This document shows, piece by piece, positions 1 through 64,000 of a stretch of 64,000 nucleotides of DNA. The notes under the pieces were generated by a model, which saw only the letters and a program-made list of their open reading frames with translations, was not told the origin of the DNA and did no database searches. Position numbers and translations under genes: made by a program. The stretch lies in contig NZ_CP055156.1 of the NCBI RefSeq assembly GCF_014217805.1, positions 434,001 through 498,000 of the forward strand, written 5' to 3'. How positions within the stretch are numbered: the stretch's first letter is position 1; every line of letters starts with the position of its first letter. Source of the DNA: Adhaeribacter swui (lineage in GTDB: Bacteria; Bacteroidota; Bacteroidia; Cytophagales; Hymenobacteraceae).

Positions 1-3000
1 CCTCACCCCCAGCCGATATTACGCCGGTACGCCGATGGTTCGGTATTGCGTACTGGTGAGTGGTATAAAATTGGCGTTACTACCAGTGGTTTGTATAAAC
101 TAGATAAAGCTGCGCTGCAAAAAACAGGAATTAGTACTACCAATTTAAGCCCGCAGTTTATTCGCTTATTTGGCAATGGTGGCGGCATGTTGCCCCAACT
201 TAACGCCACTCCCCGCACCGACGATTTAGTGGAGAATGCTATTTACGTAGCCGGCGAAACAGACGGCAAATTCGACGATGGCGACTATGTTTTATTTTAC
301 GCGCAAGGCCCGCATACCTGGGAGTTAGAAGCAAACAAACAAACCTTTCGGCATCAGTATAATATTTATTCCGATACTGCCTATTATTTTCTGCAGGTGG
401 GCCAAACTGCTGGTTTACGCGTACAAAATCAAGCTTTGGTTACGGGGGCCACTGTCACCATTACCTCTTACCAGGAAAGACTTTTTCACGAAGATGATTT
501 AAAAAACAAACTATTATCGGGTCGGCAATGGCTAGGCGAAGAGTTTAGTTCTTTTACCTTAAGCCGGGATTTTATTTTTCCTGTTCCGGCCATTTTACCC
601 GAGTCAATTATTCAAGTAAAGGCAGCCGTAGTGGGCGATGCACCTTCCAACACTTCTTTTAATTTAAAACTGAATGACACGGCTTTAGGAACCATTCATG
701 TGGCCGGACGAGGCAATTTTGATTATCATCCGGTAGGAGTATTTCAGGTGAGCACTTTTGAGCAAAACAGCAGCGCCGTACCTTTTACAAACGAACTTAA
801 AGTAAATGTAACTTATAACACGGCCGGTAACGCCGCTGCCTTGGGGTATCTCGATTATTTAGAAATTTTAATGGAAGCGCCTTTAAAACTCAGCGGTAAT
901 CAAACCCTCTTCCGCTCCTTGCAAAATATCTATCCGGGCGCGGTATCCAGCTTTACTATTGGTAATATGCCACCAGAAGCTGTTGTCTGGGACGTAACCA
1001 ATCCTACCCAACCACAAAGTTTATCTTTAACCCATAACGGCTCCGAAGCCACTTTTACTACCGCCACTGATTCGCTGAAAGAGTTTATTGCGTTTACCGG
1101 CCAAGATTTTCCGGCACCCAGTTTTACCGGAAAAGTAATTAATCAGAACCTGCACGAGTTAAATAAAGACGGAAAATTAAACCTGGTAATTGTAACTCAT
1201 CCTCACTTTTTACCGCAAGCCGAACGGTTGGCCACTCACCGCCAAACCCACGATAACCTGCAGGCAAAGGTAGTTACCACAAATCAGATATATAACGAAT
1301 TCTCTTCGGGAGCGCAGGATGTTACGGCCATCCGCGATTTTATGAAAATGCTGTATGATCGAAAAAATGCCGAAACGCCTTTATACCTGTTATTGTTTGG
1401 CGATGCTTCTTACGACTATAAAGCTGCAAATACCAATAACCCGGCAAACCGAACGGTAAACAACACCAACTACGTTCCGGTTTACCAATCCCGGGAGTCG
1501 TTAGATCCTTTAGAAAGTTATTCTTCGGAAGATTACTACGGTTTTTTAGACGACAACGAAGGCTTTTGGGATGAAACTAACTTCTCTAATCCGGACTTAC
1601 TGGATATTGGTATTGGCCGTTTACCCGTACGCACATTGCAAGAAGCCGAAATAATAGTTAATAAACTCATTCACTACAACGATCCCAAAACTTTCGGTAA
1701 TTGGCGCAATCGCTTGCTTTTAGTGGCGGATGATGGCGATGGCAACGAACATTTGCGCGATGCCGAATTTTTAGCTGATTATATGAAAGCCAACCATCCG
1801 GGCTATAATTTGCGTAAAATATACCTGGATATGTTTAAGCAAGAAAACAATGCGAGTGGGCAGGTATCATCGGAGGCCAGCGCCAGTATTGACCAAGGGC
1901 TAAATCAAGGCGCTTTACTGGTTAATTATACCGGCCATGGCAGCGAGACTACATTGGCGCAAGAAAAAATTGTGACTATTCCGCAGATAAACAACTGGCA
2001 GAATAAAGATAAACTAACCTTTCTGGTTACTGCCACTTGCGAATTTGGCCGGTACGATGATCCGGCCCGAGCCTCGGGCGCCGAACAAGCGCTTCTGAAT
2101 GCTAACGGGGGAGCCATAGGTTTAATTTCTACTACCCGGCCGGTATATGCCGGAGGAAACCGCGTATTAAACAAAAACTTTTTTGAATATGCCTTTACCC
2201 CCATGAATGGCCAAATGCCCCGTTTAGGCGATGTACTCCGGTTAACTAAAAACAGCAGCCTTTCGCAAGTAAATAACCGAAACTTTGCTTTACTTTGCGA
2301 TCCATCAATGCGGTTGGCCTACCCTGCCTTGCAAGTTAGTTTAGATAAAGTAAATAACCGGGTCGTTACTACCGGCATAGACACCTTAAAAGCTTTAAGC
2401 ACCATTACCTTAACCGGCAGTATAAAAGACTTAAATAATACCGTAGCAACTAATTTTAACGGACGGGTACAAACTACCGTTTTTGAAAAAGAAACCCAGA
2501 TAAACACTTTAGGCGACGAGAGCGCAAATGGGGTTAGCAACGTGCGGGCAGTACAAATCCGGGAAAACATTATTTACGATGGCATTGCCTCGGTGCGGGA
2601 TGGTTTGTTTTCTGTAACGTTTATGGTACCTAAAGATATAGCCTATAATTTAGGTAAAGGCAAGATTAGCTTTTACGCCTATTCCGATTCAGGTGATGCT
2701 CACGGGGTATACACGGATGTTATAGTGGGCGGTGCCAGTTCCACGAGCCCACCAGACACAAAGCCGCCAACCATTCGCTTGTTCATGGACGATGAATCTT
2801 TTGTTTCGGGTGGCTTAACTGGTACCAATACAACCTTAATCGCTCATATTGCCGATGAAAGCGGCATAAACACCACCGGCGTTGGGATTGGCCACGAAAT
2901 AACTGCCATTTTAGACAACAATAAAAGTAAACCAATTAGCCTGAATAACTATTATACTGCCGAAATAGATAATTACAAAGCTGGCCAGGTTCGTTATCCG

Positions 3001-3420
3001 TTCACCAATTTATCCGTAGGCGAGCATACCTTAACGGTTAAGGCCTGGGACAATTATAACAACTCCGCCGAAAGTGAAATTGAGTTGATTGTAGCCAGCT
3101 CAGAAAAGCTGGTATTGGATCAGGTTTTTAATTTTCCGAACCCAGTCCAGGACCAAACCACCTTTCAATTTAACCATAACCGGGCGGGTGAAGACTTAGA
3201 TATAAAAATTAATATATTTAATAGCACTGGTAGCCTCATAAAAACAGTAACTGGCACCAGTTTTGCCAGTAAACCGCAATTAAAAGCTATATCTTGGAAC
3301 GGTTTAAACGAAAATAACCAAGCTATAAGTAAAGGATTATATATTTATGTTCTCCACGTTCGTTCCAAACGTGATGGTTCAGAAGCATCCAAAACCCAAA
3401 AATTAATTTTGTTAAAGTAA
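1..3420 (+). CDS. porU: Type IX secretion system sortase PorU, 5' partial
   Basis: PorU is the C25 (gingipain-like) cysteine peptidase of the T9SS attachment complex at the cell surface; it cleaves the C-terminal signal of secreted cargo and links cargo to its anchor. The reading frame is open from base 1, so the true start lies upstream of the window; the TTG at 46 is internal. The upstream codons read ...YADGSVLRTGEWYKIGV, typical of the PorU N-terminus. The catalytic His lies in GHGSE (His codon at 1936-1938) and the Cys in TATCEFG (Cys codon at 2038-2040), as in C25 peptidases. The end resembles a T9SS C-terminal domain: FNFPNPVQDQTTF near 3127, then a beta-rich tail to 3420. porV follows after 49 bp, the usual neighbour of porU. 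High confidence. Confidence 0.93.
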   Translation, partial: PHPQPILRRYADGSVLRTGEWYKIGVTTSGLYKLDKAALQKTGISTTNLSPQFIRLFGNGGGMLPQLNATPRTDDLVENAIYVAGETDGKFDDGDYVLFYAQGPHTWELEANKQTFRHQYNIYSDTAYYFLQVGQTAGLRVQNQALVTGATVTITSYQERLFHEDDLKNKLLSGRQWLGEEFSSFTLSRDFIFPVPAILPESIIQVKAAVVGDAPSNTSFNLKLNDTALGTIHVAGRGNFDYHPVGVFQVSTFEQNSSAVPFTNELKVNVTYNTAGNAAALGYLDYLEILMEAPLKLSGNQTLFRSLQNIYPGAVSSFTIGNMPPEAVVWDVTNPTQPQSLSLTHNGSEATFTTATDSLKEFIAFTGQDFPAPSFTGKVINQNLHELNKDGKLNLVIVTHPHFLPQAERLATHRQTHDNLQAKVVTTNQIYNEFSSGAQDVTAIRDFMKMLYDRKNAETPLYLLLFGDASYDYKAANTNNPANRTVNNTNYVPVYQSRESLDPLESYSSEDYYGFLDDNEGFWDETNFSNPDLLDIGIGRLPVRTLQEAEIIVNKLIHYNDPKTFGNWRNRLLLVADDGDGNEHLRDAEFLADYMKANHPGYNLRKIYLDMFKQENNASGQVSSEASASIDQGLNQGALLVNYTGHGSETTLAQEKIVTIPQINNWQNKDKLTFLVTATCEFGRYDDPARASGAEQALLNANGGAIGLISTTRPVYAGGNRVLNKNFFEYAFTPMNGQMPRLGDVLRLTKNSSLSQVNNRNFALLCDPSMRLAYPALQVSLDKVNNRVVTTGIDTLKALSTITLTGSIKDLNNTVATNFNGRVQTTVFEKETQINTLGDESANGVSNVRAVQIRENIIYDGIASVRDGLFSVTFMVPKDIAYNLGKGKISFYAYSDSGDAHGVYTDVIVGGASSTSPPDTKPPTIRLFMDDESFVSGGLTGTNTTLIAHIADESGINTTGVGIGHEITAILDNNKSKPISLNNYYTAEIDNYKAGQVRYPFTNLSVGEHTLTVKAWDNYNNSAESEIELIVASSEKLVLDQVFNFPNPVQDQTTFQFNHNRAGEDLDIKINIFNSTGSLIKTVTGTSFASKPQLKAISWNGLNENNQAISKGLYIYVLHVRSKRDGSEASKTQKLILLK

Positions 3421-3469
3421 AATTTTTAAAATTTTAAAAAGTAGAACGTTAGAAATCGCTAAACCCATT

Positions 3470-4603
3470 ATGAATAAATTCTTCAAAAGTCTACTAGTAG
3501 CCTTTCCGGTTACTACTCTTTTTATTTCTCATTTATCTAATGCCCAAGCAAGCTTTACGGGTTCTAACGTTGTAACCACGGCCGTTCCGGTTTTAACCAT
3601 TGCCCCCGATGCCCGTTCTGCTGGTATGGGCGATGTGGGAGTGGCTATTTCGCCGGATGTAAATGCCTCTTTTTATAACCCTGCGAAATTAGGTTTTATA
3701 ACCACCGATTTTAGTGCCAGCGCGTCTTACTCGCCATGGTTACGCAACATCATTAATGATATGTCTATCTCTTATGTTTCGGCGGTGAAAAAAGTAAATG
3801 AACGGGCTTCTTTTTCGGCTTCCCTTCTTTACTTCGACTTAGGCGATATTCAGTTTACCGATAACCAAGGCAACCCGGTACAACAATTTAACCCGAAAGA
3901 ATACACTGTAAGCCTAGCTTATGGCCAACAATTAAGCGAAAATTTAAGCTTAGGTGTTGGCGCCCGTTTTATTCATTCCAACCTTTCGGCGGGTATTAAC
4001 GATTCCAGACCGGGTAACTCTGCCGCCGCGGATATTGGTATATACTATACCAAAGACCTTACCCTGGGTGCCCGAAATTATAACCTAGCCTTAGGTGGTA
4101 ATATATCTAATATTGGGGCTAAAATCGCTTATACCAACGCCGACCGGAAAGACTTTTTACCTACAAATTTAAAATTAGGTACGGCCTTTACCATGGAGTT
4201 AGATCCTTACAATACTTTAACTTTGGCCGTAGATGCTAATAAATTGTTAGTGCCGTCACAAGGTGCTAATTTCGGCCAGAGTGTACCTAGCGCCATTTTT
4301 AGCTCATTTACTGATGCTCCTGGTGGCTTTAGCGAAGAAATGCAGGAAGTTGTTTTAAATACAGGTTTAGAGTATTGGTACAATCAATTATTTGCCGCTC
4401 GTTTAGGTTATTTTTACGAAAGTCCGGAAAAAGGCGACCGTCATTATTTAAGTTTAGGTTTAGGCATCCGGACACAGAAATTTGGCTTAGATGCCGCTTA
4501 CCTAGTTCCTAACCAAAACAGAACCAGCCCATTATCTAACACTATTCGCTTTACATTACACTTAAACTTAGGTACTGAAGATACAACCAGCCCAACTGAA
4601 TAA
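3470..4603 (+). CDS. porV: Type IX secretion outer-membrane protein PorV
   Basis: PorV (LptO) is an outer-membrane beta-barrel that shuttles T9SS cargo from the translocon to the PorU sortase complex. The 377-residue product has a signal peptide (hydrophobic stretch, cleavage near SNAQA). The mature N-terminus then has the family pattern of APDARSAGMGDVGVAISPD, followed by NPAKLGF. Alternating strands run to the C-terminus, which ends in a TIRFTLHLNLG strand. The length is normal for PorV. The gene sits 49 bp after porU and 7 bp before an M16-family gene, so all three are probably co-transcribed. Confidence 0.93.
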   Translation: MNKFFKSLLVAFPVTTLFISHLSNAQASFTGSNVVTTAVPVLTIAPDARSAGMGDVGVAISPDVNASFYNPAKLGFITTDFSASASYSPWLRNIINDMSISYVSAVKKVNERASFSASLLYFDLGDIQFTDNQGNPVQQFNPKEYTVSLAYGQQLSENLSLGVGARFIHSNLSAGINDSRPGNSAAADIGIYYTKDLTLGARNYNLALGGNISNIGAKIAYTNADRKDFLPTNLKLGTAFTMELDPYNTLTLAVDANKLLVPSQGANFGQSVPSAIFSSFTDAPGGFSEEMQEVVLNTGLEYWYNQLFAARLGYFYESPEKGDRHYLSLGLGIRTQKFGLDAAYLVPNQNRTSPLSNTIRFTLHLNLGTEDTTSPTE

Positions 4604-4610
4604 AAAATAC

Positions 4611-5894
4611 ATGCTTAACCGATCTGTAGCACCTGCTCTGCAAGAAATAACCACCGTACAATTACCTGCTGCCGAAGTAGCTACTTTTTCGAATGGCAGT
4701 CGTTTACACTGCCTGTATAACGCTACGCAGCCTATTCTTAAATTTGAAATTGTTTTAAAAGCAGGCAAGTGGTACGAACCTTATAATGGCATTTCGTATT
4801 TAACGGCAAAAATGCTTTTAGAAGGTACCCAGAACTATTCGGCCAGGCAAATTGCTGATATTATTGCCTTTTATGGGGCATCCCTGGAAAGCAACCAAGG
4901 CTTTGATCGGACTAGCATTACGTTATACACGCTTACCAAGCATTTTAATCCGTTACTTGATCTGTTTGCCGAAATCCTGCATTCACCTACTATTCCGGAG
5001 AAAGAATTTGATTTATTAAAAATCCGGACAATCCAGAATGTAAGTGTAGAGAAGAAAAAAAATTCTTACTTAGCCAATCAGCTATTTACCCGCAACATTT
5101 ACGGCCCTAATCATCCATACACCACCGGAATGGATGAAGTAATTTTAAATCAGGTTACTTTAGCTGAAGTAAAAGACTTTTACAAAAAACACTATAACCT
5201 CTCGGAAGCCGAAATTTTCATCTGCGGGGATTTTGATGCAGCCAACGTAGCTAAAGTAGAGCAACTATTTGGCGGTTCGTTATTAGCCAAAGAAGAACGG
5301 CCTGCTAAATCTTATAAGGCTACCGGAAGCATCAAAAAAGATTTTCTGGTTAAAGAAGATAGCTTGCAATCTTCTATCCGAGTTGGCAGTTCCTGGCCCG
5401 CCATGAATCATCCGGATTATCATAAACTGGCCTTGTTAAACAAAATCCTGGGGGGGTACTTTGGCTCCCGTTTAATGAAAAATATCCGCGAAGATAAAGG
5501 CTTTACCTACGGTATTTACTCTACTATTTCCGCGAAGGAGCAGCATGCGCTTTTATTAATAGCTACCGATGTTAACTACTTAAATTCTCAGCAAACTTTA
5601 GACGAAATTTACAAAGAAATAGCCCTGCTAAAGAATGAACCCGTGGAAGCATCAGAACTGGAAACGGTACAAAATTATACTTTAGGTAAACTGGCTAATG
5701 ATCTCAGTACTATTTTCGATCAATCTGAAAAGTATAAGAACCTTATTCTGCATCAATTGCCATTAACCTTTTACTCCGATTATATCACTGAAGTAAAATC
5801 CGTTACTCCGGAACAATTACTTTCCCTGGCAAATCAATATTATGTATTCGATAACATTCATGAAGTAGTTGTTGGGAAACCGGTAGAGCAATAA
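4611..5894 (+). CDS. M16 family peptidase-like protein lacking the zinc motif
   Basis: This 427-residue protein has the two-lobed M16 (pitrilysin/insulinase) fold but is probably not a peptidase on its own. Where active members have HxxEH, this one reads SYLTAKMLLEGT, with no His or Glu in the motif. The C-terminal lobe keeps the substrate-binding signature: FGSRLMKNIREDKGFTYG, with Arg and Tyr. Such inactive subunits usually pair with an active M16 protein, as alpha-MPP does with beta-MPP; the partner may be the active M16 gene at 23605. No signal peptide is evident. The ATG at 4611 is 7 bp after porV, so it probably belongs to the porU-porV operon. A perfect hairpin follows. The family call is firm; the non-catalytic role is inferred from the missing residues. 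Confidence 0.85.
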   Translation: MLNRSVAPALQEITTVQLPAAEVATFSNGSRLHCLYNATQPILKFEIVLKAGKWYEPYNGISYLTAKMLLEGTQNYSARQIADIIAFYGASLESNQGFDRTSITLYTLTKHFNPLLDLFAEILHSPTIPEKEFDLLKIRTIQNVSVEKKKNSYLANQLFTRNIYGPNHPYTTGMDEVILNQVTLAEVKDFYKKHYNLSEAEIFICGDFDAANVAKVEQLFGGSLLAKEERPAKSYKATGSIKKDFLVKEDSLQSSIRVGSSWPAMNHPDYHKLALLNKILGGYFGSRLMKNIREDKGFTYGIYSTISAKEQHALLLIATDVNYLNSQQTLDEIYKEIALLKNEPVEASELETVQNYTLGKLANDLSTIFDQSEKYKNLILHQLPLTFYSDYITEVKSVTPEQLLSLANQYYVFDNIHEVVVGKPVEQ

Positions 5895-5920
5895 AATTTA
5901 ATAAATAGATTTACCTAAAA

Positions 5921-5961
5921 CAAAGGGCTTCTAAACTGCTAGTTTAGAAGCCCTTTGTTTT
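5921..5961. terminator. Bidirectional rho-independent terminator
   Basis: A perfect 17-bp stem (5921-5937 with 5941-5957) closes a 3-nt loop. It is followed by TTTTG on the plus strand and has AAAA on its left, giving a T-run on the minus strand. It lies between the convergent M16-like gene and TonB receptor gene and can serve both. Confidence 0.85.
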
Positions 5962-6069
5962 GTCCTGACTTTTAAATTTATAATGGGAACCTGATAAAAT
6001 GGTTAAAAAGTAATTTTTTAAATTTTGTCTTTTCTACCAACCAGCTATGCTCTTGAAAGACCTACTTAA

Positions 6070-8349
6070 TTATTTATTTTTAATTAAAAATTTTAACTGA
6101 ACACCCGCGTAATAATTACGGTTTGGGGCAGCTTGAAAATAACGTCCGCCAAAGCCATTCAAGTCGTTTCCTAAACTGTATTTCTTATCCAAAGCATTAT
6201 CAATTCCGCCGTAGAGTTCTGCTTGCCACTTAGTACATAATTGCCGCCTGATTCCTGCCCGAGCCCCCAACAGCAAGTAAGAGTCGGCATAAACCGTATT
6301 GGCATCATTCAGTGGTAATTTGCTGGTATAATTAGACGTAACATTTGCGTACAGTCCGAACTGGCTTTCAAAATCCAAGCCCATTAACCAAACGTGGGGC
6401 GGCGTACCCGTTAGCTTATTGCCCGAATAATCTGCATCGTTTTGCACATAATCCTGGAACCGGAAATGGCTATAAGCATAAGTGCTCCATACTTTAAAAA
6501 GTTTTACCGGCCGGTTGGCATTTTGAATAAAAGTATAAGCCAACGCTGCTTCAATACCTTGTTGCCGGGTAGCGCCAGCGTTATCAAAAATCACAATTCC
6601 ATCCGGATTAGTTCGGCTTACAATGGTTTCATGTAGTTTAAACCAAAACCCCACTAAATCAAAGCTAAGCTTTTGCTGTAAGGCACTACCGCGAAAACCC
6701 AATTCATAATTAAGGCCGCGCTCCGGTTGTAAGCGGGTGTTAAAGCTACCATCCGATGGCCGTATTTCTGAATCAGTAGGAGGTGAAAAACCAGTACTAA
6801 TACTTCCATGAGCAGATAGATTAGGGTTGATCACCTTCAATAGAGCTATCCTGGGCGAAAACTGAGGATTAATTGGTTTTTCATTCCGGTAGTTACTGGT
6901 AGTATCGGCATCAGATACTCGGGCTAGATCGTAACGCATAAAGTTTAAACTAGCGCCTAATGTAAAAATAAAATTGCCCGGTAAATTGGTCTCAGTCTGG
7001 GCAAAAACAAAACCTTGATCTGTAGATACTTCATCGTCAAAATTTAGCTTACCCGGCTCTCCTACTTTATTTTCATAATGCCGTGAATTTACAAAACTGT
7101 GCTGATACTCCCCGCCTAAGGTAAACCGGGCAGGCAAATCCGAAATAGAAGTTGCGTAAGTAGTTTGTGTACGGCCGCCAAAAGACTGATTAGCATTACG
7201 CTCGTAATCCGTAGTAAACGGATTATCCAGAAAAGAAAATACCCCGAATAGAGCGGTATTATTACTCCAATGTTCATTAAACTGGTATTGATGCCCCATG
7301 CCTAAATTAATGCCTTGCAATGAAAGCGATGTTTTTTGATCAATATTTATTTGCCGGGCCGCCCGTGGGTTTGCATTGTATTGTTCCCGGGTAAGGGCTC
7401 CGGGTAATTGATAATATAAGTCGGTAAAATAGCCATGAAAACTAAAGGTCTGTTTATCGGATGGGTATAATTGTCCGGTTAATAAAACGGCATCCCGGTC
7501 CATAGCGCTTTGCTGGCGGTATCCGTCCAGTTGTTGCTTAGCATAACGAACCAAAAAACCTGACTTTTCTGAACCAGTAGCAGCCGTGGCCGTGTACCGG
7601 CGCAAGCCATATGACCCGGCTAAATAACTAGATTCCAAAGAACTTTCTCCCGCATTTGGCCGGATTGTTTCTAAACGAACTGTACCGCCGGTACCGGCGC
7701 CATACACGCTACCTGCCGGCCCTTTTAAAACTTCAATCCGCCCAATAGTACCCGCATCAATTAAATTAACCGGTAAAGTTCCGTTAGCTTCCACTAAGGG
7801 CACATCATTTAAGTACATCTTCACGTTCCGGACCCCAAACGGAGCCCTTAAACTGCTCCCTCTGATGGATAATCGATAGCTGGCTGTGGCCCGTTCTTCC
7901 ATCCGTACTCCTGGTAAGGTATTAAGAGCCGGCACCAGGGAAGTGGTACTAAAACGCTCTAACTCGCGGGGCGTTAATAACCCAACCGAGGCAGCTGTTT
8001 GCTGGATCGGGCGGTTAGTGGCATAACCGGATATTACTACTTCCTGCAACGCTTTATCAGCAATTTGCAAGTAAATTAATCTTGTATTTTGCAGGACTGC
8101 CGCCTTTAATTTCTTAGGGAAATATCCTACTATAGAAATTACAATAGTATCTTCTTCCGAGGGGATTGTTAAAGAGAAATATCCTTTGTCGTTTGTTATT
8201 GTGCCATCGCTCGCTCCCAGAATACTGATACTTGCCCCTGCTAATGGTTGCTGCGTTGTAGCTGCTATAACTTTACCTGAATATTGCCTTTGCGCAAAAG
8301 ATGCTGATACTAAAAAACTTAGAACTAAAATCAGTAAAGAAATTTTCAT
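6070..8349 (-). CDS. TonB-dependent outer-membrane receptor (FecA-like)
   Basis: This 759-residue receptor is likely to import a metal chelate or other small ligand across the outer membrane using TonB. It starts with a signal peptide (cleavage near ASFAQ). A carboxypeptidase-regulatory-like beta-sandwich follows at residues 20-95 (GKVIAATTQQPLAGASI). The plug domain spans about 100-220 (LPGVRM, SIRGSS, VLKGPAGSVYGAGTGGTVRL). A 22-strand-type barrel then ends in a QLKFLIKNK strand. No SusD-like gene or substrate-specific neighbour is present, so the ligand is unknown. It is monocistronic, convergent with the porU operon and shares its hairpin terminator. Confidence 0.88.
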   Translation of the reverse strand: MKISLLILVLSFLVSASFAQRQYSGKVIAATTQQPLAGASISILGASDGTITNDKGYFSLTIPSEEDTIVISIVGYFPKKLKAAVLQNTRLIYLQIADKALQEVVISGYATNRPIQQTAASVGLLTPRELERFSTTSLVPALNTLPGVRMEERATASYRLSIRGSSLRAPFGVRNVKMYLNDVPLVEANGTLPVNLIDAGTIGRIEVLKGPAGSVYGAGTGGTVRLETIRPNAGESSLESSYLAGSYGLRRYTATAATGSEKSGFLVRYAKQQLDGYRQQSAMDRDAVLLTGQLYPSDKQTFSFHGYFTDLYYQLPGALTREQYNANPRAARQINIDQKTSLSLQGINLGMGHQYQFNEHWSNNTALFGVFSFLDNPFTTDYERNANQSFGGRTQTTYATSISDLPARFTLGGEYQHSFVNSRHYENKVGEPGKLNFDDEVSTDQGFVFAQTETNLPGNFIFTLGASLNFMRYDLARVSDADTTSNYRNEKPINPQFSPRIALLKVINPNLSAHGSISTGFSPPTDSEIRPSDGSFNTRLQPERGLNYELGFRGSALQQKLSFDLVGFWFKLHETIVSRTNPDGIVIFDNAGATRQQGIEAALAYTFIQNANRPVKLFKVWSTYAYSHFRFQDYVQNDADYSGNKLTGTPPHVWLMGLDFESQFGLYANVTSNYTSKLPLNDANTVYADSYLLLGARAGIRRQLCTKWQAELYGGIDNALDKKYSLGNDLNGFGGRYFQAAPNRNYYAGVQLKFLIKNK

Positions 8350-8632
8350 TTAGAATATAGTAATAAAGTATGGACGTGATGGCGAAAGAAGTTATTATTC
8401 TATTTCCATTTAAATTAAAAATGCTTTGGAAATCGCCATAACAACCAGGCATTCGCATCAAAAACATCGTAAATATAGGTTAGATATAACCATTATCTAT
8501 GCAAATTATTTTAGAACCTTAGCCGCATTAACTTTTTTTAAAAAATATCTATTTTAAACACTTATTATAATCCCCAACAAAAAAGGCTTCCTTATCTCTA
8601 AGGAAGCCTTTTTTGTTGGGGCATTGTTGCTT
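8350..8632. other. Intergenic region upstream of the TonB receptor gene
   Basis: The 283-bp space between two minus-strand genes holds the AT-rich upstream region of the TonB receptor and, near its left end, the long hairpin that terminates the PorE-like gene. I saw no convincing coding frame or perfect TAnnTTTG element for the receptor. Confidence 0.5.
8572..8621 (-). terminator. Long perfect hairpin terminator of the adhesin-PorP-PorE operon
   Basis: A perfect 23-bp stem (8572-8594 with 8599-8621) closes a 4-nt loop. It sits 12 bp beyond the stop of the PorE-like gene. A six-base A/T run inside the stem supplies the T-tract. The stem is long for a simple terminator but fully palindromic. 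Confidence 0.85.
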
Positions 8633-10633
8633 TTACTTCGAAGCTAATTCTTTTTGAATTTTAAATGTAGTCCGGCGATTTTGTTGGTGTTCTTCTTCCG
8701 AACAAGAAACGCCATCTACGCATCTGTTTACCGGTTGAGACTCGCCGTACCCTCGGGCTGTTAACCGTTCCCGGGCTACACCTTGAGATACCAAGTAATT
8801 TACAGTTGCTTCAGCACGCAGTTCAGAAAGTAATTGATTGTAATTATCTCCCTCGCGGCTATCGCAATGCGATCCCATTTCTATTTTCACTTTAGGATTT
8901 GCCAGTAAAGTAGCGGCTAATTTATCTAGTTCTAACGCTGCATCCGGACGGATTTCCCATTTATTTAAATCAAAATAGATGTTTGCTAAAGAAATAGGGG
9001 TATTTGTTTGAATGCGATCAAAAAGTAAAGTAACATTTACGGTATCTGGCGCATTTAAAGAAATCTGCACGTCTGCTGGCTGGGTTAAGAAATTAGCTTT
9101 AGATCCTAGCAAAGCATAATTATTTCCTTTAAATACATTGAAGTAATAATGTCCTTTTTTATCAGAGGTAACTATTATGGAGTCACGGCTATTGGGTTGG
9201 GTTAAACGCAAACGAACATTGCTGAGAGGCATTAAACTTTTTTTACCAATCTGGCCGGCTAAACGCTCTAAAGTAGTTACGGCTAGTACAGCAGGCTGCT
9301 GAATCATAGAAAAGCTATAAATATCTGCTGTTGCTTCCTCGCTAAAACGATCGGAAGAAAACAAACCGGTTTGTCCGGCGCCTTCTACTAACATGCCGTA
9401 ATCGTTCCGCGAAGAATTGATAGGCGCCATTAAATTAGTTACCGCTGACCACGTTGAACGTTCGCCTTTAGCAGAAAACAAATCAAGTCCGCCGAAACCG
9501 GCATGTCCATCAGAAGAAAAGTACAGGGTTCCATTTTGATCGAAAGCAGGAAACATTTCGCGTCCGCTGGTATTAATAGTATTACCGGCATTTACTGGTT
9601 TGCTCCAGGAGCCATTGCCCATACGTTCGCAGTAGTAGATATCAGTAAGGCCAAAACCACCGGGCATATCCGAAACAAAGTAAAGGAGGTTCCCATCGGG
9701 TGATAGAACAGGATGGCCTACCGAATATTCTTCTATTTTATTATAAGCAAAAGGCTTAGCATCCGCCCATTTTTCACCTTGTTTCTCAGCAAAATAGATT
9801 TCCAGGCGGTTAATAAAACCAGAAGCAAATGGATTTTCTACCCAACTGGTTGGGTCCGGATTAGCCTTTGTATTTTTTAATTTTACCAGATTAGTGCGCG
9901 TAAAGTAAATGGTAGATTTAACGGAATCTAAAGCGGCCGGACCATTATGGTAAGTTGCATTAATGTTAGAAGTTAGCAGAGTTGGTTTAGACCAGGTAAG
10001 CCCATTTTTTTCGCTGGAGTACAACTTTAAATAAGGACGGCCAGTCCAACCGAAAATTTTCTCTTTGGTTTTTCCCGCTCCAGCTACGCTCCGGTCCGAA
10101 GTGAAGATAATGCCATTCTTATACGGAATTGGGCTAAAATCAGAGTACAACGTGTTAAGTTCTGTAGCTGCTTTTACCTCAAACAAAGGAGAACGTTTTA
10201 ACCATTGCGCTGCAGTATCGCAGGCATCCGCTAACTTACGTGCTTGGGCAGCTTCAGCAGGTTGCTTTTCGGCGTATTGCAGGTATTGTACTTTAGCTTC
10301 ATCGTACTTGCCATTGGTATGAAGCATTTGGGCATAGTACATAATGTTTATGGGGTCTGCTTCCGGGTTTTTCACTACTTCGGCGTACCAAGACTCCGCT
10401 GCTACCGAACGGTTGCTGAGCCGGTTAGCATCGGCTAAACGTTGCATAACAGCCAGCGTAGGTGGTTTGCTTTCAATAGCCTTCTTGTATTCTTCTATTG
10501 CCAGAGCATATTTATAGCTATTAAAATATTGGTCCGCTTTCCGGAGAGCCGATTGAGCCTGCAATCGGGCAGGTAAGCTGCCTAGTGCAACTACCAGTAA
10601 TAAAATAAAAACGTTTGTATAAGTATATTTCAT
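8633..10633 (-). CDS. PorE-like OmpA family protein (TPR, PD40 propeller, CRD, OmpA)
   Basis: This 666-residue envelope protein has the domain order of PorE, the T9SS component that ties the machinery to peptidoglycan. A signal peptide (cleavage near LQAQS) is followed by TPR-like helices at about 28-135 and a PD40/WD40-type propeller at about 160-450, with repeats such as LSPDGNLLYFVSD and FDQNGTLYFSSDG. A carboxypeptidase-regulatory-like sandwich lies at about 465-545, and an OmpA peptidoglycan-binding domain at about 555-660. The OmpA domain has the motif SHCDSREGDNYNQLLSELRA, with the conserved Asp and Arg. It is the last gene of a three-gene operon, 20 bp after the PorP/SprF stop codon. 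Paralogues exist in this phylum, so it may be an adhesin-dedicated copy and not the core PorE. Confidence 0.85.
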   Translation of the reverse strand: MKYTYTNVFILLLVVALGSLPARLQAQSALRKADQYFNSYKYALAIEEYKKAIESKPPTLAVMQRLADANRLSNRSVAAESWYAEVVKNPEADPINIMYYAQMLHTNGKYDEAKVQYLQYAEKQPAEAAQARKLADACDTAAQWLKRSPLFEVKAATELNTLYSDFSPIPYKNGIIFTSDRSVAGAGKTKEKIFGWTGRPYLKLYSSEKNGLTWSKPTLLTSNINATYHNGPAALDSVKSTIYFTRTNLVKLKNTKANPDPTSWVENPFASGFINRLEIYFAEKQGEKWADAKPFAYNKIEEYSVGHPVLSPDGNLLYFVSDMPGGFGLTDIYYCERMGNGSWSKPVNAGNTINTSGREMFPAFDQNGTLYFSSDGHAGFGGLDLFSAKGERSTWSAVTNLMAPINSSRNDYGMLVEGAGQTGLFSSDRFSEEATADIYSFSMIQQPAVLAVTTLERLAGQIGKKSLMPLSNVRLRLTQPNSRDSIIVTSDKKGHYYFNVFKGNNYALLGSKANFLTQPADVQISLNAPDTVNVTLLFDRIQTNTPISLANIYFDLNKWEIRPDAALELDKLAATLLANPKVKIEMGSHCDSREGDNYNQLLSELRAEATVNYLVSQGVARERLTARGYGESQPVNRCVDGVSCSEEEHQQNRRTTFKIQKELASK

Positions 10634-10653
10634 GGTAATCGAGTAGCTAATTT

Positions 10654-11595
10654 TTAAAAATATTGGGGAGTCAACATTTTAGTTTCTGCTTTCTTGAAGA
10701 GTAAAACCCCTAAAGAAAACTCATGCGTACTGTAATTATTTAACTGCGTTAGGGTGAAATCGTAGGAGTAACCCAACCGAAGCTTAGGTGATAAGAATAT
10801 CTCTCCTATGGCAGAAACGGCATCTTTGGCAGTTAAACTGGTTGCTTCAAAATTATTTTTAAAAATATTGGCAGCAGTCCGGTAAGAGCCACCCAACCAA
10901 ATACGGTTCTCGATTAATAAGAATGCATTTACATCAATATTGGTAGGCCCCTGGAAGTTTTCTTTCATCAGAACAGAAGGCTTAAACTTTAAATGTTCTC
11001 CTAAATCGAAAACGTAACCAGCCGTAAGAAAATAGTTGCGGTCGGTGTTAAAGGCAAATTCCCGGTTTGCCCCAATCAAGTCAGTGGCTGACATGCCTAA
11101 ATAAAACCGGTCCGTATGAAAGTATAAACCAACTCTTAAATCCGGATTAATAACATTTGTTTCCGCGTTAATAATGGTAGGATCATCTGGATCTATGGTA
11201 GTTAGTTTGTTCCGGTCTATTCTAAATTGCGATGCACCAGCGGCTACTCCTAAACTTAACACGCCTGTTTCAGACACATTTAATTTTACAGCGCCATTGA
11301 TGGTGGCAGAAGTTCGCCGCTGAGCCCCAATCTGATCGTTAACAGCTTGAGCACCAATACCTATCCGGTTAGATTTAGTTACGCCATCAATACTGAAAGA
11401 CTGCGTAGTGGGAGCTCCTTCCAGACCGGTCCATTGCGTCCGATAAAAGGCGTTTAAGTGGATCACATCTTTACTGCCCGCGTAAGCAGGATTTATAACC
11501 AAGCCATTGAAGATGTATTGGGTATACTGCGGTTTTTGCTGCGCTAGGGTACTAAAAGACACCAGCATGGCAAGAATAAATAAACGTAATTTCAT
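10654..11595 (-). CDS. PorP/SprF family type IX secretion membrane protein
   Basis: PorP/SprF proteins are outer-membrane barrels that export or anchor large type-B T9SS adhesins encoded next to them. The hallmark after the signal peptide is present: PQYTQYIFNGLVINPAYAG, then NAFYRTQW and SYDFTLT near the end. I chose the ATG at 11595 because it gives a compact signal peptide (MKLRLFILAMLVSFSTLAQ) and a 313-residue protein; a TTG five codons upstream (11610) is also possible. The gene lies 28 bp after the adhesin stop codon when counted from the ATG, and 20 bp before the PorE-like gene, so this is one transcription unit. Confidence 0.92.
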   Translation of the reverse strand: MKLRLFILAMLVSFSTLAQQKPQYTQYIFNGLVINPAYAGSKDVIHLNAFYRTQWTGLEGAPTTQSFSIDGVTKSNRIGIGAQAVNDQIGAQRRTSATINGAVKLNVSETGVLSLGVAAGASQFRIDRNKLTTIDPDDPTIINAETNVINPDLRVGLYFHTDRFYLGMSATDLIGANREFAFNTDRNYFLTAGYVFDLGEHLKFKPSVLMKENFQGPTNIDVNAFLLIENRIWLGGSYRTAANIFKNNFEATSLTAKDAVSAIGEIFLSPKLRLGYSYDFTLTQLNNYSTHEFSLGVLLFKKAETKMLTPQYF

Positions 11596-11623
11596 ATTTA
11601 AATTTTTCAATTTTCGTTGTTGA

Positions 11624-14600
11624 TTATCTTACTACAGTGATATAACCCCGGTAAACTTTGGTGGTATTGTCGCATAATTTTACCCGCAGTACATAAAAGT
11701 AAGTAGCTTCGCCTAGGCCATTTGCCCGCCAATCGTTTTGGTAATTTTTAGCCCGGTATACTTCATTACCCCAGCGGTTAATAATCTGAACCTCATTTTC
11801 GGGGAACTTAGTCAGGTTTTTCACTTCCCAGGTTTCATTTTTACCATCGCCGTTTGGAGTAAAGGCAGTTGGGAAAATCAGGTTTGCATCGGCAGCTCTG
11901 GCATCTGCTGCCAAGGTAGCGGCTGCACTAGAACAGCCATTTACATTGTTTGCTATAACCGTAATGGTACCTTTGCGATCTAAACCATCGGCAGCAACTT
12001 TAATGGTAGTTGTACCCTGGCCGGCCACAATGGTAAAGCCCTCTGGAACAGTCCAGGTATAGCTGCTTGCCCCTGGCACCTCATTGATAGAGTACATTAA
12101 GCCGGAACACGCACCACTTTTATCGGTAATAACTGGTAATGCGGGAATAGCAGTTGGTGTAATATTGCTGGTTGTTACACTACCACCCACTCCGCATGTG
12201 TTAGCAATTGAAACAGATACTGTACCTGGATTAGTACCTACGATTACGGTAATGCTTGTAGTATTTTGGCCAGACCGAATTTGCCAGTTTGCGGGTACAC
12301 TCCAGGTATAAGTTGCAGCACCAGCAACCGGAGCAACACTAAATGTTTGCTCTGAACCAGCACAAAAAGCAAGCGGTCCGTTAATAGCTTCAGGTAGTAC
12401 CGGCGCCTGATTTACTTTTACACGCACCACTAAAGGTTCCCCGTTAGCGCAAACATTATTTAAGTTAAGTGGAACAATAGATATCTCGGAGTTTTCTTGG
12501 GCCGTTGCATCTACTCTCACTACAATGGTGCTACCAGAACCAGTTATTTTGGTAAATCCTTTAGGCAGGTTGTATTGAAAACCGGTAACTCCATTTGAAT
12601 TTTCTACGGAATAGGTTATAATATCCCCCACACATACTTGTGTTTTGCCCGCAATTAATACCGGAACCCGGGGTGTTACGCAAATTACAACCTGAGATAC
12701 GTCGTTTGATGGCTTTAAATCTACCTGATTACCAGTAACCCGAGCCGTATTCCATACTTGACCTACAATAGTGGGAATTGCTGTTATGGTAACGGAAGTT
12801 TGAGCCCCGACCGCTAAACTGCCTACATCCCAGGTGTAAACACCGGCAATATTATCAAATACAGCTTCCGGAGAAGAACGAACATATGTAAGATCATTTT
12901 TTAAATCGTTAAATAATTCATCGGTTATAACTATCCCGGTAGCTTCTTTCGGGCCGTTATTGCGCACTGTAAGGGTATACGTTACTTCAGAACCTAACGC
13001 TACGGTAGCATTATCAGCCGTTTTCGTGATTTGCAAATCTGCTCGTGGCACATCACCTGCAATTGTAGTAACCGTGGCTCGGTTATTTAGGCTGGTGGGG
13101 TCCGTTACCGCATTATTAGATATCTCAGCTCTGTTGATTATTTTACCACTTTTAATAATACGGGCTCTGATTATTAACTCAACAGCTTTATCCGGACCTA
13201 CTTCCAGCGTTCCGATGGTAAACAAGTTAGAACTACTCAGTGAAGTAGGATCGAAAGAAATATTTTGCGTATACAGGGTTCCGGGGCTAACTACTGGTTC
13301 ACCGAGAACAGTTAAATAATTGGCCGGGAAAATATCGGTTAAGGTAACGTTAGTAGCCCGGTTAGGCCCTAAATTTTCAACCCGAACTTTATACTCTAAC
13401 TCATCACCCACATTAGCCACTTCTTTATCTACTGTTTTGGTTACCTGTAGATTAGCTGAAGTTGCGGGTATTTCTACTGTTACCTGGGCATTATCTTGCG
13501 TGGGATTCGAATCTTTTACTTCAGATAAAACAGAAACCAGGTTTGTTACTTCGGTTTTAGCTACTAACGCTCTGGCAATTACCGTAATAATTACTTTTTC
13601 CTTTAATTTTAAATTTCCTAGCTTAAACTGGAAGATCTTATTGTTACGATCCACAATAACATCGGCCGTACCAGGTGTATTTTGATAAGCTACATCATAG
13701 CTAACCACATCCATGTAAGCCCACGGAAAATCTTCTATTACCTGCACGTTAGTGGCTTCTTGCGGGCCGTAGTTGGTTACGGTTATTGTAAAAGTTACTT
13801 CTTCGCCGATTGGCACTTTTTTGCGCGACGAAATTTTAGTAACACTTAAATCTGCTTCAATTACATTGGCCAGAGATATATTATTATCCTGGAGGGTAAC
13901 ACTGCCGTTAATTGCAAAAAGACGTCCTTCTACGCTGGCACCATCGCTCAACCGAATGGCTTCGCCCGTAGGAGAATCATTGTTATTTACTAGAAAATTA
14001 CCTCTTAAAGCCGAGTTGGCGCCTGTTATGCCCCCAGAAGTAGCTGGAACCATAACACCATTAATTTGAAAGAAAATGTTTTTTGCCTGGGTACCACTTT
14101 CTATATTGATAACAGAACCAGGTTCAAAAGTTAAATTTCCATCTATTTTAAAAATGAAAACGGCATCCGGGCGATTTAAGCCGTTCAGCCGCAACAGGCC
14201 AGACAAAAGCACATCAGGACTGCTAAAGCTGTATACACCCGGAGTTAAAACCATACCGTTTGTAACTGCCGGATCATTCTCGGGAGTAAAACCATTACCT
14301 AATTTGGGCTCCAGCGTATTGGTTGCCGACTGATTTTTTAAGAAATCATAGGCTTCTTTCGCACTTTGCTGCACAGCCTCGGCTGTTGCATTGTTTACTT
14401 CCGCGTTACGAAGAACCCGTCCTTGGTCTGTTTCCGGATTAAAACCAGTTAAGGAACCAGTAGTAACTGCCACATCCGCGTAAATTACCGTTTCCTCTGT
14501 ACTTGTAATACCAGCCGGTCCTAGCACAGCAAAATTTTGAGCTGCCTTTAAATCCGGAGCCTTCTCTTGTTGCGCATATAGTTGAAATGCTGCAAAAAGT

Positions 14601-14632
14601 AACAAGATAATAATGGGTAATACTCTTTTCAT
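11624..14632 (-). CDS. Modular T9SS type-B adhesin with ice-binding-like domain
   Basis: This 1002-residue surface protein is probably an adhesin. A signal peptide (1-20) is followed by a DUF3494 ice-binding-like domain at 36-255, with the family pattern of FAVLGPAGIT, GVYSFSS, AVFIFKIDGNL and EGRLFAINGSVTL. Three DUF11 repeats start at about 259, 393 and 531 (LSVTK, LQVTKT, LQITKT, each followed by a VTNYGP-like motif). Three PKD-like/Ig-like segments lie at about 655-905, each with a conserved Cys. The type-B (gliding-motility-associated) sorting domain covers about 918-1002: FPTAFTPNGDGKNETW, NRWGNEVYR, YFYVLRV, YRGYITVVR. Co-transcription with PorP/SprF and the PorE-like protein fits the known adhesin-PorP pairing. 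Whether the head binds ice or another surface cannot be told from sequence. Confidence 0.9.
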   Translation of the reverse strand: MKRVLPIIILLLFAAFQLYAQQEKAPDLKAAQNFAVLGPAGITSTEETVIYADVAVTTGSLTGFNPETDQGRVLRNAEVNNATAEAVQQSAKEAYDFLKNQSATNTLEPKLGNGFTPENDPAVTNGMVLTPGVYSFSSPDVLLSGLLRLNGLNRPDAVFIFKIDGNLTFEPGSVINIESGTQAKNIFFQINGVMVPATSGGITGANSALRGNFLVNNNDSPTGEAIRLSDGASVEGRLFAINGSVTLQDNNISLANVIEADLSVTKISSRKKVPIGEEVTFTITVTNYGPQEATNVQVIEDFPWAYMDVVSYDVAYQNTPGTADVIVDRNNKIFQFKLGNLKLKEKVIITVIARALVAKTEVTNLVSVLSEVKDSNPTQDNAQVTVEIPATSANLQVTKTVDKEVANVGDELEYKVRVENLGPNRATNVTLTDIFPANYLTVLGEPVVSPGTLYTQNISFDPTSLSSSNLFTIGTLEVGPDKAVELIIRARIIKSGKIINRAEISNNAVTDPTSLNNRATVTTIAGDVPRADLQITKTADNATVALGSEVTYTLTVRNNGPKEATGIVITDELFNDLKNDLTYVRSSPEAVFDNIAGVYTWDVGSLAVGAQTSVTITAIPTIVGQVWNTARVTGNQVDLKPSNDVSQVVICVTPRVPVLIAGKTQVCVGDIITYSVENSNGVTGFQYNLPKGFTKITGSGSTIVVRVDATAQENSEISIVPLNLNNVCANGEPLVVRVKVNQAPVLPEAINGPLAFCAGSEQTFSVAPVAGAATYTWSVPANWQIRSGQNTTSITVIVGTNPGTVSVSIANTCGVGGSVTTSNITPTAIPALPVITDKSGACSGLMYSINEVPGASSYTWTVPEGFTIVAGQGTTTIKVAADGLDRKGTITVIANNVNGCSSAAATLAADARAADANLIFPTAFTPNGDGKNETWEVKNLTKFPENEVQIINRWGNEVYRAKNYQNDWRANGLGEATYFYVLRVKLCDNTTKVYRGYITVVR

Positions 14633-14823
14633 ATAATGATTATAATATATAAAGCATTTTGTAAGTCATTATGTAGCACGAACTTACTTAGTAATACATA
14701 TAATTACTATATACAATTACAAATATGATTCCACTTTTATATATAATTACATATTAATACTAAAATTTTTATATTTTTTTTATTTACTACCATTTACCCA
14801 GCTTGATTTTTTGCTCTAAAAAC

Positions 14824-14857
14824 AGAAAGCCCCGTCAGATTACTGACGGGGCTTTCT
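14824..14857 (-). terminator. Terminator of lipA
   Basis: A perfect 15-bp GC-rich stem (14824-14838 with 14843-14857) closes a 4-nt loop. On the minus strand it is followed by GTTTTTAG, 21 bp beyond the lipA stop codon. Confidence 0.88.
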
Positions 14858-14878
14858 ATAAACTTAACTATTTATATT

Positions 14879-15772
14879 TTAGATAAATACGTGCCGCTCG
14901 GCGTGATAAGATGATCGTACCAGAGGCCCAGCTTCTACGTATTTAAGTCCGCGATTTAGTCCTTCTTCCCGGTAATGGGCAAATAAATCCGGATGAATAA
15001 ATTCGGCTACTTCTAAATGCCTTTTGGTAGGTTGCAAGTATTGGCCTAATGTAAGAATATCTAAACCGTTTGCCACCAGATCGTCCATGGCCTGGTAAAC
15101 CTGATCTTTGGTTTCGCCTACGCCCAGCATAATGCCAGATTTAGTACGTTTGCCGTAAGCTTTAATGCGCTTAATCTGCTCCAGGCTGCGTTCGTATTTT
15201 GCCTGAGGCCGCACCATGCGGTATAATTCTTTAACGGTTTCCATGTTATGAGATACCACTTCCTGTCCCGCCGAAATCATGGTAGTTAAAGCGTCCCAAT
15301 TGGCTTTTACATCCGGAATAAGGGTTTCGATGGTTGTTTCGGGTGATAATTGCTTTACCTGCACCACGGTTTCGTGCCAAATGCTGGCGCCACGGTCTTT
15401 TAATTCGTCCCGGTTTACCGAAGTAATAACGGCGTGTTTTACTCCCATCAGCTTAATGGCTTCGGCTACCCGGCGCGGCTCGTCCTGGTCGTATTCGTTC
15501 GGGCGCCCAGTTGTCACCGCACAAAACGAGCAACTACGGGTACAAACGTTACCCAAAATCATAAAAGTAGCTGTACCTGCTCCCCAACATTCGCCCATGT
15601 TAGGGCAATTGCCGCTTTCGCAGATGGTATGTAATTTATATTGATCTACCAGATTTCTAACCTTGGCGTATTCTTTCCCAACAGGTAATTTAACCCGTAA
15701 CCAATCAGGCTTACGCGCTTTGACTGGCGCTTCTACCGGCTGAATAACCGGAAGCATAACAATTTCTTCCAT
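14879..15772 (-). CDS. lipA: Lipoyl synthase
   Basis: LipA is a radical-SAM enzyme that inserts two sulfurs into protein-bound octanoyl groups to make lipoyl cofactor, needed by 2-oxoacid dehydrogenases such as the E1-containing complex encoded at 18.7-20.7 kb. The 297-residue length is normal. The auxiliary cluster cysteines are C51, C56 and C62 ([12 protein letters not shown]). The radical-SAM cysteines are C77, C81 and C84 (CTRSCSFC). The C-terminal RSSYHAE carries the conserved Ser ligand of the auxiliary cluster. No lipB is nearby. A perfect TAnnTTTG element lies just 4 nt before the ATG, suggesting a leaderless transcript. Confidence 0.97.
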
Positions 15773-15776
15773 AATA

Positions 15777-15784
15777 CAAAGATA
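15777..15784 (-). promoter_or_regulatory. Bacteroidetes -7 promoter element of lipA
   Basis: The minus strand reads TATCTTTG, a perfect TAnnTTTG match, with only 4 nt before the lipA ATG. Transcription would start at or next to the start codon. A TTG 16 nt further upstream (15801-15803) could be a weak -33 element. Confidence 0.6.
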
Positions 15785-16021
15785 GGCAATTATTCGGATG
15801 CAATAAATTTCTTACAATTTAGCCGCAGTAAAACCTAAAGTAAATTAAGCTGCCTTTCTAAGCGACTAATTTAAGAAATTTTTAAAAATTTAAATTTTGA
15901 TAGCTGAAAGCAAGTAACCAATTGCTCTGCATTAATAACAATAAATAAGGCAAGATGTTGCAACCTTATTAAGCTACCGCTTTTAAGAAATTAGCAATGC
16001 AATAAAAAGACAGGATTTTTT

Positions 16022-16780
16022 TTACTTCCGGCGACCGTAATACAGCGTTAAATAAAACGATGGAAAAAATTGAGAGTTATCTGCTTGCGGAATAATAACC
16101 ATTTCCTTGGCAAAAGTTTCGAGCACAAAACCTACCTCTACCCCGGTAACATCTTCGCGGTAGCGGCCATACTCAAAATTAACCCCACCCCGCACATGCA
16201 ATCCGGGCCGGATTTTACTTTCGCCTAAACCCGTAAAGAATGCAGCACTCCCCCGGATTCTATTTTCAAAATCGGTGTGGATTGCCGGGTTGTAGGCTTC
16301 TACCCGGTAATCAGCTACGGCATTAGGTCCGCGGGAATAATCGGTGTAGTCGTATACTATATAATAAGGAGCTAGTAAGCCAATAGAAGGTCCGGCCGAG
16401 AAAAAGCCATTAACCTGCACTCCCGCTTCCGGCGCTTTCCGGAAGAAAACGTATTCGCGGCCAATTTCGGGGCGAAGTACAAATAAGTAATTAGCTTTTC
16501 CGTATATAAAGGAGTTGCCGGTGCTGGCCGAGTAGCTGCGGTTTTCTTTGGGGTGCTTTACTTCTACTACTTCTAAAGCCCAAAATTTAAACCAGTTGTT
16601 TTGTAAGTAGCGCGACGATTTAATTACACCGCCCCCAATAAGCCCGCCGTTGGTATTAAAATTAATACCATAAGTAAACTCTTTTTGCGGCAATTGGTCG
16701 TCTTGCTGCGCGTAGGTAGGTATGGTAGCTAAACTAAGAGTAAAGAAAAAAAGTATATATTTTAACACTTTGATAACCAT
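16022..16780 (-). CDS. Hypothetical outer-membrane beta-barrel protein
   Basis: This 252-residue protein has an N-terminal hydrophobic signal (cleavage near TYAQQ). The amphipathic strand pattern (YGINFNTNGGLIGGG, GLHVRGGVNFEYGRY, SFYLTLYYGRRK) suggests an outer-membrane barrel. I do not recognise a specific family. The gene is alone on the minus strand upstream of lipA, separated by 249 bp, so a functional link with lipA is unlikely. A TAnnTTTG element lies about 38 bp before the ATG. It is a credible gene because of its length, signal peptide and normal codon use. Confidence 0.75.
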   Translation of the reverse strand: MVIKVLKYILFFFTLSLATIPTYAQQDDQLPQKEFTYGINFNTNGGLIGGGVIKSSRYLQNNWFKFWALEVVEVKHPKENRSYSASTGNSFIYGKANYLFVLRPEIGREYVFFRKAPEAGVQVNGFFSAGPSIGLLAPYYIVYDYTDYSRGPNAVADYRVEAYNPAIHTDFENRIRGSAAFFTGLGESKIRPGLHVRGGVNFEYGRYREDVTGVEVGFVLETFAKEMVIIPQADNSQFFPSFYLTLYYGRRK

Positions 16781-16817
16781 TTAAATTGGTTAAAATTAAA
16801 TAAATTTACGGGCACCT

Positions 16818-16825
16818 CAAAAATA
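16818..16825 (-). promoter_or_regulatory. Candidate -7 promoter element
   Basis: TATTTTTG on the minus strand matches TAnnTTTG and would give a leader of about 30 nt before the ATG at 16780. No good -33 TTTG is seen at the expected distance, so this is tentative. Confidence 0.4.
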
Positions 16826-17224
16826 AGTTTATCCAGATAATATTTTCTATTTTAGTTAGTTACCTCTGCTATTAAACTTATATATTAATAAAAAGTATTA
16901 TCCAGTTCGCCACAAAAGAACCCTTCCCAATACGCTATTTTCAAAAAAACTACTTCAAAGAAAACACCAACTTTATCTTATTGCTATTTAACTTAAAACT
17001 GTTGAAATTAAAATTTAGATCCTGAGAAAATCACGAAGGAAGGAATAAACCTTGGACTCTTTCAACAAAGTATTATACAGGCAATACGGTTGCCTATTAC
17101 CCGGTTAAAATAAATTTTATGCCCATAATTTAAGCTGACCTTTTATCAAAAATTAAACGCTATTACCGTTGTTTCATTGTATCAAAGTAAAACTTAACCT
17201 TTGCCATCTCAGCAGCTAAAAAAA

Positions 17225-17280
17225 GAAGTTCCGGGTTTGCTGGCTAAGTTGTTAGTAGCAGCAAAATCCGGAACTCCTTT
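17225..17280 (-). terminator. Terminator of ytxJ
   Basis: An imperfect 16-17-bp stem (17227-17242 with 17259-17275) closes a 16-nt loop. On the minus strand it is followed by a run of seven T residues. It lies 50 bp beyond the ytxJ stop. Confidence 0.75.
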
Positions 17281-17329
17281 CTCTTTCTAATTATAATTAT
17301 TTTTTAAATTTTCACTTCAATCTGATTAA

Positions 17330-17671
17330 CTAAACCAACGCTTTTTTTACTTCTTCCAGTTTAATTCCTAAATGCGACCAATCGGAAGTGCATTCGCCAT
17401 CTTGAATTAAAAGTAGTTGGGGTGATTCATGTCGTACGTCGAAAGTAGAGGCAATCTGGTTCGAAACTGTCCGGTAAGAAAGCAAATCTAAATAATAGGG
17501 CTTCACATTCTCTAAACCTACCGAATCCCATTGCCGCTCTAACCGGCTTTTAGCGGTGGCGCTGATGGAACACGAGGTGCTGTGTTTAAAAATAATAACT
17601 GGTTGCTGTTTTGATTCTGCTTTTATATTATCCAGTTGTTCGGCAGAGGTAAGGGCATTCCATTGAATCAT
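17330..17671 (-). CDS. ytxJ: Monothiol bacilliredoxin BrxC/YtxJ family
   Basis: YtxJ/BrxC proteins are thioredoxin-fold monothiol bacilliredoxins that remove bacillithiol from oxidised proteins. The 113-residue product has the family core FKHSTSCSISA with the single active Cys at residue 34 (TSCSIS), then a thioredoxin-like region with HESPQLLLIQDG holding the cis-Pro. It implies that this organism makes bacillithiol, as many Cytophagia do, though no biosynthesis gene is in the window. Downstream genes on the same strand do not look redox related. The gene has its own hairpin terminator. Confidence 0.88.
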   Translation of the reverse strand: MIQWNALTSAEQLDNIKAESKQQPVIIFKHSTSCSISATAKSRLERQWDSVGLENVKPYYLDLLSYRTVSNQIASTFDVRHESPQLLLIQDGECTSDWSHLGIKLEEVKKALV

Positions 17672-17703
17672 GAATAATTCTTTTTTTATCGTAAATACAT
17701 TAA

Positions 17704-18054
17704 TTATTTTTTCTTCCGGTTACTCTTGCGTTTAATTTTAAGTTTTACGGGCTCGGTATAAGTAAACTGGTCTAGGTTATTATACTTGTAATCTTCCCAG
17801 GTTTCTTCTACTTCTACCCGCTTCCGGCTAGCTTTGCCCTTCTTATACGTAAAATAATTGGTATTTAGATGTGTTTCTTTGTAATCGGAATCAATACGAG
17901 CCGCCTCCCGTTTGCTACGCTTAGTTTCTGCTTTTAACTGACTGTTGCCCACAAAAGCAATTTGCGCAGATACCTGTATATGCAGACCTAGCATAAATAT
18001 TATAAAAACAAAAGTAGTTTTTAACAATAATCCGGAGAGCAGTTTTGTATTCAT
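17704..18054 (-). CDS. Small Lys-rich exported protein, unknown
   Basis: This 116-residue protein has an N-terminal hydrophobic signal with a likely cleavage near VSAQI. The mature part is very basic, with a C-terminal tail of KLKIKRKSNRKKK. I do not recognise a domain. It lies 32 bp upstream of ytxJ and 33 bp downstream of another small, basic, membrane-associated product, so the three genes may be co-transcribed. The exported signal plus compact spacing argue that it is real. Confidence 0.6.
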   Translation of the reverse strand: MNTKLLSGLLLKTTFVFIIFMLGLHIQVSAQIAFVGNSQLKAETKRSKREAARIDSDYKETHLNTNYFTYKKGKASRKRVEVEETWEDYKYNNLDQFTYTEPVKLKIKRKSNRKKK

Positions 18055-18087
18055 AATGACTTCGATTTATATATCAGCATACACCTA

Positions 18088-18396
18088 TTATACTGATTTT
18101 AAACGCTTTGGTTTTTGCTTTAAGCTTTTATAACTTTTCTTTTTCATTAATCCATTCTTATCGTAACTGGTGGGTTTACTTTGGCCAAATCCTTCCTGAT
18201 TGGGAATGGTTGGATCAGCCTTTTTTTTAAAAAAAGCTAACCCACGCTTATTGCCAATTTTCGGGCAAGGAATTTTGCCGCTGTTACAACTTGTAAGCAA
18301 TACCAAATAGATTAATAAAACCGGTAGAAAAACGCCAATGGACGTTATGCCATTTCTAAATAGCACTGGTAAATAGCTTCTATCGGGTTTAAACAT
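18088..18396 (-). CDS. Small basic lipoprotein, unknown
   Basis: From the ATG at 18396 this is a 102-residue protein with a long hydrophobic N-terminus ending in a lipobox-like LLTSC, followed by NSGKIPCPKIGNKR. The tail is rich in Lys (KSYKSLKQKPKRLKSV). The frame could also start at 18447, but that start would place extra hydrophobic residues before the lipoprotein signal. No family is recognised. The neighbouring 17704 gene encodes another small basic exported protein, so the two may work together. Confidence 0.6.
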   Translation of the reverse strand: MFKPDRSYLPVLFRNGITSIGVFLPVLLIYLVLLTSCNSGKIPCPKIGNKRGLAFFKKKADPTIPNQEGFGQSKPTSYDKNGLMKKKSYKSLKQKPKRLKSV

Positions 18397-18677
18397 AATA
18401 ATATATAAATATAAGCCTAAATTAACAAACCAAATTATATAAACCAAATAAATATATAAATTTTACTATATTATTTTTAAAATTTCTCCTTCCCCGCTCT
18501 ATATTTCTTTAATCAGGCTACTATTACTTCTAAAAAGCCTCGTAACAAACTAATTATAACAAAATTAGATACTCCATTATTTCTCCAGATTTATCACGAT
18601 TTACCTCAAAATAATCTCATTAAATAAAACATGGTCTAAATTGGGCTTTTGATAATTTACTGCTTGTATTTCATTTA

Positions 18678-20657
18678 TTAGTATTGCAGCAACTCTTCTA
18701 TTTTTTGTTTTAATCGCTGAATCGGTAAAAATTCTTGTTCTAAGGGTGGTGAGAAAGGAACCGGCGTATCTAAACTACCCACCCGCACTACGGGGCTATC
18801 TAAATAGCGAAAACAATGCTCGGAGATCCAGGCACTTATTTCGGCTCCTATGCCCCCGGTTACCGTATCTTCGTGTACAATTAATACCCGGCCGGTTTTC
18901 TGAACAGTTGTGCGCACAGCTTCTTTATCCCAGGGCATTAAGGTTCTTAAATCCAATATATCGGCTTTTACTTGAGGCATGGCCTGGAGTAATTGCGTAG
19001 CCCAGTGCACTCCCATGCCGTAGGTGATAATCGAAAAATCAGGACCTTCAGCTACTAAGTTGGCTTTCCCAATTTCTAAGGTATAATAATCATACGGAAT
19101 TTGAGCAGATAAGGAACGGTACAGTAATTTATGTTCGAAATACATTACCGGGTTGGGATCGGAGATAGCGGCATTCAACAATCCTTTGGCATCGTAAGGG
19201 TTAGAAGGATACACAATCTTCAAACCAGGGGTATGAAAAAACCAGGCTTCGTTGGATTGGGAGTGAAAAGGACCAGCTGCCGTACCGGCGCCGGTAGGCA
19301 TTCGGATAACTACGTCGGCATTTTGACCCCAGCGGTAATGCGATTTAGCTAAATTATTAACAATTTGATTAAAAGCACAGCTCACAAAATCGGCAAACTG
19401 CATTTCGATTACGGATTTCTTGCCTTTAACCGATAATCCTAAACCAATGCCCACAATGGCCGATTCGCAGAGCGGGGTGTTACGGATGCGGTCTTTCCCA
19501 AATTGCGCTACCAGACCTTCTGTTGCTTTAAACACGCCCCCGTATTCGGCAATATCCTGCCCCATTAATACTAGTTCGGGATATTTTTCCAGGCTTTGGC
19601 GAAGGGCATCAGTAATGGCATCTACGTAGCGCTTTTCTGACTGCTGACCGGATTGGGGATTTTCTATAATAGGATTGTAAGGGGCATATACATCCGCTAA
19701 CTCGGTAGCTGCATCGGCAGTAGGCATGGGTGTGGCAAAAGCTGCTTCTAAGCCCTGATCAATGCTGGCTTTAAACTCATCACGGGTTGCGGCTAGTAAA
19801 CGCGCCGTTAGCACTTTTTCGTCGAGCAGGTATTTTTCGTAAGTTTCTACCGGGTCTTTTTTCGACCATTTTTCAAATAATTCCTGCGGTACGTATTTCG
19901 TGCCGGATGCTTCTTCGTGGCCCCGCATCCTAAACGTCATGGCTTCAATTAAAATCGGGCGGGGATTTTTGCGCATACTGGCCGCAGCCTGCCGGACAGT
20001 ATCGTACACTTCTATTACATTGTTGCCGTCAATCTGTAAAGTATCAATGCCGTAAGCGGGCCCTTTATCAATAAAATAATTAAATTTAAATTGCTCCGAG
20101 TTGGGCGTGGATAAACCATAACCGTTATTTTCAATCATAAAGATTACTGGCAAATTCCAGACGGCGGCTACGTTTAACGCTTCGTGAAAATCCCCTTCGC
20201 TGGCTCCGCCATCGCCGCTAAATACCAGAGTTACTTTCTTTTTCTTAGCAAGTAAGTCGGCTAAAGCAATGCCATCGGCTACGGCTAGTTGCGGGCCTAA
20301 ATGCGAAATCATGCCGACAATGTGGTGCTCCTGCGAGCCAAAATGAAAAGACCGGTCGCGGCCTTTGGTAAAGCCCGTGGTTTTCCCTTGAAATTGGGCA
20401 AACAACCGGTCGAGCGGCATATTACGACAGGTAAAAATTCCGAGATTGCGGTGTAAAGGCAAAATATATTCGTCGGAGTCGAGCGCCAAAGCCGCGCCTA
20501 CCGAAATTGCTTCCTGCCCAATACCCGAAAACCACTTACTAATCCGGCCTTGGCGCAGCAAAACCAGCATACGCTCCTCAATCATGCGGGGCAGTAAAAT
20601 ACCGCGGTATAAGTGCAACAGGTCATCGTCGGAGTAATCTTTGCGATTATAATTCAT
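18678..20657 (-). CDS. 2-oxoacid dehydrogenase E1, fused alpha and beta subunits
   Basis: This 659-residue enzyme is a thiamine-diphosphate E1 that decarboxylates a 2-oxoacid (branched-chain 2-oxoacid most likely, or pyruvate) and transfers the acyl group to a lipoyl E2. Residues 1-320 are the alpha part, with the ThDP motif GDG (148-150) through NNGYG (177-181). Residues about 338-659 are the beta part (YVDAITDALR, GQDIAEYGGVFKATEGL, MPTGAGTAAGPFHSQS). Alpha and beta are encoded as one polypeptide, which occurs in Bacteroidota. No E2 or E3 gene is next to it, so the complex is assembled from elsewhere. It needs the product of lipA, 3 kb away. It is divergent from the SusC-like gene. Confidence 0.92.
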   Translation of the reverse strand: MNYNRKDYSDDDLLHLYRGILLPRMIEERMLVLLRQGRISKWFSGIGQEAISVGAALALDSDEYILPLHRNLGIFTCRNMPLDRLFAQFQGKTTGFTKGRDRSFHFGSQEHHIVGMISHLGPQLAVADGIALADLLAKKKKVTLVFSGDGGASEGDFHEALNVAAVWNLPVIFMIENNGYGLSTPNSEQFKFNYFIDKGPAYGIDTLQIDGNNVIEVYDTVRQAAASMRKNPRPILIEAMTFRMRGHEEASGTKYVPQELFEKWSKKDPVETYEKYLLDEKVLTARLLAATRDEFKASIDQGLEAAFATPMPTADAATELADVYAPYNPIIENPQSGQQSEKRYVDAITDALRQSLEKYPELVLMGQDIAEYGGVFKATEGLVAQFGKDRIRNTPLCESAIVGIGLGLSVKGKKSVIEMQFADFVSCAFNQIVNNLAKSHYRWGQNADVVIRMPTGAGTAAGPFHSQSNEAWFFHTPGLKIVYPSNPYDAKGLLNAAISDPNPVMYFEHKLLYRSLSAQIPYDYYTLEIGKANLVAEGPDFSIITYGMGVHWATQLLQAMPQVKADILDLRTLMPWDKEAVRTTVQKTGRVLIVHEDTVTGGIGAEISAWISEHCFRYLDSPVVRVGSLDTPVPFSPPLEQEFLPIQRLKQKIEELLQY

Positions 20658-20680
20658 TCGTAAAATTGCGTTTATTCTAT

Positions 20681-20688
20681 CAAAATTA
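20681..20688 (-). promoter_or_regulatory. Candidate -7 promoter element of the E1 gene
   Basis: TAATTTTG on the minus strand matches TAnnTTTG and lies 23 nt before the E1 ATG. A TTTG exists at 20726-20729 but is too far for a normal -33 element. Tentative. Confidence 0.4.
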
Positions 20689-20843
20689 GTTAAAATATTA
20701 ATGGCAGTACTGTTTTTTACACCCGCAAACTTTAAGCAGAATGTTAGTAACCGTACGTTTTAAAGCAGAAAGGTTAAAAATGAAAAATTTTTAAAATATT
20801 ATATTTTAAAATTTATATATTTATAAAATGTGCAAATCACTTT

Positions 20844-23537
20844 ATGAAACAATATTTACTTTCTTTTGCTCTTTTTTCTCTTTTCCCATTAACTGCTTTA
20901 TCCCACAACAGTTCTTTTCTATTATCTAATAATTGGTTTAAAGGTACTCAAGATACAACTCTTACCATCGATTCAGTTAATCTTGGCAACCATTCTCTAT
21001 TTAGAAGTCAATTTACCGGTGCCATATCTACCATTAGCCAAAAGCAATTACAGCAAGTAGCCGTTATATCCGTAGATCATGCTTTAAAGGGGCAGGTAGC
21101 CGGAGTACAGGTCACTCAAAATTCAGGTATGCCCGGCGCTGCTGCTGCCGTACGGGTAAGGGGAATATCTACCTTATTCAATTCCGCTGAACCGCTTTAC
21201 GTATTGGATGGTGTACCTTTTATTCAAACTTTATCGGGCAATGCAAATTCATTTTTGTCAATTCTGAATTCTATAAACATAAACGATATTGCTTCCATCG
21301 AAATTTTAAAAGACGCAGGTGCTGCTGCCATCTATGGAACTCGGGCATCGAACGGGGTGGTGCTGATTACTACGCGTCGTGGTCAGGCACAATCCAACCA
21401 AGTAACTTTTGACACCTATTTTGGCCTGCAAGAAGCGCCCCGGCAAATACCTTTATTAAACGCAACAGAGTACGCTGAATTGATAAATAAAGCCTTAAAG
21501 CAGGAAAGCCAAGCACCTAAATATAGTGCAGCCGAAGTTAAAGCTTTTGGCAAAGGAACCAATTGGCAAGAGGAAGTATTCCGGACAGCTCCTCTCTTGA
21601 ATAACCAGCTAAGTTACACCGGTGGTACGCAGGCACATCGTTTTTTTGCCAGCGCCGGCTATTTAAATCAACAAGGCATCGTTATCCAATCTGGGTTACG
21701 GCGCTACAACTTCCGGCTAAACTACGACGGGCAAATTGGAAAAAATTTAAAAATCAGCATTTCCTCTTTGATTAGTACACTCAAAAACCAACCAACTGAT
21801 CCAAATAGTATTTATTACACCTTAACGGCACCACCTGTTTTTAAGCCAAATGATACCACCAACCATTTTAGGAATCCAATTAGACTGCTCCGCGAAAATA
21901 CCTACTCAGAAGAAGGTAAACTACTTTGGGCAAATTTCTTTGCAGAGTATCAAATTAAACCAGGTTTATTAGTAAAAGCTCAATATGGAGTAAACGAGAT
22001 AAAACAAGAGAGCAGACAAATTTTTCACGCCAGATTATCCAACGACATTAGATATACAAAAATAAATTATAGTAGTAAAACACCCATGTTAGAGGCGACC
22101 TTGCGTTTCCATAAAAGCTGGCAAAAGCACACTTTTTTCTTACTAAGTGGTTTTGCCGGGCAGCAACTGGAAAATTCATATATCAATAAAGTTAACCTAA
22201 GCCGATCCGGAAATGGTTTTGAGGAATATAGCGAGGAAGGTAAACGGAGTAAAAACAAGTTTTTCTCTTACTTCGGACAATTTCATTATAGCTTTAACAA
22301 TAGGTACTTTATATCTGCTTCTGTGCGGAAAGATGGCTCCTCGCAGTTCAGTCCACCAGAAAGGTATACGGCTTTACCCGCAATAGCAGCGGCTTGGCAA
22401 GTCATCCATCAACAACAATCGAAGCAGATTGTCCAAAGTTTAAAATTCCGGACCAGCTACGGATTAACAGCGTATGGGCAATTTTCTGGTAATGATATGG
22501 ATCACACTAATAGTGGATTCATTGACCCCACCATCCATCCGGAAGTAACAAAACAAATAAATTTAGGAGCTGATTTACAATTATTATCAAACCACATTCA
22601 ATTAACAACAGACTTGTATCAAAGAACTACCTCGGATGCCATAGTACTTATACCAGCTGCCTCTAGCGCTGGATATTCTTATTTCAGAAAGAATTTGGCT
22701 GGTTTAAAAAACCAAGGTTTAGAAATAAGCATTAACAGCCATAATTTAAAAGGCGCCGTTACCTGGAACAGTTCTTTTACATTTGCTGCAAATAAAAACA
22801 TAATAACCGACTTAGATGGTTTGAAAATCGTGTTGCTGAATACCCGTAACCGTACATTCCTATATTCAGAAGGGCAATCTATTGGAGCAATCAATGGCCT
22901 TAAAACAGATGGGCTTTATCAATCTCAAGACCAATTACCTAACTCATACACTTTGCCCGGTGATGTAAAATACCGGAACCTGGACAAGAGTGGGAATTTA
23001 AATAGTAATCAAACTTTATTAGGTAGCACCCATCCCGCATTTACCTATAGTTTTAATAATGATCTCAGTTTTAAAAATTTTGAATTAAATTTATTTCTGC
23101 AGGGTGTACAGGGCGACAAGATTTATAACGAAACCTTGGTGCACTTAAATAACTTTTATACAACTGGCAGTGATAACACCGATAATGGCTCCAGGCGTTT
23201 ACTCCAGCATTGGTCACCCCAACATACGAATACGTCCATCCCACGATTAAATGGTAGTTATAGCAACACCGTATTTTCTGATCAGTACATAGAAAATGGG
23301 TCTTTCCTGCGGGTGCGCCAATTAACTTTTGCTTATAATTTACCTCCCAAGTTTACCCTAAGTAATAAAATGCTACTGGCTAAAGTTTATATATCTGGGC
23401 AAAACCTGTTTACCTTTACCAGGTATTCCGGCTACGACCCGGAGTCAGGAGGTTTACCAATTGCTGAGCAAGGCCTGGATGCCTATAACTATCCTATTCC
23501 TCGAACCTACCTGGCAGGTATCAGAATTACTTGGTAG
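20844..23537 (+). CDS. SusC/RagA-type TonB-linked outer-membrane protein without SusD
   Basis: This 897-residue protein belongs to the SusC/RagA family of outer-membrane transporters. A signal peptide is followed by a plug with the SusC signatures VRVRGISTL, PLYVLDGVPFI and AAIYGTRASNGVVLITTRRG, then a barrel ending in YNYPIPRTYLAGIRITW. It lacks the usual N-terminal carboxypeptidase-regulatory beta-sandwich; only about 55 residues precede the plug. No SusD-like lipoprotein gene follows, the next gene being an M16 peptidase. It is therefore an orphan SusC. Substrate unknown; glycan or peptide uptake is the usual role. Confidence 0.9.
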   Translation: MKQYLLSFALFSLFPLTALSHNSSFLLSNNWFKGTQDTTLTIDSVNLGNHSLFRSQFTGAISTISQKQLQQVAVISVDHALKGQVAGVQVTQNSGMPGAAAAVRVRGISTLFNSAEPLYVLDGVPFIQTLSGNANSFLSILNSININDIASIEILKDAGAAAIYGTRASNGVVLITTRRGQAQSNQVTFDTYFGLQEAPRQIPLLNATEYAELINKALKQESQAPKYSAAEVKAFGKGTNWQEEVFRTAPLLNNQLSYTGGTQAHRFFASAGYLNQQGIVIQSGLRRYNFRLNYDGQIGKNLKISISSLISTLKNQPTDPNSIYYTLTAPPVFKPNDTTNHFRNPIRLLRENTYSEEGKLLWANFFAEYQIKPGLLVKAQYGVNEIKQESRQIFHARLSNDIRYTKINYSSKTPMLEATLRFHKSWQKHTFFLLSGFAGQQLENSYINKVNLSRSGNGFEEYSEEGKRSKNKFFSYFGQFHYSFNNRYFISASVRKDGSSQFSPPERYTALPAIAAAWQVIHQQQSKQIVQSLKFRTSYGLTAYGQFSGNDMDHTNSGFIDPTIHPEVTKQINLGADLQLLSNHIQLTTDLYQRTTSDAIVLIPAASSAGYSYFRKNLAGLKNQGLEISINSHNLKGAVTWNSSFTFAANKNIITDLDGLKIVLLNTRNRTFLYSEGQSIGAINGLKTDGLYQSQDQLPNSYTLPGDVKYRNLDKSGNLNSNQTLLGSTHPAFTYSFNNDLSFKNFELNLFLQGVQGDKIYNETLVHLNNFYTTGSDNTDNGSRRLLQHWSPQHTNTSIPRLNGSYSNTVFSDQYIENGSFLRVRQLTFAYNLPPKFTLSNKMLLAKVYISGQNLFTFTRYSGYDPESGGLPIAEQGLDAYNYPIPRTYLAGIRITW

Positions 23538-23604
23538 TAGAAGCTGGATGGTTAAATTTGCGTACAACCTACTCCTAAACATTTAACTTAAAAAAGATAA
23601 ACTC

Positions 23605-24864
23605 GTGATAGATTTTAAAGAATTTACCTTAGATAATGGCCTGCGCGTAATTGTGCACGAAGATTTTTCTACGCCCATGGCAGTATTGAACGTGTTGTAC
23701 GATGTGGGGTCGAAAGATGAATCGGAAACGCAGACCGGCTTTGCGCACTTGTTCGAGCATTTAATGTTCAGCGGCTCGGTTAATATTCCGAGTTACGACG
23801 AGCCTTTGCAAAAAGTAGGCGGCGAAAATAATGCGTTTACTAGTCCCGATATTACCAACTACTATTTAACGGTACCGGCGGCTAATATTGAAACCGGTTT
23901 TTGGCTGGAATCGGATCGGATGTTGGATTTAGCTTTTTCGGAGCAAGGCCTGGAAGTGCAGCGCAAAGTAGTGGTAGAAGAATTTAAGCAAAACTACCTG
24001 AACCAACCCTATGGCGACGTTTGGTTAAAATTACGGCCGTTGGCTTACCAGCAACACCCGTACAAATGGGCTACCATTGGCAAAGAAATTTCGCATATTG
24101 CCGATGCGCAAATTACCGACGTTAAAAACTTTTTCCGGAAACATTACTCGCCGATAAACGCCATTTTGGTAGTAGCTGGTAATGTAACTGTGGATAAAGC
24201 GAAATACCTGGCCGAAAAATGGTTTGGGCCAATTCCGTCGGGGCAAAGATATCACCGGCAGTTGCCCGCTGAACCAGCCCAAAACCAGCCCCGCCGCTTA
24301 GACGTGGAAGCCGATGTACCCTTAAGTGCCTTGTATAAAGCGTACCACATGCCGTCGCGCCTGGATGATGGCTATTACGCCGCCGATTTACTCAGCGATA
24401 TTTTGGGTCGGGGAAAATCTTCGCGCTTGTATAACGCCTTAGTAAAAGAACAAAAGATATTTAATTCCATCAGCGCTTCTTTAACGGGCTCTATGGAGCC
24501 TGGCTTGTTTATTATCCAAGGCAAATTAAACGAAGGCGTTACTTTAGTCGAAGCCGATGCAGCCGTAGAGGCCATTACCGCCGAAATTCAACAACAAGTA
24601 GTAGCCGAACAGGAATTAACCAAAGTTAAAAACCAATCAGAAGCGAGCATTGTATTTTCGGAAATTGAGCTGTTAAACCGCGCCATGAACCTGGCTTATA
24701 GTAAATTGCTGGGCGACGCCAACTTTGTAAACGAAGAAGGTTCGCACATTCAGGCTGTTACGCAGGAAGATATTTTAAAAATGGCCCGCCAGGTGCTGCG
24801 GCCCGAAAACTGCTCTACGTTATACTACCAGGCAAAACCGCAAGCCGTTACCGACGAACACTAA
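23605..24864 (+). CDS. M16 family zinc peptidase, catalytic type
   Basis: This 419-residue pitrilysin-family peptidase has an intact zinc site: H48, E51 and H52 in HLFEH, with a further Glu in VVVEEFKQN (about 125). The second lobe has SSRLYNALVKEQKIFNS, where the usual Tyr of the substrate-binding motif is not obvious. The start is GTG at 23605 (MIDFKEFTLDNGLRV); no signal peptide is seen. It is 67 bp downstream of the SusC-like gene on the same strand. Active M16 proteins in this phylum are often encoded beside an inactive partner; here the inactive homologue is 19 kb away, next to porV. Confidence 0.9.
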   Translation: MIDFKEFTLDNGLRVIVHEDFSTPMAVLNVLYDVGSKDESETQTGFAHLFEHLMFSGSVNIPSYDEPLQKVGGENNAFTSPDITNYYLTVPAANIETGFWLESDRMLDLAFSEQGLEVQRKVVVEEFKQNYLNQPYGDVWLKLRPLAYQQHPYKWATIGKEISHIADAQITDVKNFFRKHYSPINAILVVAGNVTVDKAKYLAEKWFGPIPSGQRYHRQLPAEPAQNQPRRLDVEADVPLSALYKAYHMPSRLDDGYYAADLLSDILGRGKSSRLYNALVKEQKIFNSISASLTGSMEPGLFIIQGKLNEGVTLVEADAAVEAITAEIQQQVVAEQELTKVKNQSEASIVFSEIELLNRAMNLAYSKLLGDANFVNEEGSHIQAVTQEDILKMARQVLRPENCSTLYYQAKPQAVTDEH

Positions 24865-24970
24865 TCTCGTTTTTAGTTATCTGGCTATTAGGTTTCTTAT
24901 AACTATATACGGATTTACGTGAGTCAGTAGACCTTAGTAAACAAAAGCGGTAACCTGATTTTTTAAATTT

Positions 24971-25174
24971 TTACCTGATTGCGGGCTTCACTTTTACCGT
25001 AGAAGCGGGGGCATTAGTTCCTGCTTCTTCAGAGGAGCTGGGAATAGGTTTAAAAGAACTGGTTGGCGTTGTTTTTTTAGCGGGCGCTAAGGCTTGCACC
25101 AACCAAGGAAAGATAACTGCCGGAACCAACAATCCCAAACAACAACTCAATACTAACCGGAGCATCCGCTTCAT
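24971..25174 (-). CDS. Possible small exported protein
   Basis: This 67-residue frame has a basic start, a hydrophobic stretch (LVLSCCLGLLVPAVIFPWL) and a Ser/Thr/Pro-rich tail, which would suit a small membrane-anchored or exported protein. It sits alone in a 600-bp gap. No family, promoter or ribosome site supports it, so it may be a chance frame. Confidence 0.35.
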   Translation of the reverse strand: MKRMLRLVLSCCLGLLVPAVIFPWLVQALAPAKKTTPTSSFKPIPSSSEEAGTNAPASTVKVKPAIR

Positions 25175-25307
25175 ACCGACAGAAATAAAAACAGGAAGAA
25201 ATAATTTTGATTACTAAGAAGGTGCAAGCAAATTATTCTTTTAATTCCGAGTTTAAAAGCAAAAACCCGAATAAAATTTCAGTATAAAAATAACCCGAAT
25301 AAAAGCG

Positions 25308-25355
25308 TAAAAGCCGGAAGCAAGAGGTGAAATTACCACTTGCTTCCGGCTTTTA
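25308..25355. terminator. Strong hairpin terminator
   Basis: A perfect 17-bp stem (25308-25324 with 25339-25355), extended inwards by GGT/ACC after one A-A mismatch, has A/T runs on both flanks. It lies 108 bp beyond the aldo/keto reductase stop and can act in both directions. Confidence 0.8.
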
Positions 25356-25463
25356 CATTTAAGCATTTATACCTGCCGTTTAGAGTTGCTCAACAAGGTT
25401 TTTGCAGTTAAAAACAAACTACACGTCCGGCTGTAAATGCCTAAATTTTTGAAAATTTTAATT

Positions 25464-26456
25464 TTAAGAAACCATTTTTACCTCGGCCAGCAAACCATTG
25501 ATCTTGCTAATTTCGTCGGCGGTAAGCATAAAATCGGTGGCTTTGGCATTTTCGGTTACTTGCTCCGGATTACGGGCACCCACTAAGGCCGCCACAATGG
25601 CGGGTTGTTGAATGGTCCAGTTTATTACTAATTGCGCTAAAGTTACGCCGTAGCCATCTGCAACGGGTTTTATTTGCTGCAGAAACGCATTAATGGTTTT
25701 GCGGTTTTGTGGTTTAAAGTGCAGCGTGTTGGGCCGGTGGTCGCCTTCTTCAAACTGGTAATCGTCGGTGATTTTGCCGGTTAAAATGCCCCGCTGTAAG
25801 GGGCTGTACGCTAAAATACCACGGCCGTGTTCCAGGCAGTACGGTACTACGTCGGCTTCTACTTTGCGCTCTACCATGCTGTAAGGCACCTGGTTGGTTA
25901 CTTGCTTTACGGTTTGGTCGGCAATGCGCATTTGCTCGGCGCTGTAATTACAAACCCCTGAGGCCCGGATTTTACCTTGTTGCAGCAACTGGTCTATGGC
26001 TTCCATGGTTTCTTCAATGGGCGTAGTTACATCGGGCCAGTGAATCTGGTACAAGTCAATGTAATCGGTTTGCAAACGGCGTAAACTTTGCTCGCACTCG
26101 TAAATCACGCTTTCTTTGCCAGCATAACGATAAATTTTTATGTCCTGACCGTTGTTATCTTTGGAAGCCATAAAATCGCCGGGGCGTTCGATATTCCAGC
26201 GCATGCCGTATTTGGTTAAAATCTGGGCTTCGTGGCGTTTGCCTTTTAAAGCTTCGCCCACAATTTCTTCGCTTACGCCTTGGCCATAAACCGGGGCGGT
26301 ATCAATGGTGGTAATACCCAGTTCTAAAGCTTTATTTATCGCGGCCAGCGCATCATCTTTATCGGCGCCGCCCCACATCCAGCCACCAATGGCCCAGGCG
26401 CCAAACGTAATTGCCGATACTTTTATGCCACTATCCGCCAGTTCATTGTATTTCAT
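25464..26456 (-). CDS. Aldo/keto reductase
   Basis: This 330-residue NADPH-dependent oxidoreductase has a TIM-barrel aldo/keto reductase fold. The catalytic tetrad is visible: D52 (TIDTAPVYG), Y57, K82 (TKYG) and H139 (QIHWP). The cofactor part includes YSPLQRGILTGK and ALVGARNPEQV. The substrate is a carbonyl compound or sugar, not identifiable from sequence. It is monocistronic with its own terminator. The next gene upstream is a sugar-isomerase-like protein, which weakly suggests sugar metabolism. Confidence 0.92.
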   Translation of the reverse strand: MKYNELADSGIKVSAITFGAWAIGGWMWGGADKDDALAAINKALELGITTIDTAPVYGQGVSEEIVGEALKGKRHEAQILTKYGMRWNIERPGDFMASKDNNGQDIKIYRYAGKESVIYECEQSLRRLQTDYIDLYQIHWPDVTTPIEETMEAIDQLLQQGKIRASGVCNYSAEQMRIADQTVKQVTNQVPYSMVERKVEADVVPYCLEHGRGILAYSPLQRGILTGKITDDYQFEEGDHRPNTLHFKPQNRKTINAFLQQIKPVADGYGVTLAQLVINWTIQQPAIVAALVGARNPEQVTENAKATDFMLTADEISKINGLLAEVKMVS

Positions 26457-26643
26457 AGTTTGTTAGTTTTTGTAATTTCCGTTAAATGTAAATTATAATA
26501 TCATTGCTTAAATAGCTTTGTGCTTCCTAAACAGCGTGCTTTATACGTGCGGCAAATCAAGTTCAGGTAAATTTTAATTAAGCTATTTCATTTTTTTAAA
26601 AAATCTGTCATAAATTCCTCCCCACTGACCAGCTAGTTTATGC

Positions 26644-26670
26644 AAAAGACGCCAATTACGGCGTCTTTAA
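26644..26670 (-). terminator. Terminator of the TIM-barrel isomerase-like gene
   Basis: A perfect 9-bp stem (26645-26653 with 26660-26668) closes a 6-nt loop and is followed on the minus strand by TTTTGC. It lies 30 bp beyond the stop codon. Confidence 0.75.
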
Positions 26671-26699
26671 GTTACATTTACTACGCAATACAGCTTTAG

Positions 26700-27689
26700 T
26701 TAGGCTAATCCGGCTTCCTGCAACATAGAGCGTAGCGTTTGTAAATCGCGCTTCATGGCGGCAAAAACTTGGTCTTTAGGTATGGTAATCTGCTTTTTAC
26801 CTTGGTCGGCTCCCCCAAGTTCGTACTCCAGGTGAATAGACATCGGCCCCGAAATATTAAATTGTTTAATCAGGCTAAAGAATTTTTTAAAATTTACCAT
26901 TCCCTGACCTAAAGGCACGATTTGGTGCTGCCATTTGCCGTCTTTTTTGGCCCAGTAAAAATCTTTAAAATCCAGGCAGTTTACGTGTTTTTGCAGCAAG
27001 TCCAAACCATTTAACCACGACTCTCCGCCTTCGGCGGTAGCGTGCATAATATCGTATTGCACCCCCAACCAGCGTGGATCGATGTCTTTTAATAATTCAT
27101 AAATATCCCAAACGGCTGCCCCCACGCTAGTACCCGAATGGTTTTGGTAAGCCCCCCGAATGTTGTATTTTTTGTTCAGCCCAGCTAATTCCCGGAATTG
27201 TTTTTTATACTGCTCTAAAGTTTTTAAAATACCCAGCTTAGGATCGTAATTTACCCAATTGGTACGGTAGTACTTAACGCCCGCCTGGCTGGCCGCTTTT
27301 AAGATGGGTTCCGTAAATGGATCTTTTGGGTCGGTGATGTTGGTAACAATCATGGGCACTTCCAAGCCAGCTTTACGGATTTGCGCTACGGCTTTGGGCA
27401 ATTCGGTGGCGGCTTGTTCCGGCTCAATGTGCCCGCCTTTTCTTACGGTTAAGTCAATGCCATCGTAACCCAGATCGGCTACCGCTTTCGCCATTTCCGG
27501 AACACCCAACCATTGCAAATGCTTCGAGAAAACACAAATTAACCGCTCTGATTTAACCGGTGAAACGGGCGTAAATGGATTAGCTAAACCAGCCATTGGC
27601 AGCAACGCGCCGGCTGTAGCCAAAGTGCTCACAAAATTCCGGCGCGACATACTGGATGCAGTAATAAAACTATTTTCGGTTCTGGCCAT
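26700..27689 (-). CDS. Tat-exported sugar phosphate isomerase/epimerase-like TIM barrel
   Basis: This 329-residue protein has a twin-arginine signal (SRRNFVSTLATAGALLPMAG) followed by an AP-endonuclease-2/xylose-isomerase-type TIM barrel. Family features are LGYDGIDLTVRKGGHIEP, GAYQNHSG, QYDIMHATAEGG and SIHLEYE, with metal-binding Glu, His and Asp. Exported members are common in Bacteroidota and are thought to act on sugars; the reaction is unknown. It lies between the aldo/keto reductase and the fucosidase but has its own terminator. Confidence 0.88.
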   Translation of the reverse strand: MARTENSFITASSMSRRNFVSTLATAGALLPMAGLANPFTPVSPVKSERLICVFSKHLQWLGVPEMAKAVADLGYDGIDLTVRKGGHIEPEQAATELPKAVAQIRKAGLEVPMIVTNITDPKDPFTEPILKAASQAGVKYYRTNWVNYDPKLGILKTLEQYKKQFRELAGLNKKYNIRGAYQNHSGTSVGAAVWDIYELLKDIDPRWLGVQYDIMHATAEGGESWLNGLDLLQKHVNCLDFKDFYWAKKDGKWQHQIVPLGQGMVNFKKFFSLIKQFNISGPMSIHLEYELGGADQGKKQITIPKDQVFAAMKRDLQTLRSMLQEAGLA

Positions 27690-27784
27690 TTTTAGAATTA
27701 ACGTATCCTTATACAGGTTTTTAATTTTTAAAATAATCCTAAGTTAAGAAATGGCGCGTTTTATCAGTGAAAGAACTGATAAAT

Positions 27785-27815
27785 AAAAAAGGGAAATATA
27801 CATTTCCCTTTTTTT
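27785..27815 (-). terminator. Terminator of the fucosidase gene
   Basis: A 13-bp stem (27785-27797 with 27802-27814) closes a 4-nt loop, with A and T runs forming the stem base. It lies 5 bp beyond the fucosidase stop. Confidence 0.75.
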
Positions 27816-27819
27816 AAAT

Positions 27820-29175
27820 TTATTCTTTTTCTGAAGCTTTATAGAAACCGACTTCGGCGAGTTGCACGGGTTGTTTAGCCTGCAATACCGTTACCCGCAC
27901 TTTGCTGGTTTTTATTTCCGGGAAACGCAGGAGCCGTTTGTAACCGATGGTAGTAAAAGTTTCTACTTTTTTCCAGGCTTTACCATCCCAGTACTCCAGG
28001 GTAGCTTCGGCGTTGCGCTGGCCATTGGCAATATTTTCCTGGAACAAAGCCCGATCGAACGTGATTGTTTTTTTAAAATCCAGTACCAGCGGCTTGTTCA
28101 CAGGTACGGTTACGTGAGTTTTTAATTGGTTATCGGTGAGAGCGGCAGCCATACTGCCTTTACCCAGGTTAGTTTTAAACGTTTCGTTCAGAATACTCCG
28201 GAAATCGTACAAACTCTTGATATCTGGTTCAGAGAAAAGACCTTCGCGGTTTGGAGGAATATTTAATAAAAGCAAACTATTACGGCCTACGGATTGGTAA
28301 TACAGGTTTACTAATTCCTGGCCGGTTTTCACTTTACTGTCTTCGGCAGCGTGGTAGAACCAACCCGGGCGGATGGATACATCGGTTTCGGCCGGAATCC
28401 AGGATTTGCCGTTAGGATCGCCGGTATTTAAATACTTCGAATCAGCTTTACCGGGTGCTAAGTTAGTAGCATCAATGGTTGACCAGCAGGTTTGGCCGGC
28501 ATTACCGGTTTCGTTACCCACCCAACGTACATCCGGACCAGCATCCGAGAACAAGACTGCTTTGGGTTGTAATTGCCGAACTAATTGCCAATATCCATCA
28601 AAATCGTACTGCATGTCTTTGGCGTTTTTGCCTTTGGCGCCATCGAACCAAACTTCCGCCACTTCGCCGTAATTGGTAAGCAGTTCTTTTAATTGGTTTT
28701 TGTAAAAATCGTTGTATTTGTCGGTGCCGTAAGTAGCTTCGTGTTGGTCCCAGGGTGAGAGGTAAAACCCAAACTTAATGCCGTACTCCCGGCAGGCATC
28801 CGCAATTTCTTTAACAACGTCGCCCTGGCCATTTTTCCAGGGGCTGCTTTTTACCGAATGATCGGTGTATTTGCTGGGCCACAGGCAAAAGCCATCATGG
28901 TGTTTGGCCGTTATAATAGCGATTTTAAAACCGGTTTCTTTTAAAGTTTTTACAATTTTGCGGGCATCAAACTGCGTAGGGTTAAATATTTGTGGGCTTT
29001 CGGTGCCATCGCCCCATTCTTTATCGGTGAAGGTATTTACCGTGAAATGCAGAAAAGCGGTGGTTTCGAGTTGTTGCCAGGCCAGTTGCCGCGGGCTAGG
29101 CTTAGGTAAGTTTTGCGCGTTTAAAGATTGAAACAGGAATAAAGAAAAGAACAAAAAACTAAAAGTACGTAACAT
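27820..29175 (-). CDS. Alpha-L-fucosidase, GH29
   Basis: This 451-residue secreted glycosidase removes terminal alpha-L-fucose. A signal peptide (cleavage near SLNAQ) precedes a GH29 barrel with KHHDGFCLWPS (about 91-101), FYLSPWDQHE and the nucleophile Asp in EVWFDGA (D178). The C-terminal part (about 370-451) is a beta-sandwich resembling the carbohydrate-binding tail of GH29 enzymes. The likely place of action is the periplasm or cell surface. It is the only glycoside hydrolase in the window and has its own terminator. It is not next to a SusC/SusD pair. Confidence 0.94.
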   Translation of the reverse strand: MLRTFSFLFFSLFLFQSLNAQNLPKPSPRQLAWQQLETTAFLHFTVNTFTDKEWGDGTESPQIFNPTQFDARKIVKTLKETGFKIAIITAKHHDGFCLWPSKYTDHSVKSSPWKNGQGDVVKEIADACREYGIKFGFYLSPWDQHEATYGTDKYNDFYKNQLKELLTNYGEVAEVWFDGAKGKNAKDMQYDFDGYWQLVRQLQPKAVLFSDAGPDVRWVGNETGNAGQTCWSTIDATNLAPGKADSKYLNTGDPNGKSWIPAETDVSIRPGWFYHAAEDSKVKTGQELVNLYYQSVGRNSLLLLNIPPNREGLFSEPDIKSLYDFRSILNETFKTNLGKGSMAAALTDNQLKTHVTVPVNKPLVLDFKKTITFDRALFQENIANGQRNAEATLEYWDGKAWKKVETFTTIGYKRLLRFPEIKTSKVRVTVLQAKQPVQLAEVGFYKASEKE

Positions 29176-29480
29176 GAGTATTTTTTTAAAAATTTCTCTT
29201 TCTGGATTTACTACCTAGGTAAAACCCGGCCCAATTAGAGTACGTTTACCCGGCACCTCCCCCAAAAATTAAAACGAAGGAAACCAATAATCTTTAAGGC
29301 ACGAAATATTGCCGGTAAATTTTTTACAAACGCCACCAAAAGACATAGGATAACCCGCAAACAAGCAAAATTTTAAAATTTTGTTAAACCGAAATATAAT
29401 TACATCATCCCGGAATAACTACCATAAAAAAAGCCGCTCCTTTTCAGGAACGGCTTTCTCTACGAATCTAAGCTCTTTCA
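29176..29480. other. Intergenic region upstream of the fucosidase gene
   Basis: This 305-bp region holds the fucosidase upstream region, an 18-bp perfect AT-rich palindrome at 29366-29383, and the terminator of the GDSL gene at 29426-29457. No gene is seen. Confidence 0.5.
29426..29457 (-). terminator. Terminator of the FadL-GDSL operon
   Basis: A 12-bp stem with one mismatch (29430-29441 with 29446-29457) is followed on the minus strand by a T-run (TTTTTTT). It lies 24 bp beyond the GDSL gene stop. Confidence 0.8.
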
Positions 29481-30869
29481 TCACGGAAATAACACGGCGC
29501 GATACTGCGTAATATCGGCGGTAGGTATTCTGGAATTGTATTTGGTGTTAATGGCTTTGATCATCTCGTTGGCTACTATGGCGTAGCCGCGCGGCGTTAA
29601 ATGCACCCCATCCAGCGAAAACAAATTACCGGTAATAAAGGCCGTCGAGTAACTTACCCCATTCTGCGTAAAACCACTCTGAATGCTGTTAAAATAAGCA
29701 TAAGCATCATAAACCGCTAAATTCTTCTCTTGGGCTTTGGCTTTTAATACCGAGTTAAAGCTTATGGTAGCGTCACTTACTTCTTTTTGCTCGGCATCGT
29801 CTAATAACAGGGCACTGGGCCACGGGTTACCGGCGCTTAGGCCAAATAGCTGGGTAGTATCAACCTGTAAGTTTTGCAAGATGTTGGCTAAACCGAGGGT
29901 AGGATTGGTGGGCACCGCTTGCCGGGCTAAATCGCGCCAGTATTTGCCGGTACGCTGGCCCACCAGGGGCAGGTAAGCGCTGGCGGTTAACGGAAACAAA
30001 ATGGTACCGCCGGTGGCATCTTTTATTTGCGAAACAGCAAACGGTACCCGGGCACTCCCTTTGCGGGTTAAAGCAATCATGCCGGGCGCCCCGGCGGCGC
30101 TTAATAAACTTTTAACGGTTGGCCCTACGGTAGTAAAAAACGGAATACCGGTAACATCCGGAATAGTGGCCACAATGCCTTTTGCGCCGTTGGCCGTTAA
30201 GGCGTTTATTATTTCGGTAGTGTTGGCAGTAAAAATTTCCGGAGTGGTAATGTCGTTGGCAGCTGCGCCGGCGGTAGCGTAGCCCAGCACATCGTTATTG
30301 CCTAACCAGCAACTAAAAAAAGTAGGATTACTGGCCACTACTCTTGCCAGATAAGTTTGCGTGGGATTGGTGGTGATACGCTCAAAATAAGGGTTGCCCA
30401 GCGCACTGCCATAACCCGGAGTTAAAATATCCGACATCCGAATGCCCGGCACGCCCAGGTTATTTATTTCTTCGGTGTATTTAGTATAAAGCGTTGGGTT
30501 CTGGCTGCGGATCGCTAATTTATCGGTAACTGGGGCAAGTTCGGGAGTGCCGGCTGCCCCAAATCCGGCGAGGCGCAGGTAACCGCTGCCATTGGCTTGT
30601 TCTTCGGTAAATAAAGGCTGCGTAAATTCGCCGCCACCCGCCTGCCGGAACTGCCCCGCCAGAATATTTGGATACGAACTGAGCTGCCCTTCGCGGTACA
30701 AGCCATTATCCATGTAACCGGCTGTAAGCGAATTACCAACGGCCACGTATTTATCCAGGTTTAAATCGCCTTTACTTACTTTTACCGCATCATTAATCTC
30801 TGGTTCGCAAGCAGCCAGCACCAACAGGCCAGCAATAAAGGCCCCTATTTTTTGTAAGCTATTTTTCAT
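29481..30869 (-). CDS. SGNH/GDSL-type hydrolase lipoprotein
   Basis: This 462-residue lipoprotein (lipobox LAAC, Cys at residue 21) is an SGNH hydrolase, probably an esterase or lipase anchored in an outer membrane. Block I is AVGNSLTAG (the GDSL motif as GNSL). A block-III-like GNNDVLG follows, and DGVHLTPRGYA near the C-terminus supplies the catalytic Asp and His. A long insert lies between the blocks. It is 23 bp downstream of a FadL/OmpP1 channel gene on the same strand. This suggests that it releases fatty acids or similar hydrophobic products for import by that channel; the coupling is inference. Confidence 0.88.
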   Translation of the reverse strand: MKNSLQKIGAFIAGLLVLAACEPEINDAVKVSKGDLNLDKYVAVGNSLTAGYMDNGLYREGQLSSYPNILAGQFRQAGGGEFTQPLFTEEQANGSGYLRLAGFGAAGTPELAPVTDKLAIRSQNPTLYTKYTEEINNLGVPGIRMSDILTPGYGSALGNPYFERITTNPTQTYLARVVASNPTFFSCWLGNNDVLGYATAGAAANDITTPEIFTANTTEIINALTANGAKGIVATIPDVTGIPFFTTVGPTVKSLLSAAGAPGMIALTRKGSARVPFAVSQIKDATGGTILFPLTASAYLPLVGQRTGKYWRDLARQAVPTNPTLGLANILQNLQVDTTQLFGLSAGNPWPSALLLDDAEQKEVSDATISFNSVLKAKAQEKNLAVYDAYAYFNSIQSGFTQNGVSYSTAFITGNLFSLDGVHLTPRGYAIVANEMIKAINTKYNSRIPTADITQYRAVLFP

Positions 30870-30892
30870 ATAAACTGTTACCGAATGATTTT

Positions 30893-32134
30893 TTAAAAAT
30901 TATAATTAATGGCGATGCCGGGGATGTAACCCACCGATTTAAAAGTGCCCGGCACCCCACCCGACAAATCAGCCGCATCAGTCCGTTTTTTCCGGTTTAA
31001 ATATAAAAAGGAAGCATCCAGGCCTAATTTCTCAGTGAGTTGGTAACTTAAGCCCACCGATAAGCCTAAGGCATTGGCATCGGGGGTTTCGGGCGTTAAA
31101 TAGCCATCTTTCACCGGCGACTGGTCGAGGTAAGCCCCGGCCCGCACCTGAAACTGATCTGAAACGGCGTACTCGCCGCCTAAACGGTAAATAAACACAT
31201 CCTGGTAATTACGGGCATTTTCGGAGAAATTGCTGCCATTTACGGTTTGGGTATAATCAAAGCGCAGCGATTTATAGGCACTCCACTGCACAAACTGCAC
31301 ATCGGCGGCAAGGGTTAACTGGTCGGTAGCGCGCAAACCTAAGCCCAGAGTAATATTAGCGGGCAAAGGCAAGGTAGCATCAAACTGGGTACCCGCCGGA
31401 AAACGCGAAGCAATGGGAGCAGCCGAAGGAACCCTAAAAGTAGCATCGCCGTCTTTTACTTCCATTTTTACTTTGGAGCGGTAATTTAAACCCACCGATA
31501 AGTTTTCGGTTGCCTGGAAATAAATACCGGCGTTAAATCCGTAAGATACGGCATTGCCGTCTAGCTCCACGTGGCCTTCCTGTCCGTTAGCGGCCTGTAA
31601 GGGTATGCTGCGTTGCAGGTTCACGTGGCCCAGCGCAATTATTGGCCCGGCACCCACACTTAACTTATCGGTAAGCGCGTAACTAAAAGTTGGCTGAATA
31701 AAAATAGCCCGTAAGGTAAGTTCGTTTAAGCCGTAGCGGCCTTGCCAGGTATCGCCCCAATTAACAGTAGAGCCATAAGGAGTATACACGCCAATGCCTA
31801 CCCGGGCTTTGTCGTTGGCAAACCCATAAGAGCCATACACCTGAAAAGGCGTACCGAGCGGGTTATCGGTTTTGGCGGTAGTATTGCCAGGCTCGGGTTC
31901 CTGGTAAGCTATTTTAGCAATTAACGGACTCACGCCCACCTGCACGCCATTTTGCCGGATGCGCGCCAATGCGCCTGGGTTAAAAAATATGCTGGCCTGA
32001 TCGCGGGCTAAACCTACCCCCGCGTGCCCCATACCAATTTGTTTCTGGCCTTGTAAATTTACCTGAAATCCTCCGGCATAGGTCATCCCGGATAATAAGG
32101 TTCCTCCTAAAATAGAAAGTAATTTTGCTCTCAT
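30893..32134 (-). CDS. OmpP1/FadL/TodX family outer-membrane transporter
   Basis: This 413-residue barrel protein belongs to the FadL family, which moves long-chain fatty acids and other hydrophobic compounds across the outer membrane. After a signal peptide (cleavage near TYAGG) it has GGFQVNLQGQKQIGMGHAGVG, then FFNPGALARI, matching the family N-terminal hatch pattern (NPA). Barrel strands continue to the C-terminal GIAINYNF. It leads a two-gene operon with a GDSL lipoprotein. A perfect TAnnTTTG element lies about 39 bp before the ATG. Confidence 0.9.
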   Translation of the reverse strand: MRAKLLSILGGTLLSGMTYAGGFQVNLQGQKQIGMGHAGVGLARDQASIFFNPGALARIRQNGVQVGVSPLIAKIAYQEPEPGNTTAKTDNPLGTPFQVYGSYGFANDKARVGIGVYTPYGSTVNWGDTWQGRYGLNELTLRAIFIQPTFSYALTDKLSVGAGPIIALGHVNLQRSIPLQAANGQEGHVELDGNAVSYGFNAGIYFQATENLSVGLNYRSKVKMEVKDGDATFRVPSAAPIASRFPAGTQFDATLPLPANITLGLGLRATDQLTLAADVQFVQWSAYKSLRFDYTQTVNGSNFSENARNYQDVFIYRLGGEYAVSDQFQVRAGAYLDQSPVKDGYLTPETPDANALGLSVGLSYQLTEKLGLDASFLYLNRKKRTDAADLSGGVPGTFKSVGYIPGIAINYNF

Positions 32135-32521
32135 ACTGCTTCTTTTGTTCGTTTAGGCACTTTCGGCTATAACAAATGTAAATATTTAAAACCGCGCTAC
32201 CGCACTACTTTTTTAAAAATATTCACTTTTTGCCCTGATATTTTAACCGTTGTTAAATAACACGGATAATTGCAGATGCTCTGTTAGAATTTTTTAAATT
32301 TTTAAAATTCTGAGATTAAGGCAACTCTTAAACTTAGTTACTCATTATCAGGCACTTTCCTTTCTATACTATTAAATCCGTTTTCAGTTCTTCTGTTTAT
32401 ATGTTTTACAGCTAACTTTTTTCTTTTATAAATCCTAAAGAACCACCTGTTTTTAGCCGATAAAATTAAGAGCAACTCCCGGCACCTGAATTCGTTTACT
32501 TAACCGAAAAAAGTTATCGAC
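32135..32521. other. Divergent promoter region between FadL and flavoprotein genes
   Basis: This 387-bp region holds the FadL -7 element at 32173-32180 and an AT-rich palindrome near 32288-32311. No coding frame or RNA gene is visible. I could not find a perfect TAnnTTTG for the plus-strand gene. Confidence 0.5.
32173..32180 (-). promoter_or_regulatory. Candidate -7 promoter element of the FadL-GDSL operon
   Basis: TACATTTG on the minus strand matches TAnnTTTG and predicts a leader of about 32 nt. A clear -33 TTTG is not seen. Confidence 0.45.
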
Positions 32522-33436
32522 ATGTACGATGTAATTATTGTGGGCGGCGGCCCGGCCGGAACCAGCGCTGCCATGTTGCTGGGGCGCTGTGTGCGCAAAG
32601 TACTCTTATTTGATTCGGGCTTAGGCCGAAACCGGTGGTCGAACCACATGAACGGATTTATTTCGCGTGATGGCTATAACCCCGTAGAATTTATTAAACT
32701 GGCCCGCGAAGAATTAAAAAAATACCCCGTTGAGATAAAAAACCAATTAGTTAAAGACGTTAAACGCGTAGAAAATTATTTTGAAGTTACCGACCAGGAC
32801 GACCATTGCTACGTAGCCCGTAAAATTTTGCTGGCAACCGGCCTGAAAGACCGCGTACCCGAAATACCCGGCATCGAAGAAAAATACGGCAAAAGTGTGC
32901 ACCACTGCCCGTATTGCGACGGCTGGGAATCGCGGAACAAACCTTTGGGCGCTTACGGCAAAGGCCGCGATGCGGTAGGTTTATCTTTATCGTTAAAAAC
33001 CTGGAGCTCCGACGTAACTTTATACACCGACGGTACCCGCAAACTGCGCCGCGAAGACACGGCCTTGCTGGAAGCCAACGACATTAAAATTTGCACCGCT
33101 CCTATTGAGCGCCTGGAAGGCGAAGGAAGCGAATTATCCGAGATAATTTTGGAAAGTGGCCGCCGGATGCGCTGCGAAGCTTTGTTTTTTAGTACGGGCT
33201 CGGAGCAGCAATGCGATCTGGCCACCAGCTTGGGTTGCGATTTTACCAGCAAAGGCGTAGTGCGCACTTACAAAAACCAGCAAACCAACATTCCGGGCTT
33301 GTACGTAGCCGGCGATGCTTCCCGCGATATGCAACTGGTAATTGTAGCGGCCTCGGAAGGCACCAAAGCCGGCGTAATGATTAACAAAGAATTACAAGAA
33401 GAATTTAGGTTGCAAATAACGGACGTGCGGGTGTAA
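32522..33436 (+). CDS. Thioredoxin-reductase-like FAD-dependent oxidoreductase
   Basis: This 304-residue flavoprotein resembles thioredoxin reductase. The FAD motif GGGPAG is at residues 8-13, the redox pair C129/C132 lies in HHCPYCDG, and the closing FAD motif is VAGDASRDMQL. The second nucleotide-binding site reads GAYGKGRDAVG, a weak match to GxGxxA, so the reductant may differ from classical NADPH use. The partner is unknown; a bacillithiol or thioredoxin-like disulfide is possible. It is 42 bp upstream of a phospholipase-C/S1-like gene on the same strand. Confidence 0.88.
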   Translation: MYDVIIVGGGPAGTSAAMLLGRCVRKVLLFDSGLGRNRWSNHMNGFISRDGYNPVEFIKLAREELKKYPVEIKNQLVKDVKRVENYFEVTDQDDHCYVARKILLATGLKDRVPEIPGIEEKYGKSVHHCPYCDGWESRNKPLGAYGKGRDAVGLSLSLKTWSSDVTLYTDGTRKLRREDTALLEANDIKICTAPIERLEGEGSELSEIILESGRRMRCEALFFSTGSEQQCDLATSLGCDFTSKGVVRTYKNQQTNIPGLYVAGDASRDMQLVIVAASEGTKAGVMINKELQEEFRLQITDVRV

Positions 33437-33478
33437 ATTTTAAAAATTTGCCCGATCCCCTGCTTAATTTTTGAGCCT

Positions 33479-34444
33479 ATGCGTTTTCGATTGGTTGTTG
33501 TTGGGTTATTGGTATTGTTGCCACCGCAGGTTTTTTCGTGGGGCTTTTTTGCGCACCAGCGCATTAACCGCTTGGCGGTATTTACCCTACCGCCTGAGAT
33601 GATTGGTTTTTACAAACAGCATTTGGCTTACCTCACCGAAAATGCCGTGAACCCCGATAAACGCCGCTACATGCTGCCTCAGGAAGGTCCGCGCCATTTT
33701 ATAGATTTAGATGTGTACGGCGATAGCGCTGCTTTAAAACTGCCCCGCACCTGGCAGGCGGCACTCACTAAGTACACCGAAGATTCTTTGCTCAAGCATG
33801 GCATCGTGCCCTGGCACATCAACCGGGTAAAAAACCAGCTCACCGAAGCTTTTAAGCAACACGACCAGTTAAATATTTTGCGCTTGTCCGCAGATTTAGG
33901 TCATTACGTAGCCGATGCTTGCGTGCCCTTACACACTACCCACAACTACAACGGGCAGTTTACCAACCAACGCGGCATTCATGGTTTATGGGAATCGCGG
34001 TTGCCGGAATTATTAAGTAATCAGTACGATTTTCTGGTTGGCCCCGCGCTATACATCAATCAGCCGCAGGTACAAGCCTGGAAGATTGTGCAGCGCTCCA
34101 ATGCTGCTTTAGATTCGGTGTTTCGGTTTGAGAAAGAAGTATCCGCCAGCTTTAGCGCTGACAAGAAATACGCTTTTGAAGAACGGGGCGGCACTACGGT
34201 ACGGGTTTACGCGGCCGCTTTTTCGAAAGCATATCACCAACGTTTAAACGGACAAGTAGAACGCCAAATGCGGCTCGCCATTAAACTCGTAGGTAGTTAT
34301 TGGTACACCAGTTGGGTAGATGCTGGCCAACCCGATCTCCGCAACCTGCAACCCCTTACCGAAACGCAGAAAAAGCTTTTGCTCGAAGAAAAACAACAAT
34401 TGAAACCTACACTCACCCCGGATCGTCCGCACGAAGCTTTTTAG
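33479..34444 (+). CDS. Secreted zinc-dependent phospholipase C/S1-P1 nuclease-like protein
   Basis: This 321-residue protein has a signal peptide ending in VFS, so the mature chain would start WGFFAHQRIN. The N-terminal Trp and the nearby His are zinc ligands in the phospholipase C/S1-P1 fold. The further ligands are visible in DLGHYVADACVPLHTT and GIHGLWESRLPE (Asp, His, His, Glu). It probably hydrolyses phosphodiesters in the periplasm or outside the cell; lipid or nucleic-acid specificity cannot be told. It may be co-transcribed with the flavoprotein gene 42 bp upstream. Confidence 0.82.
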   Translation: MRFRLVVVGLLVLLPPQVFSWGFFAHQRINRLAVFTLPPEMIGFYKQHLAYLTENAVNPDKRRYMLPQEGPRHFIDLDVYGDSAALKLPRTWQAALTKYTEDSLLKHGIVPWHINRVKNQLTEAFKQHDQLNILRLSADLGHYVADACVPLHTTHNYNGQFTNQRGIHGLWESRLPELLSNQYDFLVGPALYINQPQVQAWKIVQRSNAALDSVFRFEKEVSASFSADKKYAFEERGGTTVRVYAAAFSKAYHQRLNGQVERQMRLAIKLVGSYWYTSWVDAGQPDLRNLQPLTETQKKLLLEEKQQLKPTLTPDRPHEAF

Positions 34445-34677
34445 GTTAGATATTAAATTGAGTAATAGTATAATTTTAAACCGTCTTGACTTAAGTTGTC
34501 AAATTTAATCAAGTAACTTTCTCCTTCTTATTTAGATCTACATTACCCCGCTTCTTGGTAAATTTTTAAAAATTTGGGAATCACCAAACCTTCAAACTCA
34601 AGCTTCCTCTTGTTTCTGGTTCTTCAGCAATGCCAAGTATTTTGTACCTTCGCTGCTGTTAAATGTAGCCACCTCTT

Positions 34678-36353
34678 ATGTTATCTATAGCCCCGAAGCG
34701 TACGTGTTTTTTGTTGTTTTTGGTATTAGCTTACGCTTGTTCTTTTTCAGGAAAGCTGCTGGCGCAGGCATTACCCGACCTTAAAAAGTTGGATGCTTAT
34801 TACGAGAAAGCCCGCAAAGACTGGAACGTACCCGGTATGGCGATTGCCATTGTAAAAAACGATTCCATGATTTTTGCCAAAGGCTATGGCGTGTTAAATG
34901 CCAAAACCGGCGGCCAGGTAAACAGCAACACCTTATTTGGCATTGCCTCCAACACCAAAGCTTTTACGGCGGCGGCTTTGGGCATTCTGGTAGACGAAGG
35001 CAAATTAAACTGGAACGATCCGGTAACAAAATACTTACCTTACTTTCAACTGTATAATCCGTACGTGACGCAAGCCGTTACTATCCGGGATTTGCTAAGC
35101 CACCGGGTAGGATTGCCAACTTATAGCGGCGACTTGTTGTGGTATAACACTACCTACTCACGCGAAGAAATTTTGCGCAGGGCCCGGTTTTTAAAATCTA
35201 CCTATGCTTTCCGGGATGGTTATGGTTATTCCAACATCATGTTTATTGCCGCCGGTCAGGTAATTGAAGCCATCTCGGGCCAGAAGTGGGAAGACTTTAT
35301 CCGGACCCGTTTTTTCCAGCCATTGGGCATGAATCAATCCTACGTTTCGGTGGGAGAATTAAAAGACAAACCCAATCAGGCTTCGCCGCACGGTTTTAAC
35401 GCCAACCAACAACCCGTACCCGTTTTTTCCAGCCATTGGGCATGAATCAATCCTACGTTTCGGTGGGAGAATTAAAAGACAAACCCAATCAGGCTTCGCC
35501 GCACGGTTTTAACGCCAACCAACAACCCGTACCCACCACTTTTACCCCTTGGGATGCCTGGAACCCCGCCGCTGGTATTTTTACTTCGGTTAGCCAACAT
35601 GCCCAATGGATTCGGTTGCAGTTAAACCGCGGTACATATAAAGGCAAGCGCATCTTCAGCGAAGCTGTTTCCCGCGACATGTGGGCGCCGGTTCAACCCA
35701 TTCCTATAAGCAAAGAAGCCGAAGTAATCTCGCCTTCCACGCATTTCTCGGCCACCGGTTTAGGTTGGTTTTTAACCGATTATCAAGGCCGGAAAATAGT
35801 AGCGCATGGCGGTGGCCACGAAGGCATGAACTCACGGGTAGTGTTGGTGCCGGAAGAAAATTTGAGCATGGTAATTTTAACCAATAGTATGAGCAGCATC
35901 ATGACTCCTTTGGCGAATCAAACCCTGGATGCCTTTTTAAAAACCCCGGATTCCCGCGATTGGAGCCAGTTTTACTTAGCTGCTAAAAACAAAGCGGCGC
36001 CAGTTAATCAAAATACCAAAAATAAAACCGAAGTCCCGGCTAAAAACCAGTTACCCATTTCTTTAGCGGCCTATACCGGCACCTACAACAGCCCTTTGTA
36101 CGGCGATGCTACCGTAACCCTCACGAACAATAAACTGCAATTGCAACTGGTGGCAGCACCCACTCTAAACGGCAGCTTATCGCCCTGGCAGACCCACATT
36201 TTCGATTTGGATTGGAAAACCGATTATGCTTTGCTTACCCCTACCCGGGTCCGGTTTTTACCTGGCCCAGATGGCAGTATAACCGACATGCGCCTGGATG
36301 CGAATAACCCGGACTTTATTTTCGCGGAGCTGGAATTTAAAAAAGTAAAGTAA
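34678..36353 (+). pseudogene. Serine hydrolase (beta-lactamase family) broken by a 113-bp tandem duplication
   Basis: This locus encoded a class-C beta-lactamase-type serine hydrolase. The first frame (34678-35445, 255 residues) has a signal peptide, S91xxK94 (SNTK) and Y184-S-N. It then runs into a stop. The rest of the protein, including the HGG motif (KIVAHGGGHEG) and a C-terminal DUF3471-like domain, is in another frame from about 35436. The break is an exact tandem repeat: bases 35305-35421 recur at 35418-35534, offset 113 bp. Deleting one 113-bp copy leaves 1563 bp, 521 codons including the stop, in one frame. The locus is therefore interrupted in this sequence, either truly, reversibly or through an assembly error. 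Confidence 0.9.
35305..35534 (+). repeat. 113-bp direct tandem duplication inside the serine hydrolase gene
   Basis: Two copies, offset by 113 bp, are identical over 117 bp, the extra 4 bp being ACCC shared at the junctions. The size is not a multiple of three, so it shifts the frame. The ACCC microhomology at both ends fits slippage or a microhomology-mediated duplication. Confidence 0.95.
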
Positions 36354-36502
36354 TGCTTCCGGTTGCTGGCGCGAGTTTCTTGTGCAACAATTAATAGCGA
36401 TATGAGCTACCCGTTCGCAACAGCTAGAAGGTGAAAATTTTTAAATTTTAAAAATTTTACCTTACAAGAACTGCTTTAACTATAAGTACAAGTTTCTGGA
36501 TT

Positions 36503-37627
36503 TTACTTACTGCGGTGAAGCTTATAAAAAACAATGGCGTTTTCGTCGAGCTTTTTTACTTGTTTGTTTTTTTCGTCGACCAGATTAATCAAGCCTTGAT
36601 TTTTTAAATTATCAAAAGCCTGCAGGTAATTTAATTTGCGGTAAGGTGTGCCAATTACGTGTTCTTCGTAAATCTCCTGAATGGTGCTGTAATGAAAACG
36701 GCTTCGACTATTCGCTAGTTCTTCCACCAAATTTTCCTGGCAATACGGGTGCAGGTACCGGAAAAACTCAGGCAACTCCACGGGTTGCGGTTTTTGGTTT
36801 ACCTGAAATAAAGGCACGCCATCGGCTTGGTAATCGCTGTGCTGCTCCAGTATTTCGCGGAATTGAAAATACAAAGGTTTATTCTTAGACGCTACCATTA
36901 AATAATACTGCAACTGATCTTTCCCGGGTAAATTAATCCGCAATGTCGCACAATTATAGTTTTGGTCGCGCAGGGCATTTTCCAAGGCTTCCACGCTTTT
37001 TTGCTCCCGTTTGCGCAGGTTTGTTTCTTGCTGCAACATTTGTTTTAATGGCTCCCACCGGGCACCAAACAGTTCCGCGAATAGGCTTTTTTCTTTTCCC
37101 GGGGTAGTAGCGGCTTTTAACTTGTTCAAATTAAACAACAACCACAAATCGGTATGCGCGCCGTTTAAAGCTTTTAGTAGTAGTTCCTGCGCGTAAGCTG
37201 CGCCAAAAGGGTCGGCGGCCAATAAAGTTGCTGTTGTATCTGAAAAGGTAAATGTTGCTTCGGCTTCGGGTAAGTGAATAGGTAAATTTTTCAACGCAGC
37301 AAAAAAAGGCTGATCTTCTAAATCAAGCTTTAACTTGTCAGAAGCCCCTTTGGCCGCGGCGTAAAAATACGTTTGCAACGATTCGTTTAGCTCGGGTAAA
37401 GTTTCATGGGCATTTACTACGGTTTGCAAAATAGTTGCGGGCGAAACATCTTCCGGGTTACCGGCTCCAGCCAACAAATCCAGATATTGCAGATTATAAA
37501 TTTTTAAATTTGGTTGCTGGAGGTAAAAAGAATACCACGTATTAAAACAGGATAGTAAAATTTCTGATTTAATCTCGGCGGCGGTGCGCTTTTGCTTGAA
37601 GAAAGAATTGGTTTCGGTAACAGGCAT
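36503..37627 (-). CDS. Three-Cys-motif partner (TcmP)-like protein
   Basis: This 374-residue cytosolic protein resembles TcmP, a family found next to radical-SAM-like phage Gp37/Gp68 (DUF5131) proteins. Family-like motifs are YLDLLAGAGNPEDVSPA near the N-terminus, LAADPFGAAYAQELL followed by DLWLLFNLNKL in the middle, and YYLMVASKNKPLYFQF after that. The C-terminus (TPYRKLNYLQAFDNLKNQGLINL) resembles a winged-helix segment. The first part looks methyltransferase-like (Rossmann), but the function is unknown. No partner gene lies beside it; its neighbours are the broken hydrolase and ettA. I recognise the family by pattern only. Confidence 0.65.
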   Translation of the reverse strand: MPVTETNSFFKQKRTAAEIKSEILLSCFNTWYSFYLQQPNLKIYNLQYLDLLAGAGNPEDVSPATILQTVVNAHETLPELNESLQTYFYAAAKGASDKLKLDLEDQPFFAALKNLPIHLPEAEATFTFSDTTATLLAADPFGAAYAQELLLKALNGAHTDLWLLFNLNKLKAATTPGKEKSLFAELFGARWEPLKQMLQQETNLRKREQKSVEALENALRDQNYNCATLRINLPGKDQLQYYLMVASKNKPLYFQFREILEQHSDYQADGVPLFQVNQKPQPVELPEFFRYLHPYCQENLVEELANSRSRFHYSTIQEIYEEHVIGTPYRKLNYLQAFDNLKNQGLINLVDEKNKQVKKLDENAIVFYKLHRSK

Positions 37628-37663
37628 TTAATTACGGTTCCGCGCGGACAGCTTATCTTGATA

Positions 37664-37671
37664 CAAATCTA
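37664..37671 (-). promoter_or_regulatory. Candidate -7 promoter element of the TcmP-like gene
   Basis: TAGATTTG on the minus strand matches TAnnTTTG and predicts a leader of about 30 nt before the ATG at 37627. No clear -33 element is seen. Confidence 0.4.
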
Positions 37672-37793
37672 CGCGATCCTTTGTTACTTACCGATTAATC
37701 CGAAGGTTATAATAAATTTAATTCATTTTGGTTTTCCCGTCCTGATGTTGGTGCTTATTGCATAAATTTTTAAAACAGGAAAGCGATGAAAAC

Positions 37794-37823
37794 AAAAAAG
37801 GCAGTTAGGTAACTGCCTTTTTT
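37794..37823 (-). terminator. Terminator of ettA
   Basis: A 14-bp complementary stretch (37794-37807 with 37810-37823) forms a stem whose innermost pairs must open for the loop. Its ends are A6 and T6. It lies 26 bp beyond the ettA stop. Confidence 0.8.
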
Positions 37824-37848
37824 AAATTTTTCGGTTTTAGGAATAGCC

Positions 37849-39513
37849 TTACACCAGTTTTTTGTACCGAATGCGTTTGGGCTCTACATCGCCGAGGCGT
37901 TTACGTTTGGCTTCTTCGTAATCCGAGAAGTTACCTTCGAACCACACCACCTGCGATTCACCTTCGAAAGCCAGAATGTGGGTAGCAATCCGGTCCAGGA
38001 ACCAGCGGTCGTGCGAAATTACTACGGCGCAGCCGGCAAAACTTTCCAAAGCATCTTCCAGGGCCCGGATCGCATTTACGTCCAGGTCGTTGGTGGGCTC
38101 ATCTAATAACAACAAGTTAGCGCCTTGCTTTAAAGTCATGGCCAGGTGCACGCGGTTACGCTCCCCGCCCGATAAAACGCCTACTTTCTTTTCCTGGTCG
38201 GCGCCGGTAAAGTTAAATTTACTCACGTAGGCTCGGGAATTAATTTGGCGGTTAGCCAGCAACATGGTTTCGGTACCGCCCGAAATAGTTTCGAATACGG
38301 ATTTGTTCGGGTCCAAAGATTCGTGCTGCTGATCGACGTAAGCGGTTTCTACGGTAGGTCCAACGGTTATGGTGCCGGCATCGGGTTTTTCGCGATTGGT
38401 AATAAGCCGGAACAAAGTAGATTTACCCGCACCATTTGGCCCGATAATACCCACAATACCAGCTGGCGGCAACGAAAACGTTAAATTTTCAAATAATAAC
38501 TTATCGCCGAACGCTTTGCTCAGTCCTTCGGCCTCAATTACCACATTACCCAAACGAGGACCATCCGGAATAAATAATTCCAGTTTTTGTTCTTTCTCGC
38601 GGGCTTCTTCGCTGGCCAGTTTTTCGTAATTTCCTAAACGGGCTTTGGATTTGGCCTGCCGCGCTTTCGGCGCCATGCGCGCCCATTCCAATTCGCGTTG
38701 TAAGGTTTTCTGGCGTTTGCTTTCCTGCTTTTCTTCTTTGGCTAAGCGGTTAGCTTTTTGCTCCAGCCAACTGGTATAATTGCCTTTCCACGGAATGCCT
38801 TCGCCGCGGTCCAGTTCTAAGATCCAACCGGCTACTTTATCCAGGAAATACCGGTCGTGGGTTACGGCAATTACGGTACCTTTATACTGCTGCAAATGCT
38901 GCTCCAGCCACAATACACTCTCGGCATCCAGGTGGTTGGTTGGTTCATCGAGCAATAACACATCGGGTTCCTGCAACAACAAACGGCATAGAGCTACTCG
39001 CCGCTTTTCACCTCCGGATAAATTGCCCACAATGGCCTCGGCGGGTGGCGTGCGCAGTGCATCCATGGCGCGCTCCAGTTTGTTATCGAGCTCCCAGGCG
39101 TTGTGCTGATCTAGTTTTTCCTGCACTTCGCCCTGGCGGGTTAAGAGTTTATCGTAGTCGGCATCCGGGTCAGCAAAGGCTTCGTTTATTTCGTCGAATT
39201 CTTTTAAAAGCGCTACTACTTCGGCTACACCTTCTTCAATGATTTCTTTTACCGTTTTGTTTGGGTCGAGCTGCGGTTCTTGTTCCAGGTAGCCCACGCT
39301 GTAACCCGGCGAAAAAGCTACTTCGCCCTGGTACTGCTTATCCACGCCGGCAATGATTTTTAATAAACTCGACTTACCGGAACCGTTTAAGCCCAGTACC
39401 CCAATTTTGGCCCCATAGAAAAACGAGAGGTAAATATTTTTTAAAACTTGCTTTTGCGGAGGGTAAATTTTACTTACACCCGCCATCGAGAAAATAATGG
39501 TTTCGCTACTCAT
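37849..39513 (-). CDS. ettA: Energy-dependent translational throttle protein EttA (ABC-F)
   Basis: EttA is a soluble ABC-F ATPase that binds the ribosomal E site and gates the first translation steps according to the ATP/ADP ratio. The 554 residues hold two nucleotide-binding domains, with Walker A motifs GLNGSGKSSLLK and GPNGAGKSTLF, two signatures (LSGGEKRRVAL, LSGGERNRVHL), and Walker B regions LLLDEPTNHLD and LLLDEPTNDLD. The EttA-type linker between them contains the ARQAKSKARL segment. The length and the C-terminal EAKRKRLG sequence fit EttA and not other ABC-F members. Monocistronic. Confidence 0.95.
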   Translation of the reverse strand: MSSETIIFSMAGVSKIYPPQKQVLKNIYLSFFYGAKIGVLGLNGSGKSSLLKIIAGVDKQYQGEVAFSPGYSVGYLEQEPQLDPNKTVKEIIEEGVAEVVALLKEFDEINEAFADPDADYDKLLTRQGEVQEKLDQHNAWELDNKLERAMDALRTPPAEAIVGNLSGGEKRRVALCRLLLQEPDVLLLDEPTNHLDAESVLWLEQHLQQYKGTVIAVTHDRYFLDKVAGWILELDRGEGIPWKGNYTSWLEQKANRLAKEEKQESKRQKTLQRELEWARMAPKARQAKSKARLGNYEKLASEEAREKEQKLELFIPDGPRLGNVVIEAEGLSKAFGDKLLFENLTFSLPPAGIVGIIGPNGAGKSTLFRLITNREKPDAGTITVGPTVETAYVDQQHESLDPNKSVFETISGGTETMLLANRQINSRAYVSKFNFTGADQEKKVGVLSGGERNRVHLAMTLKQGANLLLLDEPTNDLDVNAIRALEDALESFAGCAVVISHDRWFLDRIATHILAFEGESQVVWFEGNFSDYEEAKRKRLGDVEPKRIRYKKLV

Positions 39514-39781
39514 GCTTATCTTTTCGTTTACAATAGTCGTAGTAATCAGTTATTAAATTCCGGAACAAGATTCCGGATAAAATTAAAAAAGGCAATTGGT
39601 TTCTCCGCAAGCATATCAAACTAACAGATATTACGTATTTCAGCAGCAGTACTCCCCTAACTGCGGATTATGCCTTAAAAGTGGGCAAATATCGCAAATT
39701 ATAATAGTTTCTGATTATGAAAATAGTTGGAAATGGTTAAACTTGTAAAAAATTAGAAATTAAATTTACCGCGTTCCCTCG

Positions 39782-41092
39782 ATGGAAAACAAAGATTTAT
39801 TGGAAGAAGCCAAGAAGTACGGCTTTATTCAGGACAATCAGGTGTGGCTAAAGCCTTTTATGGATTTCCCGGCTCGCCAGGTAGGCGATGTGAAAGAAGT
39901 AGAAGATGAATCGCTGCAGTATTTTGCCTTTCGCTTTCAAACGTTTCAGGAGAAAGTTAATGCCCTCCTGGAAAAAATTACTACTTCCGAAAATAAAGGT
40001 TCTTTCCTGATGAAAGTGCTGCATTTAAAGGAACTTATTGGGAAATACGACGCTCTCGGCGATTTTGAAGCTATTTTTCACCAGCTTACGCAAGCCGAAA
40101 ACGAAATTAAAGTTGCCATAAGTAAAAACCGGGATAAAAATTTAACTACCAAGATTGGCTTAATAGAAGAAGCCGAAGCCCTGCAGGACAGCATTGACTG
40201 GAAAGGCACTACCGAAAAGTTAAAGGAACTGCGGCAAAACTGGATTAAAACCGGCCCCATTGATAAAGCCCTGACGGATGAAATTGAGGATCGGTTCAGG
40301 AATGCGGTGGAAGTATTTTTTAAGCGCAAGAAAGATTTTTACCAGGATAAGCAAAGCATGCTTAATCGCACCCTGGATAAATATAAAGCCTTAATTGCTG
40401 AATCGGAAGCGCTGAAAAACTCTGAAGATTGGGAGGGTACTACCAAAAAACTGAAAGATTTACAAAATCAATGGAAAGCTATTGGCGGTAACTTACCCCG
40501 CAAAACTTCTACGGAGCTATGGAATACTTTCCGGAAAGCGCATAATTACTTTTTCGAACGGCTAAAAAACAAGATTACGGTTACCAAAACCGAGTCGAAA
40601 GATCGCTTCTTCGAAGAAAACCTGAACAAGAAAAAACAACTGGTAGCTGAAGCGCAAGGCTTATTGCAGCTAAACACGCACGAAGCTGTGGCGCGTGCCA
40701 AGGAATTGCAAGCCGCCTGGAAAAAAGTAGGTCCGGTAAAAGGCGAGGAATCGGACCGGGTGTGGGAGCAATTTATTATTGCCTGCGACAAAGTTTTTGA
40801 GGTAAGCAGTCTGGAGCATTTTATGCGCAAAAAATACCCGAACGCCGATAGAAACAACCAGGCCGAACAAGTGCATAACCGCATTAACGCGCTCCGGGAT
40901 TTTATAAAATCCGATAAACAAGAACTGGAAGTACTGGAAACCAACTTAGGCAAACTTTCGAGCGCCCCTAACAACGATGCTTTCCGGACCATGATCCAGG
41001 GCAAAATAAAAAACTTTAACCGGAAAATCCGGACCAAGACCGAGCTTATAGAATTATTTAAAAGTAAATTAAACCGGGAAGTACCTAATTAA
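39782..41092 (+). CDS. DUF349 domain protein
   Basis: This 436-residue, largely helical, acidic/basic-rich cytosolic protein carries at least three DUF349 repeats: WKGTTEKLKELRQNWIKTG, WEGTTKKLKDLQNQWKAIG and AVARAKELQAAWKKVGPV, each followed by an F-rich helix. The C-terminus is another coiled-coil-like region. The function of DUF349 proteins is not established. The gene stands alone; a near-match promoter element (TAAACTTG) lies about 45 bp before the ATG. Family call is firm, role unknown. Confidence 0.9.
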   Translation: MENKDLLEEAKKYGFIQDNQVWLKPFMDFPARQVGDVKEVEDESLQYFAFRFQTFQEKVNALLEKITTSENKGSFLMKVLHLKELIGKYDALGDFEAIFHQLTQAENEIKVAISKNRDKNLTTKIGLIEEAEALQDSIDWKGTTEKLKELRQNWIKTGPIDKALTDEIEDRFRNAVEVFFKRKKDFYQDKQSMLNRTLDKYKALIAESEALKNSEDWEGTTKKLKDLQNQWKAIGGNLPRKTSTELWNTFRKAHNYFFERLKNKITVTKTESKDRFFEENLNKKKQLVAEAQGLLQLNTHEAVARAKELQAAWKKVGPVKGEESDRVWEQFIIACDKVFEVSSLEHFMRKKYPNADRNNQAEQVHNRINALRDFIKSDKQELEVLETNLGKLSSAPNNDAFRTMIQGKIKNFNRKIRTKTELIELFKSKLNREVPN

Positions 41093-41401
41093 GTAACCCG
41101 AATGAACTCCGCGTATTTTTAAAATTATTAAAATTAGCAAAATAAGGCGGCAATAAATTAATCAGCTAAGATGCTGTTACTTACCAGCAGTTTTTTAATT
41201 TAAAAGCGTAGCTGGTATTTTACCGGGGTAAAACCGGCTACAAAAATTAAAAACATAGTCAAACATTTACCTTGGTTTAAACGTTGTGTTTTTAAAAATA
41301 AATAACTACTTTTTCTATATTCAGTTAAAACTTAGTTATTTTTTTATATTTTGGGTTTTATTTAGCATTCCACATTTTAACGTATTTAAGGAGATATAAA
41401 C
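41093..41401 (+). other. Intergenic region upstream of the DUF2795 gene
   Basis: This 309-bp AT-rich region has a weak inverted repeat (TACCAGC at 41182-41188 with GCTGGTA at 41211-41217) that could be part of a DUF349 terminator. At its end is a strong ribosome site for the DUF2795 gene. I see no other gene. Confidence 0.45.
41388..41394 (+). promoter_or_regulatory. Strong Shine-Dalgarno site of the DUF2795 gene
   Basis: AAGGAGA lies 7 nt before the ATG at 41402. Such strong sites are rare in Bacteroidetes and elsewhere in this window, and it supports the start of this short gene. Confidence 0.8.
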
Positions 41402-41623
41402 ATGTATTGGACACTGGAATTGGCATCGTATTTAGAAGATGCACCCTGGCCTGCTACAAAAGATGAATTAATTGACTATTCTATTCGTTCCGGCGCTCCG
41501 ATGGAGGTGGTTGAAAACCTGCAAGCCCTGGAAGATGATGGTCAGCCATATGAAAACATAGAAGAAGTTTGGCCGGATTATCCAACCAAAGAAGACTTTA
41601 TGTTTAATGAGGATGAGTATTAA
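41402..41623 (+). CDS. DUF2795 family protein
   Basis: This 73-residue acidic protein matches the small DUF2795 family: MYWTLELASYLEDAPWPATKDELIDYS, then GAPMEVVENLQ and acidic EEVWPDYPTKEDF at the end. The function is unknown; such proteins are widely conserved across Bacteroidota and are short and acidic. A strong ribosome site (AAGGAGA, 7 nt) suggests high expression. It is followed by a repeat-rich hairpin and then the orphan ABC ATPase gene. Confidence 0.88.
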   Translation: MYWTLELASYLEDAPWPATKDELIDYSIRSGAPMEVVENLQALEDDGQPYENIEEVWPDYPTKEDFMFNEDEY

Positions 41624-41722
41624 AATTAATTAGAAATTAGAAATTAGAAATTAGAAATTATGAATTAGAAATTAAAAATTAGTGATCCTTATTTCTAATT
41701 TCTAATTCATAATTTCTAATTA
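41624..41722 (+). repeat. Heptamer repeats and a 31-bp near-perfect hairpin
   Basis: Four or so tandem copies of AAATTAG (about 41629-41660) lead into a large inverted repeat. Arm 41649-41679 pairs with arm 41691-41721 with one mismatch around an 11-nt loop. The right arm ends 5 nt before the ATPase start codon. It could act as a terminator for the DUF2795 gene or shield the ATPase start. Confidence 0.8.
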
Positions 41723-41726
41723 TAAA

Positions 41727-42452
41727 ATGTTAGAAGTTAAAGGCTTGGTTGCCGGATACGAGCATCGTGTGCTCATCCGCAACCTTTTTTTTTCGGTGCC
41801 CGAACCAGCATTGGTAGCTATTGTGGGCCATAATGGCGGCGGCAAAAGCACTTTTTTTAAAATTTTAACCGGGCAGTTGCCTTATCAACAAGGCGAAGTG
41901 CGGATTCAGGGTCGTAATCTGCAAGGTTTATCCCGCCGGAGTGCTACGGGTTTATTATCGTACCTGCCGCAAAAAAATACCGTTTCTTTTCCCATTCCCG
42001 TGCGCGACCTGGTGGTTATGGGCTTACTCCGGAAAAAGCATTTTCTGGAAAATTACAGCGCCACCGACTACCGCCAGGTAGATGCGCTACTGGAAACACT
42101 GGAGATAACCCACCTGGCGCACCGCGATTTTACGCAGCTCTCCGGCGGCGAACAGCAACTGGTGTGGCTAGCGCAGTTAATGCTGCAAGATACCCGCCTG
42201 TGTTTACTGGACGAACCTACCCAGCAACTGGATATTTACCACCGCAAAAAAGTATTTGAGCTGATTGCCGGTTGGGTAAGCCAGCAGCAAAAAACCGTAT
42301 TGTGCATTACCCACGATTTACAAAACTTATACGGGTACTCCGGCTATATTCTAAATCTTTCTAAACCCCAGCCCCACCTGGAAATACTAAGCCCCGAAAC
42401 CATTGAGCAGAACATTGCTTTTTTAGAGCAAAAGCCAGTGCTGAGTTACTGA
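41727..42452 (+). CDS. ABC transporter ATP-binding protein, FecE/BtuD type, orphan
   Basis: This 241-residue ATPase has Walker A GHNGGGKSTFFK, signature LSGGEQQLVWLAQ, Walker B RLCLLDEPTQQLD and the switch His (CITHD). The region RDLVVMGLLRKKHF is typical of ATPases that work with FecCD/BtuCD-type permeases for iron-siderophore, heme or cobalamin uptake. No permease or periplasmic binding protein is nearby, so the partner is encoded elsewhere. A hairpin abuts the start codon. It converges with the GDPD gene 33 bp away, with no clear terminator between them. Confidence 0.88.
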   Translation: MLEVKGLVAGYEHRVLIRNLFFSVPEPALVAIVGHNGGGKSTFFKILTGQLPYQQGEVRIQGRNLQGLSRRSATGLLSYLPQKNTVSFPIPVRDLVVMGLLRKKHFLENYSATDYRQVDALLETLEITHLAHRDFTQLSGGEQQLVWLAQLMLQDTRLCLLDEPTQQLDIYHRKKVFELIAGWVSQQQKTVLCITHDLQNLYGYSGYILNLSKPQPHLEILSPETIEQNIAFLEQKPVLSY

Positions 42453-42485
42453 TTTTTTAAATTTTTCGATTTCCGGGAATAGTAA

Positions 42486-43394
42486 TTACCGTACCATAGC
42501 CCGCATGGCTTTTACATTGTTTACTTCCATTGCATCGGGTTGCAGTAAAATCATTTTATAAATAGTATTGCGCGCCTTGCCGCCAAATAAAATTACTCCT
42601 AAGTTATTCGCGCGGGCTTTTTTCATTTTGGTAGCGTCCATGCTTTTGCCTTCGGCTACCAAGCCGTGCAAGCGATTATCCCGTATAATTTTTAAATTTT
42701 CTTTAAAATCACCGCTTATGTCCAGATACAGCTTTAATTGAGGCTCTGCCTCCCGAAAAGCATTCAGCATATCGGGTTTGGAGTAAATAATGCACAGTTT
42801 ATTTAGTGGGTAATGGTATTTACGGAGTAAGTTCATCACACTTTGGGCAAAAAAAGCGTTCCGGTTGGGATTATAGCTGCGTAAATCCAGGTGCAGGTAT
42901 GGGTACTCGGGTTGTTTGGGTAGTTCCCGCAGCAAATCTTCGAGCGAAATAATTTTTTCGTCGTGAAATAAATCATAAAACCAACCGCCTGTATACGCCA
43001 GACTCAGTACGTCATCGGCAAGCAAATCTTCAATCCGGCCTTTACCCACCGACATGGTATTTAAAGTTTCGTCGTGGTATAATACCGGAATACCGTCGCG
43101 GCTTACGTGTACATCCACCTCCAGTCCGTCAGCACCATCTTCGTGTAAAGTACGCAGCAGCGATTCCCGGCTATTAGGCGGTAAAGGATTAAAAGGGTTT
43201 AAGGGCGAAAAAAAAGCCCGACCAGCGTGACCTATAATTTGTACTTCTTTTTGTTCAGGAGTGAGTAAACCTAATTGCTGCTTAAACTGAATAGCATCGT
43301 AAGCAAAAAATATTAACGTGCTAATAACTACAATTACGGCCAGAAGCCATAATTTGCGGTACCAACGGGTTGGCTTTCTGGATGAGCGATTCAT
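42486..43394 (-). CDS. Glycerophosphodiester phosphodiesterase, membrane anchored
   Basis: This 302-residue enzyme hydrolyses glycerophosphodiesters to glycerol-3-phosphate and an alcohol. An N-terminal membrane helix (about 14-32) probably anchors it in the inner membrane. The catalytic pattern is visible: GHAGRA with the first His, ENSRES-like NSRESLLRTL, DGLEVDVHVSRDGIPVLYHDET with Glu, Asp and His, and later HLDLRSYN and GLVAEGKS. The length is normal. It is divergent from the GT22-like gene. TATCTTTG stands 4 nt before its ATG, as in lipA. Confidence 0.9.
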   Translation of the reverse strand: MNRSSRKPTRWYRKLWLLAVIVVISTLIFFAYDAIQFKQQLGLLTPEQKEVQIIGHAGRAFFSPLNPFNPLPPNSRESLLRTLHEDGADGLEVDVHVSRDGIPVLYHDETLNTMSVGKGRIEDLLADDVLSLAYTGGWFYDLFHDEKIISLEDLLRELPKQPEYPYLHLDLRSYNPNRNAFFAQSVMNLLRKYHYPLNKLCIIYSKPDMLNAFREAEPQLKLYLDISGDFKENLKIIRDNRLHGLVAEGKSMDATKMKKARANNLGVILFGGKARNTIYKMILLQPDAMEVNNVKAMRAMVR

Positions 43395-43398
43395 AAGT

Positions 43399-43406
43399 CA
43401 AAGATA
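43399..43406 (-). promoter_or_regulatory. -7 promoter element of the GDPD gene, leaderless type
   Basis: TATCTTTG on the minus strand, identical to the lipA element and also exactly 4 nt before the ATG. Transcription is expected to begin at the start codon. Confidence 0.6.
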
Positions 43407-43470
43407 AAGCCCGCGGGTTGAACGCATAAAATAGCAGCATCTATTTTTTTAGAAGCCTTTCTCATTATTT

Positions 43471-45099
43471 ATGTCATCAACGTCCAGAGTTCCCGACCCC
43501 AATCCCGATTTTTCTTCTTTACCCAACGCGGCTAATACTACTAAAGGCAATTTAATTCCTTTATCCTTAATTTTACTTATAGCTCTAGTTGTTAGATTAC
43601 TGGCGGCTTTTTTCTCTAGAGGTTATGCTTTTCACGACGATCATTTTGATGTGATTGAAATTGCCCAGAGCTGGATGTATAATCTGCCCATCTGGATTCA
43701 TGATAAAATACCGCCCCGACACAGTATGTTTTACGCGGGTATTCATTACGTTATTTTTTATGCTTGCGAAATGCTGGGTTTAACCAGCCCTACAGGTAAA
43801 ATGGTGGTAGTGCGCGTGCTGCACGCCCTATACTCGTTGCTGGTAGTTTATTACGGCTATAAAATCACCGAACTCCTCTCGAACCAGCGCAACGCCCGGT
43901 TGGTGGGTTTAATGCTGGCACTTATTTGGTTTATGCCCTTTATGAACGTGCGCAACCTGGTAGAGATAACGTGTATTCCGCCATACCTGGCCGCTTTTTA
44001 TTTAATTTTAAAGCCCGACTCCACTAACAAGAAAGTAATTTTTTGGCGGTACCTAGGGGCAGGAGCTTTGCTGGCACTTTCGTTTGTGCTGCGCTACCAC
44101 GTACTGTTGCTGGCCGCCGGGGCTGGCTTCGTGTTGCTTTTTCAAAAACAATGGTTAAAAGTAATTTACCTGGGTTTAGGCTTTAGCATCGTGGCTTTTC
44201 TTATTCAGGGCACCATTGATATTACTTTTTACAAATTTCCGTTTCATTCGGTGGTTACGTATTTTTTGTATAACTCCGATAAAGCCTATAGTTATAGCAC
44301 CGGGCCGGTATACCGGTATGTTTTAACTGTTCTGGGTTTTCTGGTGCCGCCGCTCAGTGTTTATTTACTCATTGGCTATGCCCGCACTGCTAAAATTGCT
44401 CCTACTTTGTTTGTAGCCGGCTTGTTGTTTTTTGCGGTGCATTCGGCATTCCCGAACAAGCAAGAACGATTTATGTTGCCGCTCTTCCCTATTATTATGA
44501 TTTTGGGGGTAATTGGCTGGCAAAGTTTTGTGCAGCAATCGCGCTTTTGGCAAACCCGTCGTAAGCTATTGGCTGCCAGTTGGACTTTCTTCTGGGTTTT
44601 AAATATTACTACTGGGGTATCATTGGCTTTTACTTTTACTAAAAAAACCCGGGTTGCTCCCTTGGTTTATTTATCCGGGAAAGAAAATTTGCACGGCATC
44701 TTACTGGAGTTTGGCAACCACAGCTTTAAAATGCCACCGTTGTTTTACCTGGGTCGCATGGCCGCCGAAGCCGAACCATTTATAACCGACCGCAAGAATA
44801 TGTGGCAGAAATATAAAACCGGTACTCCCTTGCCCGCTGATTTTGTAATGGTATATAGCTTAAACGACAAAAAGCCCCTGAAAACTCTACTGGCCGAGAT
44901 CAAGCTCCCTTATACTCCTAATTACGTGGTGATATTGGGTGCCGATGATTTAGATAAACGTTTGCAGCGCCTACAACAACTTTATCCGCGGTTAAAACTA
45001 GTACAAACCATTACGCCTTCGCTCTACGACCGGGTACTATACCGGTTAAACCCCCGGGTTCACCGGGACGAGCACGTACGCATTTATCAGATATTGTAA
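43471..45099 (+). CDS. GT22-like membrane glycosyltransferase
   Basis: This 542-residue protein is a multi-spanning polyprenyl-sugar-dependent glycosyltransferase of the ALG9/PIG-B (GT22) type, known for mannosyl transfer. An early luminal loop has FHDDHFDVIEIAQSW (acidic catalytic residues). The conserved HSAFPNKQERFMLPLFPI is the HKEERF-like motif. Many hydrophobic helices lie between, and a soluble C-terminal region follows. In Bacteroidota such enzymes contribute to surface glycans or lipid decoration. It converges with GtrA, the stops being only 8 bp apart. The exact sugar and acceptor are unknown. Confidence 0.82.
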   Translation: MSSTSRVPDPNPDFSSLPNAANTTKGNLIPLSLILLIALVVRLLAAFFSRGYAFHDDHFDVIEIAQSWMYNLPIWIHDKIPPRHSMFYAGIHYVIFYACEMLGLTSPTGKMVVVRVLHALYSLLVVYYGYKITELLSNQRNARLVGLMLALIWFMPFMNVRNLVEITCIPPYLAAFYLILKPDSTNKKVIFWRYLGAGALLALSFVLRYHVLLLAAGAGFVLLFQKQWLKVIYLGLGFSIVAFLIQGTIDITFYKFPFHSVVTYFLYNSDKAYSYSTGPVYRYVLTVLGFLVPPLSVYLLIGYARTAKIAPTLFVAGLLFFAVHSAFPNKQERFMLPLFPIIMILGVIGWQSFVQQSRFWQTRRKLLAASWTFFWVLNITTGVSLAFTFTKKTRVAPLVYLSGKENLHGILLEFGNHSFKMPPLFYLGRMAAEAEPFITDRKNMWQKYKTGTPLPADFVMVYSLNDKKPLKTLLAEIKLPYTPNYVVILGADDLDKRLQRLQQLYPRLKLVQTITPSLYDRVLYRLNPRVHRDEHVRIYQIL

Positions 45100-45107
45100 T
45101 ACCATTT

Positions 45108-45503
45108 TTAAAGCGTGAAAGTGAAGAAGTAGTTGAAAAAGAAATTCCAGAAGAACACCAGTACAATGGCGCAGAACTTAGCAACGTAAAAGTTAAGTTT
45201 TGCTTTTTCGGTGAGTAAATATAGAATTAGGTTGTTTAGTATTAATCCAACCAAGGCAATTAAAACAAATTTCGAAAACTGAACGGCGATGCCCGGATCA
45301 GCACTCCGGAAAGTCCACCACCGGTTTAACAGGTAATTGCTGGTGCAGGCTACTGCAAAGCCCAAGCTATTGGCCAGGTATTTATTCCAGCGCAGCTTTT
45401 CTTTGGTAAGGTAAGTAATGCCAAAATCGAGCAGCAAACCCGAAAACCCCACCAGCCCAAACTTTAAAAATTTAAAAAATAAGGCGGTTGGGTTATCAAA
45501 CAT
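45108..45503 (-). CDS. GtrA family membrane protein
   Basis: This 131-residue, four-helix membrane protein is of the GtrA/DPMS3 type, which helps to move polyprenyl-linked sugars for surface glycan assembly. Family features are FLKFGLVGFSGLLLDFG, NYLLNRWWTFR and NFFFNYFFTF. It converges with a GT22-like glycosyltransferase, 8 bp from its stop; both are consistent with lipid-linked sugar use, but the opposite strands argue against one operon. Confidence 0.92.
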   Translation of the reverse strand: MFDNPTALFFKFLKFGLVGFSGLLLDFGITYLTKEKLRWNKYLANSLGFAVACTSNYLLNRWWTFRSADPGIAVQFSKFVLIALVGLILNNLILYLLTEKAKLNFYVAKFCAIVLVFFWNFFFNYFFTFTL

Positions 45504-45906
45504 GTAAGATTTTGCGGCGGTAAAGCAGATACAATATTTTTAAGAAGCAAAGGTAAATACTTTAGCATAGCAAGCCAAAACACCTACCGCTGCCTCAAGC
45601 ATTTCTCCTGGTTAGCTGATGCAGAAATGTTAAAAATCCGCAACAAGTAAACAAATACCCGTTTAGGATGACTTGGGTGCGGATTTACCTCGGTGGCTTA
45701 TAATACCAATAGGATAGTAAATCCGCACCAGTGGGCTAGAATATAAAGCCTGGTTAAATGCAGCATCTCAGCCCACAAAAGCAATAAGATTAACTGCTCA
45801 GTTAAATTGAGTTCTGTTAATTAACCAAATAGCTTTGTATCCGAAATTGATATCCGGCAACTAAACCGCACCTGAGATAAGGGGAAATAAGAATTTTTAA
45901 ATTTTC
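45504..45906. other. Intergenic region with an isolated inverted repeat
   Basis: This 403-bp region has a perfect 13-bp inverted repeat (45676-45688 with 45717-45729) with a 28-nt spacer, and an AT-rich palindrome near 45893. No coding frame is obvious. Confidence 0.5.
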
Positions 45907-46512
45907 TTATTTCGCCGGCGAAGCTGATTTAGGTGGATTAATCATGATGTGAGCGTTGTGTTTTCCGGGATCCATAATCCAGGGCAAGCCGGGGCCATCG
46001 GGTTTAAGCGGCAAACCAGTGCTCTCGGAAGTAGCAAACGGAATGTACACCACCGAACGCAAGTAACCATTTTTTACTTCGCCGGTAGTTTTGTTAAAAT
46101 CATCCTCTTCCGCCGAAAAAGAAAATAAGGTGGTCGGGTTCTTCGGCATTTTTAATTTTCCGGCTTTGGCTTCTTGCTCGCGGGTATCAAAAATTTCCTG
46201 GCCCGATTTACCAGCTTTCCGAAGTGCCCGGCCCCGCGCCATAAAAGGCTCTAAATCTTTGTGATAACAAGATGCATTAAAACCTTTTTGCTTGGGGTCA
46301 TCGCCTAAGCAAATTAGCTCGTTCGTTCCTTTCCGTAACAGCGTTAAGGTACCATCGCCGGTGTAACCGTATACCGCGGCCCCATCGCGTTTATCGGCGG
46401 GAGCAGCTAAAACTGCTGCTTTAATCTGAACTTCGGGGGTAGGAACTGTGGTTTGAGCTACGCTGGTAAAAGCAGGCGCAGCCATCAGTAAAAAGGCTAA
46501 CAACTTTTTCAT
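45907..46512 (-). CDS. Secreted protein of unknown function
   Basis: This 201-residue protein has a signal peptide (cleavage near SVAQT). The mature part has two cysteines (ELICLGDD, NASCYHKD) that could form a disulfide, an internal basic helix (RGRALRKAGKSGQE) and a C-terminal DPGKHNAHIMINPP segment. I do not recognise a family, though the conserved His/Asp/Asn-rich end hints at metal or ligand binding. It lies 147 bp downstream of a cupin gene on the same strand. It is real judging by length and signal peptide. Confidence 0.7.
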   Translation of the reverse strand: MKKLLAFLLMAAPAFTSVAQTTVPTPEVQIKAAVLAAPADKRDGAAVYGYTGDGTLTLLRKGTNELICLGDDPKQKGFNASCYHKDLEPFMARGRALRKAGKSGQEIFDTREQEAKAGKLKMPKNPTTLFSFSAEEDDFNKTTGEVKNGYLRSVVYIPFATSESTGLPLKPDGPGLPWIMDPGKHNAHIMINPPKSASPAK

Positions 46513-46659
46513 AGGCTTTATTTAAAGTTTAGTTTTACTTCTTCCTGAAAAAATGCGGAAACTGTAAGGTAGTTATTTAGCGAAAGGTTTAAAATAAAAT
46601 TTGTATTATTTACCTATCCATTTAAAAGCAACTACATTTTAAAATTTACCTGTTGTACG

Positions 46660-46989
46660 TTAATCCACAATAAAAACGGTAGCGCCGTTGCCGGATGCAA
46701 TTTTATGCGCCTCGGTATTATCGGCTACCACAAAGGTTTCGCCGGCTTGTACCATACTGGTTCGGCCATCGGTTAAAGTTACCAGCACCTCTCCTGCCAG
46801 TACCAGCATTACCTGCCCCCGGTGGTTCCAATGATTAGCCTGGTACTCGGGTAGGTATTGCACCAGGCGCACCCGCACGTTACCCAGTTCCCAGATTTTG
46901 CTCATGGCGCTACCTGTTAAACCCGGCACTTCCACCACCTCTACCTCGTCCCAGTTAATCAGCTGAAAAGGAATATTTTCAATTTTCAT
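46660..46989 (-). CDS. Cupin domain protein, DHCW-like
   Basis: This 109-residue single-domain cupin has the two beta-barrel motifs: NHWNHRGQVMLVLAGEVLV and TEAHKIASGNGATVFIVD. The sequence resembles the DHCW-motif cupin family, with NHWN in place of DHWC. It may bind a metal through the His residues. It follows an MFS permease gene by 63 bp on the same strand, so the two may be co-transcribed; its substrate is unknown. Confidence 0.8.
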   Translation of the reverse strand: MKIENIPFQLINWDEVEVVEVPGLTGSAMSKIWELGNVRVRLVQYLPEYQANHWNHRGQVMLVLAGEVLVTLTDGRTSMVQAGETFVVADNTEAHKIASGNGATVFIVD

Positions 46990-47052
46990 ACAGTATGGGT
47001 TTAAGAAAACAGAAAAATTTTAAAAATTGATTGCTCCCGGAAGCTTGGGTTG

Positions 47053-48252
47053 TTAGGGCTTACCAGTCCGTAATTGCGCATAGCGCACGTGCACCAGTAA
47101 AGCTAAAACCGAAAAGATTAACCCAATAAGTACTACCCCCGGCCACTGCCAAATGTGCCACAACTGGCTGGCAATAAAGGTACCGGAAGCCCCGCCTAAA
47201 AAGTAAGTAACCATGTACACCGTATTTAAACGGTTCCGAGCTTCGGGCTGCAACGAAAAAATAAGCGTTTGGTTAGAAATATGCGTGGCCTGTACGCCTA
47301 AATCCAGCAAGATTACCCCGGCCACTAAACCAATATAACTGGTTCCAAAAATACCGAATACCAGGTACGATAAAATGATTAAGCCAATGCTGTAAGTAGT
47401 TATTTGCCTGGAGTTACCTTTATCGCTGATGCGCCCCATAAATGAAGCGCCTAATGCGCCAAAAGCGCCCACTAAACCAAAGGCGCCCGCCACATCGCTG
47501 CCGGCTTTAAAGGGCGGCTCACGCAGTAGAAATGCCAGGGTAGTCCAGAAGGCGGCAAAACTGGCAAAGCACAAAGCCCCGCGCACCGCTGCCATGCGCA
47601 GCAAAGGTTCATCACGGATTAACCAACCCAAGGATTGCATTAATGATTTATAATTACCTTTATAGTCGGGGTATACCTCGGGTAATAAAAAGTATAGCAC
47701 GATCCAAAGCACGAACATAACTACTGCCGCTATAATAAACATAGCCCGCCAGCCCAAATGGGCGCCCACAAAACCACTAATGGTCCGGGATAATAAAATA
47801 CCAATCAGCAACCCACTCATGACAAACCCCACGGTGCGCCCCCGTTCTTCAGGACGGGCCAAATGCGCGGCCATAGGTACCAGTAACTGGGGAGTAACCG
47901 AAGTGGCACCAATAAAAAAACTGGCCGCCATTAAAAACCCGGCATTAGGCGCAAAAGCTGCCAGCAACAGGGCCACGATAATCAACGCAAAATTTACCAT
48001 AATTAGTTTTTTGCGCTTCAGCATATCGCCCAACGGAATAATAAACAGCATGCCTACGGCGTAACCAACTTGGGTGAGCATCGAAATGCTGCCGGCTTTG
48101 GCCTGCGTAATCCGGAAAGTGCGGGCAATTTCGTCGAGTAAAGGCTGGTTGTAATATAAGTTGGCTACTACTAACCCGGTAGCAATGGCCATTACCCAAA
48201 GGTTTAATCTGGTTAAAGGAGGGGGCGCCAAAGTAGGCGAATGTTCTATCAT
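47053..48252 (-). CDS. MFS transporter
   Basis: This 399-residue protein is a 12-helix major facilitator permease. The loop-2 motif appears as GDMLKRKKLIMVN and the second-half equivalent as GRISDKGNSRQ. An early NLYYNQPLLDEIA fits the drug/arabinose-efflux-like group (YnfM-type). It probably exports a small molecule. The cupin gene follows 63 bp downstream. No regulator is encoded next to it. Confidence 0.88.
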   Translation of the reverse strand: MIEHSPTLAPPPLTRLNLWVMAIATGLVVANLYYNQPLLDEIARTFRITQAKAGSISMLTQVGYAVGMLFIIPLGDMLKRKKLIMVNFALIIVALLLAAFAPNAGFLMAASFFIGATSVTPQLLVPMAAHLARPEERGRTVGFVMSGLLIGILLSRTISGFVGAHLGWRAMFIIAAVVMFVLWIVLYFLLPEVYPDYKGNYKSLMQSLGWLIRDEPLLRMAAVRGALCFASFAAFWTTLAFLLREPPFKAGSDVAGAFGLVGAFGALGASFMGRISDKGNSRQITTYSIGLIILSYLVFGIFGTSYIGLVAGVILLDLGVQATHISNQTLIFSLQPEARNRLNTVYMVTYFLGGASGTFIASQLWHIWQWPGVVLIGLIFSVLALLVHVRYAQLRTGKP

Positions 48253-48457
48253 TACGGATGGTGATGGTTAACAGGGAAAATAAAACTGGTTCTTTTTAAA
48301 ATTTACCAGAACAAATAATTGTGTTACTGTTAACCGGTTAAATAGTTTAGCATCCGGCACATTTTAATGCCCGATAGTAGCGCAGAATAGTAAAAATTTA
48401 AAAAATGCAGGAAACCCGGTTCTGAAAACAATCCGGAACTGTATTTTATAATTCAAC

Positions 48458-48492
48458 AAAAAACCCGTTGCGGTGTAACAACGGGCTTTTTA
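48458..48492 (-). terminator. Terminator of the DinB gene
   Basis: A 12-13-bp stem with one mismatch (48458-48470 with 48479-48490) closes an 8-nt loop. Its minus-strand end is T-rich. It lies a few bases beyond the DinB stop. Confidence 0.75.
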
Positions 48493-48497
48493 TTAAA

Positions 48498-49028
48498 TTA
48501 AAATAACTTTTCGCCGGGCGGGGTTACTCCTTTTAAGCGCAGGTAAACCGTAGCCTGACCGCGATGGTGCGTTTGGTGCTCAAATGCTTTATCAAAAGCT
48601 AAACCGCGGTTAATATCCTGGTTAAATACTTTTACGTTTTCGGCCAGTTGGGCATCGGTAACCTTGTTTAAGGCGGCAATTACAAAATCGTAACTTTCCA
48701 GAACTACTTTACTCAGGCCGGCCTTGGTTTTAAACTCATCCATTTTTTCTAAATTTTTACCCTGGTACGGGTTCGTAGCGCCGGAAGCAGCCGCTGCAAA
48801 GTTAAAATTAGCGTTGGCCAGGTGCAGCATCTGCTCGGCGAAACTGCGGATTTCGGGCGTTGGTTTATAGCTGAGACCGGCTTCCGGCATGGCATCTAAA
48901 TACTCTTTGGTATAAGCCTTGGCCCGTTGCCAATCGGCTACCATCTGACTTTTAGACGGTGGAGTAGCCGCCCGAAGGCTGCTTATCAGTATAAATAATA
49001 AGGGTAAAAGGAAAGTAGCTTTTTTCAT
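48498..49028 (-). CDS. Exported DinB family protein
   Basis: This 176-residue DinB-like four-helix protein carries an N-terminal signal peptide (cleavage near LRAAT), so it would act in the periplasm, unlike the typical cytosolic DinB/YfiT enzymes. Metal ligands are plausible at His in AEQMLHLANAN and at EHQTHHRGQ, which matches the family HxxxH-like site. The family includes bacillithiol- and mycothiol-dependent transferases; any thiol substrate here is speculation. Confidence 0.82.
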   Translation of the reverse strand: MKKATFLLPLLFILISSLRAATPPSKSQMVADWQRAKAYTKEYLDAMPEAGLSYKPTPEIRSFAEQMLHLANANFNFAAAASGATNPYQGKNLEKMDEFKTKAGLSKVVLESYDFVIAALNKVTDAQLAENVKVFNQDINRGLAFDKAFEHQTHHRGQATVYLRLKGVTPPGEKLF

Positions 49029-49172
49029 ATAAGGCAGAAGTTAAAGGTTAAATAACGGGTTATAAAACCGAATGTAATAAAATTTTACGCATTGCCATTT
49101 AACAAAAATTTAAAAATTAACCTGAATTTAATCAAACAGCTAAAGCAAAATAATAGCACAATCCCGGTTGAA

Positions 49173-49853
49173 TTAAAACCATTCTATATCCGGGTTTAAA
49201 GGCAAATAATTGTTTTTGATTTGCTGGTTGGCAGCGTGTACCGTTATGGCTACGCAACGTTCTTGTTCGTTTATTTCAAAGGCAATACCTGCGGCCGCGG
49301 CATCGTAAATAAAAATTTTGCCCGTTGTTTTTGGCACCGGGTAAGCTCCTGCTTTTACTACCCCAGGAAAAGCCTTTTGAATAACCGATAAGCTGGCATT
49401 TACGTGAACAGAATCGGTGGTTATAAAATAAGGCGAGGTAACCCGTATTTGATCTACCCGGCTAGCCTGGTTGGGGGCACCCATGTTGGTTTTAAAATAA
49501 AGGGTAGTTTGGTGACGGGTAGTGTCTTTAGCGTTAGCTGCCGGTTTCGAGAACCACGTAGATAAAGCCTTGCCCATCGCGGCATCGCCTTGGTCGGGTT
49601 TACCTAAGCGCGCCGTTACTGCTTCGGCTTTTTCCTGCAAAGCAGTTAAACCAATACTTTTTCCGGGCACAATTAAACGGCTAGAATCGATGGAAGCAGT
49701 ACTGGAGTTGTTACTTGGTGCTGGTTTGGCGGCGTTATCCGCTGATTGATTTTCTGGTTGAGTCGTTTGGTTTTCTTGTTTGGCGGTGCAGCTCCAGCTT
49801 GCCCAAAGTAAAAAAATAAAGAAAATATAGTTTCGGTGATTACGGTGCAACAT
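49173..49853 (-). CDS. Lipoprotein of unknown function
   Basis: This 226-residue protein has a lipoprotein signal (lipobox ASWSC, Cys at residue 22). A low-complexity Gln/Asn/Thr/Ser linker (about 26-55) is followed by a globular domain of beta character (LYFKTNMG, VDQIRVTSPYF, IAFEINEQERCVAITVH). I do not recognise the family. It is monocistronic and flanked by the DinB and SDR genes. Existence is supported by the lipobox and the ordered domain. Confidence 0.72.
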   Translation of the reverse strand: MLHRNHRNYIFFIFLLWASWSCTAKQENQTTQPENQSADNAAKPAPSNNSSTASIDSSRLIVPGKSIGLTALQEKAEAVTARLGKPDQGDAAMGKALSTWFSKPAANAKDTTRHQTTLYFKTNMGAPNQASRVDQIRVTSPYFITTDSVHVNASLSVIQKAFPGVVKAGAYPVPKTTGKIFIYDAAAAGIAFEINEQERCVAITVHAANQQIKNNYLPLNPDIEWF

Positions 49854-50000
49854 TACAGTTTTAATTACAAGTAAGTGGTGGCGATAATTTTAAAAACAAA
49901 TACAGCCAACTGTTACTACCCCTGTGAGAATTAGAATAAACTTGACCGGATTTTTAAATTTTTAAAATTTACTCATTTAAATGTAGTGGGCCTTGTACCA

Positions 50001-50792
50001 TTATGAAGGCTTAGCCTTTTCCCGCTCCGACATTTTCCGGACCAAGGCCGTTAATAATTTACGGGGAACAAAACGCGCCGAGTTAGCAAGCAGCCAATTA
50101 CGAAAACCCGGAATAGCCACCGTTTTCCCGGCCATGAAAGCCCGATAGCCGTAAGCGGCTACTTCTGCAGCGCTGGAAATCTTTTTGCCTTTAAATAATT
50201 TAGATTCTTCCAGGGCAGCCGCCTGCAGAAAGCCCGATTCGGTTGGGCCGGGGCATAGCGCCGTAACGGTAATGCCCGTACCCTGCAGCTCATTGGCTAT
50301 AGCTTCCGAAAACGACAATACGTAGGCCTTAGTAGCAAAGTAAACCGCCATTAAAGGGCCAGGCTGAAAAGCGGCCGTAGAGGCTATATTTAAAATCCGG
50401 CCACGCCGGCGCTCTACCATGTCGCGGACAAACAATTTAGTAAAATGCGTGAGCGCCGTAATATTCAGGTTAATCATTTGTTCTTCTTTCGCCCAATTTG
50501 TTTCTACGAAAAAACCAAAATCGCCGAAACCGGCATTATTTACTAGATAGTCCACGTCTATGTTTCTGGCTTTTAAACTGGCATAAACTATTGTTGCGGC
50601 TTGGGGCTGACTTAAATCCTGCGCTACTACGGTTACTTGCACGTGGTAAGCTGACTGCAATTCCCCAGCGATTTGGTTTAATTTAGCTTCGCTCCGGGCT
50701 ACTAATACCAAGTTATGTTGGCGCTGCGCAAACAGTTTGGCAAACTCGTAACCGATGCCACCGGAAGCCCCCGTTATTAAAGCCGTTTTCAT
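50001..50792 (-). CDS. Short-chain dehydrogenase/reductase
   Basis: This 263-residue SDR has the NAD(P) motif TGASGGIG (7-14), NNAG (85-88), catalytic Ser138 and the Y151xxxK155 pair (YFATK). The Arg33 of VARSEAK suggests NADP. The C-terminal stretch is a hydrophobic/basic tail (FVPRKLLTALVRKM), as in DltE/YqjQ-type membrane-linked SDRs. The substrate is unknown. It lies 71 bp downstream of an ALDH7 gene on the same strand, so it may be co-transcribed. Confidence 0.9.
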   Translation of the reverse strand: MKTALITGASGGIGYEFAKLFAQRQHNLVLVARSEAKLNQIAGELQSAYHVQVTVVAQDLSQPQAATIVYASLKARNIDVDYLVNNAGFGDFGFFVETNWAKEEQMINLNITALTHFTKLFVRDMVERRRGRILNIASTAAFQPGPLMAVYFATKAYVLSFSEAIANELQGTGITVTALCPGPTESGFLQAAALEESKLFKGKKISSAAEVAAYGYRAFMAGKTVAIPGFRNWLLANSARFVPRKLLTALVRKMSEREKAKPS

Positions 50793-50863
50793 GGAAATAA
50801 TCTATTGTAAAAACAGAAAAATTTAAAAAATCAGGTTCCTGATTGTGCCGGTAGTGCCTTTTA

Positions 50864-52435
50864 TCAGAAATCGAACTTGATTCCTTGGGCTAAGGGCAAT
50901 TCGCGGCTAAAATTAATGGTATTGGTTTGGCGGCGCATGTACACTTTCCAGGCATCCGACCCGGACTCGCGGCCACCACCGGTATCTTTTTCGCCGCCAA
51001 AAGCGCCGCCAATTTCTGCGCCCGAAGTACCAATATTTACGTTGGCTATGCCGCAATCCGAACCCCACGCCGATAAAAAAACTTCGGTTTGCCCCAGATT
51101 AGTTGAGAAAATGGCTGAAGATAATCCTTGCCGTACCCCGTTTTGTAAGGCAATCGCATTTTCTAATTCCCCGGAGTATTTAATTAAATACAAGATGGGC
51201 GCAAATGTTTCTTCCTGCACGGTACGGTAGGTATTTTGGGCTTCTACCAAGGCCGGAGTTACGTAAGTACCGGTTTCGTAGCCTTCGCCGGTTAAAACTT
51301 CGCCGCCAATTAAAAGGGTACCTCCTTCTTGTTGCACGGCTATTAAAGATTTTTTAAAATTTTCTACAGCTTCCTTATCAATTAAAGGCCCAACCAGTAC
51401 GGTGTCGCTTAAAGGATTACCGATGGGTAGATTAGAATAAATTTTCAGCAGGCGTTCTTTCACCTCATCGTAAATAGAGTCGTGCACAATCAGGCGACGC
51501 GTGGTAGTGCAACGTTGGCCGCAAGTACCTACCGCGCCAAAAACCACGGCCCGCAGAGCCATATCCAGATTGGCGTTTTCGGTTAAAATAATGGCGTTAT
51601 TTCCGCCTAATTCTAATAAAGCCCGCCCTAGCCGGGCACCAACAGCCGCACCAACTTTTTTACCCATGCGCGTAGAACCGGTGGCCGACAACAATGGAAT
51701 CCGGCTATCCGCCGCCATTAAAGCGCCAATTTCGGCATCACCGATGATTACATTAAAAATTCCTTCGGGCAAATTATTTTCTACTAACACTTCTTTTAAA
51801 ATGTGCTGACACGCAATGGCTGTTAAAGGCGTTTTCTCCGAAGGTTTCCAGATGCACACATCGCCACATACGGCGGCCAGCATGGCGTTCCAGCTCCAAA
51901 CCGCCACCGGAAAGTTAAAAGCCGAGATAATACCGACAATTCCTAACGCGTGGTACTGTTCGTACATGCGGTGCCCCGGCCGTTCGGAGTGCATGGTAAA
52001 ACCGTGTAACTGGCGCGATAACCCAACGGCAAAATCACAGATATCAATCATTTCCTGCACTTCGCCTAAACCTTCCTGGTAAATTTTACCCATTTCGTAG
52101 GATACCAGTTTGCCTAAAGGCTCTTTGTACTGCCGCAGTTTGTTGCCAATTTGCCGCACGATGTCGCCACGTTTGGGAGCGGGTACCTGCCGCCATTGGA
52201 TAAAAGCTTGTTCGGCGGTTTTAATTACTTGTTCGTAATCGTCGGGTGTAGCCAGATTTACCGCGGCGATTGCCTGTCCATCTACCGGGGAGTAAATTGT
52301 TTTCGTGTTTACATTACCCGTACCGCCCCACACTAAGCCTGTACTAAAAGCCGGGTTAGTAGCTTTAATACCCAGGGTAGTTTTTATTTCTTCCACAATT
52401 AATTGCTGCGGACTAACATCAATGGCTTGTTTCAT
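50864..52435 (-). CDS. ALDH7-type aldehyde dehydrogenase (aminoadipate semialdehyde/P6C)
   Basis: This 523-residue enzyme is of the ALDH7 type, which oxidises alpha-aminoadipic semialdehyde (piperideine-6-carboxylate) in lysine breakdown, or related aldehydes. The catalytic Cys309 lies in GTCGQRCTTTRRL, the general-base Glu275 in LLELGGNN, and Asn174 in SAFNFPVAVW. The family-specific GQRCTTTRR pattern supports ALDH7. The SDR gene follows at 71 bp. No lysine-degradation partner is adjacent, so the physiological substrate is inferred from family only. Confidence 0.9.
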   Translation of the reverse strand: MKQAIDVSPQQLIVEEIKTTLGIKATNPAFSTGLVWGGTGNVNTKTIYSPVDGQAIAAVNLATPDDYEQVIKTAEQAFIQWRQVPAPKRGDIVRQIGNKLRQYKEPLGKLVSYEMGKIYQEGLGEVQEMIDICDFAVGLSRQLHGFTMHSERPGHRMYEQYHALGIVGIISAFNFPVAVWSWNAMLAAVCGDVCIWKPSEKTPLTAIACQHILKEVLVENNLPEGIFNVIIGDAEIGALMAADSRIPLLSATGSTRMGKKVGAAVGARLGRALLELGGNNAIILTENANLDMALRAVVFGAVGTCGQRCTTTRRLIVHDSIYDEVKERLLKIYSNLPIGNPLSDTVLVGPLIDKEAVENFKKSLIAVQQEGGTLLIGGEVLTGEGYETGTYVTPALVEAQNTYRTVQEETFAPILYLIKYSGELENAIALQNGVRQGLSSAIFSTNLGQTEVFLSAWGSDCGIANVNIGTSGAEIGGAFGGEKDTGGGRESGSDAWKVYMRRQTNTINFSRELPLAQGIKFDF

Positions 52436-52521
52436 AATACCTGATACGGACTAAATTTTAAAAAAGTAAAAAGACGAAGCACCAATTTTTAAGATAGGTT
52501 TGGCGAGTACCGGTATAAAAT

Positions 52522-52552
52522 AAAAAAGCCGCTGCTTTATAGCAACGGCTTT
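52522..52552 (-). terminator. Terminator of degP
   Basis: A 12-bp stem with one mismatch (52525-52536 with 52541-52552) closes a 4-nt loop and is followed by T-rich sequence on the minus strand. It is closely similar to the hairpin at 29426-29457. Confidence 0.78.
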
Positions 52553-52575
52553 CTGTAATAAAATTTTTTAAAAAA

Positions 52576-54093
52576 TTAGCGGCGGCCAATTGGATAAAAT
52601 GCCCGGCGGCCATCCGGATAAGTACCTTCTACCAGTACCCCGGATTCACTTTCGGCTTCTTTTAACAGGCGCTCTACATCCTGCGGTTTTTCCACTTTCG
52701 ATTTATCAATCCGGGTAATAATAAAACCATCTACCATACCGGTTTGCTTAAACTCGCTAGATTTTACATTGCTGATTTTAGCACCCCCATCTAAATTAAG
52801 TTTGGTCATTTCGGCTTTAGATACAGGTTCAAATTTGGCGCCTCCGTAAGTAACGGCTTTGGCTAATTCCCGCTTTACTACGTTGGTATCGCCCATGCGA
52901 TTGCGCAGGGTAACGGTGGCGGTTTTGGTTTCGTTATCGCGTAAGTAAGTTACTTTTACTTTATCACCGGGGCGGTAACGGGCAACCTGCTCTTGCACTG
53001 CGGCACTGGTATTTACGTTTACGCCGTTAATTTGCGTAATTACGTCTCCCTTTTTCAAGCCAGCATCTTCGGCAGCACTGTTCTCGGAGAAATTATTGAT
53101 GTAAATACCGTTTAACGTTTTAATTTTTTTCTCTTCAGCTAATTTAGCATCTACTTCCCGCATCGAAATGCCCAGGAAAGCCCGTTGCACTTCGCCGTAT
53201 TTTAATAAATCGTCAATTACTTTGCTTACAATCGAAGAAGGTACCGCAAAAGAATAACCCGCGAATGATCCGGTTTGAGTGGCAATGGCGGTATTAATAC
53301 CAATTAAATCGCCATTCAGGTTTACTAAGGCCCCACCACTGTTACCCGGGTTAACGGCCGCATCGGTTTGTATAAAAGATTCTACGCCTAAGTTATTGCC
53401 TTGGGCATCTACGTTCTGCACAATACCTACATTGCGGCCTTTCGCGCTAATAATACCGGCTGTAACGGTTGAATTTAAATTTAACGGGTTACCCACAGCT
53501 AGCACCCATTCCCCTACCCGAACATTATCGGAGTTACCATAACGCACGGTAGGTAATTTATCGGCGTTTACTTTTAACAAAGCCAAATCAGTACTGGGGT
53601 CCGCACCAATTAAGGTAGCCGGAAGCTCGCGCTTATCGTCCATTACTACTTTAATTTTATCGGCTTTATCGATTACGTGATTGTTGGTAATAATATAACC
53701 GTTAGAAGCAATAATTACCCCAGAACCCGAACCTAAAGAAGGGCCTTGCCGACGGTGATAACCTTCGAAATCATCACCAAAAAAGTCGCGGAAGAAAGGA
53801 TCGATATCTTGCCGGCGCGATTTATTCTGGGCTAACTCGGTACCATACTCGGTCATAACGTGCACTACCGCCGGGGTTACCGCTTCGGCCGCTGCTACAA
53901 AATTTAATCCCTCCGGTACTTTTACTTCGCTGTCGTGCATTAAGCTGGAATAACGGAAATTGCGTACCGGCTGCTCTTGTTGCACCTGCACTACGGGCTC
54001 GTCGTCTTCCAGCAGTTTGTAACCACCAATGGCTAAGCCTCCACCCATTACGGCAGAAAGCACCAACCCGAACATAAATTGTCTTGGTTTCAT
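52576..54093 (-). CDS. degP: DegP/HtrA (Do family) periplasmic serine protease
   Basis: This 505-residue periplasmic protease/chaperone degrades or refolds damaged envelope proteins. I used the ATG at 54093; a GTG one codon upstream is also in frame. An N-terminal hydrophobic segment acts as signal or anchor. The catalytic triad is H139 (TNNHVID), D169 (PSTDLALLKV) and S252 (VNPGNSGGAL). A first PDZ domain lies at about 300-390 (GINVNTSAAVQEQVA) and a second, divergent PDZ near 410-500. hsp20 lies 201 bp upstream on the same strand, but a terminator separates them. Confidence 0.94.
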   Translation of the reverse strand: MKPRQFMFGLVLSAVMGGGLAIGGYKLLEDDEPVVQVQQEQPVRNFRYSSLMHDSEVKVPEGLNFVAAAEAVTPAVVHVMTEYGTELAQNKSRRQDIDPFFRDFFGDDFEGYHRRQGPSLGSGSGVIIASNGYIITNNHVIDKADKIKVVMDDKRELPATLIGADPSTDLALLKVNADKLPTVRYGNSDNVRVGEWVLAVGNPLNLNSTVTAGIISAKGRNVGIVQNVDAQGNNLGVESFIQTDAAVNPGNSGGALVNLNGDLIGINTAIATQTGSFAGYSFAVPSSIVSKVIDDLLKYGEVQRAFLGISMREVDAKLAEEKKIKTLNGIYINNFSENSAAEDAGLKKGDVITQINGVNVNTSAAVQEQVARYRPGDKVKVTYLRDNETKTATVTLRNRMGDTNVVKRELAKAVTYGGAKFEPVSKAEMTKLNLDGGAKISNVKSSEFKQTGMVDGFIITRIDKSKVEKPQDVERLLKEAESESGVLVEGTYPDGRRAFYPIGRR

Positions 54094-54242
54094 CACTTTA
54101 TACTTAACAATATTTTTTTAGCTGTTATTTTATCTCAATCTTACTAATTAAACATACAACGCACAAGTATTTGGCTTATTGTAGTTTATTCTGTACGTAA
54201 AATTGCAAAAGAGATTGTTTAAATTTAAAACAATCTTGAATA

Positions 54243-54270
54243 AAAAAGGCGCCATACAGCGCGCCTTTTT
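54243..54270 (-). terminator. Terminator of hsp20
   Basis: A perfect 10-bp stem (54243-54252 with 54261-54270) closes an 8-nt loop, with A5/T5 ends. It lies 24 bp beyond the hsp20 stop. Confidence 0.85.
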
Positions 54271-54294
54271 ACTTTAAAATTTTACCTAAAATCC

Positions 54295-54738
54295 TTATTT
54301 AATCTGGATCTGGTGTTTTTTAACTTTTTGCTCGTCTTTTGGTACTACCACATGTAAAATACCATTCTCAAAGTGGGCATCAATTTGAGCCGGATTTACA
54401 TTATCGGGTAAGAAGAAAGTTCTGCTGAAAGAACCATATTGTGTTTCGAGCAAGTGGTATTTTTTGTTTGGGTTTTCTTCTTCTTTGTTAAACTTGCGCT
54501 CACCCGCAATAGTTAACTTACCTTCCTGAAAGTCGATGCTTATATCTTCTTTGCTTAAACCAGGCAACGATACGTTAAACTCGTACTGGTTTTCGGTTTC
54601 AAAGGCATCTACGTTCGGGGTGAAATCAGCTAATTGCCGGCGGTTGTTTACAGTTTCGTTGAAAAAACGATCTAACATAGTGCTGAAAGTTTGCGGCATT
54701 TTATCAGTTAAATAACCGTTATACTTTGTGATTGTCAT
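54295..54738 (-). CDS. Small heat-shock protein, Hsp20/alpha-crystallin
   Basis: This 147-residue ATP-independent holdase binds unfolding proteins. The alpha-crystallin domain spans about 37-130 (VDAFETENQYEFNVSLPGLSKEDI), with the conserved LPDNVN and the GILHVVVPK end motif. The C-terminal tail lacks a clear IxI motif. It has a strong Shine-Dalgarno (AGGAG, 9 nt before ATG), unusual here and consistent with rapid high expression. The next gene downstream is degP. Confidence 0.93.
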   Translation of the reverse strand: MTITKYNGYLTDKMPQTFSTMLDRFFNETVNNRRQLADFTPNVDAFETENQYEFNVSLPGLSKEDISIDFQEGKLTIAGERKFNKEEENPNKKYHLLETQYGSFSRTFFLPDNVNPAQIDAHFENGILHVVVPKDEQKVKKHQIQIK

Positions 54739-54747
54739 CGCTTTAAT

Positions 54748-54752
54748 CTCCT
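54748..54752 (-). promoter_or_regulatory. Strong Shine-Dalgarno site of hsp20
   Basis: The minus strand has TAGGAGAT upstream of the ATG at 54738, with AGGAG 9 nt before the codon. Strong SD sites are uncommon in this window, the DUF2795 gene being the other case. Confidence 0.7.
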
Positions 54753-54946
54753 ATTTTTATATTTTTAAGTTTTATTTTTCTGATTGATATACTTTCTATA
54801 GTAAATATTATACCAACAGAGTAAAACCGCTAAATCCAGACTTAATGACATTAAAACTTCTACCCACAAGGCAAATAAATGACATTAAGTCTTAAATTTT
54901 TAAAAATTTAACTTTTCAGGAGCACGATAGCTACCTAAATACGCTA

Positions 54947-55780
54947 TTAATCTTGCTGAACCGGCATTGGTATCCGGGGAAAAGGCTTATTCCCCTGAAA
55001 AATTGTATATCGGAATTCAACTCCCCATATGGGAGTAATGCTATTTTGATTTTCGCCGGCAATTACCGTTTTGGTTTGTTCATTTACCTTATCCGGTAGC
55101 TGTGAATAATCGGTTTGTTTGGTAAAAAAAGGAGTAAAGGTAAGATGCGGATTAGGTTGTATGGCTACTTCAAAGCGCAAACGGGTACGGTCAGCTATTC
55201 TGCCGACATAAGGCTTCGTAGATTTAAAATCTGTGTATAAAAACAATTCGTAACCCGCCCGGAGCCGGATAGGCAGATTATTTATTTTAAGGGCTTTATC
55301 CAGATCTAACCGGGGTCGCAGCCGACCTACAGAAGAGGTAGTGGTATATTGCAGGTAATCTACCATTAACCGTTTTATTACTTGTAAACCAACAATGGAG
55401 CTTAAGTGGCGCAGGTATACATCCGTAAAAAAAAGTTTGCGGCCAGGTTCAAAGCTAAACATTTGCGAACCTCCCACCCCCCAGGCATTCGTTAATACAT
55501 GCTCGTAACCTACTCGAAACTGGATTCGCTTTAACTGATTATTCAGAATTGGTGAATGTAAACCTTGATAATCTTGGTTGGTGGTAAAGCGGTATTGGTG
55601 TCGAAAAAATAAAAAACTGGTACTTTTAAAAACGAATTCGGCTTGCACCTCGGGCCACAGTTCTGGTGCTAGCTGTTGCTTTTGCTGCCCCTGAACCAAT
55701 ATAGCATTGAAGAAAAATAAAAAATTAAAAAAAAAGACTCGTGTAACAGGTACTGCCAATACATTAAAGCCCCACTTCAT
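54947..55780 (-). CDS. DUF2490 domain outer-membrane protein
   Basis: This 277-residue protein has a signal peptide (near VQGQQ) and the DUF2490 pattern of outer-membrane beta-strands: LWPEVQAEFVFKST, FRHQYRFTTNQ, FRVGYEHVLTN, RLRFEVAI and GVEFRYTIF. Function is unknown; such proteins are thought to be barrel-forming. It is monocistronic. An AT-rich 20-bp palindrome lies just downstream (54892-54911). Confidence 0.82.
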   Translation of the reverse strand: MKWGFNVLAVPVTRVFFFNFLFFFNAILVQGQQKQQLAPELWPEVQAEFVFKSTSFLFFRHQYRFTTNQDYQGLHSPILNNQLKRIQFRVGYEHVLTNAWGVGGSQMFSFEPGRKLFFTDVYLRHLSSIVGLQVIKRLMVDYLQYTTTSSVGRLRPRLDLDKALKINNLPIRLRAGYELFLYTDFKSTKPYVGRIADRTRLRFEVAIQPNPHLTFTPFFTKQTDYSQLPDKVNEQTKTVIAGENQNSITPIWGVEFRYTIFQGNKPFPRIPMPVQQD

Positions 55781-55852
55781 ACACCCAAATCAACGTTTGT
55801 TCGAATGGCAAAACGGATGTACCAGCTAACTGGTTATGAATTATGCTCTAAA

Positions 55853-57043
55853 TTAATTTTTTAACTCACTTAAAGCCAACCAGGCCATTAAGCCAATGCC
55901 GGTTTCTAAAGCAGTTTCGTCGACATCAAAAGTGGGGGTATGCACCGAAGAGGTTATACCGCGTTCTTCGTTGCGGGTACCTAAGCGGTAAAAACAAGCA
56001 TCAATTTGTTGGGTATAATACGCAAAATCTTCGGCCGCCATCCATAAATCCAGGTCTACCACGTTTTCTGAACCTAAATAGCTCTCGGCAGCAGCCCGCA
56101 TTTTTTCCGTTAATTCAGGCGAATTTTGTAAATACGGATAGCCTCTTCTGATTTCGAAATCGCAGCTTCCGCCCATCGCTTCGGCCAATTGCTCGGCCAT
56201 TTTTTTCATTTTAACGTGCGCCTCGGCTCGCCATTCCTCGTTCATGGTCCGGAAAGTACCTTCAATTCTTACTTCATTCGGAATTATATTGGTAGCCCCA
56301 TTGGCAATTACTTTCCCAAAAGAGAGAACCGTTGGCACTTTGGGGCTGGCCGCTCGGCTTACTATTTGTTGTAAAGCCACAATCAAGTGCGCCGAAATAA
56401 GCACCGGATCAATATTCATTTCGGGCATGGCTCCGTGGCCACCCTTTCCAGTAACGGTAATATATAACTCATCGGCGCTGGCCATGTACATGCCCGGTCT
56501 TACGCCTACTTTACCGGCTGGTAACTGCGGAAATACATGTTGCCCAAAAATAGCCGCAGGAGCCGGATTTTGCAGCACCCCTTCTTTAATCATAATGGAA
56601 GCCCCACCGGGAATTAATTCTTCACCCGGTTGAAAAATTAGCTTTACCGTTCCTTCAAATTGATTTCGTAATTGACTTAAAATACGGGCCGTACCTAACA
56701 AAGAAGAAGTGTGCACATCGTGTCCGCAGGCGTGCATGACCCCTGTATTTTTTGATTTATAGGGCACCTCGTTTTGCTCGGTGATGGGTAAAGCATCCAT
56801 ATCGCCCCGGAGGGCTACTACTTTTTTGCCTGGATTTTTGCCTTCAATTAAAGCCATAACACCCGTTTCGGCCATGGTTATTGGCTCCAGGCCAAACGAC
56901 TTTAACTTTTCTTTAACAAAGGCGGCTGTCTGGTATTCCTGAAAAGAAAGTTCGGGATTGGCGTGTAAATGTTGCCGGATTTGTACTACATCGGGGGCAT
57001 ATTCACGAGCTAGCTTTTGTACGACTTCTTTCAGATCAGACAT
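55853..57043 (-). CDS. M20 family amidohydrolase/N-acyl-amino-acid hydrolase
   Basis: This 396-residue cytosolic metallohydrolase belongs to the M20D/HipO-like group that removes acyl groups from amino acids. Metal-binding features are HACGHDVHTSSLLG, GEELIPGGASIMI, GQHVFPQLPAG and the late AAEDFAYYTQ. It is alone in its unit, with a poorly conserved upstream region of short repeats (near 57040-57085). The substrate is not fixed by sequence. Confidence 0.9.
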   Translation of the reverse strand: MSDLKEVVQKLAREYAPDVVQIRQHLHANPELSFQEYQTAAFVKEKLKSFGLEPITMAETGVMALIEGKNPGKKVVALRGDMDALPITEQNEVPYKSKNTGVMHACGHDVHTSSLLGTARILSQLRNQFEGTVKLIFQPGEELIPGGASIMIKEGVLQNPAPAAIFGQHVFPQLPAGKVGVRPGMYMASADELYITVTGKGGHGAMPEMNIDPVLISAHLIVALQQIVSRAASPKVPTVLSFGKVIANGATNIIPNEVRIEGTFRTMNEEWRAEAHVKMKKMAEQLAEAMGGSCDFEIRRGYPYLQNSPELTEKMRAAAESYLGSENVVDLDLWMAAEDFAYYTQQIDACFYRLGTRNEERGITSSVHTPTFDVDETALETGIGLMAWLALSELKN

Positions 57044-57197
57044 GATAAGAGTTAAGAGTTAAAGGTTATAAGTTGAAAGTGATAAGTAAAAGTAACCAAA
57101 AGGGCACCCAGATCATCCAGAGGGCTTATTTGCTTATTCTAAAATTTAAAAAATCAGCTTTAGGTTACCGGATAATTAAAGACAACCCGTCATTATT

Positions 57198-57716
57198 TTA
57201 CCGGTTTATATTTATCTGGTCAGTAATTATCAAGGCGTTCGGCGAAATATCCCGGATGCGGGAAAGTACTTGCTGCGCTTCAATCCGGGTTAAGTAATCA
57301 CCTACTTTAAGCCGGAAAGTTGGTTGCCGGTATTGCAGGTAATCCCGTTCCTCGGGTATCCGTTCGATAATAGCTCGCCGCATGTCCATGGCCGTTTTAC
57401 GTTCTGTTCCGGTATACATTAATATGCGGTAACCAGAGGCATATTTTATGGCTTTGTTCGCGCTAGCCATGGTATCAAGCAAAGCTGTTACACGGTTGTT
57501 CACGTGGTTAGTAGGAGTAACTAATACCGTAGGCTCGGTGGTAGGCTTAGGGTTCTCCGTAGATTCTGTGGGAGGAGCCGGAAACTTGGGCCGGTAAACG
57601 CTAAAATCTTCTACTTTTGCTGCTGCTTCGGTATTTGAGGAAGTTCCAGGAGGCCTGGTGCAGGAAATAAGCACTAAAAATAAAAAACTTAGCTCTTTAA
57701 ATCTGATTTTTCTCAT
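57198..57716 (-). CDS. Lipoprotein with a SPOR-like C-terminal domain
   Basis: This 172-residue lipoprotein (lipobox LISC, Cys at residue 19) has a Pro/Thr-rich linker (about 35-70). The C-terminal region resembles a SPOR-like fold that binds peptidoglycan: YRILMYTGTERKTAMDMRRA, then FRLKVGDYLTRIEAQQVLSRI. Its start overlaps the end of deoC by 20 bp, so it belongs to the secA-deoC operon. A role in the envelope is inferred. The SPOR assignment is by pattern only. Confidence 0.75.
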   Translation of the reverse strand: MRKIRFKELSFLFLVLISCTRPPGTSSNTEAAAKVEDFSVYRPKFPAPPTESTENPKPTTEPTVLVTPTNHVNNRVTALLDTMASANKAIKYASGYRILMYTGTERKTAMDMRRAIIERIPEERDYLQYRQPTFRLKVGDYLTRIEAQQVLSRIRDISPNALIITDQININR

Positions 57717-58380
57717 GCTTTATAAGTTGCACTCCCACCGATGTACCTAAACGATCAGCTCCCGCTTTTATTAATTCCTGAGCAAAGTTAAAATCCCGGA
57801 TACCACCTGATGCTTTAATCCGAACTTTATCGGGCAATGAATCCCGCATAAGCATAATATCTTCTACTAAAGCGCCTTGCTGCGCAAAACCCGTGGAAGT
57901 TTTTACAAAATCGGCTTCAGCTTGGGCGCAAATAGCACAGGCTTCTATAATTTCTTCTTCCGATAACAGAGCAGTTTCGATAATTACTTTTAACAAGCCA
58001 CCCCGCAAATGGCAAAGTGTAGCTAGTTCGCCAATTTCATTTTCTACATCGGCCAACTTACCCGATTTAAAAGCCGCTAAGTTCCAGACTACATCTATTT
58101 CGGAAGCCCCGGTACTTAATGCTTTGTGCGCTTCAAAAAATTTAACTTCGGCCGTTTGATAACCAAAAGGAAAACCTATTACGGTAGCTATATTAACCGA
58201 ACTTTCGCCTAAAATGCTATTGGCAATTTTTACATAGCAAGGAGGCACACAAACCGCCGCAAACTGATACTCCTGGGCTTCGGCACACAATTGCCGGATC
58301 ATACGCTCATCGGCATCGGGCCGCAGGAGCGTATGATCAATGTAATGGGCAATAGGTGGAATATTTGATTTAGTCTTCAA
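57697..58380 (-). CDS. deoC: Deoxyribose-phosphate aldolase
   Basis: DeoC reversibly splits 2-deoxyribose-5-phosphate into glyceraldehyde-3-phosphate and acetaldehyde in nucleoside recycling. The 227-residue length is normal. The Schiff-base lysine is K160 (FVKTSTGF), with K189 (RIKASGG) and Asp96 (EIDVVWN) also present. Start choice: only a TTG at 58380 leaves the conserved IDHTLLRPDA intact, so I use it; no upstream ATG is available. It overlaps the secA stop by 11 bp and the lipoprotein gene by 20 bp, indicating translational coupling. Confidence 0.95.
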   Translation of the reverse strand: MKTKSNIPPIAHYIDHTLLRPDADERMIRQLCAEAQEYQFAAVCVPPCYVKIANSILGESSVNIATVIGFPFGYQTAEVKFFEAHKALSTGASEIDVVWNLAAFKSGKLADVENEIGELATLCHLRGGLLKVIIETALLSEEEIIEACAICAQAEADFVKTSTGFAQQGALVEDIMLMRDSLPDKVRIKASGGIRDFNFAQELIKAGADRLGTSVGVQLIKHEKNQI

Positions 58381-61300
58381 TGATTACACAGAGATGGTTT
58401 AACACATCCTGTTCTACGCTTTTGTATTTCACATCGCGTACGATCCGGCCATCATTGTACTGCACGCTTACTTTATCGTTACGGCCTGCCACTTTATGCG
58501 ACCGCACCGGAACCGCTTTTACAGCAGCCTGCGCCTCCGCAGCTTCTTCGGCCGCCGGACCTTCTAAAACAGAATGTACTTCTTCTTTTTGCACTTTTAA
58601 GGCCGGAGCTTTAGCGGGTTTTGGAGGCCGCGCTTCTTGCACTTCTTCGGATCTTTGAACCGGAATATCCGCTTTAAACAAGAATGAAACCGTTTCTTCG
58701 TTTACTTTGCCAATCATGCGTTTAAACAGCTCAAAAGATTCAAACTTGTAAATTAACAACGGATCTTTTTGCTCGTAAACGGCATTCTGTACCGATTGTT
58801 TTAAATCGTCCATCTCCCGTAAATGCTGCGTCCAGGCCTGATCAATGGTAGCCAGCGTAATTGCTTTCTCCATTTCTTTAATCAATTCCCGCGACTGCGT
58901 ATTATACGCTTTTTCCAGATTCGTCATGGCGGTAATTTGCTTGCGCCCATCTGAGAATGGCACTGCTATGGTTTCAATCATAGCACGGTTCTGGTAAATA
59001 TCCGTGATAATTGGCATAGAATGCTCCGCAATGGCTTTATTCTTATTCAAGTAATAAGTTAAAGCTTCGTTGTACAGCTTCTCCGTTAACTCAGCGTCTG
59101 AAGTGCTGGCTAACTCATTAGCCGTAATGGCGGTATCAAAACCAAATACCCGGATTATATTTAAAGTAAAATCTTCAAAGTCTCCACTGGCTTTATGGCC
59201 CGCTACAATATCTTCGCTCAGATCATAAATCATGTTCCAGATATCCAGTTCTAACCGCTCTCCATACAAGGCATTCCGACGCCGGCGATAAACTACCTCC
59301 CGTTGGGCATTCATTACGTCGTCGTATTCCAGCAAGCGTTTCCGGATACCAAAGTTATTTTCTTCTACTTTTTTCTGGGCCCTTTCAATAGAGTTAGAAA
59401 TCATGGAATGCTGAATAACTTCGCCTTCTTCTAAACCTAAACGGTCCATTAGTTTGGCAATCCGCTCGGAACCAAATAAACGCATCAGGCTATCGTCCAA
59501 GCTCACGAAAAACTGTGAAGAACCCGGGTCACCTTGCCGGCCGGAACGACCACGTAATTGGCGGTCAACGCGGCGGGATTCGTGACGCTCCGTACCAATA
59601 ATCGCTAAACCACCAGCCTGCTTTGATTCTGGCGTTAATTTAATATCAGTACCCCGACCAGCCATGTTGGTGGCAATAGTAACGGTGCTGGGCTTACCAG
59701 CTTCGGCTACAATTTCGGCTTCTTTTTGGTGGAGTTTGGCATTTAATACCTGGTGCGGAATTTTCCGGATTTGCAGCATCCGGCTTACTAATTCTGAAAT
59801 TTCTACGGAGGTAGTACCTACTAATACCGGACGACCTGCGGCGGTTAACTCCTGAATTTCTTCGGCTACGGCGTTAAATTTCTCGCGTACGGTTTTATAA
59901 ACTTTATCGTGGCGGTCTTCACGAACAACTGGTCTATTCGTTGGAATAGTAACCACGTCCAATTTATAAATTTCCCAGAATTCGCCGGCTTCCGTTTCAG
60001 CGGTACCAGTCATACCGCAAAGTTTGTGGTACATCCGGAAATAATTTTGCAGCGTAACCGTAGCGTAAGTTTGCGTAGCATCTTCTACCCGTACGTTTTC
60101 CTTGGCTTCAATAGCCTGGTGTAAGCCATCGGAATAACGGCGACCTTCCATTACCCGGCCGGTTTGCTCATCTACAATTTTTACTTTCCGGTCTTCCGTA
60201 ACAATATATTCTACGTCTTTTTCGAATAAAGTATAGGCTTTTAATAATTGGTTAATAGTATGCACCCGCTGCGATTTCTCGGCAAAATCATTCATTAACT
60301 TTTCTTTGCGGTGCAAACGCTCCTCATCCGAAATAGACTTGTCGTTTTCAATAGTAGCTAACTCAGTACCAATATCCGGCATAATAAAGAAGTTTGGATC
60401 TTCTCCCTGACCGGTAATCATATCAAGCCCTTTTTCGGTTAGTTCGATGTTATTATTTTTTTCATCGATGGTAAAGTAAAGCGGCTCATCGGCTTGCGGC
60501 ATTTGGCGGGCATTATCCTGCAGGAAAAAGTTTTCGGTTTTTTGCAAAGCCGCCCGGATACCGGTTTCACCTAAAAATTTAATTAAAGGTTTATTTTTAG
60601 GTAATCCCCTGTAAGCTCTAAACAAAGATAAACCGCCTTCTTTTTCGTTGCCTTCTTTTAATAACCGTTTAGCTTCTACTAAAAAATTACCTACTACCTT
60701 TTTTTGCGCTTCCACCAGCATGGCAATACGAGGCTTCAGTTCATAAAACTCGTGTTCATCGCCGCGTGGTACTGGCCCCGAAATAATTAACGGTGTACGG
60801 GCATCGTCAATCAACACAGAGTCTACCTCATCTACCATCGCGAAGTGGTGTTTGCGCTGCACCAATTCGTCGGGGCTACGAGCCATGTTATCGCGCAGGT
60901 AGTCAAAGCCAAATTCGTTGTTAGTACCATACGTTATATCGGCCTGGTAGGCGCGACGGCGGCTATCGGTATTGGGCTGGTGTTTATCAATACAGTCAAT
61001 GCTAATCCCGTGGAACTCAAATAACGGCGCCATCCATTCAGAGTCACGCTTGGCCAAGTAATCGTTTACCGTAACCACGTGCACGCCCCGTTTAGCTAAA
61101 GCATTCAGGAAAGCTGGCAGAGTTGCTACCAATGTTTTACCTTCACCGGTACCCATCTCAGCAATTTTGCCCTGGTGCAACACAATACCCCCGATTAACT
61201 GCACATCGTAGTGCAACATATCCCAGGTAATTTCGCTACCAGCAGCCAGCCATTTATTTGCCCATATAGCTTTATCGCCTTCTAAACGCACGTTTGGTTT

Positions 61301-61738
61301 ACGAGCAGCTATACTACGGTCCAGGTCGGTAGCCGTAACTACTAATTGGTGATTTTCTTTATACCGGCGGGCCGTTTCTTTTACAATAGCAAAGGCCTGC
61401 GGCAATACTTCCATCAGTACTTGCTCTAATTGTTTATTCCGGTCTTTTTCTAAAGTATCTATTTCGGAAAAGATATTTTCTTTCTGCATGATGTCCAGTT
61501 CCGGCTCATTATTAATCCGGTGGTGCAGGACTGCAATCTGGTCATCAATTTGTTTCAGGCGCTCGTCAATTATAGCTTTTACATCCTGGGTTCTCTGGCG
61601 GAGCTCATCATCTGAAACTGCGGCTAACCGGGCATACTCTTCGTTGATTTGTCCTACGTACGGTGTTACTTCCTTAATATCTCGTTCGGATTTGGTGCCG
61701 AAGATTTTAGCAACCGTTTTTCCAATAAAATCGAACAT
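58370..61738 (-). CDS. secA: Preprotein translocase ATPase SecA
   Basis: SecA drives proteins through SecYEG; many T9SS cargoes in this organism need it first. The 1122-residue length is long, as usual in Bacteroidota, with extra segments near 50-115 and about 330-410. Nucleotide-binding I has Walker A MGTGEGKT (195-202) and DEVD (303-306). The helicase-like core continues to MAGRGTDIKL, GRSGRQGDPG and the IEEGEVIQHSM-type motif. The C-terminus lacks the usual Cys-rich SEC-C zinc site; it reads AGRNDKVSVQYNDGRIV. A perfect TAnnTTTG lies about 34 bp before the ATG. It leads the operon with deoC and the SPOR-like lipoprotein. Confidence 0.97.
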   Translation of the reverse strand: MFDFIGKTVAKIFGTKSERDIKEVTPYVGQINEEYARLAAVSDDELRQRTQDVKAIIDERLKQIDDQIAVLHHRINNEPELDIMQKENIFSEIDTLEKDRNKQLEQVLMEVLPQAFAIVKETARRYKENHQLVVTATDLDRSIAARKPNVRLEGDKAIWANKWLAAGSEITWDMLHYDVQLIGGIVLHQGKIAEMGTGEGKTLVATLPAFLNALAKRGVHVVTVNDYLAKRDSEWMAPLFEFHGISIDCIDKHQPNTDSRRRAYQADITYGTNNEFGFDYLRDNMARSPDELVQRKHHFAMVDEVDSVLIDDARTPLIISGPVPRGDEHEFYELKPRIAMLVEAQKKVVGNFLVEAKRLLKEGNEKEGGLSLFRAYRGLPKNKPLIKFLGETGIRAALQKTENFFLQDNARQMPQADEPLYFTIDEKNNNIELTEKGLDMITGQGEDPNFFIMPDIGTELATIENDKSISDEERLHRKEKLMNDFAEKSQRVHTINQLLKAYTLFEKDVEYIVTEDRKVKIVDEQTGRVMEGRRYSDGLHQAIEAKENVRVEDATQTYATVTLQNYFRMYHKLCGMTGTAETEAGEFWEIYKLDVVTIPTNRPVVREDRHDKVYKTVREKFNAVAEEIQELTAAGRPVLVGTTSVEISELVSRMLQIRKIPHQVLNAKLHQKEAEIVAEAGKPSTVTIATNMAGRGTDIKLTPESKQAGGLAIIGTERHESRRVDRQLRGRSGRQGDPGSSQFFVSLDDSLMRLFGSERIAKLMDRLGLEEGEVIQHSMISNSIERAQKKVEENNFGIRKRLLEYDDVMNAQREVVYRRRRNALYGERLELDIWNMIYDLSEDIVAGHKASGDFEDFTLNIIRVFGFDTAITANELASTSDAELTEKLYNEALTYYLNKNKAIAEHSMPIITDIYQNRAMIETIAVPFSDGRKQITAMTNLEKAYNTQSRELIKEMEKAITLATIDQAWTQHLREMDDLKQSVQNAVYEQKDPLLIYKFESFELFKRMIGKVNEETVSFLFKADIPVQRSEEVQEARPPKPAKAPALKVQKEEVHSVLEGPAAEEAAEAQAAVKAVPVRSHKVAGRNDKVSVQYNDGRIVRDVKYKSVEQDVLNHLCVIIED

Positions 61739-61771
61739 TGCTTGTCGTTAAAAATTAAAATAGATGTAAGT

Positions 61772-61779
61772 CAAAATTA
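61772..61779 (-). promoter_or_regulatory. Candidate -7 promoter element of secA operon
   Basis: TAATTTTG on the minus strand matches TAnnTTTG. The predicted leader to the ATG at 61738 is about 30 nt. No consensus -33 element was found at normal spacing. Confidence 0.45.
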
Positions 61780-62130
61780 CAGGGTTTTTCTGAAATATCG
61801 GTATACAAGCAATTAAAACAATCTGTTTTAACTACCGCGTAGTTACTCCTATTAAAGAACACCCAAGACTTATAACAAAAAATCCGCCTAAATAATTTAG
61901 GTACTCACTTTATTACAGATGGTTTTTAAAATTGATTCAGGATTTTAAAATAATGACAGTAAATAAGTAATTAAATCTGCTTTAGAATACACACCAGGCT
62001 ATTTTTGAATTATTTTACTAAAACGAAGAGTGGGTATGTCACTTTTTTAAATTTTACCTCCAACTAATCTAAATTCACCCGCTTTGGTCTGACTATTCGT
62101 CAGGGTACCAGGCAAATTTTAAAAAATTAA

Positions 62131-62169
62131 AAACCTGAGCCTGATAAACTTTCCAACTCAGGTAAAAAA
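62131..62169 (-). terminator. Possible terminator of ppx
   Basis: A 7-bp stem (ACCTGAG at 62133-62139 with CTCAGGT at 62157-62163) has T-rich ends on both sides. The loop is long (17 nt), so this is a modest candidate about 15 bp beyond the ppx stop. Confidence 0.5.
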
Positions 62170-62179
62170 GGTGCTGTAA

Positions 62180-63124
62180 TTACTTTACCACTAATTTTAA
62201 TTGTTCGCTTAGCAAGCCCTCTTTTAAGGCGTAAGACGAAACCCGGATTTTATATATTTCAAAATTTTCCAGAACAAAATCAATTAATATGGTAGCTACT
62301 ACAATCATATCTACCCGCATTTCTGCCATACCCGGAATTTTTAAGCGCTCGGAACGGGTTTTCTTTAAAATATCATCGTAGATTTCGTAGAAGTCCGATA
62401 AAGCTAAATCCGCTTCGGTGCACGGATCGCACGAACGGTCTAGCCCTTTACGGCGCACATCAATATCACAAAGGGTGTCAAAAGTACCCGACGAACCAAT
62501 TAATACACAAGGTTTATATTGTTCTATGGCTTCCGTTAATGGCTGCAGGGCTTTTTCCAGAAACTCCATCTCGGCTTCGGTATCGGCCGCAGAGATTGGA
62601 TCGGTAATAAAAAACTTATCCATTAAACGTTGGGCACCAATTTCAAAGCTTTGCTTCCAGTAAATATTTTCTTCGTCGCAGATAATACATTCTACGCTGC
62701 CACCGCCAATATCAATAATCAAGCTACGCTCGGAACCAATTTCCAAAGCAGATTTAACGCCGTAATAAATTAACTCGGCCTCGCGATCGCCCGAAATAAC
62801 GTCCACGTCAATGCCAATCTGGTCGCGGATAGCCTGCACCAACTTAGGTCCGTTCGTCGCATTCCGGACAGCACTGGTAGCTACCGCCTTAATTTCCTGT
62901 ACTTCGTGCTTTTCTATCTCGGTTTTAAAAGCAGTTAAAGTTTGCAGCGCCCGTTCAATTGCATCGGGGGCAATAGCGCCCTGGCTTATACCATCCTGCC
63001 CCAATTTAACGGGTTCTTTCAGCTTAACTAAAGCAACAGGTTCTCCGACAGAATTAATTTCTGAGATTAGTAAATGGAAGGTATTCGTACCCATATCAAT
63101 CAGGGCAAGGCGGCGACTTTTCAT
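62180..63124 (-). CDS. ppx: Exopolyphosphatase, Ppx/GppA family
   Basis: This 314-residue Ppx/GppA phosphatase hydrolyses polyphosphate or pppGpp. Family motifs are ALIDMGTNTFHLLISEI (phosphate 1), AVATSAVRNATNG, ISGDREAELIYYGV, IIDIGGGSVECI (phosphate 2) and LIGSSGTFDTL. It is shorter than E. coli Ppx and lacks its C-terminal HD-like part, matching the short Bacteroidota form. It overlaps the upstream methyltransferase by 4 bp in an ATGA arrangement, so the two are probably co-translated. Whether polyphosphate or pppGpp is its main substrate is not resolvable here. Confidence 0.92.
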   Translation of the reverse strand: MKSRRLALIDMGTNTFHLLISEINSVGEPVALVKLKEPVKLGQDGISQGAIAPDAIERALQTLTAFKTEIEKHEVQEIKAVATSAVRNATNGPKLVQAIRDQIGIDVDVISGDREAELIYYGVKSALEIGSERSLIIDIGGGSVECIICDEENIYWKQSFEIGAQRLMDKFFITDPISAADTEAEMEFLEKALQPLTEAIEQYKPCVLIGSSGTFDTLCDIDVRRKGLDRSCDPCTEADLALSDFYEIYDDILKKTRSERLKIPGMAEMRVDMIVVATILIDFVLENFEIYKIRVSSYALKEGLLSEQLKLVVK

Positions 63125-64000
63125 TTAGTTTCTATTTTGTTGTACAAAACGGTGCTAAAGCGGTAAAAGGTTCCCAAGGGCAGTTTGCGCTGGCCTTGGT
63201 CTTGTAGGTAAATTTCGCCTACCTCTTGCTGCTTTTTAGCGTGTTTCTGAAAGTTGTGCGTAATTAAGTTTTCCAGAATTAACCCGGAAAATCCTAATGA
63301 ATACAAATTTATTAAAAATAAGTTATCCTGCGGATCTAACAATTGGGCGCATAATTTAATTAATTCATTGAGTTCATCTTCTAGTTGCCATTTTTCGCCG
63401 TTAGGTCCGCGGCCATAAGCCGGCGGGTCCAAAATTAAGCCTTGATAAACATTGCCGCGTTTTACTTCGCGCCGCACAAATTTCATAGCGTCTTCTACAA
63501 TCCACCGGATTTGATTTAAGTTACTGGCTTCCATGTTTTCGCGCGCCCAGTAGTTCACCTGTTTTACCGAATCGAGGTGGGTTACATCGGCGCCGGCCGC
63601 TTTGGCGGCCAGAGAGGCGGCCCCGGTATAAGCAAATAAATTTAAAATTTTAGGCGATTGGGTGTTAAGCTGCCGGGTAGCGTTATAAATAAACTGCCAG
63701 TTAGGGTCTTGTTCCGGGAATAAACCCACATGTTTAAAAGAAGATAAACCTAACCGGAACCGTAATTTCATTTGCTGGTATTCGTAATTAATAAACCACT
63801 GCTCGGCCATGCCTTTCCGTAGCTGCCACTGCCCTTTTTCGGAACTGCCTTTTTCGCGCTTAAAGATAGCTTGTGCGCGCTTGTCCCATTCCGAAGCCGG
63901 CAAATTTTTATCCCAAATGGCCTGCGGTTCAGGTCGCGCCAGGTAATAATCGCCAAACCGCTCCAGTTTTTCAAAATTTCCGGAATCTACCAGCTCGTAG
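63121..64000 (-). CDS. Class I SAM-dependent methyltransferase (RlmI/rRNA-type), 5' partial
   Basis: This methyltransferase is cut by the window end. The frame stays open to base 64000, where the codons read YELVDSGNFEKLERFGDYYL, so the TTG at 63903 is internal and the true start is just beyond the window. The SAM site is ILNLFAYTGAASLAAKAAGADVTHLD, and the target-base motif is LILDPPAYGRG. The overall pattern fits a PUA-less RlmI-like 23S rRNA cytosine methyltransferase; the substrate is inferred. It overlaps ppx by 4 bp. Confidence 0.88.
   Translation of the reverse strand, partial: YELVDSGNFEKLERFGDYYLARPEPQAIWDKNLPASEWDKRAQAIFKREKGSSEKGQWQLRKGMAEQWFINYEYQQMKLRFRLGLSSFKHVGLFPEQDPNWQFIYNATRQLNTQSPKILNLFAYTGAASLAAKAAGADVTHLDSVKQVNYWARENMEASNLNQIRWIVEDAMKFVRREVKRGNVYQGLILDPPAYGRGPNGEKWQLEDELNELIKLCAQLLDPQDNLFLINLYSLGFSGLILENLITHNFQKHAKKQQEVGEIYLQDQGQRKLPLGTFYRFSTVLYNKIETK

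Follow-up and report, generated by a model that had tools for sequence, protein, structure and literature searches.

A probably recent, exact 113-bp tandem duplication interrupts a serine hydrolase gene in Adhaeribacter swui

We analyzed a stretch of 64,000 nucleotides of Adhaeribacter swui (contig NZ_CP055156.1, bases 434,001–498,000), referred to as the window, in which a gene of the PF00144 serine hydrolase family is distributed over two overlapping open reading frames (ORFs). Around the break a 113-bp unit occurs twice in direct succession. The features of the locus, in window positions, are:

34678–35445, plus strand: N-terminal part of the serine hydrolase, ORF of 255 amino acids, PF00144 with 180.3 bits at a cut-off of 27
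35305–35417, plus strand: repeat unit, copy 1 (113 bp), in the native reading frame (period comparison and Tandem Repeats Finder)
35418–35530, plus strand: repeat unit, copy 2 (113 bp), translated in a shifted frame as part of the upstream ORF and in the native frame as part of the downstream ORF
35436–36353, plus strand: C-terminal part of the serine hydrolase, open from TTG 35436 or ATG 35442
35442–35445, plus strand: ATGA, in which the ATG of the downstream frame, coding for the Met of an LGM stretch, overlaps the stop of the upstream ORF
35531–35534, plus strand: third ACCC, the 4-bp border microhomology (period comparison)

The upstream ORF covers positions 2–203 of the 329 positions of the PF00144 profile, carries the motifs SNTK (residue 91) and YSN (residue 184), and has a hydrophobic leader as judged by inspection. 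Its last codons lie within copy 2 in the wrong frame and run up to the TGA 35443–35445. The downstream ORF reaches 47.2 bits for PF00144 (cut-off 27, profile positions 177–317), followed by DUF3471 with 59.1 bits (cut-off 29.3), and contains an HGGG motif starting at base 35805. Both hydrolase parts, and DUF3471 too, score above Pfam's gathering threshold. Enzymes of the PF00144 family are expected to carry SxxK, YxN and a third motif, here HGG, within one polypeptide. At this locus SNTK and YSN are found in ORF 34678–35445 and HGGG in ORF 35436–36353, which agrees with the frame split described in the initial annotation. The distance from the first start to the last stop is 1676 bases. Subtracting one unit leaves 1563 bases or 521 × 3, and the single frame of 521 codons that had been predicted for a one-copy gene is confirmed in this purely arithmetic sense.

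The solved chain nearest by sequence is 2qmi_A, a 'Pbp related beta-lactamase' (N part, E 2.5e-26). Domain and motif order are shared with the PF00144/DUF3471 serine hydrolases including this chain, but the gene in the window is interrupted. We do not call the hydrolase a beta-lactamase, since with the curated class C beta-lactamase model NF033085 the N part scores 80.3 bits and the C part 18.8 bits, each scored alone, far under the cut-off of 415; assignment to class C was rejected on the same scores. The N part gave 13 matches in this genome at E ≤ 0.001, two of them the gene itself and two belonging to one other frame, from which we count about ten other putative genes of the superfamily.

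Direct comparison showed that 35305–35421 is identical to 35418–35534, an exact match of 117 bases at a period of 113, with zero differences between the 113-base units 35305–35417 and 35418–35530. Tandem Repeats Finder reports the array at 35301–35534 with a period of 113 and a score of 461. ACCC is present at three borders of the repeat (35305–35308, 35418–35421 and 35531–35534), and the similarity of the borders extends over 8 bases with one mismatch (CCGgACCC/CCGtACCC). The exact repeat with ACCC at all borders, as first described, is therefore reproduced in full. A match of 117 identical bases rules out a chance repeat. A mobile element was rejected as well: the unit is ordinary coding sequence, the 230-base repeat stretch matches the genome in one place, and two congeners align along the unit. 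We also scanned for exact tandem duplications with periods of 20–1000; because the window was picked for its repeat, the resulting counts serve as a comparison and not as a rate. No exact tandem duplication besides the 113-bp one was found in the 64-kb window, and there was none in 38 further stretches of the same genome (760 kb) and none in 28 loci from the genus search (124 kb). The loci of 80 relatives (790 kb) contained two, with periods of 21 and 22.

A repeat of another type was noticed further downstream. About eight AATTAGA heptamers occupy 41628–41682. They are followed by the same pattern in inverted orientation, which extends to about 41725 and immediately precedes an ABC-ATPase ORF at 41727. 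A 12-mer of this pattern has 8 matches in the window at 0.08 expected, and a 19-base form has 8 partly overlapping matches in 5 places of the genome, with 0 for the reversed control. A comparable array is present in the congener G005 close to the equivalent position (L137:15120–15164). The unit was not listed in the tandem-repeat scans of the stretches from congeners G003 and G004, and a short DNA match persists in G004. As a length-variable repeat, the AATTAGA array is of a commoner type than the 113-bp duplication.

As in microhomology-mediated tandem duplications, an identical short sequence (ACCC) stands at both ends of the 113-bp unit. In the window, 2.2% of random junctions with a comparable period share 4 bp or more at their borders, so that the 4-bp borders are suggestive of slippage or microhomology-mediated duplication and do not prove it; the origin initially proposed from ACCC fits at this strength. 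Single-strand folding of the region was not better than that of shuffled sequences (z +1.37, with 185 of 200 shuffles folding at least as well), and hairpin-driven slippage was rejected for this reason. Among the literature matches listed on microhomology or reversible tandem duplications, most dealt with fungi and human cancer.

We compared the locus with 82 related loci, comprising the best 80 of 122 relatives from a genome scan and two congeners, with one genome per species. Both parts of the hydrolase lie in one open frame at 80 of the 82 loci, and no internal exact tandem duplication (periods 10–400) was found in these 80. The two exceptions are a locus that stops at a contig edge, where no C part was found (L075), and a locus with one in-frame stop (L082). 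The latter belongs to an Ekhidna metagenome-assembled genome (5001–6137, with the stop at codon 183 of the matched region) and could be another loss of the hydrolase gene or a sequencing error. In the congeners G003 and G005 the hydrolase is intact and single-copy with 523 and 530 codons, the flanking genes and their order are the same as in the window, and both window copies map onto one single-copy stretch. At E ≤ 1e-80 the C part is matched in 64 of 204 family genomes, a set that probably overlaps with the 82 loci and is not independent of them. The open frame comprises 517–648 codons in 63 of these 64 genomes, and the window genome alone has a shorter one of 317. Among named genomes the closest relatives of the gene are found in Pontibacter and Rufibacter. 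A small contig of the window genome matches a plasmid of Adhaeribacter radiodurans at 98.8% over its first 6 kb, in keeping with the genus Adhaeribacter (Hymenobacteraceae), which a plasmid match would not prove by itself. The duplicated state was seen neither in the frames scanned at the 82 loci (L075 and L082 only in part) nor, judging by the open frame, in the 63 other matching family genomes. This comparison with close relatives, which the initial annotation had proposed, yields a single-copy gene throughout the readable frames, and by this evidence the duplication is private and derived, with the single copy as the ancestral state.

The same comparison bears on whether the break is real. 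If the unit were single in the cell and had been doubled during assembly, a gene otherwise without clear decay would be expected, and the one-frame genes of the 63 other matching family genomes agree with this as well. However, the site is located at base 469,305 of a contig of 5,968,113 bases, far from its ends, and the assembly is 6.2 Mb in 3 contigs and 100% complete. Homology of 4 bp is insufficient for usual assemblers to misjoin overlaps, and the border homology is therefore too short for such an error. A general assembly fault should also give more cases, while the 760 kb of the same genome gave none. We consider an assembly or sequencing artefact unlikely.

We next turned to the state of the two halves. 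Against the two congeners dN/dS was 0.10 and 0.06 for the N part and 0.16 and 0.11 for the C part, values that are rough because dS is saturated at 1.5–2.3. Values from six more distant orthologs were left out, as in five of these no estimate could be obtained for one or both parts. Between the intact congeners G003 and G005 the whole gene gives a lower dN/dS of 0.06, and the C part may have undergone a slight relaxation. Mean identity to 43 outgroup orthologs is 0.684 for the N part compared to 0.677 and 0.664 for the intact congeners, and 0.637 for the C part compared to 0.609 and 0.605. Clear decay was thus seen in neither half by dN/dS or outgroup identity, and an old pseudogene was rejected. 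With identical copies and halves free of clear decay, the duplication is young by these sequence measures.

Termination and reinitiation at the overlap of the ORF1 stop with the ORF2 ATG (ATGA, 35442–35445) might yield two fragments that assemble into a working enzyme; the two parts overlap in sequence and jointly hold all three motifs. However, 63 of 79 mapped relatives also have ATGA at this Met codon, and the gene is a single frame in 80 of 82. The tetranucleotide therefore predates the duplication and its overlap with the stop is probably incidental, which led us to reject an evolved split gene with translational coupling. By inspection the leader is located on the N part alone, so that the parts would sit in different compartments; with the C part lacking a leader, an exported enzyme that works as two chains is unlikely. 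Altogether we regard a functional split enzyme as highly improbable.

The distribution of the gene within the genus was determined in eight genomes. The hydrolase gene was found in three of them and not in the other five, one of which is only 78% complete. Among these five, the syntenic place was inspected in G004, the congener nearest by its flanking proteins (93% and 98% identical), and the interval between the conserved neighbors contained no significant hydrolase match. Since the gene is patchy and missing at the syntenic place of G004, we regard it as accessory, and no particular cause has to be invoked for its mutational loss.

Some observations concern the surroundings. The hydrolase place in G004 (L158 3818–4587, minus strand) is occupied by an inward-rectifier potassium-channel-like gene with PF17655 in an ORF of 200 amino acids. 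This gene may be interrupted as well, since the same strand carries another ORF of 123 amino acids that overlaps the first and has no Pfam match. In the window, the neighboring gene at 36503–37627 (minus strand, 374 amino acids) is 44–75% identical to its counterparts in three congeners, and the two genes beyond it are 92–98% identical across congeners. Its product is fast-evolving, and its sole match, GMT-wHTH, is below the cut-off.

Taken together, we think it likely that the locus carries a recent and ordinary loss-of-function tandem duplication, that the loss is probably tolerated, and that collapse of the repeat is a by-product instead of a selected switch. The initial annotation had listed a recent mutation as an alternative, which is the better reading given the intact, single-copy relatives. 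During replication or repair, a nascent strand may have mispaired between short similar stretches about 113 bp apart, either ACCC or CCGnACCC with one mismatch, and 113 bp would have been copied twice. As 113 cannot be divided by three, translation would shift out of the native frame within copy 2 and end at 35443–35445. The truncated product would keep SNTK and YSN and be devoid of the HGG motif and the C-terminal domain, presumably with loss of hydrolase activity. Loss of the gene is probably tolerated, given its accessory status in the genus and the roughly ten further superfamily members encoded in the genome. The exact tandem repeat would be expected to collapse at a low but measurable rate as a by-product. 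In a single genome, a fixed mutation and one variant from a mixed population look the same.

Gain and loss of the second 113-bp copy could in principle switch the hydrolase between off and on, with selection maintaining the rate. The repeat is exact, its unit shifts the frame, and a frame-shifting repeat inside a reading frame is what phase-variable loci have. The gene is otherwise intact and apparently under purifying selection, and pneumococcal capsule genes are cited in PMC4022640 as phase-varying by spontaneous duplications located in the frame. A selected switch should show in relatives, yet neither the repeat nor its substrate is kept there. ACCC at both borders was found in 0 of the 74 mappable relatives (of 82), and the corresponding borders in the two congeners read ACGC/ACCA and ACTC/GCCA; a conserved slippage substrate was rejected accordingly. 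The borders are 113 bases apart in 38 of the 74 mappable loci, and in the remainder the spacing departs from this by multiples of three. The duplicated state is absent from the relatives examined (82 loci, 63 family genomes) and the gene is patchy in the genus (3 of 8 genomes). A second state was not seen, and one genome cannot show two. The case for a contingency switch is therefore weak and we judge it very unlikely.

Collapse to one copy is likely to occur at some rate, as would be expected whenever some 100 bp are repeated exactly in tandem. Tandem repeats of 101 bp in E. coli were deleted at high frequency and RecA was not needed, according to PMC8378479. Since collapse is generic to exact tandem repeats it is no evidence of a switch. 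Of the reversible on/off switch suggested initially, reversibility thus stands as plausible in the light of the E. coli repeats, and the contingency switch is not supported, with 0 of 74 borders and no duplicated relative among those examined.

Several known systems resemble the locus in part. In pneumococcus, duplications in the type 3 locus, cap8E and tts were tied to phase variation (Waite 2001, 2003, cited in PMC4022640). The likeness lies in a sequence duplication inside a reading frame; there, a surface product is reported to phase-vary, whereas here one state of an accessory hydrolase is known from one genome's sequence. For the tetranucleotide repeat in icaC of Staphylococcus aureus, PMC4117637 reports RecA-independent, reversible changes in repeat number. 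The frame shift through a change in repeat number is common to both, but icaC has a pre-existing array of short repeats with several observed states, in contrast to a one-off 113-bp duplication without an array in relatives. The tetA repeats in E. coli (PMC8378479) are adjacent direct repeats of nearly equal length with the same generic collapse; they belong to an engineered plasmid assay and not to a natural switch.

A tandem-duplication knockout of this sort is an already known kind of event, and the present case is a further instance. If collapse were frequent and selected, duplication-based phase variation would be extended to soil Bacteroidota, and nothing here points in that direction. 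That a soil bacterium of this phylum phase-varies an exported serine hydrolase by a long tandem duplication, beyond the pathogens cited for it, appears to us very improbable indeed. Among the literature matches listed on tandem duplication, phase variation and the beta-lactamase family there was no work on Adhaeribacter. In practical terms, gene callers may give two genes where relatives have one, and exact tandem duplications should not be termed contingency loci without relatives or reads. The locus would represent a clean natural case of a very young and potentially reversible gene knockout.
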